From Pseudanabaena frigida (GTDB lineage Bacteria; Cyanobacteriota; Cyanobacteriia; Pseudanabaenales; Pseudanabaenaceae): a stretch of DNA of 54,361 nucleotides. The position numbers were made by a program, and so were the translations under genes. Below the pieces are notes generated by a model, which was not told the origin of the DNA, searched no databases, and saw only the letters and a list, made by a program, of their open reading frames with translations. The stretch is taken from assembly GCA_003242085.1 (NCBI GenBank), contig QBML01000037.1, positions 1 through 54,361 on the forward strand. Direction: 5' to 3'. Below are positions 1 to 54,361 of this stretch, piece by piece; the first letter of the stretch is position 1, and each line of letters begins with the position of its first letter.

Positions 1-90
1 AAACCCAAATAAATAGAGGCGGCGCTTCGCGCCGCCTCTATTTATTTGGGTTTTAATTTGTCCTAGCTATCTCTTTCATTGCTATATATA
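1..90. repeat. Right part of a MITE-like hairpin element, cut by the window edge
   Basis: Bases 1-25 and 29-53 form a perfect 25-bp inverted repeat around the loop TTC, with the core GGCGGCGC/GCGCCGCC. After the hairpin comes the module GTCCTA (about 60-65) and then CATTGCTATATA (77-88). The same hairpin-then-module order is seen after the hairpins at 18290 and 21094, so this is the right part of that repeat family. The left flank lies outside the window. Confidence 0.75.
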
Positions 91-599
91 AATTTTTAAC
101 TAACGTCATTTTGGGCTAATTAACTTTGCATTATCAAGCAAAACAGCTTATTTCTTGATAGCGTCGCTGTAGCAGTTGATTTAGCCCAAAATTTAGAAAT
201 TTACATTTATATACACTTGTATATGACGATACCTTAACAGAATTGTTTGTATTTATAGCTACATTTTATAACGGCTTTGTATCTAGGTTTACACTGTATT
301 CATTAACACTATCTACTGTCGGTTTGAGATAGTCAGGTAATAGCCTAGATATAGTTCATTGCAAAATAATTTTTAACTTAGATCGCTAGAAGCATTGCTC
401 TGTAAGACTTATACAATTTTCAGACAAAGATTAATATGTAGCAATTGCTATAGAAATTAGGATAAATAAAATAAAATTCATATTTTTTTAGTTTTCTAAG
501 ACATTTGGCTGTAGAAAAAGTTATTCGATAGTTATATAAAGTAATATTTTTTCAAAAGATCGGGTAAGATGTGATAGTAGCTAAAAAGCCAGAATTACT
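91..599. other. Intergenic region of about 0.5 kb with a nested inverted repeat
   Basis: No convincing coding region was seen. The region is AT-rich. A 12-bp inverted repeat (ATTTTGGGCTAA, 108-119, with its complement at 181-192) encloses a second 7-bp one (TATCAAG 132-138 / CTTGATA 154-160). This could fold into a branched RNA or be an old mobile-element relic. The remainder, 200-599, presumably holds the promoter of the small gene at 600, but no clear -35/-10 pair is visible. Confidence 0.4.
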
Positions 600-845
600 A
601 TGTTGTTAAAATCCTACAAAAATATTCTGCCAGCTTCCATTGCCTTCGTCGGGGGGATGATTTTCGCTGTCGGTCAACCAGAAGTATTATTGGCAAATGT
701 TCAAGTAGGATATACACCAACAGATCGTCCTAAGCCTCAACGCACTCAAGGCGGTGGGTCTCGCTTGTATGAAAGATCTGCGTCTTTTCTGCAATTAGCT
801 AATAAGGTTGATACTGCAACCTCTCTTGGTTCCGATCGCTATTAA
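600..845 (+). CDS. Small secreted protein, possibly a DUF928-like fragment
   Basis: This encodes 81 residues. The N-terminus is a signal-peptide-like stretch: a positive charge (K4, K7), a hydrophobic core at about residues 10-32 and a likely cleavage near ALLAN. The mature part is short and polar. It contains PTDRPKPQRTQGGGSR, which resembles the start of the cyanobacterial DUF928 domain, whose members are often encoded beside CHASE2 proteins, as here. A full DUF928 protein is far longer, so this is either a truncated relative or an unrelated small secreted protein. A strong hairpin terminator follows at once. The function is unknown. I am fairly sure it is a gene and unsure of the family. 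Confidence 0.6.
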   Translation: MLLKSYKNILPASIAFVGGMIFAVGQPEVLLANVQVGYTPTDRPKPQRTQGGGSRLYERSASFLQLANKVDTATSLGSDRY

Positions 846-886
846 AATCGTACTTTGTGATACTTCAAAGGCTTAGAAAATAACTC

Positions 887-928
887 AAAAAGCAGAGAGC
901 AATGCAGTGCATTCCTCTCTGCTTTTTT
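887..928 (+). terminator. Rho-independent terminator after the small secreted protein
   Basis: The stem AAAAAGCAGAGAG pairs with CTCTCTGCTTTTTT and ends in a T run about 40 bp after the stop codon at 845. It separates this transcript from the CHASE2 gene at 1033. Confidence 0.8.
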
Positions 929-1032
929 AATATAACTGCACCAGTCTACGACAAAGCACTTGCATATATTAGAGCGGGAATTTGGTATGATGCAATCGCT
1001 TCAATTTCAGAAGTGCTATTAAACTTCTTTAG

Positions 1033-3627
1033 ATGATCGCTATTAAAACTTTAAAGTCCAGTTGGGAAAAATTACCTTTGAAACTCCAGCAATGGGGTGG
1101 CTTTTTCCTCTCTAGTGGAAGTGTCTACTTATTAGTCTTTGGACTACGTTGGTTAGGTTGGTTACAACCCAGTGAATGGGCAGCTTTTGACTTATTCATT
1201 CAGCTTCGACCTTCTGAGCCAGTTGACGAAAGAATTATTATTGTTGGGGTACAAGAGTCAGATATTCGTTATTTAGGAAAGTGGCCTGCTTCTGACCGCT
1301 TACTGGCAGGAGTTTTACGAAAAATTCGCGCTCAACAGCCAAAAGTTATTGGATTGGATTTATATCGAGACATTCGTGTGGAGGAAGGATATGACGAATT
1401 AGAGGAAGTATTTAAAACTACGCCAAATTTAATTGGAATCGAAAAAAGTATCGGCGATCGCTTTAATACAGTTATTGCACCACCGCCTACCTTGAAAGCT
1501 TTAGGTCAGGTATCCGCTAATGATGTAATTGTCGATCCTGATGGTAGATTGCGACGGGCTTTTCTTTATCCAACGCCAGAAGGTAATGAAGGATTACCGA
1601 GTCTTGGCTTAGCTGTGTCACTTGCGTATCTAAAAGATAAAGGTATAGAACCGCAGTCTTCACAGGAAGGATATCTGCAACTCGGCAAAACTATTTTCAA
1701 GCCTCTAGAAAATACTGATGGTGGATATATTCGCACCGATGCTGGTGGCTATCAAATCATGATGAATTATCATGGAACATCTCTCAAGTTTCGCCAAGTT
1801 TCTCTTGAGGACATCTTAGAAAATCGAATTTCTCCGACCTTGCTGCGCGATCGCATTGTTTTAATTGGCGCTCAAACTCCGAGTCTCAATGACATTTTCT
1901 ACACACCCTACAGCAGTAATTTTATTACCTCACCAACCCAAATTTCTGGGGTAGAATTTCAGGCAAATATTATCAAAACAGTCATAGGAGCAGTTCTTGA
2001 CAACCGACCGCTTATAAAAGTATGGACAGATGTTTGGGAAGAGCTATGGATTGCAAGCTGGTCAATTATTGGCGCTTCCGTTATTTGGCTATTTGCGAAT
2101 AAACGCTTATATCTTCTTGTCGGCTCGGTATTTTTCTCCACAGCATTCCTGTTTGGCAGTACATATTTACTGTTCATTGGGGGATGGTGGATACCCGTAG
2201 CACCTTGTCTATTTACTTATATTGGCTCCATGCTAGTAATGCAGAGTTACATATATGTAGCTCGACTGAGAGAACTTAATTCCGCACTTTCTGACTCAAT
2301 CGAACTTCTAGCCCATGATGCCTCCCATGATGCGCTCACAGGCTTACCTAATCGCAATCTATTTATGGATCGCGTCGAACATGCGATTAGATACAGCAAA
2401 CGCCATCCTGAGTATCTATTTGCGATCTTTTTCATTGACTTAGATCGTTTTAAAATGGTTAACGATAGTCTCGGTCACAATGTTGGCGATCTATTTTTAC
2501 AAGCGATCGCTAAAGTTTTGCAGGAGTGTTTAAGGTCTATCGATACTGTGGCTCGCCTCGGTGGTGATGAATTTACAATTCTCGTTGATGATATTCAAGA
2601 TGTCAGCGAAGCTCTGGTGGTGGCTAATCGGATTCTCAACAGGTTCCTCTCCCCAGTAATTATTGAAGGTGAGGCAATTTTTCCTAGTGCCAGTATTGGC
2701 ATTGTGATTAGTACCCCAGATTACGATAATTGTGTTGATTTACTTAGAGATGCTGATATTGCGATGTATCGAGCTAAATCCCTAGGTAAAGGACGCTATA
2801 CGCTTTTCGATCAGGAGATGTACGAACAAACACTCCGATTGACACAGCTAGAAAGCGAATTGCATTATGCATTAGAGCATCAAGAATTTGAACTTTACTA
2901 TCAACCAATTGTCTCTTTAAAAACCCTTGAATTATCTGGTTTTGAAGCACTAATTCGCTGGAAAAATCCCAAACGCGGATTCATTTCTCCCATAGAATTT
3001 ATTCCGCTTGCAGAAGATACAGGATTGATCGTGGCGGTGGGGGATTGGGTTATGAAAGAAGCTTGTCAACAACTTCGAGCTTGGTTAAATAAATTTCCTG
3101 AGGCTGCTAATTTAAAGATGAGCATTAATTTAGCTAGTCATCAAATTAGAGAACCAGATCTATTAGATAAATTGGATGACATTCTTAGTCAAACTGGAGT
3201 TGATGGAAGTTCTATTCGCTTAGAAATTACTGAAAGTACATTAATGGATCAAGGAGAACAAACAATTACTAAGCTTGCACAACTGAGAGCCCGAAATATT
3301 CAGCTCAGCATTGATGACTTCGGTCAAGGTTACTCTTCGCTTAGCTATTTACACCGCTTTCCCATTAACATTCTTAAAATCGATCGAGCTTTTGTGAATC
3401 AAATGGGTGATGGAGGTGAAAATATTGAAATTGTGCGGACGATTACGGTGCTTGCCCATACTTTAAATATGAGTGTAGTTGCTGAAGGTGTAGAAACGCA
3501 TCAGCAAGCTGAAATCTTAAAACAGTTAGGTTGTGAATTTGGTCAGGGCTATTTATTCTCACGCCCTTTACCATCTGCCGCCGCAGAGCAGACGATCGCT
3601 AATAGCATAATATCGACTCCAAGCTGA
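1033..3627 (+). CDS. CHASE2-GGDEF-EAL cyclic-di-GMP signalling protein
   Basis: This encodes an 864-residue membrane sensor of the cyclic-di-GMP network. A transmembrane segment near residues 22-44 is followed by an extracytoplasmic CHASE2 domain (about 45-310, with the typical D-ER-IIIVG and PKVIGLDLYRD patterns). Three hydrophobic helices (about 340-415) lead to cytoplasmic GGDEF and EAL domains. The GGDEF motif is intact at 510-514 (cyclase active site). The EAL motif is at 638-640, and a DDFG motif at 761-762 supplies metal ligands of the phosphodiesterase, so both activities look possible. Such proteins may act in one direction, with the other domain regulatory, and this cannot be decided from the sequence. 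The CHASE2 ligand is unknown. The gene stands alone and is closed by a hairpin at 3637. Confidence 0.95.
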   Translation: MIAIKTLKSSWEKLPLKLQQWGGFFLSSGSVYLLVFGLRWLGWLQPSEWAAFDLFIQLRPSEPVDERIIIVGVQESDIRYLGKWPASDRLLAGVLRKIRAQQPKVIGLDLYRDIRVEEGYDELEEVFKTTPNLIGIEKSIGDRFNTVIAPPPTLKALGQVSANDVIVDPDGRLRRAFLYPTPEGNEGLPSLGLAVSLAYLKDKGIEPQSSQEGYLQLGKTIFKPLENTDGGYIRTDAGGYQIMMNYHGTSLKFRQVSLEDILENRISPTLLRDRIVLIGAQTPSLNDIFYTPYSSNFITSPTQISGVEFQANIIKTVIGAVLDNRPLIKVWTDVWEELWIASWSIIGASVIWLFANKRLYLLVGSVFFSTAFLFGSTYLLFIGGWWIPVAPCLFTYIGSMLVMQSYIYVARLRELNSALSDSIELLAHDASHDALTGLPNRNLFMDRVEHAIRYSKRHPEYLFAIFFIDLDRFKMVNDSLGHNVGDLFLQAIAKVLQECLRSIDTVARLGGDEFTILVDDIQDVSEALVVANRILNRFLSPVIIEGEAIFPSASIGIVISTPDYDNCVDLLRDADIAMYRAKSLGKGRYTLFDQEMYEQTLRLTQLESELHYALEHQEFELYYQPIVSLKTLELSGFEALIRWKNPKRGFISPIEFIPLAEDTGLIVAVGDWVMKEACQQLRAWLNKFPEAANLKMSINLASHQIREPDLLDKLDDILSQTGVDGSSIRLEITESTLMDQGEQTITKLAQLRARNIQLSIDDFGQGYSSLSYLHRFPINILKIDRAFVNQMGDGGENIEIVRTITVLAHTLNMSVVAEGVETHQQAEILKQLGCEFGQGYLFSRPLPSAAAEQTIANSIISTPS

Positions 3628-3636
3628 GCCCAATTC

Positions 3637-3675
3637 GTAATCAATGGGCGGCGCTTCGCGCCGCCCATTGATTAC
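3637..3675. terminator. Perfect 18-bp hairpin with the GGCGGCGC-TTC-GCGCCGCC core
   Basis: Perfect 18-bp arms surround a TTC loop. The core is identical to the repeat family, but the outer stem (GTAATCAATG) is specific to this copy. There is no T run. It lies 10 bp after the stop of the CHASE2 gene, so it probably acts as a terminator or 3'-end stabiliser. Confidence 0.65.
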
Positions 3676-3731
3676 GACCCAGAAGTTATACTAGTCTATG
3701 AAATTGCTGATGCTCCTGATATAGAGGGTTT

Positions 3732-4967
3732 ATGCATTACCAACCAAAAGCGATCGAGACTTTACGCTCTCCATTGAATCTCACAATTAGCGCGATCGCT
3801 CTGCTCACAGGAAGTTGCACCACTCCAGAACCTAATCTGAATATACTGATAGGTGCTCAACCGACAGCATCAGCAATCGCCACTAATAAGGCAATTAATA
3901 AAGAGCTCACTCCGACTAGTTTCAAAAAAGTTACCGTAGTCAAAGATTTAGAAAGACCTTGGGGAATGGCTTGGCTGCCTGATGGTGCAATTCTGATTAC
4001 CGAACGGGTTGGCAGAGTCAAAATTCTGCGAAATGGGTCACTAGAGAAAATTGCGATCGCGAACATCCCGAATATATTCATATCTGGGCAAGCAGGTTTG
4101 ATGGATATCTCGTTACATCCACGCTTTGACCAAAATAGTTTGGTTTATCTTACTTACTCTTCTGGAAATTTCCAATCTAACCACACCAGTATTTTACGAG
4201 CCAAGTTTGATGGGAAAGCTCTGGTTGAGCCACAAGTAATTTTTGAGGTCAAGCCATCAAAGTCAGGAAATCAGCATTTTGGTTCGCGCATTGTTTGGCT
4301 ACCTGACGAAACAATGCTGATTGCGATCGGCGATGGTGGTAATCCACCTTTAGAGTTGAATGGTGAACTAATTCGCAAGCAAGCACAAAAACTAGATAGT
4401 CAACTTGGTAAAGTCCTACGACTCAAAGATGATGGCTCCATTCCCTCAGATAATCCATTTGTCAAAAACACTAGTGCTAATCCTGCAATCTGGAGCTATG
4501 GGCATCGCAATATTCAAGGCTTATTTGCCGATCCCTTATCGCAGCAAGTTTGGGCTACGGAGCATGGAGCAAGGGGTGGTGATGAATTAAATCTAATCGA
4601 AGCTGGCAAAAACTACGGCTGGCCAGCTGTCAGCTTTAGTCAAGAATATACTGGTGGAAAGGTTTCCAAAGAAACATCTCGTCCTGATATAGTCGATCCC
4701 AAATTGGTATGGACTCCTTCGATCGCACCATCTGGGTTAATGTTATATCGTGGCGATCGCTTTCCAGATTGGCGAGGCAATCTCTTTGCGGGAGCATTAG
4801 TATCTAAAGAAGTTGTTCGCATCAAAATAGAAGCAAATAAAACAGTCATTCAAGAAACTATTCCCATTGGGCAAAGGGTGCGTGATGTGCGGCAAGGGAA
4901 AGATGGATTTATTTATATTCTGACCGACGAACAAGCGGGGCAACTAATTCGACTAGAGCCAATGTAG
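3732..4967 (+). CDS. PQQ-dependent soluble aldose (glucose/sorbosone) dehydrogenase family protein
   Basis: This encodes 411 residues. The N-terminus is a signal sequence with a hydrophobic run (about 17-27) ending at Cys29 (LLTGSC), a possible but imperfect lipobox. The rest is a six-bladed propeller of the GSDH/YliI family, with family-typical stretches RPWGMAWLPDG, YGHRNIQGL and EHGARGGDELNLI, the last followed by NYGWP. Members oxidise sugars or other alcohols in the periplasm with PQQ. No PQQ synthesis genes are present here, so the cofactor would have to be supplied elsewhere or the substrate may differ. AGAGG at about 3723 can serve as ribosome-binding site for the ATG. It is probably monocistronic. 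The family is certain, the substrate unknown. Confidence 0.9.
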   Translation: MHYQPKAIETLRSPLNLTISAIALLTGSCTTPEPNLNILIGAQPTASAIATNKAINKELTPTSFKKVTVVKDLERPWGMAWLPDGAILITERVGRVKILRNGSLEKIAIANIPNIFISGQAGLMDISLHPRFDQNSLVYLTYSSGNFQSNHTSILRAKFDGKALVEPQVIFEVKPSKSGNQHFGSRIVWLPDETMLIAIGDGGNPPLELNGELIRKQAQKLDSQLGKVLRLKDDGSIPSDNPFVKNTSANPAIWSYGHRNIQGLFADPLSQQVWATEHGARGGDELNLIEAGKNYGWPAVSFSQEYTGGKVSKETSRPDIVDPKLVWTPSIAPSGLMLYRGDRFPDWRGNLFAGALVSKEVVRIKIEANKTVIQETIPIGQRVRDVRQGKDGFIYILTDEQAGQLIRLEPM

Positions 4968-5029
4968 GGAAAGCTATAGCGTAAGAGCAGTTTATAAATT
5001 GTGCCGACATTTCGTTATTTTGTGTAAGT

Positions 5030-5125
5030 TCTACAGCAATGAAGGTTTTGCTTACCCAATAAATAGAGGCGGCGCTTCGCGCCGCCTCTATTTATTGGGG
5101 TTTTGATTTATCCTAGCTATCTCAA
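5030..5125. repeat. MITE-like hairpin element copy
   Basis: The central hairpin at 5055-5099 has a perfect 21-bp stem with the TTC loop and shared core. The left flank (ACAGCAATGAAGGTTTTGCTT) is an inverted version of the flank seen to the right of the 18290 copy. The right flank carries ATCCTAGCTATCT, as in the copy at position 1. The ends are degenerate. It lies between convergent genes and may terminate both. Confidence 0.6.
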
Positions 5126-5185
5126 CGCTTTTAAAACTTTCCTTAGTTTGGGTTTGAACGCAAAGCGTTGTAAATTAGAAACAGC

Positions 5186-6142
5186 TTAACTAGTTTGCTT
5201 ATAGCCTAGTTTCAAGAAAATATTTTCTAAAGTTTCTTGAGAACGATGGAAGTTAGAAATGGGAATCCCTGCTTCAATTAGAGATTTTAACAACGCCGCA
5301 CAGTCTTCAATACTGCCCAAAAGCTGAACTCGCACGCTCGACATACCTGATAGAACTTCGACTTCTTGTACTAATTCTGACCGATTCAAAACAGTTTGGA
5401 GTTCTTCAATGTTCCCTAATGTCGATATAAGAATTTGTTGGCGATCTTGATTACTGCGATCGTAAAGTTCTTGTAGCCGAGAACTCTCGACTAAACAACC
5501 TAATTCCATAATCCCAATCGAAGTACAGATTTCCGTAAGATCGCTCAAGATATGTGAAGAAATCAGAATCGTCATTCCCTGCTGTTGCAAAGATTTAATG
5601 ATATTACGAACCTGCACCCTTGCTAGAGGATCGAGTCCTGATACTGGCTCGTCTAGTAGTAGTAAAGTCGGATTGTGAATGATACTCCTTGCAAGGCTCA
5701 AGCGCTGCCTCATTCCACGCGATAAAGTAGCGATCGCTTCATCCCTTTTCTGTTGTAATTCAACGAGTTCAATCACTTCGTGCAATCTTTGCGATCGCTG
5801 TGGCTCTCGAAGAAAGTATAAACGCGCAAAATAGTCCAGATAATCCCAAACCGTCAAGTCATCGTAAAGTGGAAAGTCGTCAGGTAAATATCCCAGTTGG
5901 CGCTTGAGCTCAGGATTATTTTGTCCGCGCAAAAAACGGGCACCGTTAATATAAATTTCGCCTGCCGTTGGCTCCTCAGCAGCAGCTAGCATCCGAATCA
6001 ATGTAGTTTTGCCAGCACCATTAGGACCAATCAGTCCATAGACCTCACCGCGATCGATCTGTAAATCAAGATGATTGACTGCAATATGATTGTCAAACTG
6101 TTTAGTTAGATGAAGAGTACGAACTGCTGGTGCTTCTGTCAT
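5186..6142 (-). CDS. ABC transporter ATP-binding protein
   Basis: This encodes a 318-residue ATPase counted from the ATG at 6142. A TTG four codons upstream is also open but less likely. Walker A (GPNGAGKTT) lies at about residues 39-47, the signature is LSRGMRQRLSLA, Walker B is LLLLDEP, and the switch histidine follows in LISSH. The C-terminal 90 residues form an extra regulatory-like domain, as in ATPases of ABC-2 type exporters. The partner permease is not encoded next to it, which is common in cyanobacteria where such subunits are scattered. The gene is single on its strand, with a shared hairpin region beyond its stop. The transported substrate cannot be inferred. Confidence 0.93.
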   Translation of the reverse strand: MTEAPAVRTLHLTKQFDNHIAVNHLDLQIDRGEVYGLIGPNGAGKTTLIRMLAAAEEPTAGEIYINGARFLRGQNNPELKRQLGYLPDDFPLYDDLTVWDYLDYFARLYFLREPQRSQRLHEVIELVELQQKRDEAIATLSRGMRQRLSLARSIIHNPTLLLLDEPVSGLDPLARVQVRNIIKSLQQQGMTILISSHILSDLTEICTSIGIMELGCLVESSRLQELYDRSNQDRQQILISTLGNIEELQTVLNRSELVQEVEVLSGMSSVRVQLLGSIEDCAALLKSLIEAGIPISNFHRSQETLENIFLKLGYKQTS

Positions 6143-6271
6143 AAAGGCTAACAAATTTTAATGCCATCATACTGTAATCATGAAGATGATTGACCACCGC
6201 TCAATTAGTAACAGTCGCCTATGTAGTGAGGATGAAGCCCAAAGCAGAAATATCAGCAATACTCTTTTTTC

Positions 6272-6341
6272 TAGCCAGTAATATTTTGCTAGCAAATACT
6301 AGCTTTTTATAGCAAGATAGCTTATACTAGCATTTGATAGC
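6272..6341. promoter_or_regulatory. Helically phased TAGC direct repeats before the RHH-like gene (operator candidate)
   Basis: The tetramer TAGC starts at 6272, 6290, 6300, 6310, 6318, 6328 and 6338. The last six are spaced 10, 10, 8, 10 and 10 bp, about one helical turn each. The array ends only 6 bp before the ribosome-binding site and overlaps a possible -10 box (TATACT, 6323-6328). Ribbon-helix-helix proteins commonly bind such phased repeats, and the gene just downstream encodes one, so autoregulation is the simple reading. That step is inference. Confidence 0.6.
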
Positions 6342-6358
6342 AGAATAAGGTGTTTCGA

Positions 6359-6865
6359 ATGGCAAAGAAAAGACAGTTGAACGTAAGGCTCCCCGATGCT
6401 TTGTTGAGTCAGTTGGAAGACCGCGTACTGAAAACCAAGATGGGGATGGCAGCGATGGTAGAAGTTCTTCTGGTGCAAGCATTACAGATGCAAGAAGTTT
6501 CTGAAAATACAGCCCCTCCAGAAGATCACGTTGATAGTCTGGTAAAACGTATCGAAGCGCTAGAAGCTAAAGTATTTGCTCAAGCTAACACTTCTACGCA
6601 GACTGAGATACCTACTCTTGAAGAATCATCATCTACTACAATGTCCGTTGCAAATATTGCACCTGACATTGAGAAACATCAAACCAACGATTTAGAAGCT
6701 TTAAAAGGAGAAAGTCTGGCAACTCGATTAAATGTTGAAGTACGTATTCTAAATCAGAAAAAAGATAAAAGCACCTTTTCTAATTGGGCTAAGAAACATG
6801 ACCTAGAGGGGATTGCTTGGAAATATGTTGCTTCCGAAGATTGCTTCTATCCCATTGCTAATTAG
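6359..6865 (+). CDS. Ribbon-helix-helix-like DNA-binding protein with a cyanobacterial C-terminal domain
   Basis: This encodes 168 residues from the ATG at 6359. An in-frame GTG at 6350 is possible, but the AAGG at 6347-6350 is well placed as ribosome-binding site for the ATG. Residues 1-45 (KKRQLNVRLPDALLSQLE...) have the beta strand plus two helices of a ribbon-helix-helix fold. Residues 50-110 are polar, Ser/Thr/Glu-rich and probably disordered. The last 55 residues (LATRLNV...FSNWAKKHD...GIAWKY...FYPI) match a small domain I associate with other cyanobacterial RHH-like proteins. It probably binds the TAGC array in its own promoter. It could be a solitary repressor or an orphaned antitoxin or partition-type protein. 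The target genes are unknown. Confidence 0.75.
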   Translation: MAKKRQLNVRLPDALLSQLEDRVLKTKMGMAAMVEVLLVQALQMQEVSENTAPPEDHVDSLVKRIEALEAKVFAQANTSTQTEIPTLEESSSTTMSVANIAPDIEKHQTNDLEALKGESLATRLNVEVRILNQKKDKSTFSNWAKKHDLEGIAWKYVASEDCFYPIAN

Positions 6866-6880
6866 TTAGGCAATTAATTT

Positions 6881-6973
6881 TAGGACTTATACAAAACGAC
6901 AAATTACAGCGACAATTCATAAATTGTCCCAACCATAAAATAAGGTTCTCAAGGCATTTTTGCATAAGTCCTA
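6881..6973. repeat. 93-bp inverted-repeat element (MITE-like)
   Basis: The ends are TAGGACTTATACAAAA (6881-6896) and its near-perfect complement TTTTTGCATAAGTCCTA. Inside, GACAATT/AATTGTC forms a small second hairpin around CATAA. No coding content is seen. The size and symmetry suggest a non-autonomous mobile element or a large terminator after the RHH-like gene. Confidence 0.5.
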
Positions 6974-7139
6974 AATTTTTAGGAACTATCAGTAATTGGA
7001 AATTAAGTAAGTCGGCTATCTACCACAAAAGCAATGTGTGTTCTACTCTAGAACGTCTACGGGTATCACTTTGTGATGTCTATCTCGAGCGCAAAGTTTC
7101 AGTTTTCAATCTAATTATTTTATGGAGAGAATCTCAGTA

Positions 7140-7535
7140 ATGAAGAATGTAATGTTTGTCTGTCTGGATAGCACCTGTTCGATAGTAGCAGAAGCGTGGA
7201 TGCGCTACATTGCCAAAGGTGCTATTTCTGTAACCAGTTCTGGATTAAGTGTTGGGCAAGTAAGTCCTAAATTTGTGCAGGCTATGGACGAAGTCGATCT
7301 TAATATTAGAGGGATGAAGACGAAGCTAATTAGTGATTACAACCCTAAGGATTTTGATGCTGTGATCTCGCTATGTAATAGTAACATGAGGCTTTCTGAA
7401 GACTGGATGCTCAGACGGGTCTTTGATGAATGGGTTTTACCACAAATACAGGATGAGTCTCTAGAATCGTACAGACAAATCAGGGACGATATCAGAGATA
7501 AAATTGATATTCTTTTGATGCGATATTCAACCTAA
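7140..7535 (+). CDS. ArsC/LMW-phosphotyrosine-phosphatase-fold protein lacking catalytic residues
   Basis: This encodes 131 residues. The ATG at 7140 is preferred because GGAGAG (7124-7129) lies 10 bp upstream and the length then equals that of cyanobacterial thioredoxin/glutaredoxin-linked arsenate reductases (ArsI type). The fold is clear throughout, from VMFVC at the N-terminus to VISLC. The chemistry is not: the P-loop should read C-X5-R-S but reads CLDSTCSI, so the phosphate-binding Arg is replaced by Ser. The resolving CGC pair near residue 80 is C79-N-S, and the DP acid-loop motif is missing. It is therefore probably not an arsenate reductase or phosphatase. It may be a binding or regulatory pseudo-enzyme, or a decaying gene that is still open. 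A weak hairpin (7569-7615) follows. Confidence 0.75.
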   Translation: MKNVMFVCLDSTCSIVAEAWMRYIAKGAISVTSSGLSVGQVSPKFVQAMDEVDLNIRGMKTKLISDYNPKDFDAVISLCNSNMRLSEDWMLRRVFDEWVLPQIQDESLESYRQIRDDIRDKIDILLMRYST

Positions 7536-7768
7536 ATATCCAAAACAGAAAAATGGTTTCTTCGTGATAAGAAGTGTCGATCTGTCATACTTATAAAGAC
7601 ATATCATCACTTCTTTTGGACTAACTAAGTTTTTTATTAACTTTGTGTTTTCAATCTTTAAAAAAGTTAATGTTATTAATTTCCTAAAGTACATTAACAG
7701 AAATGCTTTGCCCCTAATTATTTACAAAAACAGAAAATTAATCAAAACAAAGTTTTTTGTTTATTAAT

Positions 7769-8593
7769 ATGAGTAATCAAGTCTACGATTACAAAGGTCA
7801 AAATTTGCAGGATCGATCTTTTATCGGTCAAGATCTGACGGGAATTGATTTCAGTGGTTCAGACTTGCGGGGCTGTGATTTTACAAGAGCGACTTTGATT
7901 GGGGCGAATTTTGAGCGCGTAATTACTGGACAAACTCCCCAACAATTCAATAATGCCATTCTCTCTGTAATTATTGGCGCGATCGCTGCGATCGTCATCA
8001 TTGCCATAATCACCTTTGTAGTCATAACGATTGACAATCAATTGTTTGCTTGGTTTGGAGAAACGTATAGAAGGATGAGCGGTATTGCATCTAGTGTTCT
8101 TCTCTTTGTGCTGTATTTCTTTCAGAACAACATTTTAGAAGCGTTTCCCAAAACTTCTAACCTTTTAGGTAGCGCCAGTATTGGCATTCTTTTGTTACTA
8201 ATGCTATTTCTCACAGTATGGCTTGCTGTAATTGGTTTTTCTGGATCGTTTCTTTTTTTGATTCCGACAGTCGTTTCAGCGATCGTGACTTTTAAAGTCT
8301 TCACATGGTTGGTTGATGCAATTAAAAGTAAAACTGGAACTTCTTTTAAAAAAGCGAACTTAACTGAGGCAAATTTTAGTCATGCACTCATTGCGAATAC
8401 TGACTTTTCCTTTTCTCTACTGACAGGAATCTGCATCGAAGGATGGTTACTGGATGCGTATACTCAATTCACAAAATCTCAATGTGCATATTTATATTTG
8501 CAACCACAGCAAAACCGCTATCCGCCTAATGGTGAATTTCAAGAGCATGATTGGGGAAAGTTTTTGAAGCAATTTATAGTTATAGCCAAATAA
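7769..8593 (+). CDS. Pentapeptide-repeat membrane protein
   Basis: This encodes 274 residues from the ATG at 7769. A TTG at 7757 is also in frame but has no support. Residues 10-50 carry pentapeptide repeats of the A(D/N)LXX type (LQDRSFIGQDLTGIDFSGSDL and on). They are followed by four hydrophobic segments (roughly residues 65-90, 105-120, 135-160 and 160-180) and a second short pentapeptide set (KANLTEANFSHALIANTDF). The membrane block is thus inserted between two halves of one repeat solenoid. The last codons (ATA GTT ATA GCC AAA TAA) coincide with the terminal repeat of the hairpin element that begins at 8575, so the C-terminus may have been rewritten by an insertion. The function is unknown. 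Confidence 0.85.
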   Translation: MSNQVYDYKGQNLQDRSFIGQDLTGIDFSGSDLRGCDFTRATLIGANFERVITGQTPQQFNNAILSVIIGAIAAIVIIAIITFVVITIDNQLFAWFGETYRRMSGIASSVLLFVLYFFQNNILEAFPKTSNLLGSASIGILLLLMLFLTVWLAVIGFSGSFLFLIPTVVSAIVTFKVFTWLVDAIKSKTGTSFKKANLTEANFSHALIANTDFSFSLLTGICIEGWLLDAYTQFTKSQCAYLYLQPQQNRYPPNGEFQEHDWGKFLKQFIVIAK

Positions 8594-8690
8594 GTGTAAG
8601 ACATAAAACCAAGAAGAGAGTTGCAGCGCGAAGTGCTGCAACTCTCTTCTTGGTTTTGCTTTTGTCCTAACATAACTGGCTACTGCTATA
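8575..8690. repeat. MITE-like hairpin element, 116 bp
   Basis: The ends TATAGTTATAGCCA (8575-8588) and TGGCTACTGCTATA (8677-8690) are inverted repeats matching at 11 of 14 positions. The centre (8605-8657) is a long hairpin, AAAACCAAGAAGAGAG... with the complement ending TTGGTTTT. The left end overlaps the stop region of the pentapeptide gene, and the hairpin probably terminates it. Confidence 0.7.
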
Positions 8691-8831
8691 CGACTGAATA
8701 AATAGAGATTGCTACTTTACACTGCATTTATCGACGGTATTTTTTTGATAGCTACCGCGTTACAAGTTATGATGATAAATGGTCAAAATTACAATTTTTA
8801 CTTTTTTATCTAAAGTTTCGCCAATAACATC

Positions 8832-10631
8832 ATGATGCGTAGCAACTATTGCGGTCACCTCAACGCCGAACAGATCGGACAAACAGTAAGCTTGTGCGGT
8901 TGGATCGATCGCAGACGGGATCATGGTGGTGTGATCTTTTTAGATTTGCGCGATCGCACAGGAGTCCTGCAAATCGTCAGCGATCCCCAGCGTACTCCCG
9001 CCTCCTATGAACTCGCAGGGGAAATGCGAAATGAATATGTGGTCAGAATCATTGGTAAAGTTTCTAAGCGTCCCGACGAATCGCTTAATCCGAAACTTGC
9101 CACAGGTGAAGTCGAAATCTACGCTGAATCGATTGAATTACTAAATGCTGTCAGCAAGCCATTACCATTCTTAATCTCTGAAGCTGACACCATTAAAGAA
9201 GAATTACGCCTGAAATATCGCTATCTCGATATGCGGGGTGAACGTCTATCCAGCAACCTCAAACTCAGATTTGAGGTTGTTAAATCGATTCGTCGCTTCC
9301 TTGAAGATGAATATGGTTTTATGGAAGTGGAAACACCAATTCTTTGCCGTTCCACTCCTGAAGGCGCAAGAGACTACCTCGTACCAAGTCGAGTAAATGC
9401 TGGTCAATGGTATGCTTTGCCGCAATCGCCACAATTGTTCAAGCAATTGTTAATGGTGGGCGGATGCGATCGCTATTATCAAATTGCGCGATGTTTCCGC
9501 GACGAAGACCTTCGCGCCGATCGCCAACCTGAATTTACACAACTGGACATGGAAATGAGTTTCATGTCACAGGAAGAAATTATCGAGCTAAATGAGAATC
9601 TAATTCGTTATGTTTTCAAAACTGTTAAAGGTGTAGAACTTGGCAATTTCCCACGTCTCACCTATGCCGAATCAATGGATCGCTATGGCTGCGATCGCCC
9701 TGATACTCGCTTTGGCATGGAATTAGTCAATGTCACTGATTTGTTCGCCAATTCTGGATTCAAAGTGTTTGCCAACACTGTCGCTAATGGCGGCATTATC
9801 AAAGTCCTCCCCGTTCTCGGTGGCGACGAAGCAATTTCTAATACTCGTATCAAACCAGGTGGAGATTTATCCAATCTCGTTGCTCAGTACGGTGCTAAGG
9901 GTTTAGCCTTTATCCGCGTGCGTGAAGGCGGCGTAATCGATACCATCGGCGCACTCAAAGATAGCATCACCGAAGAAGTTAAGAAAGAATTGCTCGAACG
10001 CACGGGTGCAACCGCAGGCACAATCCTACTATTCGGTGCTGGTGAAAAGGCGATCGTTAATGAATCTCTCTATCGTTTGCGTTTAGCTCTCGGTCATGAA
10101 TTGGGACTAATCGATCGCGACCAGCTTAATTTTGTTTGGATTACTGACTTCCCGATGTTTGAGTGGAATGCTGATGAGAAAAGGTTGGAAGCTTTGCACC
10201 ATCCCTTCACTTCACCACGTCCTGAGGATATTGCCAATGGTCAACCCATTGATGTAAATACGATCGCCCTTGCCTATGACCTCGTGCTAAATGGTACAGA
10301 GATTGGCGGTGGCAGTATTCGGATTCACAAGCGTGAAGTCCAAGAGAAAGTATTTGCAGCGATCGGACTAAGCGATGAACAGGCAAAAGAGAAGTTTGGA
10401 TTCCTAATGGAAGCGTTTGAATATGGCACTCCGCCTCATGGTGGATTGGCTTTTGGTCTCGATCGCCTAGTAATGCTAATCTCAGGCGCAGACTCGATCC
10501 GAGATGTGATTGCCTTCCCTAAGACACAGCAAGCACGCGACTTGTTGACCGATGCGCCATCTAGTGTCGATGACTCACAGTTAAAAGAGCTACATGTCAA
10601 ATTGGCTTTGCCTCCTGCAAAAAACAACTAG
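8832..10631 (+). CDS. aspS: Aspartyl-tRNA synthetase
   Basis: This encodes a 599-residue class II synthetase of the bacterial type that attaches aspartate to tRNA-Asp. The N-terminal OB fold (about 1-110) binds the anticodon. The catalytic core shows motif 2 ([18 protein letters not shown], 222-239), and motif 3 (GLAFGLDRL) begins at residue 538. Between them lies the GAD insertion typical of bacterial AspRS (about 290-420). The length is normal. Two ATG codons occur in tandem (8832 and 8835), and either may be used. It is single in its unit, with a hairpin directly after the stop shared with the convergent raf1. It is essential housekeeping, with very high certainty. Confidence 0.98.
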
Positions 10632-10640
10632 GCAGAACCC

Positions 10641-10687
10641 AATAAGCAATAAAGTACCGTGCGGAGTACGGTACCTTATTGCTTATT
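10641..10687. terminator. Convergent terminator between aspS and raf1
   Basis: A 20-bp inverted repeat with one mismatch (AATAAGCAATAAAGTACCGT and its complement) lies between the two stop codons. Its right arm overlaps the raf1 stop at 10683. It is placed to serve both convergent genes. Confidence 0.6.
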
Positions 10688-11777
10688 CTTCAAACTGCCA
10701 GCGATCCTTAGAGGCAGCTTCATCAAAGAAACGTTTAGGTCTCAAAGTTAGAGTAACTTTTCCTAAGATTTCCACTTCAGGTGGTAAGTCAAACCATGCA
10801 AACTTGAGATTTCCATCTTCACCAGCGATCGCAAAATAGCTATTTTCATCCCAATCGCGTTGAGAGCGATCGACTAGTACCAATATATCCTCAGCGCGAT
10901 CGCGAACAGCGCTCAAAACTTCTTGATTAATCGCCGCCTGCAAAGTGTCAGTGTTACAAGCAACAATCACTCCATCTTCTGCTTGATGCACCACAAACCA
11001 ACCAGGAAGAGTTGCCCAAGCATCTGCGCCCAATCCTTGGACAATGCCAAAGGGAGCTAACTCTTGAACTTGAGGAACCGATTGAAACTTCTCAATCGTT
11101 AGTGGTAGAGATCCTGCCACTGGCAAAATACGGGGAATATTATCTTCGCCATCGTAACGGAAGTTAGGAAGGTTCGGAGCTTTCTTCTTCGATGGATTAC
11201 CCATATCCATTAATAGTCGTTCGATCGCTGCACGAGCTTTTTCACTATGGGCAAAGCGCAAACCTCGCGCAATCAATCTAGTACGCTCCTGAGGGTCGAT
11301 TTTACCTTGCGTTGCTTTTAGGATTTGTAACACCACAGCATCCCCTGGATGGCGGGTAAATCCTTCTGGCAAATTAGCAACAGATGCAGCCTCCTTTATT
11401 GCCTTGACAACATCTTTAGCTTCCAAAACATCAAGATTTTTTTCGAGAGCAAAGGTTGCCATCGCCACTCGCTCAGACTGATTGAGCACGCGCAACTCAT
11501 TAAGGATGTCACTCCCTTTCTGTTCAAAATGAGCTAATACAATATCCGCAGCACTACCTGCCTGTAGACTGGCATAAACCTGTGAAGCAACAACAATCTG
11601 ATTTTGTTGAATTGGCTCAAAGCCTGTATTTTCAAAAATAGCGAGGGAATTCTCTCCCATTTTTTGCAACATTTGGCAAGAAATTCCCCACTGCACCCAA
11701 GTTCCTTCCTTATGGCGTAAGAGTCTCAAAAGTCCTTCAGAGTCGGTTGGAAGTGTTGGTACTGGGATGATTGGCAT
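10683..11777 (-). CDS. raf1: Rubisco accumulation factor 1
   Basis: This encodes 364 residues, the usual length for cyanobacterial Raf1, a dimeric assembly chaperone that stabilises RbcL dimers and hands them to RbcS during Rubisco assembly. Recognisable stretches are RHKEGTWVQWG, FENTGFEPIQQNQIVVA, GSDILNELRVLN, LPEGFTRHPGD and IPRILPV. The N-terminal half is the alpha domain, a linker rich in Lys/Pro/Asn follows near residue 200, and the C-terminal half is the beta domain. The rbcLXS operon is not in the window. carA lies upstream on the same strand with a 57-bp gap holding a GC-rich palindrome, so co-transcription is possible but not shown. Confidence 0.88.
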   Translation of the reverse strand: MPIIPVPTLPTDSEGLLRLLRHKEGTWVQWGISCQMLQKMGENSLAIFENTGFEPIQQNQIVVASQVYASLQAGSAADIVLAHFEQKGSDILNELRVLNQSERVAMATFALEKNLDVLEAKDVVKAIKEAASVANLPEGFTRHPGDAVVLQILKATQGKIDPQERTRLIARGLRFAHSEKARAAIERLLMDMGNPSKKKAPNLPNFRYDGEDNIPRILPVAGSLPLTIEKFQSVPQVQELAPFGIVQGLGADAWATLPGWFVVHQAEDGVIVACNTDTLQAAINQEVLSAVRDRAEDILVLVDRSQRDWDENSYFAIAGEDGNLKFAWFDLPPEVEILGKVTLTLRPKRFFDEAASKDRWQFEE

Positions 11778-11802
11778 AGTGTTTTTATAAATGGATTTTT
11801 AG

Positions 11803-11824
11803 CCCCTCTCCTGCGGGAGAGGGG
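11803..11824. terminator. Short GC-rich palindrome between carA and raf1
   Basis: CCCCTCTCC and GGAGAGGGG form a 9-bp stem around TGCG, followed by TTGGGG. This exact kind of sequence is scattered in many cyanobacterial genomes as a small repeat. It may attenuate transcription between carA and raf1. Confidence 0.4.
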
Positions 11825-11834
11825 TTGGGGTGAG

Positions 11835-13007
11835 TTAAGCGGCGACTTGCTTAGAGTTATTTTTATGTTCGCGCATGGAGTTCACAAAACGCTCGAAGAG
11901 ATAATCGGCATCGTGAGGCCCTGGGCTAGCTTCAGGGTGATATTGTACCGAGAAGATTGGCAAGGTTTTATGTTCTAAACCAGCGACAGTGCGATCGTTA
12001 AGGTTGATATGGGTCAACATCGCGGGAGATGCATCAAAGGATTCACCTGTGAGAGCAAAGCCATGATTTTGGCTAGTGATTTCCACACGGCGATCGGCAT
12101 TTTCAGCTTGGTTTTGGGCGGGTTGATTTAAGCCACGATGACCAAATTTGAGTTTGAAGGTATCACCACCCATCGATAAACCTAAAATTTGGTGTCCTAG
12201 GCAAATTCCAAACATGGGCTTGTCAGATGAAAGCAAAGCCTTAGCAGTTTCAATGCCTTGGGTAACGGCAGCGGGATCGCCAGGGCCGTTGGATAGGAAG
12301 ATGCCATCGGGATTGTAAGAGAGAATCTTTTCGGCGGGGGTGTCGGCGGGAACGACTATCACGCGGCAACCGTAGCTGGCAAGGCGGCGCAAGATATTGC
12401 GTTTTACACCGAAGTCGATCGCCACAACGGTCAGCGCTTCACCCGTTAACTGTGATGGTTCTACAAATTCCCATTCAGAGATGGTTTTTTCAGTCCATTC
12501 ATAAATGCGATCGGTAGAAGCTGCTTGGGCTAGGTTTTGACCTTGCATTGAAGGCGCTGCTTTCACCTTAGCGAGTAATACTTCAGGATCGAGGATTTCC
12601 GTAGAGATGCCACCATTCATTGCACCAAGCGATCGCAGTTTGCGGGTAAGAGCGCGAGTATCAATCCCTGCAATGCCGACAACATTATGTGCCTTGAGGT
12701 AGTCGGGCAAAGACTGACGCGATCGCCAGTTGCTAGGTAATGCCGTAATGTTACGAGCGATTACGCCACGCACCTGTGGGCGATCGGATTCATCATCTTC
12801 GGGGGTTACGCCTGTATTGCCAAGTTCGGGACAGGTAAAAGTTACAATTTGACCTCGGTAGCTGGGATCGGTCATTACCTCTTGGTAGCCAGTCATACCT
12901 GTATTAAATACTACTTCGCCGATCGCGGTTCCAGATGCGCCAAACGCATAGCCACGGTAACAAGTACCATCCGCCAAGACCAAAATCGCTGCTTGCTTTG
13001 TTGCCAT
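11835..13007 (-). CDS. carA: Carbamoyl-phosphate synthase small subunit
   Basis: This encodes the glutaminase subunit that supplies ammonia to CarB for arginine and pyrimidine synthesis. I chose the ATG at 13007 ([14 protein letters not shown], 390 residues). An upstream GTG at 13037 is in frame, but the family starts at the later site. The N-terminal CPSase small-subunit domain (about 1-150) is followed by a class I glutamine amidotransferase with the nucleophile in FGICLGHQ and the His/Glu pair in [10 protein letters not shown]. Length and motifs are normal. The large subunit is not nearby, as is common in cyanobacteria. Confidence 0.97.
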
Positions 13008-13096
13008 ATCTTCAAATACTCGTTCGTTGCTGTCCACTATTCAGATACTTATTTTGGACACTAGCGATCATTCTAAACGTTATCTAGGTCACAAGA

Positions 13097-13124
13097 TCAA
13101 AAAAGAAGGCTTGCAATGCAAGCC
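13097..13124 (-). terminator. Rho-independent terminator of the VOC-fold gene
   Basis: Read on the minus strand, the palindrome GGCTTGCATTGCAAGCC is followed by TTCTTTTTTG. It lies 22 bp past the stop at 13146 and ahead of carA, so it isolates the two minus-strand genes. Confidence 0.75.
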
Positions 13125-13145
13125 CTGTTTTGGATTATTTCTGGA

Positions 13146-13664
13146 TTAGCTAATCACTTCAGCGATTTCTATTACCTGTCCATTAGGATCTTTGACTAAA
13201 AAATTAAGGGGCTTTTCACTACGAACTTTGTGCTTGATGCCACGCACCTGAATCTGCAACAAGAGTTGCTCCACACAATCGCGATTAAAGCAAATATGTC
13301 TTCCTCGATTAGCATCAGTGGCATTTGCCCCAGGGACGATGTGCAGTTGCACATTTTTCTTTAGCTGATACCATGCGCCTTCCATATCTGCGGAATACTT
13401 AGACTTAGCAGTTCTAGCGGCGGCGGGGATATAAATCGGATCGGCTGGTGCGCCCATGCCGTATTCATAGCCATAGTAATAATGTAGCGGTACATCGGCG
13501 GTCGGCAGCTTTAGCTCGCCTTCGTAAAAGTATCGCGCTTGATCGAGATTTGACACCATGATCGTATGTACTTTAGGTGCGCTGGTGAGGAACATCCACA
13601 TAGCAACAGCGTATGCACCAAGAAGCATGACCATGATGCCTTGAGTAGAAAACAGTGACTCCAT
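13146..13664 (-). CDS. VOC/glyoxalase-fold protein with an N-terminal membrane anchor
   Basis: This encodes 172 residues. Residues 8-28 form a single transmembrane helix. Residues 32-172 read as one vicinal-oxygen-chelate unit, with HTIMVSNLDQARYFYEG at its start and FLVKDPNGQVIEIAEV at its end, the latter being the usual closing strand of the fold. The metal ligands of true glyoxalase I are not obvious, so the activity is open: a dioxygenase, isomerase or resistance-type binding role are all possible. It is conserved-looking in style and on its own transcript, with a terminator at 13097. Confidence 0.75.
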   Translation of the reverse strand: MESLFSTQGIMVMLLGAYAVAMWMFLTSAPKVHTIMVSNLDQARYFYEGELKLPTADVPLHYYYGYEYGMGAPADPIYIPAAARTAKSKYSADMEGAWYQLKKNVQLHIVPGANATDANRGRHICFNRDCVEQLLLQIQVRGIKHKVRSEKPLNFLVKDPNGQVIEIAEVIS

Positions 13665-13861
13665 CGTAAAGCAACTACATATTATAGAGACTAAGCTTTT
13701 TAGTTTAACGCAACTGTCATAGGTTTAAGTCATTGAGTAACATTTTGGAGATGACTCTTATGTTTTTCTGCTTGGTTTAAGGATAGGATTAGTTTAGATT
13801 TAATCGCTAAAAAATACCGAATTTTGCCAAAAAGCTAATTTTACAGTAAAAGATTTCCGAT

Positions 13862-15703
13862 ATGTCTACATTTGATTCTACAAAAACGAGGCTTGCTACA
13901 TTACTGGATGATATTGTGGCAGGTAAAATTCAACTTCCTGATTTTCAAAGGGGATGGGTTTGGGATGATGAACATATTAGATCTCTTTTAGTAAGCATTG
14001 CTCGTGCTTTCCCAGTTGGTGCAATTATGCTTTTAGAGTCTGGAGGGGATGCCAAATTTAAAACCCGACCAGTTGAGGGTGTAGATCTAACAAAAATAAC
14101 CCCCAATAAGTTAGAAAAACTCATTCTTGATGGACAGCAGAGACTCACATCCTTGACTCAAGTTCTCATGTTTAAGGAACCTGTTAAAACTCGTGACTCA
14201 AAGAAAAAACTAATTGAACGTTACTATTACATAGACATTGAGTTGGCAATGTCAGGTAAAGAAAATTATGAAAGTGCAATTATTAGTATTGATGCTGATC
14301 GTATACAGCGAGAAAACTTTGGTCGAGATATCAAACTGGATCTAAGCACGCCCGAAAAAGAATATGAGAATTTCTTTTTTCCCTGTAATCAAATTCTTGA
14401 TCATGATGCTTGGGAACGTGGGCTTATCAACCATAATAAAGACAAATTTTTCCGTTATATGGAATTTCGCACACAAGTTATTGAAGTATTTAAACACTAT
14501 GATGTTCCAGTTATAGAACTGAGTAAAAAGAATACTAAGGAAGCCGTTTGTCTTGTTTTTGAGAAAGTTAATACGGGTGGAGAGCCTCTAACAGTTTTTG
14601 AACTTATGACGGCTACATATGCTGCTGACAACGTCAATTTAAGGGATGAATGGTTTGGCAATCGGCAAGAGAATATTGAAGGAATCCAACCCCACCTAAG
14701 AAAACAAAATTTGCTTCGAGAGATTCAACCCACCGAGTTTTTACAAGGTTTAACTCTATTAAACTCTTGGGATAGACGAAAGGAAGATATCAATGCTGGT
14801 AAGACGGGAAAACAAGTCACGGGTGTTACAGCCAAGCGTGAAGCAGTTTTGTCATTACCATTAGATGCATACAAAAAATGGAAGCAACCACTTATAGATG
14901 GTTACTGGAAAGCTGCTAAGTTTTTGCGGCAAGAATCATTTTTTTCTACCAATGATTTACCATATCGTACTCAACTCGTCCCGTTAGCATCAGTAATGGC
15001 GCTACTTGACGATCGCTGGCTCCAACATAAAGTTTACGAAAAAATAGCTCGTTGGTTTTGGTGTGGAATTCTTGGTGAGTTGTATGGTGGTGCTGTAGAA
15101 ACTCGCATGGCTCTTGATATCCAAGAACTTATAGACTGGATTGAAGGTAGTGACAAGGAACCTTCAACTATTCGAGATGCCAACTTTCAACCTATGCGTT
15201 TAGAGACTTTACGCTCTCGTAATAGTGCTGCTTATAAAGGAATCAATGTTTTACTTCAACGAGAAGGAGCTAAAGACTTTTTTTGGAAAATTGCTATTAA
15301 AGATCTAGACGAAAATGATTGGGAAGAGCGCAAACTTGATATTCATCACATATTTCCAAAAAGTTGGTGTGAGAGACAAGGTATTCCTGCATCTCGCTAT
15401 AACTCAATAATTAACAAAACTCCAATATCTTTTAAAGCCAACCGCACCATCGGAGGGAAAGCACCAAGTGATTATCTGAATCACATTCAAAATCATCCAA
15501 GTGTTCAACTTAATGAAGAAGATATGAACGCTATTCTCATGACACATTACATAGATCCAACCACATTGCGACAAGATGATTTTGAGGGTTTCATGTTATC
15601 TCGCCAACGTAAGATACTGAATAAAATTGAATCAGCTATGGGGAAACCTGTTTTAGTTTCAGATGATTCAGGGACGAGTGAATTTGTGGATGAAGAAGAT
15701 TAA
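13862..15703 (+). CDS. DUF262/DUF1524 protein (GmrSD-like nuclease family)
   Basis: This encodes 613 residues. The N-terminal DUF262 domain has LPDFQRGWVW (25-34) and the nucleotide-pocket motif DGQQR (90-94). The C-terminal DUF1524 domain carries an HNH/His-Me-type motif (DIHHIFPK, His495-His496, with a downstream Asn) that is expected to cut nucleic acid. The same two domains, fused or as two subunits, make up GmrSD-type type IV restriction enzymes that attack modified phage DNA, with hydrolysis of a nucleotide by the DUF262 part. Here they are one chain of the fused type. It starts a three-gene plus-strand set with the DUF4258/DUF2283 pair 18 bp downstream, and faces the RNA-repair genes. 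It is probably a defence gene. The substrate is unproven. Confidence 0.85.
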   Translation: MSTFDSTKTRLATLLDDIVAGKIQLPDFQRGWVWDDEHIRSLLVSIARAFPVGAIMLLESGGDAKFKTRPVEGVDLTKITPNKLEKLILDGQQRLTSLTQVLMFKEPVKTRDSKKKLIERYYYIDIELAMSGKENYESAIISIDADRIQRENFGRDIKLDLSTPEKEYENFFFPCNQILDHDAWERGLINHNKDKFFRYMEFRTQVIEVFKHYDVPVIELSKKNTKEAVCLVFEKVNTGGEPLTVFELMTATYAADNVNLRDEWFGNRQENIEGIQPHLRKQNLLREIQPTEFLQGLTLLNSWDRRKEDINAGKTGKQVTGVTAKREAVLSLPLDAYKKWKQPLIDGYWKAAKFLRQESFFSTNDLPYRTQLVPLASVMALLDDRWLQHKVYEKIARWFWCGILGELYGGAVETRMALDIQELIDWIEGSDKEPSTIRDANFQPMRLETLRSRNSAAYKGINVLLQREGAKDFFWKIAIKDLDENDWEERKLDIHHIFPKSWCERQGIPASRYNSIINKTPISFKANRTIGGKAPSDYLNHIQNHPSVQLNEEDMNAILMTHYIDPTTLRQDDFEGFMLSRQRKILNKIESAMGKPVLVSDDSGTSEFVDEED

Positions 15704-15721
15704 TTTATTTAAAACAAAATC

Positions 15722-15979
15722 ATGAAATTTAGGATAACTAATCATGCTTTAGAGGAAATTCAAAAGCGCAAAATTCCAATAGCTTTAGTTGAATATGTCG
15801 TAGACAATCCACAACAGGTCCTAACTCAGGACAAAGATATTCGGATTTATCAATCCCAAGTTAACTTAGGCACAGGCAAACTTTATCTATTACGAATTTT
15901 TGTTAACGAAACAATCGATCCCGCTGCTATTGTTACCGTTTATCGAACAAGCCAAATCAAAAAATATTGGAAAATATAG
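15722..15979 (+). CDS. DUF4258-type small protein (putative RelE-fold toxin)
   Basis: This encodes 85 residues starting MKFRITNHALEEIQKRKI, the standard opening of DUF4258 proteins, and ending in a beta-rich half with VTVYRTSQIKKYW. The fold is expected to resemble RelE/BrnT-type mRNA interferases, but no catalytic residue can be named with confidence. It lies 18 bp after the nuclease-like gene and 9 bp before a DUF2283 gene. The DUF4258-DUF2283 arrangement recurs in cyanobacteria and is thought of as toxin-antitoxin-like. Toxicity has not been shown here. Confidence 0.75.
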   Translation: MKFRITNHALEEIQKRKIPIALVEYVVDNPQQVLTQDKDIRIYQSQVNLGTGKLYLLRIFVNETIDPAAIVTVYRTSQIKKYWKI

Positions 15980-15988
15980 GAGTAAATC

Positions 15989-16201
15989 ATGAAGATAAAA
16001 TATGATCGCGAAGTTGATATTTTGCGGATTACGTTTAAAGATACAGATATTGAAGAAAGTGGAGAAGATAAGGCTGGTGTAATTATGGACTTTGATATAG
16101 ATGGTAATGTAGTTGGGATCGAGATTCTTCAAGCTTCTAAGAGGATTGATAATCCTTTTGCAATCGCCTATGAAATTGAGAGTAATGCGATCATCTCCTA
16201 A
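15989..16201 (+). CDS. DUF2283 protein (putative antitoxin partner)
   Basis: This encodes 70 residues with the DUF2283 signature: MKIKYDREVDILRI followed by an acidic loop and DIDGNVVGIEILQASKRI. It is acidic overall, as fits a partner for the basic DUF4258 protein encoded just before it. GGAG at 15979-15982 is a good ribosome-binding site for the ATG, so translation follows directly on the upstream gene. The stop is only 18 bp from the stop of the convergent kinase gene. The role as antitoxin is inferred from pairing. Confidence 0.75.
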   Translation: MKIKYDREVDILRITFKDTDIEESGEDKAGVIMDFDIDGNVVGIEILQASKRIDNPFAIAYEIESNAIIS

Positions 16202-16219
16202 ATATCTAGTAGTTAAAAA

Positions 16220-17065
16220 TTAAAAATCGCCGTAGTCAACTTGCAAACAAGTTAAGCCCAGATCGCGCCAAACTCTGACTACCTGATCGCGATCGTCTAG
16301 GACAAAGGCAACATTGTACTTATCAAGAATAAACTCACCATAAATTTCTTTCTTGACAATACTATCTTTACGCATATCACCCGACTTTCGCATATGCAGA
16401 CCATCAAAAGAAATATTGTGCTTTTCCAGCCATGCTAGAGTTTGAGGCTTGTATTTATCCTCTCTGCCAGACACAAACACGATCGCCTTACCAGAAGTTT
16501 CTAAAATCGATCGCACTGGTTCATTCACCAAGTCCTGCTCGCATTTAGCCGCATCATAGGGACTGCGATCGCCCATTAAAGCGATCGTGCCATCGAGATC
16601 GCAGAGAATAGCATCAGGCAAATCGTGATTATAAGCAGGTTTTGATGCTCTAGGAGGTGCAATAAATTGGTTATACATATCACGAATCACCTTCTCTCCC
16701 ACCGAATTAAATCGCTTCAAATCACGCTCAATACAAGTCTCCAGAGATACGTGGCGAAAATCTACTATTTCTAGAACTGCTAAACCCTTGATTAGCTCTC
16801 TAATTCGAGCTTCATGCTTGGGCGCAAGATGTGTATTATCCACAATGACATGCTTCCCATTCTCTAGAGCTGCTTTAATAATTTGGTCTTGAATGTCGAG
16901 AACAAACTTCTCATTTCCCTTCGAGTGATAGGAATTGTCCAGCATGGCGCGAAGTTCGTCTTTATTTACGCGCTTGATACTATTGGGTGCTTTATCGACC
17001 TTGTTCTTTGCCCATGTAGATTTGCCAGATGCAGGTAAACCGATAGTGAAATAAACTGTCAGCAT
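16220..17065 (-). CDS. T4-type polynucleotide kinase-phosphatase (RNA end healing)
   Basis: This encodes 281 residues with the same order of domains as phage T4 Pnkp. The N-terminal kinase has a P-loop GLPASGKST (9-17) and a candidate general-base Asp36 in RVNKDELR. The C-terminal HAD-type phosphatase carries DLDGT (156-160, Asp156 and Asp158), a VSGRE motif and a closing DDRDQVV...VWRDLGL...GDF that matches the T4 tail. Together these activities remove 3' or cyclic phosphates and phosphorylate 5'-OH ends so that a ligase can act. It lies 30 bp downstream of an RNA ligase gene on the same strand, clearly one operon. In T4 the pair reverses tRNA cleavage by host anticodon nucleases. A similar repair role is likely here. 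Confidence 0.92.
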   Translation of the reverse strand: MLTVYFTIGLPASGKSTWAKNKVDKAPNSIKRVNKDELRAMLDNSYHSKGNEKFVLDIQDQIIKAALENGKHVIVDNTHLAPKHEARIRELIKGLAVLEIVDFRHVSLETCIERDLKRFNSVGEKVIRDMYNQFIAPPRASKPAYNHDLPDAILCDLDGTIALMGDRSPYDAAKCEQDLVNEPVRSILETSGKAIVFVSGREDKYKPQTLAWLEKHNISFDGLHMRKSGDMRKDSIVKKEIYGEFILDKYNVAFVLDDRDQVVRVWRDLGLTCLQVDYGDF

Positions 17066-17095
17066 AATTTTGTAAAGCGAATTTTAGTAAGTTAA

Positions 17096-18148
17096 TTAAT
17101 TATCTTCGTTATCCATAAATGGCTTTTCGTGAGCAGGCTTGATCGTTCTCCAAATGTAATCACTATAGTCTTTGCCATCTAATAGAGAGAATAGAATCGT
17201 ATGATTCTGACAAGTCAAGATATGTTTCGCCATTTCTTTGCGATCGCTACGATCCACAACAGCCACAATCCTCTCAAAGTCAGCTTTTGCCGTATCTTCA
17301 ATTTGCTGATATTGAGAAATTAGAGCCGCTTTAGTTTCCTTAACCCAGTTATAAAACTCATCGGGAACCCGCTCTAAAATATCTTCAAAGGGAGTTTTGT
17401 CACGCAACATTTCCCAAATCACTTTGCTAGTGACTTGCGTGAGTACGCGATGTAACTTCACATATTCAGCAAACTTAAACTTAAGCCGCAGCCCACTCTC
17501 AAAACGAATCACAAAACCTTCATGATTTTGCACATTAAGATTAGCGATCGCCTCTAAGTCTTTTAATCCATCATATTTTTTCGCAATAGGAAATCCTAAA
17601 TGTGTAAACAACTCTATTGGTCTTTCTGTACCTGATTCTGATTCAATGACTGCTAACAATACCAGAGCTTCGTATGTACCATAATCAACGACTATACGAT
17701 TAGAAGGATAGATAATCTCAAACAAGTAAGTTAGCGATTTATCTAGTAAAGGAATAGCTTCGCTATAAAGGGCATTTAATATTTGATTAGCTTTTATAGC
17801 TTGATCGGAGTTAAAGCTACCTCTAGAAGCAATATAAGGCCGATCTTTATACCAATATAAAATCCCTAAAGAACCATCAAGCTTCTCATAAACATCAAAA
17901 GGCTCGGTAGGCAAAGATTCTTTGTGCTCTTGCAAATTAAAAAATTTAGGTAATGGTCGAGCCGCGATCGCCCCATCGCCATCCAAAATTAAGCCTCGGC
18001 ACTGCATAGTCTCAGGTGTCCACATGCGATCGTATTGAGCCTTAGCGGTGTAGTTATAGATAAAGAGTTCGCCGCTAGAATGAGGGCGTTTGGTGATGTA
18101 TCCTTCTGAGATGAGCTGCTCTATCATCTCCAAATTTATCGTACTCAT
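17096..18148 (-). CDS. T4 Rnl1-like RNA ligase
   Basis: This encodes 350 residues from the ATG at 18148, which has GAGGG upstream. The open frame extends 17 codons further (to 18199) without a better start. The adenylylation lysine is Lys89 in YEKLDGS (motif I). Motif IV (EGFVIRF) and motif V (LKFKFAEYVKLH) follow in order, and the helical C-terminal region resembles T4 Rnl1, the tRNA-specific ligase. It joins 5'-phosphate and 3'-OH RNA ends made by the kinase-phosphatase encoded 30 bp downstream. This makes a complete heal-and-seal operon. The operon is preceded by a decayed hairpin (18197-18252). Confidence 0.92.
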   Translation of the reverse strand: MSTINLEMIEQLISEGYITKRPHSSGELFIYNYTAKAQYDRMWTPETMQCRGLILDGDGAIAARPLPKFFNLQEHKESLPTEPFDVYEKLDGSLGILYWYKDRPYIASRGSFNSDQAIKANQILNALYSEAIPLLDKSLTYLFEIIYPSNRIVVDYGTYEALVLLAVIESESGTERPIELFTHLGFPIAKKYDGLKDLEAIANLNVQNHEGFVIRFESGLRLKFKFAEYVKLHRVLTQVTSKVIWEMLRDKTPFEDILERVPDEFYNWVKETKAALISQYQQIEDTAKADFERIVAVVDRSDRKEMAKHILTCQNHTILFSLLDGKDYSDYIWRTIKPAHEKPFMDNEDN

Positions 18149-18196
18149 TCTAGTTCCCTCTACTTCACACAGCCGATGGCGATCGCTAGTATAAAA

Positions 18197-18252
18197 CAAA
18201 ACCTAGAAATTGGAAGGAGTGCGACACATCCCTACTAATTTCTAGGTTTTGT
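18197..18252. repeat. Decayed hairpin at the start of the RNA-repair operon
   Basis: AAAACCTAGAAATT (from 18198) and its complement AATTTCTAGGTTTT (to 18251) form perfect 14-bp arms around an imperfectly paired middle. It looks like a drifting copy of the hairpin family. It sits in the leader of the ligase gene, so it could shape the 5' end of that mRNA. Confidence 0.5.
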
Positions 18253-18256
18253 TGCT

Positions 18257-18375
18257 ATATGGCAATGCATAAGATAGCTAAGACAAATCAAAACCCAAAT
18301 AAATAGAGGCGGCGCAAAGCGCCGCCTCTATTTATTTGGGTTTTATGTCCTAAGCAAAACTTGCATTGCTATATA
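18257..18375. repeat. Full-length MITE-like hairpin element, 119 bp
   Basis: The terminal repeats TATATGGCAATGC (18257-18269) and GCATTGCTATATA (18363-18375) match at 12 of 13 positions. Next come the inverted modules GCTAAGAC and GTCCTAAGC, and in the centre a perfect 26-bp hairpin (18290-18344) with the loop AAA. It is the cleanest copy in the window. It separates the divergent RNA ligase and response-regulator genes. Confidence 0.8.
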
Positions 18376-18404
18376 ATCAATGAAAATAAACTAAATTTAG
18401 AATT

Positions 18405-19061
18405 ATGACTGTGGGAACAACATCGAAACCCTTGAGAGTTCTGATTGTTGAAGACGATCCTTTAATCCAACTAGGACTCGAACAATCACTCTCTCAACAG
18501 CCAAATATCACTATAGTTGGCATCGCAGAGGATGGTTATATCGGTGTAAAAAAAGCACAGGAATTAAATCCTGACATTATCGTGATGGATATTGGATTGC
18601 CGAGGCTTGATGGAATTTCGGCAACACAGAAAATCAAAGCCAATTCACCTAATGTTCACATTGTGATGCTTAGCTCGCATACAGACGATACTGAGATTAT
18701 TGCGTCACTATCGAGTGGAGCTGATGCTTACTGCGTTAAAGGAGCCAGTACTGACAGCCTTCTAGCTGCTTTTGCCGCCGCAAAAGATGGAGCTACATAT
18801 CTCGATCCTCAAATTGCTCGTAAAGTAATGGATCGCCTTAAACCACCACCCCAATCCGAAAATACTTCTCACCTATCTCAAAGGGAATTAGAAGTGTTGA
18901 AATTAATTGTTGAGGGTAAAAGTAATCCTGAAATTGCAGCGATTCTTTATCTTAGTCCAAACACGATTAAGACTCATGTTCGTGGGATCATGAATAAACT
19001 CTCTGTTGACGATCGCGTGCAAGCAGCTGTCGTCGCTTTGCGATCGGGTTTGGTGAATTAA
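18405..19061 (+). CDS. NarL/FixJ-family response regulator (Rre1-like)
   Basis: This encodes 218 residues. The receiver domain (about 10-125) has the acidic pair in VEDD, the phosphoacceptor Asp62 (MDIGLPRLDG), the conserved Ser in MLSSH and Lys in VKG. The C-terminal LuxR-type helix-turn-helix (about 150-215) reads LSQRELEVLKLIVEGKSNPEIA and NTIKTHVRGIMNKL. The closing VDDRVQAAVVALRSGLV resembles the cyanobacterial Rre1/Ycf29 stress regulator, but orthology cannot be confirmed by eye. No histidine kinase gene is adjacent. It is followed by a clear terminator and is probably monocistronic. Confidence 0.9.
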   Translation: MTVGTTSKPLRVLIVEDDPLIQLGLEQSLSQQPNITIVGIAEDGYIGVKKAQELNPDIIVMDIGLPRLDGISATQKIKANSPNVHIVMLSSHTDDTEIIASLSSGADAYCVKGASTDSLLAAFAAAKDGATYLDPQIARKVMDRLKPPPQSENTSHLSQRELEVLKLIVEGKSNPEIAAILYLSPNTIKTHVRGIMNKLSVDDRVQAAVVALRSGLVN

Positions 19062-19062
19062 T

Positions 19063-19103
19063 AAAAAGGCAGAGGCGATACTAAGTATCGCCTCTGCCTT
19101 TTT
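19063..19103 (+). terminator. Rho-independent terminator after the response regulator
   Basis: AAAAAGGCAGAGGCGATAC pairs with GTATCGCCTCTGCCTTTTT two bases after the stop codon. The stem is long, GC-rich at its centre and ends in a T run. Confidence 0.9.
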
Positions 19104-19168
19104 GGGCTTTAATTGCTAGAGGGCGATAAAATAAGCGATAATAAGCAATAACTTAGGCGATAAAAACT

Positions 19169-19621
19169 GTGGCACACACCTTTTTAGTGCAACCTGGAAA
19201 ATGGACTCTCGAAGGCAATTGGATAGAACGAGACTCCATGCCAATTGGAGTCAAAGGTAGAACTTTAGTAGGTTGGTCAAAGGATAATTTTTGGTTCACA
19301 ATGGTGACAAAGTTAACCTTCCCCAATAGCGATCGCGAAGAATTAACTATGGCTTATAAGGGCAGAATTGACTCAGACGAGCGTCGATTTACCTATGTCG
19401 TCGATGATAGCTCCCTAGGCAAAGTAGAAGGTGAAGGCATAATTGGTCCTGACTCAATCACGCAGAGGTATTGGGTAATGGGTGATAAGAAGATGCGAAC
19501 TGGCTTTCAGACACTCTACCGTCGAGATAATAACGTTTATTCGTTGGCAAGTGGCATTATTGCTGGGCAAAATTTAGAAAGTACGATGGAAGCCGTTCTA
19601 ACTCGCCATATAGACTCATAA
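19169..19621 (+). CDS. Conserved hypothetical protein, small beta-rich
   Basis: This encodes 150 residues, with a GTG start at 19169. There is no signal peptide or membrane segment. The pattern of alternating short strands (GKWTLEGNWIE, RTLVGWSKDNFWFTMVTKLTF, EELTMAYKGRID, RFTYVVDD, TGFQTLYRR) suggests a small beta-barrel of lipocalin or DUF1579-like type, and the C-terminus is helical. I do not recognise a named family. It has its own terminator and lies convergent to the Ctp protease gene. Confidence 0.75.
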   Translation: MAHTFLVQPGKWTLEGNWIERDSMPIGVKGRTLVGWSKDNFWFTMVTKLTFPNSDREELTMAYKGRIDSDERRFTYVVDDSSLGKVEGEGIIGPDSITQRYWVMGDKKMRTGFQTLYRRDNNVYSLASGIIAGQNLESTMEAVLTRHIDS

Positions 19622-19632
19622 AAATAAAAACA

Positions 19633-19660
19633 AAAAAGGCGGCAATTGCCGCCTTTTTTG
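19633..19660. terminator. Bidirectional terminator between the 150-residue protein gene and the Ctp protease gene
   Basis: The perfect palindrome AAAAAGGCGGCAATTGCCGCCTTTTT, with A and T runs on both sides, can stop transcription from either direction. Confidence 0.9.
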
Positions 19661-19673
19661 ATGAGTAATTCGT

Positions 19674-20942
19674 TTACTGACTAGAGCTTACGCTTTTAAC
19701 TTCACCCGACAGAATATCGATCGCCTTGGCAAATTGCGGATCGGCAATTGTACCTACTAGATCGCGATTTTTATTAAGCTTTTCAAGATCGTCCTTAGTT
19801 AGTTCAACTACGCGATCGGGCACGATACCCATGTGATTTATATCGCGACCACTTGGGGTGTAGTACTTGGCGATCGTTACCGCCATACCCGAACCATCAC
19901 TCAAAGAATGAACTGATTGCACCAAACCTTTACCAAAAGTTTTGGTTCCGACAATTACAGCCCGTTTGTTATCTTGCAAAGCGCCAGATAAAATTTCGCT
20001 AGCACTTGCCGAACCACCATCGACTAAAACCACAAGTGGCTTATTGGTGAGTGCTTGACGGTTAGCCGTTAAACGTTCATTTTCGCCCTTGCGATCGATC
20101 GTGGAAACAATAGTCGCGTTATCAAGCCACATCCGCGCAATTTCAGCACTGGAGTATAGCAATCCACCGGGGTTTGAACGGAGATCTAGGACAAATCCAA
20201 CCGCACCTTTGCTTACGTGATCTTGGATAGCCTTACGCATGTCGCTTGCCGCATTAGCATTGAACTGGCGCAAGCTGATATAGCCAACCTTACCAATACT
20301 GGTATCGCGAAGTTCAGCCTTGACAGGATGAATTTCAATCTTGGCACGCTCAAGCTCAACATCAAACTGGCGATCGCCGCGTTTGATCCCGAGCTTGACT
20401 TTCGTGCCAGCAGGCCCACGAATCAGCGCGACTGCTTGGTTGATATCCATGCCGTCTGTAGATTTGCTGGCGATCGAGGTGATTATATCTTTTGTCAAAA
20501 CACCAGCGCGAGCAGCTGGTGAATCTTCAATCGGCGCAACAACAGTAAGTTGTTTAGTTGCATCATCCATGCCTAATTGGATACCAACTCCCGTGAGTTC
20601 CCCCGAAGTATCAATTTGCATACTTTTGAACTGTTCGGGATCCATAAAGCGAGTATAAGGATCGTCAAGCAGTTTGAGCATTTCTCTAACTGAGCGATAA
20701 GCTTCAGCCTTGGATGAATAATCACGATTCTCGACATACTGCCGTCTGACTTGCCGCCAGTCTACTTTATTGAAAGATCCATCGACGTATTCCCGATTAA
20801 TAAGCTGCCAAGCTTCGTCAACAATCTCTTTGGGACTATCCCGAAATGCAGCGATGCTAGGATTTGCTAGCTGAAAACCAACAACTGCGATAGCCGCAGC
20901 CAACGCTGCTGTTGTACCAAGTACAAGTCCACCTTTTGCCAT
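19674..20942 (-). CDS. Carboxyl-terminal processing protease (Ctp family, S41)
   Basis: This encodes 422 residues. A signal sequence or anchor (about 5-32) leads to an N-terminal helical region, a PDZ domain (about 110-195) and the S41 protease domain. The Ser-Lys dyad is present at Ser313 (GGSASASEIL) and Lys338 (TKTFGKGL), 25 residues apart as in known members. Cyanobacteria carry three such proteases. CtpA matures the D1 protein of photosystem II, while the others act on other exported proteins. The sequence alone does not tell which paralogue this is. It acts in the thylakoid lumen or periplasm. Confidence 0.93.
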   Translation of the reverse strand: MAKGGLVLGTTAALAAAIAVVGFQLANPSIAAFRDSPKEIVDEAWQLINREYVDGSFNKVDWRQVRRQYVENRDYSSKAEAYRSVREMLKLLDDPYTRFMDPEQFKSMQIDTSGELTGVGIQLGMDDATKQLTVVAPIEDSPAARAGVLTKDIITSIASKSTDGMDINQAVALIRGPAGTKVKLGIKRGDRQFDVELERAKIEIHPVKAELRDTSIGKVGYISLRQFNANAASDMRKAIQDHVSKGAVGFVLDLRSNPGGLLYSSAEIARMWLDNATIVSTIDRKGENERLTANRQALTNKPLVVLVDGGSASASEILSGALQDNKRAVIVGTKTFGKGLVQSVHSLSDGSGMAVTIAKYYTPSGRDINHMGIVPDRVVELTKDDLEKLNKNRDLVGTIADPQFAKAIDILSGEVKSVSSSQ

Positions 20943-21072
20943 GTCAACTTCCTGAGAGGTGATGTGAGTGAGAAATGCGAGATTTTAAGAGTACACCAAC
21001 TTTAGCACAGGAGCTTTTGAGCGTGTGATTAAATTGCCAAAAGAGCTAACTCTGCAAACTAAATAAATGGCT

Positions 21073-21177
21073 CTGTAGCAGTAAAAGAGATAGAAAACCC
21101 AAATAAATAGAGACGGCGCAAAACGCCGTCTCTATTTATTTGGGTTTTCTGTCCTAAACAAAACTCGTATTGCTATA
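21073..21177. repeat. MITE-like hairpin element, 105 bp
   Basis: The central hairpin (21094-21148) has the AAAACCCAAATAAATAGAG stem and core GACGGCG/CGCCGTC. The right flank has GTCCTAA and ends ATTGCTATA (21169-21177). The left end TGTAGCAGT matches it inversely at 7 of 9 positions. It lies upstream of the first amt gene. Confidence 0.65.
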
Positions 21178-21296
21178 GGTTTGTTTCTGGGAAGCACCTA
21201 AAGTTGGATTTTGAAAATCTTTAAGCCTCCAAAAACCTAAAATTTAATAATTTAAATCTAAAATATAGGCGATTTTAAGCCCTCTAAATAGTGAAT

Positions 21297-21310
21297 GTAA
21301 CTTCTAATAC
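21297..21310 (+). promoter_or_regulatory. Candidate NtcA site (GTA-N8-TAC) upstream of amt
   Basis: GTAACTTCTAATAC fits the NtcA consensus exactly and lies 185 bp before the amt start codon. NtcA activates ammonium transporter genes in cyanobacteria. A TAN3T box at the usual distance of about 22 bp is not evident (TAACTT lies only 14 bp away), so the site may be a chance match in AT-rich DNA. Confidence 0.45.
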
Positions 21311-21494
21311 AAATTAAAGACGTATAACTTGATGAAATCATTCTTGAATAATTTCTCTATGGTAACTACACAAATGAGTACCTTAGCGCCATAGATTCTT
21401 AAGTATCTCGGTTTTGGGGTGCTTCGAAACGGCGCATATTGAACTCATGTCGCCTTATTGTGATGACAAAAAACTTTGTGAAAGGATTGAGTCT

Positions 21495-23120
21495 GTGATC
21501 AAAAAATTTCTACTGAGTGCGTTGCTAGTCTTGTGGTTAGTGAGTTTTCCTTTTACAGGTCAGACTTGGGCGCAAGCAACCACCTCTCCGTCTGCTACAG
21601 CTAGCCCGACAGGAACTGCCTCTCCGACTTCTAGTGCAAGTCCTTCAGCTAGTGCTTCACCTACTTCTAGCGCAAGTCCCTCAGCTAGCGCTTCGCCTGC
21701 GCCTACAGTTCCAGCAAGTGCAGATGTCGTGACTTTAACTAAAGAGCAAAAGGAAGCTCTTGATAAGCTTCTTGCTCCAGCTCCAGCTGCCTCACCAATT
21801 AATTCTGGTGATACGGCATTTATGTTGGTAGCTGCCGCTCTTGTATTGCTAATGACTCCTGGTCTAGCATTTTTCTATGGTGGTTTAGTTCGTACCCGCA
21901 ATGTACTGAACACGATGATGATGAGCTTGTTGCTCATGGCTGTTGTTGGCGTAACTTGGGTTTTATGGGGTTATAGTTTAGCCTTTGACGTAACCGCAAA
22001 AGTGGCTGATGCAACTTTTGGTCAGGGTATCGAACAATTTATTGGTGGACTTGATTGGACGTTTCTCAACAAAGTCAAGTTTGACGATGTCGATCCTATT
22101 GGTTATGCAGGTACGATCCCTCATGCTGTGTTTATGGTCTACCAGATGATGTTTGCCATCATCACGCCAGCCCTGATTTCTGGGGCAATCGTTGAACGCA
22201 TGAGCTTCAAGGCTTATTTCTGGTTTATTCTTCTTTGGTCTACCTTTGTTTACTCTCCTCTAGCTCACATGGTTTGGGGACGTGGATTCTTAGGAGCACT
22301 TGGAGCTTTAGACTTTGCTGGTGGTACGGTTGTACACATTAGCTCAGGTGTTGCAGCAGTTGTAGCCGTTTTGGTTGTTGGCTCTCGTAAAGATTTCGCT
22401 ACTAGACCGCATACTCCCCATAACGTTCCTTATGTACTGTTAGGAATTGGACTTCTTTGGTTCGGATGGTTTGGCTTTAACGCTGGTAGTGCCCTCAGTG
22501 CTGGTCCGATCGCTGCGGTTGCATTTGTGGCAACTACCGTCGCAACTTCTTCTGGTGGTTTGACATGGTTATTGGTTGAGTGGGTTCTTCGTGGTAAGCC
22601 AACTGCGGTTGGTATTGCTAGCGGATTTCTAGCTGGACTAGTTGGTATCACACCTGCTGCTGGTTTTGTTACTCCAATTGGAGCAATTTTAATTGGCTCA
22701 ATTACCGCCGTATGCTGTTTTATTGCTGTAAGTTTGCGAGCTAAGTTCAAGTTTGATGATTCCCTCGATACCTTCTCTGTTCATGGCGTTGGTGGAACCG
22801 TCGGGGCGATGCTAACTGGCGTATTTGCAACCAAAGCTGCAAATCTTATGAAAGATGCTAAGGGTGCTGAAATTAACCTTGGATTGCTAGATGGTAATGC
22901 TGGTCAAATTTGGATCCAGTTCCTTGGTGTCGCTACTACCTATGTGTTTGCAGCGATCGCTACATTTATCATTCTGCAAATCTTAAAGTTATTTATGGAC
23001 TTGAGAGTTGCTCCTTCGATCGAAGAACAAGGTATCGACTTACCTGTTCACGGTGAAGAAGGCTACGGTAGTGATTTTGGCTCTGGTGTATTCGTAAGCT
23101 CAAAATCTTCTGAAGGTTAA
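21495..23120 (+). CDS. amt: Ammonium transporter, Amt family, with a Ser/Pro-rich leader
   Basis: This encodes about 541 residues from the GTG at 21495, which has AAGGA nine bases upstream. A longer frame from a TTG at 21414 is open but unlikely, because a normal signal peptide (MIKKFLLSALLVLWLV...) begins at the GTG. After the signal comes a low-complexity Ala/Ser/Pro/Thr linker (about residues 27-75) that contains a 13-residue tandem duplication. The Amt core follows with about eleven helices: GLAFFYGGLVRTRN at the periplasmic gate, and the twin-His region in HISSGVAA and FSVHGVGG. The C-terminal tail is the cytoplasmic regulatory arm that PII proteins usually touch. A second amt gene follows 92 bp later. 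Confidence 0.95.
   Translation: MIKKFLLSALLVLWLVSFPFTGQTWAQATTSPSATASPTGTASPTSSASPSASASPTSSASPSASASPAPTVPASADVVTLTKEQKEALDKLLAPAPAASPINSGDTAFMLVAAALVLLMTPGLAFFYGGLVRTRNVLNTMMMSLLLMAVVGVTWVLWGYSLAFDVTAKVADATFGQGIEQFIGGLDWTFLNKVKFDDVDPIGYAGTIPHAVFMVYQMMFAIITPALISGAIVERMSFKAYFWFILLWSTFVYSPLAHMVWGRGFLGALGALDFAGGTVVHISSGVAAVVAVLVVGSRKDFATRPHTPHNVPYVLLGIGLLWFGWFGFNAGSALSAGPIAAVAFVATTVATSSGGLTWLLVEWVLRGKPTAVGIASGFLAGLVGITPAAGFVTPIGAILIGSITAVCCFIAVSLRAKFKFDDSLDTFSVHGVGGTVGAMLTGVFATKAANLMKDAKGAEINLGLLDGNAGQIWIQFLGVATTYVFAAIATFIILQILKLFMDLRVAPSIEEQGIDLPVHGEEGYGSDFGSGVFVSSKSSEG
21590..21720 (+). repeat. Short tandem duplication encoding the Ser/Pro linker
   Basis: A 39-bp unit encoding PTSSASPSASASP occurs twice in direct succession with a few silent differences. 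Shorter SPTA-type repeats precede it. The whole linker is a low-complexity extracytoplasmic spacer unusual for Amt proteins. Confidence 0.6.
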
Positions 23121-23132
23121 AGAACTTTCTTA

Positions 23133-23185
23133 AAAAATATCAGGTTTAGGGAAGCACTTAGGGCGACTCTAGGCCTGATATTTTT
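23133..23185 (+). terminator. Hairpin between the two amt genes
   Basis: AAAAATATCAGG (23133-23144) and CCTGATATTTTT (23174-23185) make a 12-bp stem ending in T5 with a 29-base loop. It is suited to act as a terminator or attenuator, so the second gene may be expressed at a lower level. Confidence 0.6.
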
Positions 23186-23212
23186 GTATTCGTTGCCTAG
23201 GAGGAGTATAAG

Positions 23213-24691
23213 GTGTTGATTTATAAATCAAACAAAAGGAGAAAGCTGAAGAATTCTGTTAACTGGCGTGCTTGTATACCTCTAGCGGCAACAATATGCG
23301 TCTTTTGGGTATATGCAGCTTGCGCTCAATCTGAGGTTCCTAAGCCATCGCCTATAGTTGATGATGTTCAAAAAAGCTTAAGCGCTCTTGACACAACCTT
23401 AGACACGCTTTGGGTAGTCATCTCCTCATTCCTAATATTTTTTATGAATGCAGGGTTTGCATTATTTGAGTCTGGCTTTTGTCGTCGTAAGAATGCCGTT
23501 AACATTCTGACTAAAAATTTGATTGTATTTGCGATCGCTACTATTGCTTATTGGGCGATCGGATTTGGATTTATGTTTGGTAACGATGATGGTAATGGGT
23601 TACTTGGCTTAAAAGGATTTCTAATTTCAGGTGATGATAATAGTCCAGCGATCGGCGAAGCCTATAAAGGCGATTTTTCTGCACTCAATTGGACAAGCGT
23701 TCCTCTGGAGGCTAAATTTTTATTTCAATTAGTATTTGCTGGAACCGCTGCAACTATCGTTTCAGGTGCAGTTGCCGAACGAATTAAATTTATTGCTTTT
23801 TTGATTTTTAGTTTTTTACTGGTTGCATTTGCTTACTCGACTACAGGACATTGGATCTGGGGTGGTGGATGGGCAGCCAAAATGGGGTTTTATGACTTCG
23901 CTGGTTCTACTGTTGTACATTCAGTTGGTGGCTGGAGCGCACTTGTAGGAGCAGCTATTCTTGGCCCGCGATTGGGGAAATATACCAAAGATGGCAGAAT
24001 AAGGGCGATCCCAGGTCACAATATGGGTCTAGCAACTTTAGGTTGCTTGATTCTTTGGTTGGGATGGTTTGGTTTTAATCCAGGCTCGACCATGGACGCT
24101 AATGGCAAGTTAATTGCTCACATTGTGCTAACAACAAATATGTCTGCCTCTACAGGTGGTCTTGCTGCAACAATTGTTGCTTGGCTGTATCTAGGTAAGC
24201 CCGATCTATCAATGATTATTAATGGGATTTTGGCAGGATTAGTTAGTATTACTGCATCTTGTGCATTTGTAGATATATCTAGCGCAGCAATTATAGGTGC
24301 AGTTGCTGGTGTAGTTGTTATATTTGCGGTTGGCTTCTTTGATGTAATTCGTATCGATGACCCAGTAGGTGCAATATCAGTTCACCTTATCGGTGGAATT
24401 TGGGGGACATTAGCCCTTGGGCTTTTTAGCAAAGCAAACGCATTTGGAGCAATCCGCTTTCCTAAAATTGGTTTATTCTTCGGTGGCGGAGCCGAGCAGT
24501 TGTGGTATCAATTTGTCGGCGCGATCGCTGTTGCAGGCTTTACAGTTGTTTTTAGCTTTATTGCTTGGTCGTTAATTTCTGTATTAACTGGGGGGATTCG
24601 TGTTTCTAGGGAGGAAGAATTCATCGGACTTGATATTTCAGAACATGGTATGGAAGCATATTCTGGCTTTGGCAAAGAAGGTGAAAGCTAG
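23213..24691 (+). CDS. amt: Second ammonium transporter, Amt family
   Basis: This encodes 492 residues, with a GTG start preceded by the strong AGGAGG-type ribosome-binding site at 23199-23206. The N-terminus is a signal-like hydrophobic segment ending near CAQ. The core differs from the first paralogue: [25 protein letters not shown] at the first helices, the twin-His region in VVHSVGG and ISVHLIGG, and FGFNPGS. It ends with a cytoplasmic tail ([15 protein letters not shown]) that has the family's usual closing motif. The two paralogues are not recent duplicates of each other. Their tandem arrangement suggests shared nitrogen control. Confidence 0.95.
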
Positions 24692-24716
24692 TAGCTTTAC
24701 TCACTTTATAGCTAGC

Positions 24717-24814
24717 CTTAACTAGCATTAGTAACAAGAGATGAAGTGCGTTGCTTAGCGCCGCCCCTCATCTCTTGGGTTTTATGTCTTAATTAAAACT
24801 TGTATTGCTATATA
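24717..24814. repeat. Decayed MITE-like hairpin element
   Basis: The left end TATAGCTAGC (24717-24726) and right end TATTGCTATATA (24803-24814) bracket an imperfect hairpin with AAGAGATGA and TCATCTCTT arms. The centre no longer pairs, and the right flank keeps the GTCTTAA...AAAACT module. Confidence 0.55.
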
Positions 24815-24918
24815 TAGCTGTAGCCAATCGCGCTAGGACAAAATCAAAACCCAAGAAGAGAAAGGCGGCGCTTAGCGCCGCCTTTCTCTTCTTACTAATA
24901 CACTTGGCGACAGCTATA
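24813..24918. repeat. MITE-like hairpin element, 106 bp, head-to-tail with the previous copy
   Basis: The ends TATAGCTGTAGCCA (24813-24826) and TGGCGACAGCTATA (24905-24918) match inversely at 13 of 14 positions. The centre has the perfect core GGCGGCGCTTAGCGCCGCC with AAGAAGAGAAA arms. Its first bases are the last bases of the preceding copy. Confidence 0.75.
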
Positions 24919-24921
24919 CAT

Positions 24922-24967
24922 CAAAAAGCAAAAGGGGCAATTCATAAATTCCCCCTTTTGCTTTTTG
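24922..24967 (+). terminator. Long hairpin ahead of sir
   Basis: CAAAAAGCAAAAGGGG and CCCCTTTTGCTTTTTG form a perfect 16-bp stem around a 14-base AT-rich loop. It ends in a T run and would stop read-through from the amt genes. Confidence 0.75.
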
Positions 24968-24984
24968 TAAAGTTCATCCTAATT

Positions 24985-25008
24985 CCGATGGGATTATCGG
25001 GGTATAAT
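24985..25008 (+). promoter_or_regulatory. Candidate sir promoter with an adjoining palindrome
   Basis: A perfect -10 box TATAAT lies at 25003-25008, 45 bp before the start codon. The palindrome CCGAT-N6-ATCGG occupies 24985-25000, exactly where a -35 box would sit, and no TTGACA-like -35 is visible. This suggests an activator or repressor site. Confidence 0.5.
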
Positions 25009-25052
25009 GGTGGGGCATAGAATTATAAAATTTAAGTCTCGATATTTGAACC

Positions 25053-26969
25053 ATGACGAACACTGTAAAAGTATCTAAGGTTGAAGTCCTCAAGCAAAAA
25101 AGTAACTTTTTACGAGGCCCTATCAACACTGAACTAACCGATGGAAACCCATTTTTCAGTCAGGACGGAATTCAAATCCTGAAGTTTCATGGTTCTTATC
25201 AACAAAAAGATCGAGATTTTGACAAGGCAAAGGAAAAGGGAGAAGAATCGCAATACAGCATGATGTTGCGGACTCGTAGCCCTGGAGGAGTAATTCCTTG
25301 GCAACTATATTTGGCGCTGGATAAACTATGCGATAAATATGGCAACCATACTTTGCGAGCAACTACTCGCCAAGGATTTCAGATTCACGGCATTCTTAAG
25401 GAAAATCTGAAGACGGTAATCGCCGATATCACCAAAAATTTGGGATCGACTGTTGGAGCTTGTGGTGACATTAATCGTAATGTAATGGCTCCTGCTGCAC
25501 CATTTAAGAATAAGCCTGAATATATTTTAGCCCGTGAATATGCCGTAAAAATTGCCGATTTTCTGGCTCCACAAGCAGGAGCTTATTACGATATTTGGCT
25601 TGATGGCGAAGTCGCAGTTACTTCTTCAGAAGCGCCAGAGGTAACTGAAGCACGTAATCGTCAAGGCGCAGGTACTGCCAAGACCAATATTAGCGATGTT
25701 GAGCCAATCTATGGTGCCCAGTACATGCCCCGCAAGTTTAAAATTGCGATCGCTGTCGCTGGTGATAATTCAGTCGATCTGTATACCAACGATTTGGCTC
25801 TGGTAGTAATCACCAATGCTCAAAATGAGTTAGAAGGCTTTAATGTCTATGTCGGTGGCGGTTTGGGGCGTGCTCATAATAACGATGCCACAATTGTGCG
25901 CCTTGCTGACAGTATTGGCTTTGTACCTGTTGCCAAAATCTATGATGTAATCAAGGCGATCGTATCGGTGCAAAGGGACTATGGCGATCGCCACAATCGT
26001 CGTCATTCTCGCTTCAAATATATTTTGGAAGAATGGGGCGTAGAGAAATTTAAGCAAGTTTTGTTGGATTACTATCCAACAAAACTTGAAGAGGCTCGTG
26101 AATTGCCTGATTTCAAATATCAAGATTATCTAGGCTGGCATGAACAGGGAGATGGCAAGTATTTTGTTGGTGTCTCGATTGAGAATGGTCGAGTGAGCGA
26201 TCGCGAAGATTTGCAACTAAAAACTGCATTGCGGGAAATTGGTGAAAAATTTCACCATGATTTTGTGCTGACACCTAATCACAATTTATTGATTACGGAA
26301 ATTGCCGCTGATGAAAAAGAAGAGATTCAGAAGATTCTCGATCGCTGCCATGTGCTTGCCCCAGACAAGATTGACACATTAGTACGTTACTCGATGGCTT
26401 GCCCATCTTTCCCAACTTGCGGCTTGGCGATCGCTGAGTCAGAACGCGCTTTACCAGATGTATTAGCTAGAATTCGTAAGCTCTTAGTAAGATTGGGCTT
26501 AGAAAATGAAACCTTTGTTACGCGGATGACAGGTTGTCCCAACGGTTGCGCTCGTCCTTACATGGCAGAACTTGCCTTTGTTGGCAGTGCCTTGGATGAA
26601 TATCAAATTTGGCTCGGTGGTAACTTTGACTCGACCCGTCTAGCTCAGCCCTACGTGCAACGCCTACATATCAATAATCTTGAAAAAGGTTTAGAACCAC
26701 TATTTGTTTATTTCAAAAACGAACGCTTAGATGGCGAAGGATTTGGTGATTTTTGCGATCGCAAGGGCAATGAAGACTTACGGAAGTTTGCTGATGCCTA
26801 TGTGCCAGAAGTCGATGAAAGTCAAGAATCTAAGGGCAAACGCCGAGATGTTAGGCATCGCGTCACCCTCTCAGCTAAATCATTTGAGATGCTCAAAAAA
26901 GCAGTCGAAGAACAAGGTGTTTCTATGAAGGACATCGTTGAAACTGCCTTGGAGAAATATTTGGGATAG
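25053..26969 (+). CDS. sir: Ferredoxin-sulfite reductase
   Basis: This encodes a 638-residue enzyme that reduces sulfite to sulfide with ferredoxin as electron donor, in sulfur assimilation. The siroheme/4Fe-4S ligands are at Cys450 and Cys456 (CPSFPTC) and Cys495 and Cys499 (CPNGC). Length and the long N-terminal half separate it from nitrite reductase, which is about 510 residues. The last 45 residues form a basic extension (KRRDVRHRVTLSAKSFEMLK...) that reads like a ribbon-helix-helix unit. Cyanobacterial sulfite reductases often have such a tail. The decarboxylase gene begins three bases after the stop, so the two are probably co-transcribed. Confidence 0.94.
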   Translation: MTNTVKVSKVEVLKQKSNFLRGPINTELTDGNPFFSQDGIQILKFHGSYQQKDRDFDKAKEKGEESQYSMMLRTRSPGGVIPWQLYLALDKLCDKYGNHTLRATTRQGFQIHGILKENLKTVIADITKNLGSTVGACGDINRNVMAPAAPFKNKPEYILAREYAVKIADFLAPQAGAYYDIWLDGEVAVTSSEAPEVTEARNRQGAGTAKTNISDVEPIYGAQYMPRKFKIAIAVAGDNSVDLYTNDLALVVITNAQNELEGFNVYVGGGLGRAHNNDATIVRLADSIGFVPVAKIYDVIKAIVSVQRDYGDRHNRRHSRFKYILEEWGVEKFKQVLLDYYPTKLEEARELPDFKYQDYLGWHEQGDGKYFVGVSIENGRVSDREDLQLKTALREIGEKFHHDFVLTPNHNLLITEIAADEKEEIQKILDRCHVLAPDKIDTLVRYSMACPSFPTCGLAIAESERALPDVLARIRKLLVRLGLENETFVTRMTGCPNGCARPYMAELAFVGSALDEYQIWLGGNFDSTRLAQPYVQRLHINNLEKGLEPLFVYFKNERLDGEGFGDFCDRKGNEDLRKFADAYVPEVDESQESKGKRRDVRHRVTLSAKSFEMLKKAVEEQGVSMKDIVETALEKYLG

Positions 26970-26972
26970 GCG

Positions 26973-28415
26973 TTGAATCAGCATTCAGTTCCATTATTAG
27001 AAGCGGCGCAGCGATATCTTGATATCGATCATGCGCCGTTTTATATGCCAGGGCATAAACGCGGTCAAGGAATCGATCGCCGATTTGCAGCACTTATGGG
27101 TGAAACCATCTTCCGTCTGGATTTACCCGAACTGCCTGAACTTGAGGCCGCAGTTGCTAACGCGGAGACATTGGCTGCTCAGGCTTATGGCAGCGATCGC
27201 GCATGGTTCCTCACCAATGGCTCTACCTGTGGCATACAGGCAATGCTATTGGCAATTTGTGGAGCAACTTGTGGACAAGGTGACAAGGTTCTCATCGGGC
27301 GCAATTGTCACAAAGCCGCGATCGCCGCTTTAGTTTTGACAGGAGCAACCCCCATCTATTTGCCAACTGATTATTTATTAGAATTTGATTTGGACTTGGG
27401 TGTAAGTCCTGAAACTCTAGAATTATTTCTGCAAAAGCATCCCGATGCGAAAGCGGTAATGTTAGTCAGTCCAAATTATTTTGGAGTATGTGGCGAGATC
27501 GAGAAGCTAGTAACGATCGCCCATTCTTTTAATGTTCCATTACTAGTTGATGCTGCTCACGGAGCGCATTTGGGGTTTCATCCCGATCTGCCAATCTCAG
27601 CATTGCAAGCGGGTGCAGATCTAGTCGTGCAATCTACCCACAAGGTTGCAGGCAGCCTTACTCAGTCATCGATTTTACATTTGCAAGGCGATCGCATAGC
27701 ATCCGAACAAGTCGATCGAGCCTTACAGATATTGCGATCCAGTAGTCCAAATTTATTGTTGCTCATTTCCCTTGATGTCGCACGGCGACAAATGGCGATT
27801 GAGGGTAAAAAGCTTTTAACTGAAACCTTAAGATTAGCGACAGAAGCGCGATCGCGATTATGTCAAATCCCTAATCTACGAACCTTTGACCAAATAGCAG
27901 TTCCCACTCTCGATCCCACCCGTCTTACGGTTATGGTCGAACGCATGGGTATGACAGGCTTTGCGGCTGATGTTTGGCTGCATTCCCAATTGGATGTCAT
28001 GGCAGAAATGCCCACTCTCAGTCAATTAGTTTTTATTTTTAGTCTTGGCAACACCCAAAATGATATCGATCGGTTGATTTATGGATTTCAACAAATTGGG
28101 AAGGAAAAAGGAAAAAGGGAAAGGGAAAAACTAGTTCCAATTACCAATTACCAATTACCAATTACCATTCCTAAATCTCACCTCACACCTCGTGCAGCCT
28201 ATTTTGCCAAAAGCGATCGCATCCCTTTCAATCAAGCGATCGGGCGAATTAGTGCGGAATCACTCTGTCCCTATCCTCCTGGGATTCCGCTACTTTGTAT
28301 TGGTGAAGAAATCACTCTGGAAGTTGTGGAAATGTTGCAATGTATTTTGCGATCGGGCGGCATTATTAACGGTGCAAGCGATGACAGTCTCGAAACAATT
28401 CGCGTTGTTAATTAA
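26973..28415 (+). CDS. PLP-dependent Orn/Lys/Arg decarboxylase family protein
   Basis: This encodes 480 residues. Only a TTG at 26973 gives a start that covers the family's N-terminus (QRYLDIDHAPFYMPGHKRG). It lies three bases after the sir stop, so translation is probably coupled. The pyridoxal-phosphate lysine is in VQSTHK, preceded by VDAAHGAH. It is the short aminotransferase-fold form found in cyanobacteria and Gram-positive bacteria, decarboxylating lysine, arginine or ornithine to polyamines. The substrate cannot be told. Near residues 378-398 the chain carries a repeat-derived insert (GKEKGKREREKLVPITNYQL...), from a purine-rich tract plus four CAATTAC heptamers, which the usual domain does not have. 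Confidence 0.88.
   Translation: MNQHSVPLLEAAQRYLDIDHAPFYMPGHKRGQGIDRRFAALMGETIFRLDLPELPELEAAVANAETLAAQAYGSDRAWFLTNGSTCGIQAMLLAICGATCGQGDKVLIGRNCHKAAIAALVLTGATPIYLPTDYLLEFDLDLGVSPETLELFLQKHPDAKAVMLVSPNYFGVCGEIEKLVTIAHSFNVPLLVDAAHGAHLGFHPDLPISALQAGADLVVQSTHKVAGSLTQSSILHLQGDRIASEQVDRALQILRSSSPNLLLLISLDVARRQMAIEGKKLLTETLRLATEARSRLCQIPNLRTFDQIAVPTLDPTRLTVMVERMGMTGFAADVWLHSQLDVMAEMPTLSQLVFIFSLGNTQNDIDRLIYGFQQIGKEKGKREREKLVPITNYQLPITIPKSHLTPRAAYFAKSDRIPFNQAIGRISAESLCPYPPGIPLLCIGEEITLEVVEMLQCILRSGGIINGASDDSLETIRVVN
28098..28165 (+). repeat. Purine tract and CAATTAC heptamer repeat inside a coding region
   Basis: The purine-rich tract at about 28098-28130 (repeated GGAAAAA/GGGAAAAA) is followed by four exact CAATTAC heptamers at 28138-28165. 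This is a short tandemly repeated sequence of the kind usual in cyanobacterial intergenic DNA. Here it is read in frame. Confidence 0.85.
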
Positions 28416-28440
28416 AAGGGGGCGCATATGACCCCTTTAC
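28414..28440. terminator. Short hairpin between convergent genes
   Basis: AAAGGGG and CCCCTTT pair across a 12-base loop in the gap between the decarboxylase stop and the TPR-CHAT stop. There is no T run on either side, so it is a weak candidate. Confidence 0.4.
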
Positions 28441-28448
28441 AGCAATTC

Positions 28449-31400
28449 TTACAAGCCATTACCGATCGCAAAGAAAGCCGACCAGTAATAGGGATGCGAT
28501 AATGACGAGGAACTTGGCACAGTTCCCACAACTCTAACGCCAGCGCGATCGCTACCTGTCCCCTGCTTATCACTATTAATCATGGCGATCTGCGCCCTTT
28601 GCAAAGCTTCGGCAATAGGGACATCGCCTTTTTTTAGTTCACCATAAAATACATCCATTAGAACTTGCGTACCCGCATCATCAACTTTCCAAAGCGAAGC
28701 GATCGCTACTCTTGCCCCTGCTGCTTGCATTTGATAACCCAAACCGAGAATCTCTACACCAGTCCCTAACTTAGTACCAAGTCCAGACTGACAAGCACTT
28801 AAAACCACTAAATCAACATTGGTTAACGCCCAATCCCTAATATCAGAAATTGTCGCTTTTGTGCCATCGCCAAAGAGAATGAAGGAATCTTCAGGTTTGC
28901 CGTTAAAAAGTTGTCCGTGGGTGGCTAGGTGTAAAATGGTGTAGGAGTTAGCGTTGTTTTCAGTGACATTTTTAGTGAAGGCAGTTTCCACAAAAGTTGA
29001 GGTGTTAGGAAAGCGATCGGCGATTTTTTTGACTTCGCTGAGGGTGGCTGGAAGTTCGGCAAATCCTGCTTTATTTACATTGCCAAATGCCCCTGCAAAG
29101 ATTTTTGGTGTAGCGATCGCAGGTTTATTAAATTTGGTGAGCGAAGCAGCTGTAATATTGTTGATTCGATATTTTTCGACTAGCCATTGTTTGCCATCGT
29201 AGAGCGCGGCGAGGGGAATATAACGTAATTGTCCATCGGGTGCATAGATAATCGTATCGATTTTGAGTTGTGCTAGTTCTGAGGCAAAGGGAGCAATTAG
29301 CCATTTATACAATTGCTGAGCAGGTTTTTTGACATCTTCGGATGTTTTATCTTTCAGTCCAACGCGAAATTCGTAAATCTCTTGATTTAGATCTTCGCGT
29401 TTAATGTTAACGGTACGGCGGATTAGCGGTGTTTTGGCGGTGATCAGGATGAGTTCGAGGCGGTCATCGAGGATGAGGGGATAGAGGAGGACAGCGTTGG
29501 GATGTTGAGTGAGTATATCGGTGCGGAGGTTGCGAAGGTTTTTGGTGTCGATATTTTGTTGTTCTTCGGTGCGGCGTAGTTCGTCAACGAGTTTTTGGAC
29601 AGCAGGGCTATTGAGGAAGGCGGTGAATTGTTTGTTTTGTTCGCGTTCGGATTGGACAAGTTGATTAAGCCGTTCTTGTTCTGATGCTGTGATGTTATTA
29701 GCGAGTTTGCGTTTTTGGAGTTCGTCAAGTTCGATCGCCAGAGCAATGATATTTTGTTCGGGGCGTTGTAGATCGACTCCTTTGGCTGTGTCATTGTTGC
29801 CACGCACGGTGCGGAGGTAGTCACTGAGTTCTTGGACTTTAAGTAAGTCGAGAACTTGTTGCGCTTCGAGGATGCGGTCTTGTTTGAGCAGGATACCTGC
29901 AAGGGCGCGATAGGTATCTTCTATAGTGGATAGATAGGATTTTTGTTCTTCTTTACTTAGTCCACGGATATCTTTGCGAATGGATTCTGTAACGTTGACG
30001 GATTGCTTAAAGAAGAGAATCGCGAGTTCAGGTTGATTGAGCTTGGAGAATGAGGAGCCTAAATTACTGAGGGTAAGCCCTTCGCTATTACGAACGCCGA
30101 TCTGCTTTTTGATCGCTAAGGCTTGCTGAAAATAATCAATCGCTTTCTGGTACTGTCCCAAACGATAGGAGACAGCACCCAGATTATTGAGAGATGTTGC
30201 TTCACTACTGCGATTGCCAATTTGCTGAGAGATTGCTAAGGATTGCTGATGGTAATCAATCGCCTTCCGATACTGCCCTAAACTGCTGTATGCTTCTCCC
30301 AAATTATTGAGTGACGTTGCCTCACCGTGACGATCGCCGATTTGTTGAGCGATCGCTAAGGATTGCTGATGATAATCAATCGCCTTCTGATACTGTCCTA
30401 AACTGTTGTATACATTACCCAAATTATTAAGAGATCTTCCTTCACCATTGCGATCTCCGATTTGCTTTTTGATCGCTAAGGATTGTTGATAGAAATCAAT
30501 TGCTTTCTGATACTGTCCGAGATTGTCGTATACAGAACCTAGATTATTGAGCGATGCTGCCTCACCCTCTCGATCTCCGATTTGCTTAAAGATCGCTAAG
30601 GATTGCTGATGGTAATCAATCGCTTTCTGATACTGTGCGAGATGTTTGTATACACTGCCCAAATTATTAAGAGATGTTCCTTCAACATTGCGTTCTCCGA
30701 TTTGTTGAGCGATCGCTAAAGATTGCTGATAAAAACCAATTGCTTTCTGGTACTGTCCGAGATTGTCGTGTACAGAACCCAAATTATTGAGAGATGTTCC
30801 TTCACCTTTGCGATCGCCAATCTGCTTTTTGATCGCTAAAGATTGCTGATAGAAATCAATCGCCTTCTGATACTGTCCCAAATTGTCGGAAGCAAGTCCT
30901 AAATTACTGAGTGATGCTCCTTCACTATTGCGATCGCCAATTTGCTGAGAGATCGCTAAGGATTGCTGATAGAAATCAATTGCTTTCTGATACTGTCCGA
31001 GATTTTTGTATACACTGCCCAAATTATTGAGTGATGCTGCCTCACCTTGGCGATCGCTAATTTGTTGAGAGATCGCTAAAGATTGCTGATAGAAATCAAT
31101 CGCCTTCTGATACTGTCCTAAATTGTCGTAAATAAGTCCTAAATTGTTGAGTGATTTTCCTTCACCGTTACGATTACCAATTTGCTGAGTGATCGCTAAG
31201 GATTGCTGATAGAAATCAATCGCCTTCTGATACTGTCCGAGATGAGCGTATACATCGCCCAGATTATTGAGATTAAGCCCTTCACCGTTACGATCGCCAA
31301 TTTGCTGAGTGATCGCTAAGGATTGCTGATAGAAATCAATCGCCTTCTGATACTGGCTTAGACTCATGTAAGCACCGCCCAGATTATTGAGAGATGTTCC

Positions 31401-32990
31401 TTCACCGTTTCGATTGCCAATTTGCTGAGCGATCGCTAAGGCTTGTTGAAAATAATCAATCGCTTTCGGATACTGACTTAGCCCCATGTAAGCAGCTCCC
31501 AGATTATTGAGGTTAAGCCCTTCACTGTTGCGATCGCTAATTTGTTTGAAGACAACTAAGGATTGCTGGTAGAAATCAATCGCTTTCGGATACTGTCCTA
31601 AATAATAAAAAATAAGTCCCAGATTATTAAGAGATGTTCCTTCACCCTTGCGATCGCCAATTTGTTTAGAAATCGTCAAGGATTGCTGAAAGTAATCAAT
31701 CGCTTTCAGATACTGACTTAGACTCATGTAAGCAGCCCCCAGATTATTCAGCGAATTTACTGTAATGTTGATATCGCCAATCTGTTTAGAAATCGCTAAA
31801 GATTGCTGAAAGTAATCAATCGCTTTCTGATACTTTCCCAAACTGGTGTAAGCAACCCCCAAATTATTGATAGATGTTCCTTCAAAACTGCGATCGCCTA
31901 TTTTTTTGATAATAATTAGGGCTTGTTGAAAATAATCAATCGCTTTTGGATACTGTCCCAAATAATTATATGTGAGACCCAAATTATTAAGTACAGCCGC
32001 TTCACCATTGCGATTATCAATTTGCTTGATAATGGATAAAGCTTGTTGGAGAAAGTCAGTTGCTTTTTGATATTTGCCCAGCGCATTGTATACATTACCC
32101 AAATTACCGAGAGAACTCGCCTCTGCTTTGCGATCGCCGATTTGCTTAGCGATTTCCAATGTTTGTTGATAATATTTGATCGCTTCCTCGTATTTTCCTA
32201 GATAATACGAAGCGTTACCTAAACTAGTAAATACATCTTTTTCGACAGTGCGATCGCCAATTTGATTAGCAAGTATTAAGGCTTGCTGGTAATAGTCAAT
32301 TGCCTTTGCTGGCTGTCCAATATCCGCAATAATACTTCCCACTTGAAGAGTTGCCAGCATTTCCCAATAATGCTTGCCTTGCACTCTAAACACTGGAATC
32401 GATTCTAGATACTTAGAAAGAGCCTGCCGCTTTCGGACTTCTGTTTGCTGTGCATTAGCTTGGTCTAATTGAACTGCTTCCATAAAAGCTCGTTCCGCCA
32501 CAATATAGTTGCGATCCTGACTGCTAGCAGCCCTCAGCTCCTCGACCGTGAGAATATACTTTCCCGCAGGAGCTTCACTATCTGGCGAATTTATCTCTAA
32601 CTGATAGATACCATCACTATCAGCGAGCACAGACATTGACTCCAATCCCAAACGACCATTAGGAGTATCCGACTTTGCGATTAGCTTTCCACTAGGGCTA
32701 TACAACAAAATCACCAGATCGATTCCTTTCTGCTCCGCGATCGCATGAAAAAATTGACCAGCCTTCAGACTCACTACATAACTATGAGATTCACCACCCT
32801 TTAAATCTCTAGAGATCGCTTGCTGCAAAACTAGTGCGATCGGTTTGCTCTCTGATGCTTGAGTTTGAGTTGTGGTTTGGGCGATCACCGCTAAAATAAC
32901 CTGTGGCAATGGCAGAAAAGACACCGCCAATGGACAAACAGTCAGAGAAATAGCCATCAACGACTGTCTGGAGAGATCGCGTAGATTCAT
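28449..32990 (-). CDS. Secreted TPR-CHAT protein with 19 near-identical 40-residue repeats
   Basis: This encodes 1513 residues. The signal peptide (about 1-38) is followed by a PPC-like beta-sandwich domain (about 50-150), a solenoid of 19 consecutive 40-residue tetratricopeptide repeats (about residues 220-985, consensus AIDFYQQSLAI..QIGDRNGE followed by SLNNLG.VY..LGQYQK), a helical connector, and a C-terminal CHAT domain. The caspase-like dyad is intact: His1358 (LATHGQ) and Cys1400 (LSACQSG), 42 residues apart. CHAT proteases cut specific protein targets when a sensor domain is triggered, and some take part in immunity or cell death. The target here is unknown, and no obvious substrate gene adjoins. 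The exported location suggests a periplasmic role. Confidence 0.92.
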   Translation of the reverse strand: MNLRDLSRQSLMAISLTVCPLAVSFLPLPQVILAVIAQTTTQTQASESKPIALVLQQAISRDLKGGESHSYVVSLKAGQFFHAIAEQKGIDLVILLYSPSGKLIAKSDTPNGRLGLESMSVLADSDGIYQLEINSPDSEAPAGKYILTVEELRAASSQDRNYIVAERAFMEAVQLDQANAQQTEVRKRQALSKYLESIPVFRVQGKHYWEMLATLQVGSIIADIGQPAKAIDYYQQALILANQIGDRTVEKDVFTSLGNASYYLGKYEEAIKYYQQTLEIAKQIGDRKAEASSLGNLGNVYNALGKYQKATDFLQQALSIIKQIDNRNGEAAVLNNLGLTYNYLGQYPKAIDYFQQALIIIKKIGDRSFEGTSINNLGVAYTSLGKYQKAIDYFQQSLAISKQIGDINITVNSLNNLGAAYMSLSQYLKAIDYFQQSLTISKQIGDRKGEGTSLNNLGLIFYYLGQYPKAIDFYQQSLVVFKQISDRNSEGLNLNNLGAAYMGLSQYPKAIDYFQQALAIAQQIGNRNGEGTSLNNLGGAYMSLSQYQKAIDFYQQSLAITQQIGDRNGEGLNLNNLGDVYAHLGQYQKAIDFYQQSLAITQQIGNRNGEGKSLNNLGLIYDNLGQYQKAIDFYQQSLAISQQISDRQGEAASLNNLGSVYKNLGQYQKAIDFYQQSLAISQQIGDRNSEGASLSNLGLASDNLGQYQKAIDFYQQSLAIKKQIGDRKGEGTSLNNLGSVHDNLGQYQKAIGFYQQSLAIAQQIGERNVEGTSLNNLGSVYKHLAQYQKAIDYHQQSLAIFKQIGDREGEAASLNNLGSVYDNLGQYQKAIDFYQQSLAIKKQIGDRNGEGRSLNNLGNVYNSLGQYQKAIDYHQQSLAIAQQIGDRHGEATSLNNLGEAYSSLGQYRKAIDYHQQSLAISQQIGNRSSEATSLNNLGAVSYRLGQYQKAIDYFQQALAIKKQIGVRNSEGLTLSNLGSSFSKLNQPELAILFFKQSVNVTESIRKDIRGLSKEEQKSYLSTIEDTYRALAGILLKQDRILEAQQVLDLLKVQELSDYLRTVRGNNDTAKGVDLQRPEQNIIALAIELDELQKRKLANNITASEQERLNQLVQSEREQNKQFTAFLNSPAVQKLVDELRRTEEQQNIDTKNLRNLRTDILTQHPNAVLLYPLILDDRLELILITAKTPLIRRTVNIKREDLNQEIYEFRVGLKDKTSEDVKKPAQQLYKWLIAPFASELAQLKIDTIIYAPDGQLRYIPLAALYDGKQWLVEKYRINNITAASLTKFNKPAIATPKIFAGAFGNVNKAGFAELPATLSEVKKIADRFPNTSTFVETAFTKNVTENNANSYTILHLATHGQLFNGKPEDSFILFGDGTKATISDIRDWALTNVDLVVLSACQSGLGTKLGTGVEILGLGYQMQAAGARVAIASLWKVDDAGTQVLMDVFYGELKKGDVPIAEALQRAQIAMINSDKQGTGSDRAGVRVVGTVPSSSSLSHPYYWSAFFAIGNGL
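30060..32345 (-). repeat. 120-bp tandem repeats encoding the TPR solenoid
   Basis: About 19 units of 120 bp are present. The central ones (roughly 30300-31500) are nearly identical in DNA, for example the recurring 18-mer GAAATCAATCGCCTTCTG, while the units nearest the N-terminus (right-hand end) are more divergent. This pattern suggests recent amplification or gene conversion. Confidence 0.9.
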
Positions 32991-33069
32991 AGCAACATCA
33001 CCGATTTGCGTGGTTACGATCTTACATACATATCAGCGCACCAACCATATGCAGTTATTTTCATTCTCC

Positions 33070-33116
33070 TATAGCAATGTAGGTTTTACTTAGGACATAA
33101 AACCTACATTGCTATA
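33070..33116. repeat. Minimal MITE-like element: the two ends without the hairpin core
   Basis: The 20-base TATAGCAATGTAGGTTTTAC and its complement (one mismatch) flank only TTAGGAC. The ends and the GTCCTAA module match those flanking the 18257 element, but the GC-rich centre is absent. Confidence 0.65.
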
Positions 33117-33220
33117 ACGCGCCTTCAACCACGCCTCCAAATGGCAACCTTCTTAAAATCTAACACCACCTCCGCCAACTCCTCCAACTGTTCAGCCAAC
33201 AATTTTTCAAGCCGCTTCAC
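33105..33220 (-). pseudogene. Frameshifted remnant of a DUF4351 C-terminus
   Basis: On the minus strand the translation LEKLLAEQLEELAEVVLDFKK is followed, after a shift of frame, by HLEAWLKARYS. Both pieces together resemble the end of DUF4351 (LEALAEALLDF..LEDLEAWL), a domain found at the C-terminus of Rpn/PD-(D/E)XK-type proteins common in cyanobacteria. A stop codon lies just upstream. Only about 35 codons survive. Confidence 0.4.
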
Positions 33221-33565
33221 TATTTAACCGCTCTTATCCACCAACTACTAGGGAAAAAAGAATACGTCTTTAGGTGGATATTTGTCCCGATCAAACTAGC
33301 GATCGATAATAAAAAAATTGAACCAGTTTTCATGAAAATCTGTCTAAAAATCTGGTTTTGCATGTAAGTACTTGTGTGTAAAAGCAACTTTTTATCTTAT
33401 TAACGATCGCGAGTTGTCATATTTCCACAAAATTGATGTAGAATCTCACTCGTTCTGGTTACATAAATTTTCAAAGCTTTGTCCCTGTTTCATTAGAAAG
33501 CTTCTTGAGCATTTTTTGTACTGCTTGTAGCTTGCTCTCAAACCGTCCTACAGCGCAACGTTTCA

Positions 33566-34498
33566 ATGCAAAACCCTGTCTCCCCCTCCTCCCACACATC
33601 AAATTTATTGCGCGATCCTAGATTACGCAATAAATCAAAATCTCTTAATTTTCGCCTGCTATTACTGACCCTTTGTGGGTTGACTAGCAGTTTAGCGATC
33701 GCAACTCCTACTGCACATGCAAATCGTCTAGAAACCTTTGTGTACGATTTGACCGATAGCAAGATTGAGTTTTCGCTCAAAAATGACATTGAGCCAAAAG
33801 GAACTGTAATTAGCAATCCCACACGCATTGTGATCGATCTTCCTGGAATTGTTTATCAAGGGCCGACAGTGCGACGACGAGTAGGGCGCGGCGTGCAGGC
33901 AGTTCGAGTTGGACAGGTTGATGCGAATACAACCAGAATGGTGGTCGAGTTTTCGCCTGAAGTTACTCTCAATCCGCAAGATTTACGTCTTAAGTCCAGA
34001 CAGCCAGGGCGGTGGACAATGCAACTTCCCCAAAATATTGCGGCGATCGATTTGAATAGTATTACGAGCTTTGCTCTACCCGTAACAGGTGCAATTAGTT
34101 CTGGATTCGGCTGGCGCGTGCATCCCATCACGGGCGAAAGAAAACTGCATAAAGGAGTTGATTTTGCAGCTCCCACTGGCACACCAATTTTTGCGGCGGC
34201 AGATGGCGTTGTCACCTATTCAGGATGGACGGATGATGGCTATGGCAATGTTGTCGAGTTGCGCCATGACAATGGCGTATTAACTCTTTACGCGCACACC
34301 AACAAGGTCTATGTATCCAAAGGGCAGGTTGTAAATAAAGGGCAGGCGATCGCAGAAGTCGGTACGACAGGTCGCAGTACTGGGCCTCATCTCCATTTTG
34401 AAGTTCAACCCGATGGCAGAACTGCTGTCGATCCGATGGATTATTTACAACTTCGACAGGTAACCCTCGATTTAGCTTCTAATAGCTTTAAAGATTAA
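33566..34498 (+). CDS. AMIN-domain M23 peptidoglycan endopeptidase
   Basis: This encodes 310 residues. The signal sequence lies at about 27-52 (after a polar, basic start). Residues 55-150 form an AMIN domain (FSLKNDIEPKGTVISNPTRIVIDLPG...) that binds the cell wall, and residues 175-300 form an M23/LytM domain. The zinc ligands are present: HKGVDF (His and Asp), YAH and HLHF. The expected role is cutting peptide cross-links in septal or nanopore-associated wall, as with amidase partners in filamentous cyanobacteria. It is followed by a terminator shared with the convergent Nudix gene. Confidence 0.92.
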   Translation: MQNPVSPSSHTSNLLRDPRLRNKSKSLNFRLLLLTLCGLTSSLAIATPTAHANRLETFVYDLTDSKIEFSLKNDIEPKGTVISNPTRIVIDLPGIVYQGPTVRRRVGRGVQAVRVGQVDANTTRMVVEFSPEVTLNPQDLRLKSRQPGRWTMQLPQNIAAIDLNSITSFALPVTGAISSGFGWRVHPITGERKLHKGVDFAAPTGTPIFAAADGVVTYSGWTDDGYGNVVELRHDNGVLTLYAHTNKVYVSKGQVVNKGQAIAEVGTTGRSTGPHLHFEVQPDGRTAVDPMDYLQLRQVTLDLASNSFKD

Positions 34499-34532
34499 AA
34501 AAGAGAGGCGCAAAGCGCCTGTCTTTTTTAAT
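34494..34532. terminator. Bidirectional terminator between the M23 and Nudix genes
   Basis: AAAAAAGA(C/G)AGGCGC arms around AAA, with A/T runs on both sides, overlap both stop codons. They fit termination in both directions. Confidence 0.8.
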
Positions 34533-35085
34533 CAGCTAGTGCTTGCAAAGCCAGATAAAATGCTGTGATTGATTTAGCATCAAGGCTAGTGTCAGCACTT
34601 TGCGATCGCAATAAAGCTTCTATCTCTTCACGACTGAGTAATACTACTTCTATCTCTTCATCTTCATCTTGGGCAGGTGGATGTTCTAGTTTGGTCAAAT
34701 CTTGCGCCAGATAAGCATGAATAACCTCGTCGGAATAGCCTGGACAAATATAGAAACCACCGAGATATCGCCATTTACTGGCGCTATATCCAGTCTCTTC
34801 TTCGATTTCGCGCTTAATCGTCACATCGTGCTCTTCTCCAATCTCTAAAGTCCCCGCAGGAAATTCTAAGAGATAGCGCTTAATAGCAAATCGATATTGC
34901 TTCACCAACACAAATTTACCGTCAGCAGTCACAGGAACTGCCAGCCCTGCTCCTGGATGCTTGATATACGAATATTCACCTGTAATACCGTTCGGCAATT
35001 TAATGCGATCGACGTGAAAGGAGAATTTGCTGCCTCGGTAGCTCAGGCGATTTTGCAAGATTTGCGATTGTGTAACGTCTGACAT
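34528..35085 (-). CDS. Nudix hydrolase, ADP-ribose pyrophosphatase-like
   Basis: This encodes 185 residues. The Nudix box is complete: Gly78, Glu84, Arg92-Glu93, Glu96-Glu97 and Gly99 fit G-X5-E-X7-REUXEEXGU. A Pro-Gly pair downstream (ICPGYSDE) is the mark of the ADP-ribose pyrophosphatase subgroup, which clears ADP-ribose and related nucleotide sugars. The N-terminal strands fit the dimer-forming domain of that group. Substrate assignment rests on these motifs only. Confidence 0.9.
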   Translation of the reverse strand: MSDVTQSQILQNRLSYRGSKFSFHVDRIKLPNGITGEYSYIKHPGAGLAVPVTADGKFVLVKQYRFAIKRYLLEFPAGTLEIGEEHDVTIKREIEEETGYSASKWRYLGGFYICPGYSDEVIHAYLAQDLTKLEHPPAQDEDEEIEVVLLSREEIEALLRSQSADTSLDAKSITAFYLALQALAD

Positions 35086-35174
35086 AGAAGTTTTTATTAA
35101 CTAATTCCAGCCCATTTTGTCATAAGTTCTGAAAAATAGATGCACCTTTTGTAACTGTCACCAGTCATATTAAA

Positions 35175-35225
35175 AAACCAAAAGGAGAGCTGCGGCGCGT
35201 AGCGCTGCAACTCTCCTTTGGTTTT
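35175..35225. terminator. Family hairpin after ubiD
   Basis: AAAACC...AGGAGAG...GCGGCGC arms around a short loop, with TTTTAAT at the end. It overlaps the ubiD stop at 35224. The TATAGC ends are not recognisable in this copy. Confidence 0.65.
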
Positions 35226-36741
35226 AATGAATATCGTAACCAAATAGATTTGGATCGGCTCCATCAAGCCTAATATCGGCTAAGCCATACTCAGCCCAAC
35301 GCCGCGTTACCATATCCGCTACATCAGGATCGCTCTCTAAGGGATCGCCCCAATCGCGATCAGTTTCAGGATAAATTTTTGTCGTCGCATCAATCCCCAT
35401 CCGTCCCCCTAATCCTTCCTTTTCACAAGCAAAGTCGAGAGAGTCGAAGGGATTGTCGGGTAAAATGAACACATCGCGGGTTGGATCGACTTTAGAACTG
35501 AGTGCCCATACCACTAAGCGAGGATCGCGAATATTGATCGTGTGATCGACGACAATCACAAATTTGGTATAGGTAAACTGTGGGAGAGCGCTCCAGAATG
35601 CTAAAGCCGCACGTCTCGCCTGTCCTGGATAAGATTTTTTAATGGAAATAATTGCTGCCTTATAGGAAAGCGCTTCCATTGGCAAGAAGAAGTCGGTGAT
35701 TTCGGAAACTTGTTGGCGCAGAATGGGAGTATAAATACGATTTAAGGCGATCGCGATCATTGCTTCTTCCTTGGGAGGCAAGCCGCTAAATGTCGTCAAA
35801 TAAATTGGATCTTTGCGATGGGTCATGCAATGGAATCTTATCAAAGGCGCTTGCTCATTGATACCACCGTAATAGCCCATATGATCGCCAAATGGGCCAT
35901 CAGTTCCCACTTCATCAGGTGTAATTGTTCCTTCTAAAATATATTCTGCACAGGCGGGAACTTCTAAATCTAGGGTTTTACATTTAGTAAGCTGTACGCC
36001 TTCATTACCATAGAGACCCGCAAAAATCCATTCTGAAAGATCGATCGGAATTGGAGTTGCTGCTGCCATGATTAATACTGGATCAACGCCGATCGCGATC
36101 GCAATTTCTAACTTCTTCCCTGCTTCTGTCGCCTTTCGTAAATGTCTTGCTCCACCGCGTACAGAAAGCCATTGCACGGTCATTGTGTTTTTTGACTGCT
36201 GTTGTAGCCGATATACGCCAACATTGGGAATGCCATTCTCCACATCTTTGGTAATTACTAGAGCTAAAGTTACAGCACGTCCGCCATCTTTAGGGTAGGG
36301 TTTGAGAATGGGAATCTGATCGAGATCGACGTCATCGCCTTGTAAAACTACTTCTTGACAAGGTGCGTTACCAAATAGAAGTTTCTGTGGGCGAGATTTG
36401 ACCACATCAAAGAGAATTTTGCCGAATTCGATCGCCTGTGAGATTTTTTTCGGTGGCTTCGGACTTTGAAGCTTTCCTAACTTCACGCCAAGCACTTCTA
36501 ATTCTGATTGCTCCTTCATGCCCATAGCCCAGCAGACGCGCTCCACCGTACCGAGCAAATTTACGGCTACAGGCGTTTTATAACCCTTGACATTTTCAAA
36601 TAACAGCGCGGGGCCTGCTGACTGTAAGAGGCGATTGCTGATTTCTGCAATTTCTAATTCAGAATCAACGAGGGCTTTTACACGATGTAGTTGTTTGCGT
36701 TCTTCGAGGAGATTGAGAAACGATCGCAGGTCACGGGTCAT
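35224..36741 (-). CDS. ubiD: UbiD-family prenylated-FMN decarboxylase
   Basis: This encodes 505 residues, the usual length. It reads through as UbiD: DLRSFLNLLEERKQLHRV at the start, LEVPACAEYILEGTITPDE and GPFGDHMGYYGG in the core, and GGRMGIDATTK near the end. The enzyme removes the carboxyl group of 4-hydroxy-3-polyprenylbenzoate in the cyanobacterial route to plastoquinone, using prenylated FMN supplied by UbiX, which is not in the window. It is on a single transcript with a hairpin at its end. Confidence 0.95.
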   Translation of the reverse strand: MTRDLRSFLNLLEERKQLHRVKALVDSELEIAEISNRLLQSAGPALLFENVKGYKTPVAVNLLGTVERVCWAMGMKEQSELEVLGVKLGKLQSPKPPKKISQAIEFGKILFDVVKSRPQKLLFGNAPCQEVVLQGDDVDLDQIPILKPYPKDGGRAVTLALVITKDVENGIPNVGVYRLQQQSKNTMTVQWLSVRGGARHLRKATEAGKKLEIAIAIGVDPVLIMAAATPIPIDLSEWIFAGLYGNEGVQLTKCKTLDLEVPACAEYILEGTITPDEVGTDGPFGDHMGYYGGINEQAPLIRFHCMTHRKDPIYLTTFSGLPPKEEAMIAIALNRIYTPILRQQVSEITDFFLPMEALSYKAAIISIKKSYPGQARRAALAFWSALPQFTYTKFVIVVDHTINIRDPRLVVWALSSKVDPTRDVFILPDNPFDSLDFACEKEGLGGRMGIDATTKIYPETDRDWGDPLESDPDVADMVTRRWAEYGLADIRLDGADPNLFGYDIH

Positions 36742-36803
36742 AGGGTTTGCTGGAGAAGTTAGGCAGAAGTATCAACCTATTGTAACTAAATGTTACGTAC
36801 CTT

Positions 36804-37127
36804 CTATAAACCCAAACTTTTGGCATACTCACAATCCGCATTTGCCCCTTCAGCATCACCGATTTTTGCTTTTGCCATGCCCCGATTGAAGTAAGCAGGT
36901 GCAGCGTCAGGTGCTAGCTCAATTACTTTGGTGTAGTCCTCGATCGCCCCAGCATAATCCCTAATCTCGGAGCGATCGTAGGCACGGTTGTAATATGCCT
37001 CGGCATAGTTAGGATCGATGGCGATCGCGGCAGTATAGTCAGCGATCGCTCCTGCTAAATCATCGTTTTCAGCACGTTCCATGCCGCGCTCGTTATAGGC
37101 TTCAGCGGAATCTAGTTTATCCGTCAT
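36804..37127 (-). CDS. Small TPR protein
   Basis: This encodes 107 residues consisting almost wholly of three tetratricopeptide repeats (AEAYNERGMERAENDDLAG, AEAYYNRAYDRSEIRDYAG, APAYFNRGMAKAKIGDAEG). It is strongly acidic and has no signal or other domain. Such small TPR proteins act as adaptors. The partner is unknown. Confidence 0.85.
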   Translation of the reverse strand: MTDKLDSAEAYNERGMERAENDDLAGAIADYTAAIAIDPNYAEAYYNRAYDRSEIRDYAGAIEDYTKVIELAPDAAPAYFNRGMAKAKIGDAEGANADCEYAKSLGL

Positions 37128-37196
37128 TTCTTTAAAAAATAATTAGTGCAATTACTCAATGTAATTTTCTCCTAAGATATAGCAATAAACCCAGAA

Positions 37197-37229
37197 ATTA
37201 GAAGGGCGTACGATGTACGCCCTTCTAAT
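37197..37229. repeat. Hairpin ahead of ictB
   Basis: ATTAGAAGGGCGTAC and GTACGCCCTTCTAAT form a perfect 15-bp stem around GAT. The preceding TATAGCAATAAACCCAGAA resembles the left flank of the repeat family, so this may be a variant copy. It lies 27 bp before the ictB start codon. Confidence 0.55.
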
Positions 37230-37255
37230 CTGCCTATAAAGCTAATGCCTGCTGT

Positions 37256-38620
37256 ATGAATTCCAAGATCAAACTGCCAATCCCCCAATTTTTGCAATCA
37301 TGGTGGCATCACAGCCAAACTAGATTTTTTCAATTAATTAGCACATTGCAAGACTGGCGTGAAGGTAGTCGCTTACTGAGCGCGCAATTTTTGGGATGTT
37401 TGTTAGTGGTACTGTTAGCAACTTTACCTTTCCTCGAAAATGCTCAAACAGGCGTAATTGGTGGGGCAGTAGCGATCGCATGGTTGATGTTGTGGCTCAG
37501 CGATCGGCAGGATCGGACAGTTCCAATCTGGACACCAATCCATTTGCCTTTGGTTATTTACTGGGCGATCGCCTTAATTGCTACTTTAGTTTCACCTGTG
37601 CGTGTTGCAGCGATCGATGGCATGGTGAAGCTAACCCTATATATGCTTGCCTTTGTATCCATGAGTCGATTGATGCGCTTGGGATGGCGATCAATTTTGG
37701 TAGGAGCTTATCTAGTCTCAGCTTTGGTAGCTTGTGCCTATGGGTTACAGCAATGGTATCTCGGAGCGCCCGAACTAGCCACATGGACAGATCCTACCTC
37801 TGAGACCGCAGGTGTTACTCGTGTTTATAGTTTTCTGGGTAATCCTAATTTGTTCGCAGGATATTTAATGCCCGCTCTACCTCTAGGTGCGATCGCGGCA
37901 ATTCATTGGCGGAGCTGGGGAATGAAAGCATTGGGGGCGATCGTGGCAATTTTGGGTGCATTTTGCATTACCCAAACACAAAGTCGCGGCGGACTAATGG
38001 GATTGGCTGCGGCTAGTTTTACTTTGGTGCTGCTATTGGTTTATTGGTGGGGCAAGCGCTTACCAACTTGGACTTTGCCTGTCGCCTTTGGCGGAACCGC
38101 AGGAGCGATCGCCTTAGGCACAATTCTCGTACCAACACTTCGTAAACGGGTTGGCAGTATTTTTGGAACCGAAGATAGTAGTAATGCCTTTCGAGTTAAT
38201 GTCTGGCAGTCCGTACTAAACATGATCAAAGCCAAACCAATTTTAGGAATTGGGCCTGGGAATAAAGCTTTTAACCTCGTCTATCCGCAATATCAGCGAT
38301 CGGGCTATAGTGCTCTAGGAACTTATTCTGTGCCATTGGAGATCACAGTTGAGACAGGTATAGTCGGTGTGATTTGCTATGGCTGGTTAATCTTCACAGT
38401 TTTTCAGCAAGCTTGGATTGCGCTTAATCGACTGAGAATGGAGCGAGACTCTAGCGGATTATGGATTATCGCCGCGATCGCCACCCTCGTTGGGATGATG
38501 GTTCACGGTTTAGTCGATACAGTCTGGTATCGTCCTCAAGTGCAATTACTGTGGTGGCTAGAGATCGCAATCATTAGCAGCTTTTACATTGCTCCCATCG
38601 AAACCAAAATTGAAGAATAA
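37256..38620 (+). CDS. ictB: IctB family membrane protein
   Basis: This encodes 454 residues with ten or more hydrophobic helices and the O-antigen ligase/polymerase domain in the middle (FLGNPNLFAGYLMPALPLGA, TQSRGGLMG, ILGIGPGNKAF). The sequence matches the cyanobacterial protein named IctB, once proposed to import bicarbonate. The Wzy/ligase-like fold makes a role in polysaccharide or glycan transfer equally possible, and the transport claim is disputed. The hairpin at 37197 lies in its leader, and another closes the gene. Confidence 0.88.
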   Translation: MNSKIKLPIPQFLQSWWHHSQTRFFQLISTLQDWREGSRLLSAQFLGCLLVVLLATLPFLENAQTGVIGGAVAIAWLMLWLSDRQDRTVPIWTPIHLPLVIYWAIALIATLVSPVRVAAIDGMVKLTLYMLAFVSMSRLMRLGWRSILVGAYLVSALVACAYGLQQWYLGAPELATWTDPTSETAGVTRVYSFLGNPNLFAGYLMPALPLGAIAAIHWRSWGMKALGAIVAILGAFCITQTQSRGGLMGLAAASFTLVLLLVYWWGKRLPTWTLPVAFGGTAGAIALGTILVPTLRKRVGSIFGTEDSSNAFRVNVWQSVLNMIKAKPILGIGPGNKAFNLVYPQYQRSGYSALGTYSVPLEITVETGIVGVICYGWLIFTVFQQAWIALNRLRMERDSSGLWIIAAIATLVGMMVHGLVDTVWYRPQVQLLWWLEIAIISSFYIAPIETKIEE

Positions 38621-38658
38621 AATAAATAGAGAGGCGCAAAGCGCCTCTCTATTTATTT
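38621..38658. terminator. Convergent hairpin between ictB and aroA
   Basis: AATAAATAGAGAGGCGC and GCGCCTCTCTATTTATT pair perfectly around AAA. It overlaps the aroA stop and belongs to the AAATAAATAGAGG branch of the hairpin family. Confidence 0.75.
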
Positions 38659-40008
38659 GGAGTATAGGCTTTGCAAGGTCGGAATAAATGATGGATAGGA
38701 AATAGCGGCGGATTCGGCGCGATTGATTGAAGTTTTGCCTTTGGCAACTAGAGCGGCGATCGCTAAACTCATTGCGATGCGATGATCGTCATAGCTTTCT
38801 ATTTCAGTTCCAGTTAGCGCTTTACCACCAACGATTGTCATCCCATCAGGACGCTCTGTGATATTTGCTCCTAGTTTAGTTAGTTCCTTGACCATTGCAA
38901 TAATCCGATCGCTCTCTTTCACGCGCAATTCTTCTGCATCTTCAATGATCGTCGTTCCTTCTGCACAGGTAGCAGCGATCGCTAAAATGGGAATCTCATC
39001 GATCAAACGAGGAATTACCGCACCGCCAATCTTACATGCCTTGAGTGCAGCAGAACGAACATGTAAATCAGCAACTGGTTCGCCTGTAACTTCACGCTGA
39101 TTTTCATAGGTAATATCGGCTCCCATTTCGGAAAGAACTTCTAAAATACCCGTACGTGTAGGGTTGATGCCGACATTCTCAATTACTAGATCGGAATTAG
39201 GAACAATAGAAGCTGCCACAAGCCAAAAAGCCGCCGAACTAATATCCCCAGGGACGGTTACTTCTTGACCAACTAGTTTTGCACCACCTTTCACCGCAAC
39301 GGTATTGGTGTCAATATCCACAGTAACTTTTGCGCCAAAGGCAGCCAACATGCGTTCGCTATGATCGCGCGATCGCTCTGGCTCGGTGATAATCGTTTCT
39401 CCATCGGTCATCAAGCCAGCCAGCATAATGCAGGACTTGACCTGTGCCGAGGCGACGGGTGATTGATAGTGAATTGCTTTGAGGTTTTGTCCAGAGATAG
39501 CAAGAGGTGCGCGCGCTCCATTCTCTCTACCCCAGATATGCGCCCCCATTTGACGCAATGGATTGACCACGCGGGACATCGGGCGCGATCGCAAAGAATG
39601 ATCGCCTGTAACTGTAAAAAAGCGATCGGGATGACTTGCCAAAATTCCTAACATCAAACGTAACGTCGTCCCTGAATTGCCAGCATTCAAGACATCTAGC
39701 GGCTCTCTAAGATTGCCGAGTCCAATTCCCCTAACCGTAACTAATTCGGAATTAAGTTCTGATATCTCTGCCCCCATAGCCGAGAAGCAAGCCGCAGTAC
39801 TACGCGGATCTTCACCTAGCAATAAACCTCGGATTGTTGTTTCGCCCTCAGCCAGCGAACCAAGCATCAACGCCCGATGCGAAATCGACTTATCCCCAGG
39901 AATCGTAATCCGTCCGCGTAATCCCTGTGGCAATTGGCTTGCATCAATATTTAGGAGGTGATGGGTTTGAGTAGTGTCGAGGTCAATCATGTTAGAGTCA
40001 GTTAGCAA
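38653..40008 (-). CDS. aroA: 3-phosphoshikimate 1-carboxyvinyltransferase (EPSP synthase)
   Basis: This encodes 451 residues (445 if the second ATG is used). It catalyses the sixth step of the shikimate pathway, transfer of enolpyruvate from PEP to shikimate-3-phosphate. It has [31 protein letters not shown] and [14 protein letters not shown], and RVKESDRI near the C-terminus. The [10 protein letters not shown] form is that of class II enzymes rather than the E. coli-type class I. Length is normal and the gene is single. Confidence 0.97.
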
Positions 40009-40072
40009 TTAATATTAGATTAAGACAAAATCACGGCAAAATTCGACTTAATCAACGTCACCACCAGCTTCT

Positions 40073-40684
40073 ATGAATCCCACCGAGCCCAATCCTGCTG
40101 ATTTAAATGCGATCGCTACAGACGATATGACAGGGATTGATACGCCTCCCCAACCGCCACAAAATCTGGGGACGTTTCTTGATCGCCTTTATGGGACTTT
40201 GTTTCTGCCCCAAGCGACCTTTGAACAACTGAAGGCTAATCCCGCTTTTCCTCAAGCTGCGATCGTCATTGCTTTAGTAAATATTCTGGAAACCTTACGC
40301 CTCGATCAATTTGCCATCTACAGAATTGTCTGGTCGGCGATCAGTGGCATTATTGGCTGGGTATTTTTTACGTTTCTGCTCAAGCAATTAGCTGGTGTTT
40401 TTCAAAAACAGGTCACGATGCTTGAATTGCTAACCCTAACGGGGTTTGCTAGTCTGCCTTGGATCTTTATGGCTCCTGCTCTCAGCTTGCCGCCACAGTC
40501 TCGCTTTCTAGCCGCGATCGCTGTAATCATCTGGTTCGTCATCTGGCAAGTATGGAGTGCATCTGTCGCCTTAGGAATTAAAAGTCTGAAAACTCTGGCG
40601 ATTGTGCCTTTGGCGATCGCAGGTGGTTTGGTTGCCTTAATTTGGTTAGGTAATGCCATTAAGTTGTTAATCAGTATTACTTAA
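40073..40684 (+). CDS. Yip1-domain-like membrane protein
   Basis: This encodes 203 residues. The first 35 are polar and Pro-rich and probably cytoplasmic. Five hydrophobic helices follow (about 62-80, 85-105, 118-137, 143-165 and 175-200) in the Yip1 pattern (RLYGTLFLPQATFEQL at the entry). Bacterial members have no defined role. It has its own hairpin at 40730. Confidence 0.75.
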   Translation: MNPTEPNPADLNAIATDDMTGIDTPPQPPQNLGTFLDRLYGTLFLPQATFEQLKANPAFPQAAIVIALVNILETLRLDQFAIYRIVWSAISGIIGWVFFTFLLKQLAGVFQKQVTMLELLTLTGFASLPWIFMAPALSLPPQSRFLAAIAVIIWFVIWQVWSASVALGIKSLKTLAIVPLAIAGGLVALIWLGNAIKLLISIT

Positions 40685-40729
40685 GAATTATTTAGGCAAT
40701 TTTTGGTAATTGGTTTTGACTTGTAAATC

Positions 40730-40764
40730 AAGATAAAGGCGGCGCTTTGCGCCGCCTTTATCTT
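40730..40764. terminator. Family hairpin after the Yip1-like gene
   Basis: AAGATAAAGGCGGCGC and GCGCCGCCTTTATCTT form a perfect 16-bp stem around TTT, 46 bp after the stop. Confidence 0.75.
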
Positions 40765-40895
40765 ATTGAAATGTTTTGGGCAAGCGATCGCTTGGAACGA
40801 TTGTAGAAAGCTCAACGTCATCAACGAGTACTGTAGCTTTCCTAATCACTAGGCAAAACTATTAGGAACTAAAGTAATTCTCCTAATTTGGATAA

Positions 40896-40997
40896 GGCTT
40901 CAACTACGCTCAGCCAGCGTAAAATGATGGCTGAGCGTAGTTGAAGCCCTGAGCTTGTCGAAGTGTCGAATCCCTGAGCTTGCCGAAGTGTCGAACC
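40896..40997. repeat. Inverted repeat of the GCTTCAAC...CTCAGCC family plus a tandem duplication
   Basis: GGCTTCAACTACGCTCAGCC at 40896-40915 (21 bp with the next A) is perfectly repeated in inverse at 40928-40948 around an 11-base loop. Directly after it, CCCTGAGCTTGTCGAAGTGT followed by CGAAT occurs twice. Related copies lie at 41719 and 52966. Confidence 0.75.
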
Positions 40998-41060
40998 CTT
41001 GCACAATTTATACAGGCAAGCTACAGAATTGATGTAATTAGTAACCTAACCAAGATAAAT

Positions 41061-41648
41061 ATGCAAAACTTCTTTAATTTAAAAGCCAATATTAATCAAA
41101 GTAAAATCGCAGTCTCCTTGATATTAACTACTGTTTTATCAATAGGTAGTGGCTTAACTCTCTTCAGTAATGCTGGAGCTTTTGCTGATTCTATCAATGC
41201 TGAATATAACAGCCTTAAAAATAGCGAAATTAAACCTGTAGTAATACCTAAAAATCAGTTACCACCACCTTTAGATAAAGATATCGTCTTCCGAGAAATT
41301 TCTAGTGGTGGCATTACAGGAGCTACCTATCAAACAGTTTTACTTAAAGATGGAACTTTGATCCGCGTACGCATTGGTGATGCTAATGATTCTCAGCGTA
41401 GCGTGCGTAGAGTTTCTGTAGAGCAAGTAAAAAAGTTTGAAAAGTTGTTGCATAAACCGACAATTGCTAGATTCAAGAACCTCAGTTATCCAGCACCTAG
41501 AGGTGCTGCTGATTACATCACCTACACACTCACCAGTAAAGAAGGTACATTTCAGTACAACGACATCTCTCAAAACGGAATACCAAAAAACTTACAGTCT
41601 GTAGTCTCAGCTTGGAAGCAGCTTAAAACAACTGCTATGTCTTTATAG
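41061..41648 (+). CDS. Secreted protein of unknown function
   Basis: This encodes 195 residues from the ATG at 41061. The frame is open 27 codons further upstream, but only this start gives a normal signal peptide (hydrophobic core at about 17-35, cleavage near AFA-DS). The mature part has a basic, mixed alpha/beta look, with VFREISSGGITGATYQTVLLKDG and an internal SYPAPRGAADYITYTL. I do not recognise the family. The stop codon TAG lies within the TATAGC end of the repeat that starts at 41644. Confidence 0.7.
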   Translation: MQNFFNLKANINQSKIAVSLILTTVLSIGSGLTLFSNAGAFADSINAEYNSLKNSEIKPVVIPKNQLPPPLDKDIVFREISSGGITGATYQTVLLKDGTLIRVRIGDANDSQRSVRRVSVEQVKKFEKLLHKPTIARFKNLSYPAPRGAADYITYTLTSKEGTFQYNDISQNGIPKNLQSVVSAWKQLKTTAMSL

Positions 41649-41714
41649 CTACAATCAAAACCCAAAAGAGAGTTGCGGTGCTTCGCACCGCAACTCTCTT
41701 TTTTAATGGCTATA
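41644..41714. repeat. Short MITE-like hairpin element
   Basis: The left end TATAGCT (41644-41650) and right end GGCTATA (41708-41714) bracket a hairpin (AAAAGAGAGTTGCGGTGC / GCACCGCAACTCTCTTTT around TTC) at about 41661-41704. The flanking GTCCTAA modules are missing. It ends the preceding gene. Confidence 0.65.
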
Positions 41715-41718
41715 GGAG

Positions 41719-41793
41719 AGAAGCTTCGGCTCCACTCAGCCAACGGTCTACAAATGGCTGAGCGGAGATCGTTGGCTGAGCATAGTCGAAGCC
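41719..41793. repeat. Second copy of the GCTTCRAC...CTCAGCC inverted repeat
   Basis: GCTTCGGCTCCACTCAGCCA is followed by TGGCTGAGCGGAG and then by a second TTGGCTGAGCATAGTCGAAG, so one left arm faces two right arms. It abuts the sqdX stop region. Confidence 0.65.
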
Positions 41794-41798
41794 TATGC

Positions 41799-42929
41799 CT
41801 ATGACATCGTTAAAACTGGTTTGCTCGTCTCAATTGTTTGCTCGTAGTAGTTTTGTAATTGTCGGGTTGCGGCATCCCAGCCCCACTTTTCCGCTTCTAA
41901 CCGCGCTTCTATGCACATTGATTCATCGCGATTTTGCAAGAGATTTTGAGTTGCTTGAGTTAAACCATTACTGTCATTAGGATCGAACAAATAGCCATTA
42001 ATCCCATTCGTGACAATATCAGGAATCCCGCCAGAATTGGCAGCAACTACGGGACAACCAGCCGCCATTGCCTCTAGTAAGACCAATCCGAGAGTTTCTG
42101 TGCGTGATGGGAATAGAAAGGCATCGCTAGAAGCAAAGGCGGAGGCAAGCTCTTCACCACGCAGATAGCCCACAAAATTGGTATTGGTATCCGCAAAAAT
42201 TTTCTCTAACTCTTGGCGATAGGGGCCATTTCCCACCAGCGCTAACCGACTATTAGGAATTGCTTGGAGTACGGGTAGAATTTGCTGAATTTCTTTCTCT
42301 GCTGAAAGTCTGCCCACATAAAGAAATAAGGTGTCTTCAGGATGTCCCTGTGTCAGTTGTGATCGCATCTCAGCACTCTTAAAGCGCGGATGAAACTGCA
42401 CAGTATCCACGCCACGCTGCCAGAGATCGAGACGCTCAACACCATGCGATCGCAGTTCATCGATCATCACCGTCGAGGTACAAAGATTTAGAGCCGCTTG
42501 GTTATGGGTATTTTTGACTAATTCCCACATCACTCCTTCAAGAAATCCTAAGCCGTAATGCTGTAGATATTGTGGTAAATGCGTGTGATAGGAAGCCATC
42601 AGCGGGTGATTCATCGATTTGGCATAATATAAACCCGCCATGCCCAAAATTGCAGGATTTACAATATGCACGATGTCAGGTTTAAATTGCTCTAGAGCAT
42701 GACCAATCGAAGGGCGCGGCAGAGCTACTTTTAGCTCTGGATATAGTGGGAAATCAAATGCCGATACGCCATAAATCTCTGCACCACAATATTCTTTAAG
42801 TCCACCATCGGGTGAAAACACCAGTACTTGATTTCCGAGTTTGACCAGATACTCAACGGTATATTTGAGGCGGGTAACAATACCATCAATTTTTGGCAAA
42901 AATGTCTCGGTAAATATAGCGATACGCAT
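41799..42929 (-). CDS. sqdX: Sulfolipid synthase (sulfoquinovosyltransferase)
   Basis: This encodes 376 residues from the ATG at 42929 (MRIAIFTETFLPKIDGIVTR). The frame is open 15 codons upstream, but the family begins here. It is a GT4-type glycosyltransferase: the N-terminal acceptor domain contains SYHTHLPQYLQHYGLG and NLCTSTVMIDELRSHG, and the C-terminal donor domain contains YVGRLSAEKEI and FPSRTETLGLVLLEAMAAG. These match cyanobacterial SqdX closely. It transfers sulfoquinovose from UDP-sulfoquinovose to diacylglycerol to make SQDG, a thylakoid lipid. The partner sqdB is not in the window. Confidence 0.92.
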   Translation of the reverse strand: MRIAIFTETFLPKIDGIVTRLKYTVEYLVKLGNQVLVFSPDGGLKEYCGAEIYGVSAFDFPLYPELKVALPRPSIGHALEQFKPDIVHIVNPAILGMAGLYYAKSMNHPLMASYHTHLPQYLQHYGLGFLEGVMWELVKNTHNQAALNLCTSTVMIDELRSHGVERLDLWQRGVDTVQFHPRFKSAEMRSQLTQGHPEDTLFLYVGRLSAEKEIQQILPVLQAIPNSRLALVGNGPYRQELEKIFADTNTNFVGYLRGEELASAFASSDAFLFPSRTETLGLVLLEAMAAGCPVVAANSGGIPDIVTNGINGYLFDPNDSNGLTQATQNLLQNRDESMCIEARLEAEKWGWDAATRQLQNYYEQTIETSKPVLTMS

Positions 42930-42975
42930 AGTTATGACTGCACGGGATCGTTGGCTGTGGGCTGACAGCATCATA

Positions 42976-43010
42976 AAAGAAAAAGCACCCTATGGAGTGC
43001 TTTTTCTTTA
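42976..43010 (-). terminator. Terminator of ilvN
   Basis: AAAGAAAAAGCAC and GTGCTTTTTCTTT pair around a short loop, with A/T runs on both sides. It lies 40 bp beyond the ilvN stop. A decayed half of a family hairpin (GGTGCTTCGCGCCGCC) lies between them at about 43023-43038. Confidence 0.75.
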
Positions 43011-43049
43011 AACCTTAAAAAACGGTGCTTCGCGCCGCCTTTATGAATA

Positions 43050-43589
43050 TTAGAGATTGGATAAAGCGCCACGCGCTCCTTGGCGATTAACCTTGAGGTA
43101 TTCAGTGTTAACGCCTGATTCGCGAGTAAGCGAAACTTTTCCAGTACGAGCAATTTCGCGAATACCAAACTTGTTCAACATTTTCAAGATTGCCACCATC
43201 TTCCCTGGATCGCCCACAACCTCGATGGTCAAGAAATCATCAGCCACATCAACGATACGAGCGCGGAAAATCTGAGCTATTTCGATAATTTCCGATCGCA
43301 CATTTGGGGCAGCATTTACTTTAACAAGCATCAACTCGCGTTCAACACAAGGAATATCGGTAAAGTCAAGAATTGTGATCACATTGATCAGTTTATGCAA
43401 TTGCTTGGTGATTTGCTCAATCGTGTGATCGTCGCCTGAGACAACCATCGTAATGCGCGTAAATCCATCTTGTTCAGCAGTCCCGACCGCAAGGCTCTCG
43501 ATATTAAAACCTCGGCGGGCGAACAAGCTAGCAATACGGGTCAGTACGCCTGCCTCATCTTGGACGACAACGGAGAGAGTATGTTTCAT
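43050..43589 (-). CDS. ilvN: Acetolactate synthase small (regulatory) subunit
   Basis: This encodes 179 residues with the N-terminal ACT domain ([23 protein letters not shown]) and the usual C-terminal domain ([19 protein letters not shown]-like stretch [19 protein letters not shown]). It binds the IlvB catalytic subunit and gives valine feedback control of branched-chain amino acid synthesis. ilvB is not in the window. Often also named ilvH. The gene is single. Confidence 0.96.
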
Positions 43590-43757
43590 GGTGACAAAGT
43601 CGGAAAATAAACAGCACAGTAGACTATATTAATGACTTTGGTTACCTTATTGCGATTATCAAGATACATATTGATAACGATTAAGGTGCTTTATTTTTCA
43701 AAACTAAATGAGGACGATTTGTGCCGCCTTTAGTCAATCTATTCCAATATCAAAAAT

Positions 43758-44624
43758 ATGACTGCTCAGTTTCATCATGTTCCCGTCCTTGCCGAGCCTA
43801 CGATCGCAGGTTTAGAAATCATTTCAGGTGGCGTATATCTCGATTGCACGGTTGGGGGCGGTGGACATAGCTCGTTAATTTTGCAAGCGGCGGAAAATGC
43901 GAGCTTAGTGGGTATCGATCGCGACGAAATGGCGATCGCTGCCGCAAGTGAAAATCTAAAAAATTATGCAAGTCAAGTTACCTTTTGGCGCGGTAATTTT
44001 TGTGAATACAAACCATCACCAGATCTACTTTTTGATGGCATTCTTGCAGATTTGGGTGTAAGTTCTACTCAGTTTGATGTGGCGGAGCGCGGCTTTAGTT
44101 TTCGAGAATCTGGCGATCTCGACATGCGAATGGATAATCGTCAAACTTTGACAGCAGCAGAAATCATCAATCACTATAAGGAAGTGGAACTCGCGGATAT
44201 CTTTTTTAAACTTGGCGAAGAGAGATTATCCCGCAGAATTGCCCGTCAAATCGTCGAGAAGCGTCCTTTTAAAACTACATTGGAACTTGCTAATGCGATT
44301 TCTGCTTGCGTTCCTTCCAGTTATCGTCATGGCAGAATCCATCCCGCCACAAGAACGTTTCAAGCGTTGAGAATAGCTGTTAATCGTGAATTAGAGAGCC
44401 TTGAGAAATGGCTAGCCGTTGCTCCCAATTGGCTAAAAATAGGTGGAAAAATTGCGGTGATTACCTTCCATAGTCTTGAAGATCGCATCGTTAAGCATAC
44501 ATTTCGCGAAGACGATCGCTTACAGGTTATTACAAAAAAAGTAATTATTGCCACTGACGAGGAAATTCGAGCCAATCCGAGATCGCGATCGGCAAAACTA
44601 CGCATTGCTCAAAGAGTTAATTAA
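43758..44624 (+). CDS. rsmH: 16S rRNA (cytosine-1402-N4)-methyltransferase
   Basis: This encodes 288 residues (former name mraW). It methylates C1402 of 16S rRNA with S-adenosylmethionine. The opening [14 protein letters not shown], the cofactor loop [11 protein letters not shown] (about 29-39), [26 protein letters not shown] and [11 protein letters not shown] are all family signatures. In many bacteria it heads the division and cell-wall cluster, but here it stands alone between ilvN and a membrane-protein pair. Confidence 0.97.
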
Positions 44625-44654
44625 TCCAAGCAGCACTTTGTGCTGCTTGGATTA
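44620..44654. terminator. Hairpin overlapping the rsmH stop
   Basis: TTAATCCAAGCAGCAC and GTGCTGCTTGGATTAA form a perfect 16-bp stem around TTT. The stop codon lies within its left arm. Confidence 0.75.
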
Positions 44655-44677
44655 AAGATAGTAATAATCGATCTAAA

Positions 44678-45034
44678 TTACCAACCTTGATAATAGATAT
44701 CTTTATCAATTTCCTCCGCTGATATATTAAGCGGAGGCTTAAGAGAATGAGATTGATAGAGCGCTTCTTGATGCACTTGAAGCAGAATATTCTTCTCAGA
44801 TTGCTGTAGATTCTCCTGTCCTCTTGTCACTTTACGAAGAATTAATGCCGAAATACCCGTGCCAACTGTCAGAGCAGAACAAAATGGACGCAGCCAATTT
44901 AACTTGAGAATACTAGCACCGAGATAAATTCCGATAACATATATACCTACACTGGAAATCATACTCATCCACATAGCGCAGCTAATGCGTAAATTAGTTT
45001 CAGCGTTGAGAGTTATAGAAAAGTTTTTAGACAT
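44678..45034 (-). CDS. Small membrane protein, second gene of an overlapping pair
   Basis: This encodes 118 residues from the ATG at 45034 (MSKNFSITLN), whose start overlaps the end of the upstream gene by 8 bp. Two transmembrane helices (about 22-48 and 52-72) are followed by a polar helical tail rich in Gln/Glu (GQENLQQSEKNILLQVHQEAL). I know no family. The overlap implies coupled translation with the upstream membrane protein, and the two may form one complex. Confidence 0.65.
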   Translation of the reverse strand: MSKNFSITLNAETNLRISCAMWMSMISSVGIYVIGIYLGASILKLNWLRPFCSALTVGTGISALILRKVTRGQENLQQSEKNILLQVHQEALYQSHSLKPPLNISAEEIDKDIYYQGW

Positions 45035-45470
45035 GACTTCCTCCAATAATTCCGAATACAGCGCCAAGTGCTACACACAACCATAAATAGACAACTCCAT
45101 AGGTGAGTTGTGGTTGCCTAGCGATCGCGCGTACACAATAAACCCAAAGAAAGACCAGAATAGCTAGCGTAAATATTCCTAAAACTAAAATGCCAGTCAG
45201 ATCGGTAGCATTTTTTGCCACTTCTAGCGCGATCGATACCGCAAAAGTTGAGATCGCCATCCGTACAACAGTAACAGCAATAAATTCGGGCATTGGTGGA
45301 ATCTCTAGCTGTCTCCGCAACAATCGTTCAACATGAAACGAATTATGATCTCGATCGTTGGGAATATGAACTTGCTCAATGCGATCGCCACCAAAAAAAC
45401 CAGAAGACAGTCTGACATTTAGTTGCTGGCTATCTCGATCTGGATAATTGCCACTGTCTTTACCTTTCAT
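45027..45470 (-). CDS. Small membrane protein, first gene of an overlapping pair
   Basis: This encodes 147 residues from the ATG at 45470 (MKGKDSGNYPDRD), preceded on the minus strand by GGAGA. The N-terminal 65 residues are polar and probably cytoplasmic. Three hydrophobic helices lie at about 65-85, 90-112 and 120-142, and the chain ends in a Gly-rich tail. No family is recognised. It is encoded directly before, and overlaps by 8 bp, the next small membrane-protein gene. Confidence 0.65.
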   Translation of the reverse strand: MKGKDSGNYPDRDSQQLNVRLSSGFFGGDRIEQVHIPNDRDHNSFHVERLLRRQLEIPPMPEFIAVTVVRMAISTFAVSIALEVAKNATDLTGILVLGIFTLAILVFLWVYCVRAIARQPQLTYGVVYLWLCVALGAVFGIIGGSHV

Positions 45471-45802
45471 AAATATCTCCCGATCGGATAATGGGATCAA
45501 AAGCTTCAGTCTTTAGCTTGAGGCTCTTCGAAGGGTTGAATGATATCTACATAAACAATAAATAGGCTCTCAAAGAAAAAAACTTGAACATCAAAGTAAC
45601 TTCTTGCAAAAGTAAGTAAAATACAAGAAAGATTTCTTACCCGATCATATTAGTTTATTACAATAGAAATGTAAATCCTGTACACAAACATCGTTGCTAA
45701 TTGTACATATATAAATTCTGCACACAGAAATTTACGGAGATCCAATCTAATCTTGAGCATTAAAAATAGATAACAAGTAAGTTTTGAATAGAAAATAAGA
45801 AA
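45471..45802. other. 332-bp AT-rich divergent promoter region with a 40-bp-spaced direct repeat
   Basis: It lies between the small membrane-protein pair and the 1119-residue gene. The sequences TAAATCCTGTACACAAACAT (45672-45691) and TAAATTCTGCACACAGAAAT (45712-45731) agree at 16 of 20 positions and are exactly 40 bp apart, about four helical turns. They may be paired binding sites. No gene is seen. Confidence 0.55.
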
Positions 45803-48800
45803 ATGGCTGAACAAAATGTACATAGCTCTATGAAGAAAAAAACTAAAAAAACTGCTTTAGATATTAGTCAAGATGGTCAAGATATACCGAAAACCAGTCA
45901 AGAAGAACGCGATCAAAGCGTTTATAGGTATTTACTGACCTGTTTAACCGAATTGTTTTTGCTAAAAAACAGCAAAGGCAATGAACAGCCAAACGAAAGT
46001 AGTATCGCCAATCAATGGGGACAGAAAGATAATCGTATTTTTGTACGCCGAGTTTTACGTTCGGTAATGCCAGAATATTATCCAGATGAAGAAGCGATCG
46101 CAGTTCCTGGATTGACGCTTAGCAAATTAGTTGAAATACTCAATGGTATTCAAGAATATCGAGCACAAAAAAGTCTCAATGCTAAAGATGTAGACGATCT
46201 CAAGACTAAACCTCAATCTCTAACTAGAGTAGAGAAGCTCAGAGCACTTCGTAAATTTGTAGAATTATCAATTGATGAACGGCAGCAATTACAAATTGAA
46301 GTTAACCCCAATCAAGTTCTCATTCAAAAATTATTAGAAGACATTACCGATCCAATTAAAGGATTAGACAATAAAAATATTGCTAGATTATGTAAGTTAA
46401 CGCTAAATATCTATCAGTCTCTACGTACCAATGATTTGGATTCTTCTGTGTCTGAAAACATTTCATGGCATGATTTTATTGAAGAAGTTGTGACTAAATT
46501 ACTTGATGAATATTTCCCAACATCATCACAGTTAAACAACATAGTGAGCGAACTAGTCGATAAAGTTAAGCGTGAAATCAATAGAGTAGAGTTTCAATGT
46601 GGTATTAACCAGATGCGTTCTCTCTTAGCCGATGAGATAAAGCTAGATAAGCATCAATCTAATGTTTTATCAAAATCTTTTGTGAAACAACTCACTCAGT
46701 CAGTAGTCGAAAATGAAATATTGACTGATGAGTTCCCTATATATCTTAAATATATTGAAATTGAAAATAAGCAACCATTACCTCTATATATCAAACAGGA
46801 GGAAGAACAAATCGGGCTGCTAAATTTAAAGCTACTAGAGATTGACAGAAACTCAAATGTAGATTTGAACTCAGAAATCGTTAAAAGTATCGATGGGTTA
46901 GAGAGACAATTTGCTTATAAAGTTAAAGTTCATTTTTACATTAATCCTCCCCATGGATATGAATCTAGATTCCCCAAAGAGTTTGAAAAGCAAACCAAAA
47001 ATTCTCATGGTGGCAGTCTAAATTTCTATGAAGAGATAACTGGTATTGGTAGTCCAGTGTCAAATATTTTAGGCGCTATTAACAGAGTTCTATTTTGGGA
47101 TATTCCTGTTCTCAAAGATTATATGCCGATCGCTAATGAAGTTTTTTGTTACGAGGAAGTGATTGGTCAAAGTAGTCATAGTCCAGTTTGGTGTAAAACA
47201 GTTGTCAGGATGTGTAAAAGAGATGATGTAGAGCATTCTATTAACGAAAATTGCACCTATGACGAAACAAGTACTAATCAAGAACTAGCCTGTGGGGAAT
47301 ATTGTGGATTCGATCTATTAGAAGTAGTTGCTAAATCATCATTATTAGCAAGGCTAAGAGCTATTAAACAAACGGGAATTGATACTAAAAAATATCTCAC
47401 ACAGCTTTGTCACAGAATTGAAGAGTTATACATCTTTAGAGAGTCCAAAAGACTTTTAAATTTTTATCCTTTTTCGCTAATAGCGATGGAAGGGAAGCTA
47501 GAAGAAACAATTTTTGCCAATGGCATGTATCGGAGCAAAGATGCTGCATTTAATTTCACCGAAACAGAGCTAGGGCAACCTTGGAGCTTAGTCGCTTATG
47601 AGGCACATTTAACTATAGCTGACGGTTATCTTCAAGAAGGTCTATATAGAGTGGGCAAAAAATACTTAGATGTAATTGAGCCACATATCGAAAAGAAGTA
47701 CTTAAGCGATTTAGAAATTGCTAAGTATTGGCTCTGTCAATTTCGTTATCATTATTTAACGGATCTAGATGATTCTGAGAATACTGGTTCAGATCGCTAT
47801 CAATCGATCCAAAATGCTTTATTAAGCCTAGATAGCGCCGAATTTTATGTAAAACGGCGGCTGCATAAATATTATAAAATTGGCGAGTTTTCTCAAAGTA
47901 ATTTTCATCCATTTTTTTATATTCTATCCAGAGTACTTGCATTTCGAGCCAAGATTTATATGTACGCCTCTACCTATACAAGCCGCTCTGGTGGTAGGTG
48001 GGAATCTCTTTTAGAGCCAATTCGTCTATTAGAGCAAGCACGTATTTATGCGGCAAGGGATGGTAGTGAATCATATTATGCTTATTGGTCTGCCTACCAA
48101 AGTTGGAATTATCTGACTCTTGCCTACTTGGGAGACTTTGAACGGAATTCTCAAATTAGTCGCGAAGCTTGTTTAGATTGGGCAAAACGATTAATCGATC
48201 ACGCCTTGCTTTGCTATTCTTCGATAGGTAAAGAATGCTATCAAGAAATTAAAGACAATGGTGGTAAAGTAACTGGGATTGCCAGACCTGAACCTGAAGA
48301 AATTACTTCCGTTAGTCAACAAAGCGGAATTATTTCCCCGAAATTTTATGAACAGTATGGATCGGTTGAAGTACAGGTAGTTCCGCTAATTAGAGAACTA
48401 CCCATCAATTTATCCTATGGTGATACTCACTATTTTCAGGGCTACGATCCATCGAATCATGTGCTCAGCATAGATATGTCAATCTTAAAACATCCTAGCT
48501 CAGTCTCAAGTGAGACAGTTTATCTATTTGGTACTCACTCAGCGCTTTTACTCTTTGCGATCGGGATGTATGAGCTATGTGGCGAACAAGTCTCTGAAGA
48601 ACTAGTTCAAAGCAAAATTGCCAAAGCCTTGCGAATTTTTACATATTCTTGGGCGATCGCTAAAGATGGCACCATTAGTCATGGTGAAGATAATGATCGG
48701 AAATTTTATTTGGACAGAAAGTTTGAGCAAAACCACGATAAAACTGGTGATTCTTTAGTTATGGGTTTATACCCGCATAGATTAACTGACTTTGCAGATT

Positions 48801-49162
48801 TAGGGAAAATATTTGCGGCTTTATGCCAAGCTATTTTACTCATCCATCAATCAAATCAATCAAACAACGAATCTGAAAATTCTACAGCCCCAATAACATG
48901 GGATGACGTAGAGAGTCTGATCGATAGCCTTCACGATTGTTGTGAACCATCATCTTTAAAGTCTAGAGAAGTTCTCGAACAAGCTCGATATAACGGTCAT
49001 TTTGATAGCCAATTTCACAAGGCTAAAACTTACTTCGCTCAATTGAAACAAAAAAGGAACATTCAAACAAACTCGACCAAGGAAAGTATTATCAATATTC
49101 GAGATAAACTTGTTAAAGATATTTTCAAAATTATGCGTGGGGAAAGTGACGTTAAAGCATAA
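45803..49162 (+). CDS. Large cytoplasmic protein of unknown function, 1119 residues
   Basis: I do not recognise a family. There is no signal peptide or membrane helix. Residues 1-40 are Lys/Gln/Asp-rich and likely disordered. Residues 40-330 are helical and charged. Residues 400-520 look beta-rich (VKVHFYINPPHGYESRFPKE...) and contain six cysteines within 53 residues (449, 464, 471, 484, 497 and 501, the last two as CGEYC). Residues 520-830 are a helical, Tyr- and Leu-rich stretch with TPR-like spacing (AYEAHLTIADGYLQEGLYRVGKKYLD). The C-terminal third has a segment with GTHSALLLFAIGMYELCGEQ and a conserved-looking LYPHRLTDFADLGKIFAALC. The G+C content seems lower than that of the neighbours, which hints at an acquired gene. 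A clear terminator follows. Confidence 0.85.
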   Translation: MAEQNVHSSMKKKTKKTALDISQDGQDIPKTSQEERDQSVYRYLLTCLTELFLLKNSKGNEQPNESSIANQWGQKDNRIFVRRVLRSVMPEYYPDEEAIAVPGLTLSKLVEILNGIQEYRAQKSLNAKDVDDLKTKPQSLTRVEKLRALRKFVELSIDERQQLQIEVNPNQVLIQKLLEDITDPIKGLDNKNIARLCKLTLNIYQSLRTNDLDSSVSENISWHDFIEEVVTKLLDEYFPTSSQLNNIVSELVDKVKREINRVEFQCGINQMRSLLADEIKLDKHQSNVLSKSFVKQLTQSVVENEILTDEFPIYLKYIEIENKQPLPLYIKQEEEQIGLLNLKLLEIDRNSNVDLNSEIVKSIDGLERQFAYKVKVHFYINPPHGYESRFPKEFEKQTKNSHGGSLNFYEEITGIGSPVSNILGAINRVLFWDIPVLKDYMPIANEVFCYEEVIGQSSHSPVWCKTVVRMCKRDDVEHSINENCTYDETSTNQELACGEYCGFDLLEVVAKSSLLARLRAIKQTGIDTKKYLTQLCHRIEELYIFRESKRLLNFYPFSLIAMEGKLEETIFANGMYRSKDAAFNFTETELGQPWSLVAYEAHLTIADGYLQEGLYRVGKKYLDVIEPHIEKKYLSDLEIAKYWLCQFRYHYLTDLDDSENTGSDRYQSIQNALLSLDSAEFYVKRRLHKYYKIGEFSQSNFHPFFYILSRVLAFRAKIYMYASTYTSRSGGRWESLLEPIRLLEQARIYAARDGSESYYAYWSAYQSWNYLTLAYLGDFERNSQISREACLDWAKRLIDHALLCYSSIGKECYQEIKDNGGKVTGIARPEPEEITSVSQQSGIISPKFYEQYGSVEVQVVPLIRELPINLSYGDTHYFQGYDPSNHVLSIDMSILKHPSSVSSETVYLFGTHSALLLFAIGMYELCGEQVSEELVQSKIAKALRIFTYSWAIAKDGTISHGEDNDRKFYLDRKFEQNHDKTGDSLVMGLYPHRLTDFADLGKIFAALCQAILLIHQSNQSNNESENSTAPITWDDVESLIDSLHDCCEPSSLKSREVLEQARYNGHFDSQFHKAKTYFAQLKQKRNIQTNSTKESIINIRDKLVKDIFKIMRGESDVKA

Positions 49163-49205
49163 ATAAAAAAGAGACGATGCAATAGCATCGTCTCTTTTTT
49201 TATTT
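49161..49205. terminator. Bidirectional terminator between the 1119-residue gene and hemC
   Basis: AAAAAAGAGACGATGC and GCATCGTCTCTTTTTT form a perfect stem around AATA with A/T runs on both sides. Confidence 0.9.
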
Positions 49206-50154
49206 ATGCTCTTACTTCTGCAAAAATCTTATTGAGAATGTCTTGAGCACCCTTAGATTTTAAGTCGTCAGCAAGTTCTGCACCGATCGCTTCAGGATTA
49301 GTCAAATCGCCTGTTACTTCACCCCTAACTAGAGTCTTCCCGTCAAGACTGGCGACAATTCCTTTAAGAGTCAACTTGTCAGCAGTAATGGAAGTATTCA
49401 CCCCAATGGGAACTTGGCAACCACCTTCGAGTTCGCGCAGAAAAGCACGCTCAGCAAGACAGCGTTGAGTAGTCGGATAGTGGATGATTGGTGCAAACAA
49501 AGCCAAGATGTCAGGATCTTCAGTACGGCATTCAATGCCTAATGCCCCCTGTCCGACAGCGTGGAGCGAAATTTCTCCATCGATTACCTCATGAACGCGA
49601 TCGCCCATTCCCAAACGGCGCAAACCTGCGGCAGCAAGAATCAAGGCATCATACTCACCAGAATCGAGCTTTTGCAAGCGAGTATTCAAGTTACCGCGTA
49701 CATCCTTAAAGGTGAGGTGAGGATAGTAATGACGTAACTGAGCTAAGCGACGCAGTGAAGACGTGCCGACTACAGTACCCGATGGCAAATTTGCGAGGGT
49801 TTTGTCCTTTAGCTTTTCATGGACAACTAGGGCATCGGCAGGATCTTCACGCTCGGTCACTGCACCAAGGATTAGTCCTTCGGGTAAATGAGTTGGTAAA
49901 TCTTTAAGACTATGTACTGCAAGGTCAGATTCCTTGGTCAGCATCGAGACTTCTAATTCTTTAGTAAATAAACCCTTATCACCAATTTTGGCTAGCGCCA
50001 CGTCAAGGATCTTATCGCCCTGTGTACTCATGGTGACGACATCAAACTGGCGATCGGGATGTGCTTTGCTGAGTTCCGCCTGTACCCAATGCGTTTGTAC
50101 CAGTGCTAGCTGACTTTTGCGAGAACTAATGCGAACTGTTGAGGATGCAACCAT
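49204..50154 (-). CDS. hemC: Porphobilinogen deaminase (hydroxymethylbilane synthase)
   Basis: This encodes a 316-residue enzyme that joins four porphobilinogen units in heme and chlorophyll synthesis. Cys246 ([12 protein letters not shown]) holds the dipyrromethane cofactor. The start [17 protein letters not shown] and the [14 protein letters not shown] region are typical. Length is normal. chlM of the same pathway lies 0.9 kb away on the same strand, but a Uma2 gene sits between them. Confidence 0.97.
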
Positions 50155-50330
50155 AGGACAAAGGGTGGATGATTAAAAAAGTTTTGTAAGGTGGAATTTG
50201 TAAGGTGAGATTTTTAAGATGTAAAAAGATTATAAAAATCGAGATAAAAGCACCATTTTCTATTCAAACAGGTTTTGCTACGGTTTCGATGCGATCGCCT
50301 AAATATAAAATGTAAAGAATTCTTACAGCG

Positions 50331-50909
50331 CTAACCTATGGAAAGGCTTTCAAACTGGATTTGTCGATATAAATCGCTGACAGCAATCTCCACTTTTATC
50401 GACTGTAGGAAAAGGCGATCGCCTAAACCATACTCAGAAAACAACCATTTCCCCTCTTGATTGCGCTGAAATACCTCCACCAATGGCTGCTCAACTTGCA
50501 CTAAGACATATTCCTGCAAGCTTTCAGACTTGCGATATTGCTCAAATTTAAACCCACGATCGCAGGCTTCCGTTGATGGTGAGAGAACTTCGATGATTAA
50601 ACATGGAAATAAAACTAACTGAGGTTCCGCGTCGCGCTCATCACAGGTAACAACCACGTCAGGATAGAAGTACTTCTTACGTGGCTGAATCTGGACTTTG
50701 ACATCAGATATATAGACTTCACATTGGTGATTAGCGAGGACATCATCAAGTAATTTAAAGCAATTACCTGAAATTCGATTGTGACTGCGCGTACCGCCAG
50801 CCATAGCGATAGCTTCACCATTAAAGTATTCATGGCGAACTTCTTGCGTTGCTTCCCAAGCAAGATATTCTTCATAATTCATCAACAGGCGATCGGGTAA
50901 AGCAACCAT
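50331..50909 (-). CDS. Uma2/DUF820 family putative nuclease
   Basis: This encodes 192 residues of the PD-(D/E)XK-like family that is expanded in cyanobacteria. It has a NYEEYLAWEATQEVRHEYFNGE start, an EVYISDVKVQI segment, YPDVVVTCDE (the acidic catalytic position) and LIIEVLSPST (Glu of the E-X-K part), followed by KFEQYRKSESLQEYVLV. The residues needed for cutting look intact. The role is unknown. Confidence 0.88.
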   Translation of the reverse strand: MVALPDRLLMNYEEYLAWEATQEVRHEYFNGEAIAMAGGTRSHNRISGNCFKLLDDVLANHQCEVYISDVKVQIQPRKKYFYPDVVVTCDERDAEPQLVLFPCLIIEVLSPSTEACDRGFKFEQYRKSESLQEYVLVQVEQPLVEVFQRNQEGKWLFSEYGLGDRLFLQSIKVEIAVSDLYRQIQFESLSIG

Positions 50910-50971
50910 GTTAAAAGCAAGATTTAGCGTGGTGGGTAGTTATCCTAATTTTAGCGTGACAGTTATTTTCA

Positions 50972-51034
50972 AAAACCAAAAAGAGAAAGGCGGCGCTTCG
51001 CGCCGCCTTTCTCTTTTTGGTTTTATAGCTATAT
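50972..51034. repeat. Family hairpin with the GCTATA right end
   Basis: The central hairpin (50972-51024) has a perfect 25-bp stem with the TTC loop. TATAGCTATA follows directly (51025-51034). The left end TATAGC is not present. It lies between the Uma2 start and the chlM stop, and probably terminates chlM. Confidence 0.7.
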
Positions 51035-51742
51035 TTAATTGCGGACAGCTTCGAGTAGGCGAGAGAAATAAAATGAGGTGGCAGTAAATTCCTTGCGCTT
51101 AATCGTGAAGCCTAGCTTCTGGAGAACGCGACGCACATCAGACTCTTTGTGCAGATAGGCGCGAGTTGCTTTGCTAGGGCCTGGAACCATATCGCCCACT
51201 TTTTTCATCAGGATATAGTAAGGATTTTTAGGTGCAAAGCTAAGAATTAGGCGGGATTTGGCAAGGGATGCAAGATGAGCAATCATTTCTTCAGATTCGC
51301 GATCGGGATAATGAATCAAAACATCTAGACAAATTACAGTGTCATATTCTCCAGATAATGCAGCTAAATCTTTGACAGCAAAAATAGGATTTTCAGGATC
51401 GGCGGCGAGACTTTTGCCTTCGCCCACCATTTTTTCGGAAATATCACTAGCGTAAACTTTTGCACCTAATGCTGCTAGAGGAATGCTCAAACTACCCGTA
51501 CCACAACCCGCATCACATACAGTTTGCTCTGCGGCATTTTTATCATTTTTAAACCATGCCAAAACATAATCGACAGTTTGCTGATGTCCTGTGCGGATAT
51601 CACGTTGAACACGGTTAACGTCACCTTCGCCATAAATCCGCCGCCAGCGATCGAAGCCAGTGGAATTAAAATAATCACGAACTATTTCTTTATCTTTGGG
51701 TGCGGCTTTAGTTGAGGTTTTGCTGAAAGCTTTGTTAGACAT
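51035..51742 (-). CDS. chlM: Magnesium-protoporphyrin IX O-methyltransferase
   Basis: This encodes a 235-residue enzyme of chlorophyll synthesis (also called bchM) that transfers a methyl group from S-adenosylmethionine to the carboxyl of Mg-protoporphyrin IX. It has VRDYFNSTGFDRWRRIYGEG, the cofactor site CDAGCGTGSLSIPLA (about 76-90), VICLDVLIHYP and SFAPKNPYY near the C-terminal part. All fit the cyanobacterial enzyme. A family hairpin (51776) lies just before its start. Confidence 0.95.
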   Translation of the reverse strand: MSNKAFSKTSTKAAPKDKEIVRDYFNSTGFDRWRRIYGEGDVNRVQRDIRTGHQQTVDYVLAWFKNDKNAAEQTVCDAGCGTGSLSIPLAALGAKVYASDISEKMVGEGKSLAADPENPIFAVKDLAALSGEYDTVICLDVLIHYPDRESEEMIAHLASLAKSRLILSFAPKNPYYILMKKVGDMVPGPSKATRAYLHKESDVRRVLQKLGFTIKRKEFTATSFYFSRLLEAVRN

Positions 51743-51775
51743 GATTGCGAAGAAAGTTTACAAAAAAATGATCTT

Positions 51776-51824
51776 AACCCAGAAAGGAGAGGCAGCGCAT
51801 CGCACTGACTCTCCTTTCTGGGTT
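51776..51824. repeat. Family hairpin between chlM and sppA
   Basis: AACCCAGAAAGGAGAG and CTCTCCTTTCTGGGTT are the outer arms, and the inner part (GCAGCGC...GCACTGA) pairs imperfectly. It lies between divergent genes, so it is not placed as a terminator for either and supports a repeat-element origin. Confidence 0.65.
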
Positions 51825-51861
51825 TTATACTAAACTAAAGCAGCCGTCAGAAAAATTTTCT

Positions 51862-52881
51862 ATGCAACTCAATCGCATCATTGCTCTCGCCTTAGTCGCT
51901 GTTTGCTTTATCTCTGCCACATTTGGTATTCAGCGTCGCCAAATGGATGAGGCGCTAAATTTAAAGAAAGTACTCGATCGCGATCGCCTCGAACTAGTGT
52001 CATTGGACGGTGCAATTACGGGTTCTAGAGCTTCAGCTTCAGGGGCTATGGCTGTACGCGATCGCCTACGCGAGTTAATTGAAGAAGAAAGCGTAAAGGG
52101 AGTTTTGCTGTCGATAAATAGCCCTGGGGGAACCGTTGGGGCAAGCAAAGAACTGTACGAAGCCGTTAAGGACTTAAGCGCGAAAAAGCCCGTTGTCGTG
52201 AGTATGCTGGATCAAGCAACCAGTGGCGGCTACTATGCAGCGAGTTCAGCTACGAAAATTTATGCTAACGCTGGCTCATTAACAGGCAGCATTGGCGTGA
52301 TTTTGAGTGGTTTTAATGCTAAAGAATTATTAGATCGAGTAGGTATCCAATCACAAACGATCAAAACTGGCCCCTACAAGGATATTTTTTCGCCATTCCG
52401 TGAGCTAGGCGATCCAGAGCGTCAACTTTTGCAAGAGCTTTTGCAAAGTACTTACCAAGAATTTATTGGCGACGTTTCTAAAGGACGAAAAATGGACTTA
52501 GAAGCGGTACGTAAACTAGCAGATGGGCGAATTTATACAGGTAAACAAGCCAAAGAGAATAAGCTTGTTGATGAGCTAGGAACCCTAGATGAAGCGATCG
52601 CTGACCTCCGCAATTTATCTAGGAAAAAATTCAATTTACCCGAATCAAAGGAACTTCCTATTCGAAGATCTCTTGCATCTTTTGAAAGGCTACTAGATCA
52701 GTTGCTCAATCAATCTAGCGTTAGCATCGCTCTACCATTTTTTGATGCTGCGGATAATGGTGCAATTTATGGCGCGATCGCTGAGAAACTAACCTCTAAG
52801 TTAACTGGTAAAAATATGCAAGTAGGCAATTACGATCCACCAATTTTATTAATGCCAAGTTGGTTTAATCAACTTAATTAG
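51862..52881 (+). CDS. sppA: Signal peptide peptidase SppA (36-kDa type)
   Basis: This encodes a 339-residue S49 protease that degrades cleaved signal peptides in the membrane. The N-terminal helix (about 5-25) is the anchor. The catalytic pair is Ser121 (DQATSGGYY) and Lys173 (TGPYKDIFSPF), 52 residues apart as in Gram-positive-type SppA. INSPGGTVGAS and LTGSIGVI mark the oxyanion and substrate regions. Some cyanobacterial relatives take part in thylakoid acclimation, but that is known only for other paralogues. Confidence 0.93.
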   Translation: MQLNRIIALALVAVCFISATFGIQRRQMDEALNLKKVLDRDRLELVSLDGAITGSRASASGAMAVRDRLRELIEEESVKGVLLSINSPGGTVGASKELYEAVKDLSAKKPVVVSMLDQATSGGYYAASSATKIYANAGSLTGSIGVILSGFNAKELLDRVGIQSQTIKTGPYKDIFSPFRELGDPERQLLQELLQSTYQEFIGDVSKGRKMDLEAVRKLADGRIYTGKQAKENKLVDELGTLDEAIADLRNLSRKKFNLPESKELPIRRSLASFERLLDQLLNQSSVSIALPFFDAADNGAIYGAIAEKLTSKLTGKNMQVGNYDPPILLMPSWFNQLN

Positions 52882-52965
52882 CGTTACGTGACTTCAGTTT
52901 ATATAATTAATATTGTGCAAAGAGTTGCATATATGGCAATCTCCAATCATTAGCGATATTAAGAA

Positions 52966-53016
52966 TAGGCTTCGACTTCTCTCAGCCTCCGTAGAATGAT
53001 AGATGAGTAAAGAAGC
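52966..53016. repeat. Third, partial copy of the GCTTCRAC...CTCAGCC family
   Basis: TAGGCTTCGACTTCTCTCAG, then CCTCCGTAGAATGAT, aligns with the left arm, loop and start of the right arm of the 40896 copy with scattered mismatches. The right arm has decayed. Confidence 0.55.
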
Positions 53017-53099
53017 GATAGTACAGGACTTATCTTAGTGTCTAAGGCTTTGATAGTTTATTTTTAACTAATAAAAAACAAAAATTATTTATCAAGATT

Positions 53100-54092
53100 A
53101 TGCAGACTAAGCATTTGAAATCAAAAATAATTTCTGAAGACAATAGCGATTTTCTCGATCGCTTAGTGCATCAACTTGACAAAGTAAAACACATAGCTGA
53201 GTCTGGATTCTGGCTATCAACTGATGAAATAGGAGTATTACTAAATCTAGAAAGTATTTTTATTGACACATTAGATTTAGAAGTTAATTCTCAAACTAAA
53301 AGCTATAGTTTTTTTTGGCGAAATTTTGAATGTGTTTTAGTAGATCGTCAATTAAAAAAAGGATTTTGGGAAATTAGAAATCGAAAACAAGTATTACAAA
53401 ATACTAATAATCATCAAAGCCCTGAGAACCATCTCTCGATCCAAGATCCAAAGCCATCAACGATCAATGAAACAATAACCTTAAAAATTCCTACAGATGC
53501 GGAAATTATTCCCTCTCCCTATGCATTAATCGAAGATTTTTTATCTCCAACTCAACTAAAAGAGTTATTGCATTACAGCATTAATAAACAACCCGAATTT
53601 ATTCCCACAAGCAACTCAGCCAATGACCCAAACTATCGGAGATCGTTTTTTCTATCAAATTTTCCTGAGTTCTCAGAGCTAATGATTGGCCTGATCCGAA
53701 AAATCGCACCACAAATCATTACGCACTTAGACATTAAAAAATTTACAATTGGGCAGATTGAATCGCAAATGACTGCCCATAATCACGGAAATTTTTATAA
53801 AGTCCATAATGATAATGGCAGTCCTGACAGCGCCACGCGAGTCTTGACCTATGTCTACTATTACCATCGACAGCCAAAATCTTTTACTGGCGGCGAATTA
53901 GTGATCTATGACAGCAAAATCGAAAATGGCTATTCTGTTTCAGCAAAATCACATAAAGTCATTCAGCCGACTAACAATACGATCGTGTTTTTTCCCAGCC
54001 AATGTATGCATGAAGTCCTACCTGTGAGTTGCCCAACGGAATATTTTGCCGATAGTCGCTTTACGATCAACGGTTGGGTCCGACATGTTTAA
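53100..54092 (+). CDS. 2-oxoglutarate/Fe(II) oxygenase (prolyl 4-hydroxylase type) with an unknown N-domain
   Basis: This encodes 330 residues. The C-terminal 200 are a P4H-like 2OG-Fe(II) domain: the iron ligands His236 and Asp238 (VHNDNG) and His304 (CMHEVLPV), and Arg320 (DSRFTING) to bind 2-oxoglutarate. The N-terminal 100 residues form a separate domain, with FWLSTDEIGVLLNL and a beta-rich FFWRNFECVLVDRQLKKGFWEI, which I do not recognise. It may bind the substrate. The substrate is unknown: peptidyl proline, a free amino acid or a small molecule are all possible. No biosynthetic genes lie nearby in the window. Confidence 0.88.
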   Translation: MQTKHLKSKIISEDNSDFLDRLVHQLDKVKHIAESGFWLSTDEIGVLLNLESIFIDTLDLEVNSQTKSYSFFWRNFECVLVDRQLKKGFWEIRNRKQVLQNTNNHQSPENHLSIQDPKPSTINETITLKIPTDAEIIPSPYALIEDFLSPTQLKELLHYSINKQPEFIPTSNSANDPNYRRSFFLSNFPEFSELMIGLIRKIAPQIITHLDIKKFTIGQIESQMTAHNHGNFYKVHNDNGSPDSATRVLTYVYYYHRQPKSFTGGELVIYDSKIENGYSVSAKSHKVIQPTNNTIVFFPSQCMHEVLPVSCPTEYFADSRFTINGWVRHV

Positions 54093-54118
54093 TTGCGGGG
54101 CTACTTCGTGGTTTCTGT

Positions 54119-54358
54119 CTAAGATTTAGTTAGCTTTTGCTTAACTTTGGAGATTACCCCACTAGCGATCGCCCCAGCCATAACAATTCCTAGAACAGGC
54201 TGAATCAATGGCTCCCATAGTTGTCGCCAAAGTTCTAGACCGAGATTTATTTTGAGGCTTTCACCGCCGAGGGCAATCAGCAACCATGCAAAAAAGAAAA
54301 ATACTAAGAACAAATTGAACATCAAAAATTTGTTCGTCCAGCGTCCGATGGTTTCCAT
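54119..54358 (-). CDS. Small two-helix membrane protein
   Basis: This encodes 79 residues, complete with its ATG three bases from the window edge. Two hydrophobic helices (about 11-31 and 52-70) and a basic C-terminus (KVKQKLTKS) are seen. No family is recognised. Its promoter lies outside the window. Confidence 0.6.
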   Translation of the reverse strand: METIGRWTNKFLMFNLFLVFFFFAWLLIALGGESLKINLGLELWRQLWEPLIQPVLGIVMAGAIASGVISKVKQKLTKS

Positions 54359-54361
54359 AAC

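Follow-up and report, generated by a model that had tools for sequence, protein, structure and literature searches.

The DNA-reading strand of Arc, a ribbon-helix-helix (RHH) protein of phage P22, reads Q-F-N-L-R-W-P, and two Arc dimers bind one 21-bp operator. Gln9, Asn11, and Arg13 of Arc contact its TAGA box (PMC12645479). RHH autorepressors of the CopG/RelB type cover their own promoters through several short sub-sites on one face, and the RelB operator contains four 6-bp repeats (PMC2812701). In the type II partition system ParR-parC and in the type Ib systems of omega and ParG, RHH proteins likewise act on phased repeats that precede their own genes, and such repeats, with a phase of about 10 bp, are typical of partition systems (PMC5016525).

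The locus described here lies in a window of 54,361 nucleotides, which is the whole of contig C30 of a Pseudanabaena genome. It contains an array of six boxes upstream of a gene for a predicted RHH protein, whose strand shares with Arc the Gln-x-Asn-x-Arg pattern used on TAGA boxes. The array has six boxes where the Arc operator has two, the steps between them are 10 or 8 bp long, and the box reads TAGC or TATC. Compared with the CopG/RelB operators, it contains more boxes, a dyad-symmetric block, and a distinct central step, and a toxin partner was not found. Unlike the ParR-parC and omega/ParG systems, it is a single and apparently chromosomal array, with no motor gene among the scanned neighbours. 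We believe that the array is probably the operator of the RHH gene itself, bound by RHH dimers that limit their own synthesis. A literature search found no account of the protein family or of the array, with most subscription journals outside its reach.

Layout and conservation of the array

The original prediction described six TAGC tetramers at steps of 10, 10, 8, 10, and 10 bp, the last one at the ribosome-binding site. A sequence count agrees with this description. TAGC starts at each of the six boxes (Table 1), the steps from 6290 to 6338 are 10-10-8-10-10, and box 6 ends at 6341, shortly before the AAGG of the putative ribosome-binding site and the ATG start codon of the RHH gene at 6359-6361. 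We note that the mechanical list of open reading frames begins this frame at GTG 6350, as opposed to ATG 6359. A seventh TAGC, predicted 18 bp upstream of the first box, is present (6272 to 6290 is 18 bp) but is not conserved in the other six loci. The idea of a phased repeat array is correct with respect to the spacing, which is conserved in all seven loci, but the array consists of six TA-centred boxes with dyad symmetry and is not a pure direct repeat.

Table 1 Features of the array and of the adjoining genes in the window.
Feature	Position	Strand	Basis
Seventh TAGC, outside the conserved array	6272..6275	+	no counterpart at this position in six orthologues
Operator-like array, six TA-centred boxes	6287..6342	.	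7 aligned upstream regions, 39/62 columns invariant
Box 1, GCTAGC context	6290..6293	.	TA 7/7; TAGC on top strand 2/7, on bottom strand 5/7, window in both
Box 2	6300..6303	+	TA 7/7; TAGC on top strand 6/7, on bottom strand 5/7
Box 3	6310..6313	+	TA 7/7; TAGC on top strand 5/7
Dyad centre of the array	between 6314 and 6315	.	dyad matches 20/31 in the window
Box 4, after the 8-bp central step	6318..6321	+	TA 7/7; TAGC on top strand 6/7
Box 5	6328..6331	+	TA 7/7; TAGC on top strand 6/7
Box 6	6338..6341	+	TAGC 7/7
RBS-like AAGG	6347..6350	+	read from the sequence
RHH gene, 168-aa protein: N-terminal ribbon-helix-helix, helical linker, C-terminal domain of ~55 residues	6359..6865	+	ORF, AlphaFold model, fold matches for residues 1-55, profile matches for the C-terminal part
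Predicted RHH domain, residues 1-48, strand Q6-L-N8-V-R10	6359..6502	+	helices 13-26 and 30-48
C-terminal domain, common to cyanobacterial plasmid proteins and predicted membrane-anchored proteins	6683..6850	+	profile matches
ArsC/LMW-PTP-like protein gene, without the P-loop arginine	7140..7535	+	adjoins the RHH gene in 7/7 loci

None of the simulated Markov windows, 200 for each of the orders 1, 2, and 3, contained six TAGC tetramers within 52 bp; among 20,000 local order-1 sequences, 21 did. The count alone is nevertheless only moderately rare, because 2 of 60 order-2 windows reach six when any tetramer with at least three different letters is allowed. The TAGC count is therefore suggestive but inconclusive, and the main weight lies on conservation. 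Another TAGC-rich spot in the window, at 24692 (5 in 90 bp), shows no regular 10-bp spacing by eye.

We compared the locus across 26 genomes of the genus. A single-sequence search (E 0.001) detected orthologues of the RHH gene, which is single-copy in its own genome, in six further genomes of this set and in none of 12 genomes of other genera sampled from the order. A profile search of the genus added only weak extras (G003 at E 0.007 and G013 at E 0.08) and, in G023, a match to the C-terminal domain only. Alignment of the orthologous upstream regions had been set beforehand as the test capable of refuting the operator reading, and that reading stood: array and phasing are kept in all seven. 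The encoded proteins are 55-60% identical, and the same six-box spacing precedes every one of their genes. The dinucleotide TA is invariant at all six boxes, and so are two more TA steps that lie within the block outside the boxes. TAGC itself drifts, and is present on either strand in 6, 6, 5, 6, 6, and 7 of the seven loci for boxes 1 to 6, respectively. The mean pairwise identity is 82% over the 62-bp array, compared with 55% at third positions of codons 1-43. For the 60 bp upstream of the array it is 29% ungapped and 45% aligned, based on six loci, as strain ULC187 was left out because its contig ends. The array lies at most about 70 bp from the start codon in six loci, and in the remaining one (L010) it is found 25 bp further upstream with the same layout.

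Searched with a sequence model of the array, each of the seven gene-bearing genomes yields a single strong match at E 9e-17 or better; this holds by construction, as the model was built from these seven arrays. Among the 19 genomes without the RHH gene, the best match is at E 4.9e-4 and falls within a repeat of G022. Weak matches, counted up to E 1, are spread over 25 of the 26 genomes overall. A wider regulon was considered and rejected, as the further matches are weak and phased boxes are absent at the four places inspected (G019:C78, G025:C1, and two in the own genome); the model found no second strong array in the own genome. A strict pattern of the array matches only 4 of the 26 genomes, because three gene-bearing genomes deviate from it.

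These comparisons also bear on the alternative that the conserved block is a promoter with the sites of another regulator, so that the RHH protein is not the binder. Inside the array, the alignment of seven shows a conserved -10-like TATACT or TATGCT, which would fit this alternative. Against it stand the six regular boxes with dyad symmetry and the absence of strong array matches from the genomes without the RHH gene. Furthermore, no strong array precedes the gene that normally lies downstream in the three genomes where it stands alone, and analogous boxes precede distant homologues of the RHH gene (see below). We consider this alternative quite improbable. For the array as the operator of the RHH gene, repeated boxes located near the start codon and conserved together with the gene are, by position and conservation, features expected of an autoregulated RHH operator. 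A point against this reading is that a consensus scan finds no sigma-70-like promoter in the array.

Dyad symmetry of the array

The box spacing is identical when read on either strand, and in one orthologous locus (L008) the two arms, TTGCTATCAAATGCTAGC and GCTAGCATTTGATAGCAA, form a perfect inverted repeat. For the window, 1 of 5000 letter shuffles was as symmetric as the observed 20/31; for L008 to L013, the observed values were reached by 0, 2, 0, 11, 82, and 24 of 5000 shuffles, respectively. Run against the opposite strand, the array model still recognises six of the seven, at E values from 1.6e-6 to 0.027 and in some cases over part of the length only.

Inverted arms could alternatively form a hairpin in the leader transcript, acting as an attenuator, a terminator, or a protein-binding RNA. 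Six of the seven sequences fold better than their shuffles (z of -6.63 for L008 and -2.17 to -4.01 for the others), 82.4% of the helix cells pair, which is above every slid control, and there is one terminator-like match at 6288-6303, with 0.7 expected. On the other hand, the 17-pair stem is poorly maintained: six pairs never vary, one varies on one side, and ten are broken in at least one sequence, with no compensatory double change among the seven sequences, a set of limited covariation power. ULC187 (L012) shows no fold (z +0.53), I3-5 (L013) folds into a different structure, and a stem needs neither the 10-bp spacing nor the conserved loop. The hairpin stays a weak and very improbable rival because most of the sequences do fold. 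Broken pairs, the lack of a double change, and the unfolded ULC187 together favour a symmetry of the DNA over one of an RNA, within the limited power of seven sequences.

The predicted RHH protein and the adjoining gene

An AlphaFold model from the seven sequences contains helices 13-26 and 30-48 in the order of an RHH fold, after an N-terminal strand-like segment; the strand itself is not formed in the monomer model. The pLDDT is about 84-88 over residues 11-40, and the mean of the whole model is 61.4, which is poor overall. The first two Foldseek entries are CopG (probability 0.97) and Arc (0.93), both at E 0.62. VIA gave Z values of 6.3 to Arc (1myk, over 45 residues), 6.8 to CopG, and up to 7.4 overall, a range also reached by common arrangements; nearly all of the VIA matches listed are RHH or related proteins. 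The Pfam profile RHH_5 scores 13.1 bits on the window protein, below the curated cut-off of 26, which we take as divergence. RHH_5 hits all seven members when E values up to 1 are allowed (the lowest is 6.7e-4), and RHH_1 hits six of them. The helices and the matches to CopG and Arc agree with the earlier suggestion of an RHH-like product, and the protein is predicted, with modest support, to adopt the ribbon-helix-helix (MetJ/Arc) fold.

Residues Q6, N8, and R10 are invariant in all seven orthologues, and the strand Q6-x-N8-x-R10 matches Gln9, Asn11, and Arg13 of Arc in the register given by the VIA ranges, 3..47 to 6..50. The protein is thus predicted to carry an Arc-like reading strand. The original prediction pointed to ParR- and omega-type regulators, a likeness that is loose only; in its DNA-reading residues and its box, the locus most closely resembles Arc of phage P22 with its TAGA.

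These features suggest how an operator bound by the RHH protein may work. RHH dimers, up to six in all, would occupy the six TA-centred boxes with their two-stranded sheets inserted into one major groove after the next, three on either side of the dyad centre. They would cooperatively cover the promoter and the start region, so that the RHH protein represses its own synthesis, and the downstream ArsC-like gene may be limited too. We infer the binding, the six dimers, the cooperativity, and the repression, just as we infer a bound operator from a conserved array. The operator part of the original prediction is backed by the comparison, namely by the array and phasing in seven of seven loci, the presence of the array only with the gene, the predicted RHH fold, and the boxes before distant homologues.

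The downstream ArsC-like protein scores 39.5 bits against Pfam LMWPc and 112.5 bits against TIGR02689, for which the cut-off is 157.6. Its gene lies 3′ of the RHH gene in all seven loci, across two genomic contexts. It also occurs without the RHH gene in three Pseudanabaena genomes (G008, G011, and G015), which speaks against a type II toxin-antitoxin pair, and none of these three genomes has a strong array match. All ten ArsC-like relatives read have Ser or Ala in place of the P-loop arginine, which is retained in three canonical ArsC proteins recovered by the same search. The ArsC-like protein is likely a pseudo-enzyme. Between the RHH and ArsC-like genes lies a 95-bp MITE-like element (window 6880-6974) with perfect 17-bp inverted ends of the type TTAGGACTTAYRCAAAA, and a similar element is located upstream of the array in L013. 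The own genome contains seven integrase matches, all on other contigs and none on C30.

Relatives on cyanobacterial plasmids

At E 1e-4, the profile of the protein family hits 89 of the 292 cyanobacterial genomes searched, in most cases by way of the C-terminal domain. Some of the matches are proteins of ~250 residues that have a hydrophobic segment close to their N-terminus and end with the C-terminal domain. Others are proteins of 170-220 residues with an RHH-like N-terminus, encoded on plasmid-sized contigs. The family occurs in 82 plasmid records and in 84 of 118 sampled Nostocaceae-type genomes, and the annotations among the rows listed are hypothetical or Hpt-domain protein.

We screened 80 loci (L051-L070 and L086-L145) for plasmid groups. 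A first protein pattern kept 42 records, 30 of them distinct, of which 29 form group A and one (L059) has another triad; a second pattern kept 24 records, of which the 22 distinct ones form group B. The remaining loci are duplicates or failed the patterns. L070, in neither group, has a TATC-type array by eye. Global profile alignments support a full-length relation between the window family and group B (E 3.5e-14) and between groups A and B (E 3.1e-52). The window family aligns confidently with group A in the C-terminal part only (local alignment, residues 109-164).

Boxes are also found at the start codons of these distant homologues, using box patterns picked after inspection of the upstream regions of the two groups. 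All 29 members of group A have, no more than 45 bp from the start, at least two G[AC]TA[TG]C boxes, compared with 2 of 194 control ORFs. The pair is 12 or 13 bp apart in 27 of the 29, and further boxes are present in two. In group B, a GTGTA[GT]-type box lies within 60 bp in 19 of 22 members (control, 8 of 194), at least two boxes are present in 9 of 22 (control, 0 of 194), and three members are boxless. On individual plasmids, NC_007411 has two boxes just before the gene and a second pair inside it, and AP018313 has six boxes in the interval that separates the gene from a divergent integrase gene. NC_019728, of which 50,000 of 56,464 bases were read, has five boxes just before the gene, three more ~150 bp upstream of an integrase gene, and a pair elsewhere. 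Of ten hand-picked recombinase-looking neighbour genes, which give no rate, Pfam assigns nine to the tyrosine integrases and the other to the serine resolvases. Box clusters adjoin an integrase gene on two plasmids (L148 20679-20704 and L147 5308-5369). The location of box clusters by an integrase gene suggests that the RHH family may also regulate or assist the integrase.

The commonness of the family on Nostocales plasmids and the resemblance of the array to phased partition repeats are the points in favour of a centromere-like site, as the original prediction also considered, with the RHH protein as partition adaptor in the manner of ParR-parC or type Ib systems; this reading is unsupported and very improbable, as the RHH gene is single-copy with no second strong array, the gene and the strong array are missing from 19 of the 26 genomes of the genus, no ParA or ParM was found among the 11 window proteins scanned up to 15.7 kb, the neighbours include the chromosomal housekeeping genes aspS, carA, and Raf1, and, of three plasmids viewed whole or nearly so, two have separate ParA and ParB-type genes and the third has ParA. 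The same scan of 11 proteins places an ABC ATPase, the ArsC-like protein, and a pentapeptide protein at the flanks of the RHH gene, with no adjacent motor NTPase gene.

With the array taken as the operator of its own gene, the window and the plasmids can be joined in one tentative scheme, which we regard as possible and somewhat doubtful. The family with an RHH domain, a linker, and the C-terminal domain may have remodelled its operator several times, with TA-centred boxes retained at the start codon each time: a pair spaced by 12-13 bp in one plasmid group, GTGTA boxes in the other, five or six boxes on some plasmids, and, in Pseudanabaena, six that are arranged as a dyad. The protein might also, on plasmids of Nostocales, control or assist a neighbouring tyrosine integrase, and so plasmid maintenance, and the Pseudanabaena gene would be a chromosomal offshoot. 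Along one protein family, the number, spacing, and letters of the boxes vary while their position at the start codon is constant, which makes RHH recognition and operator geometry directly comparable and points to a possible function for a large gene family common on cyanobacterial plasmids.
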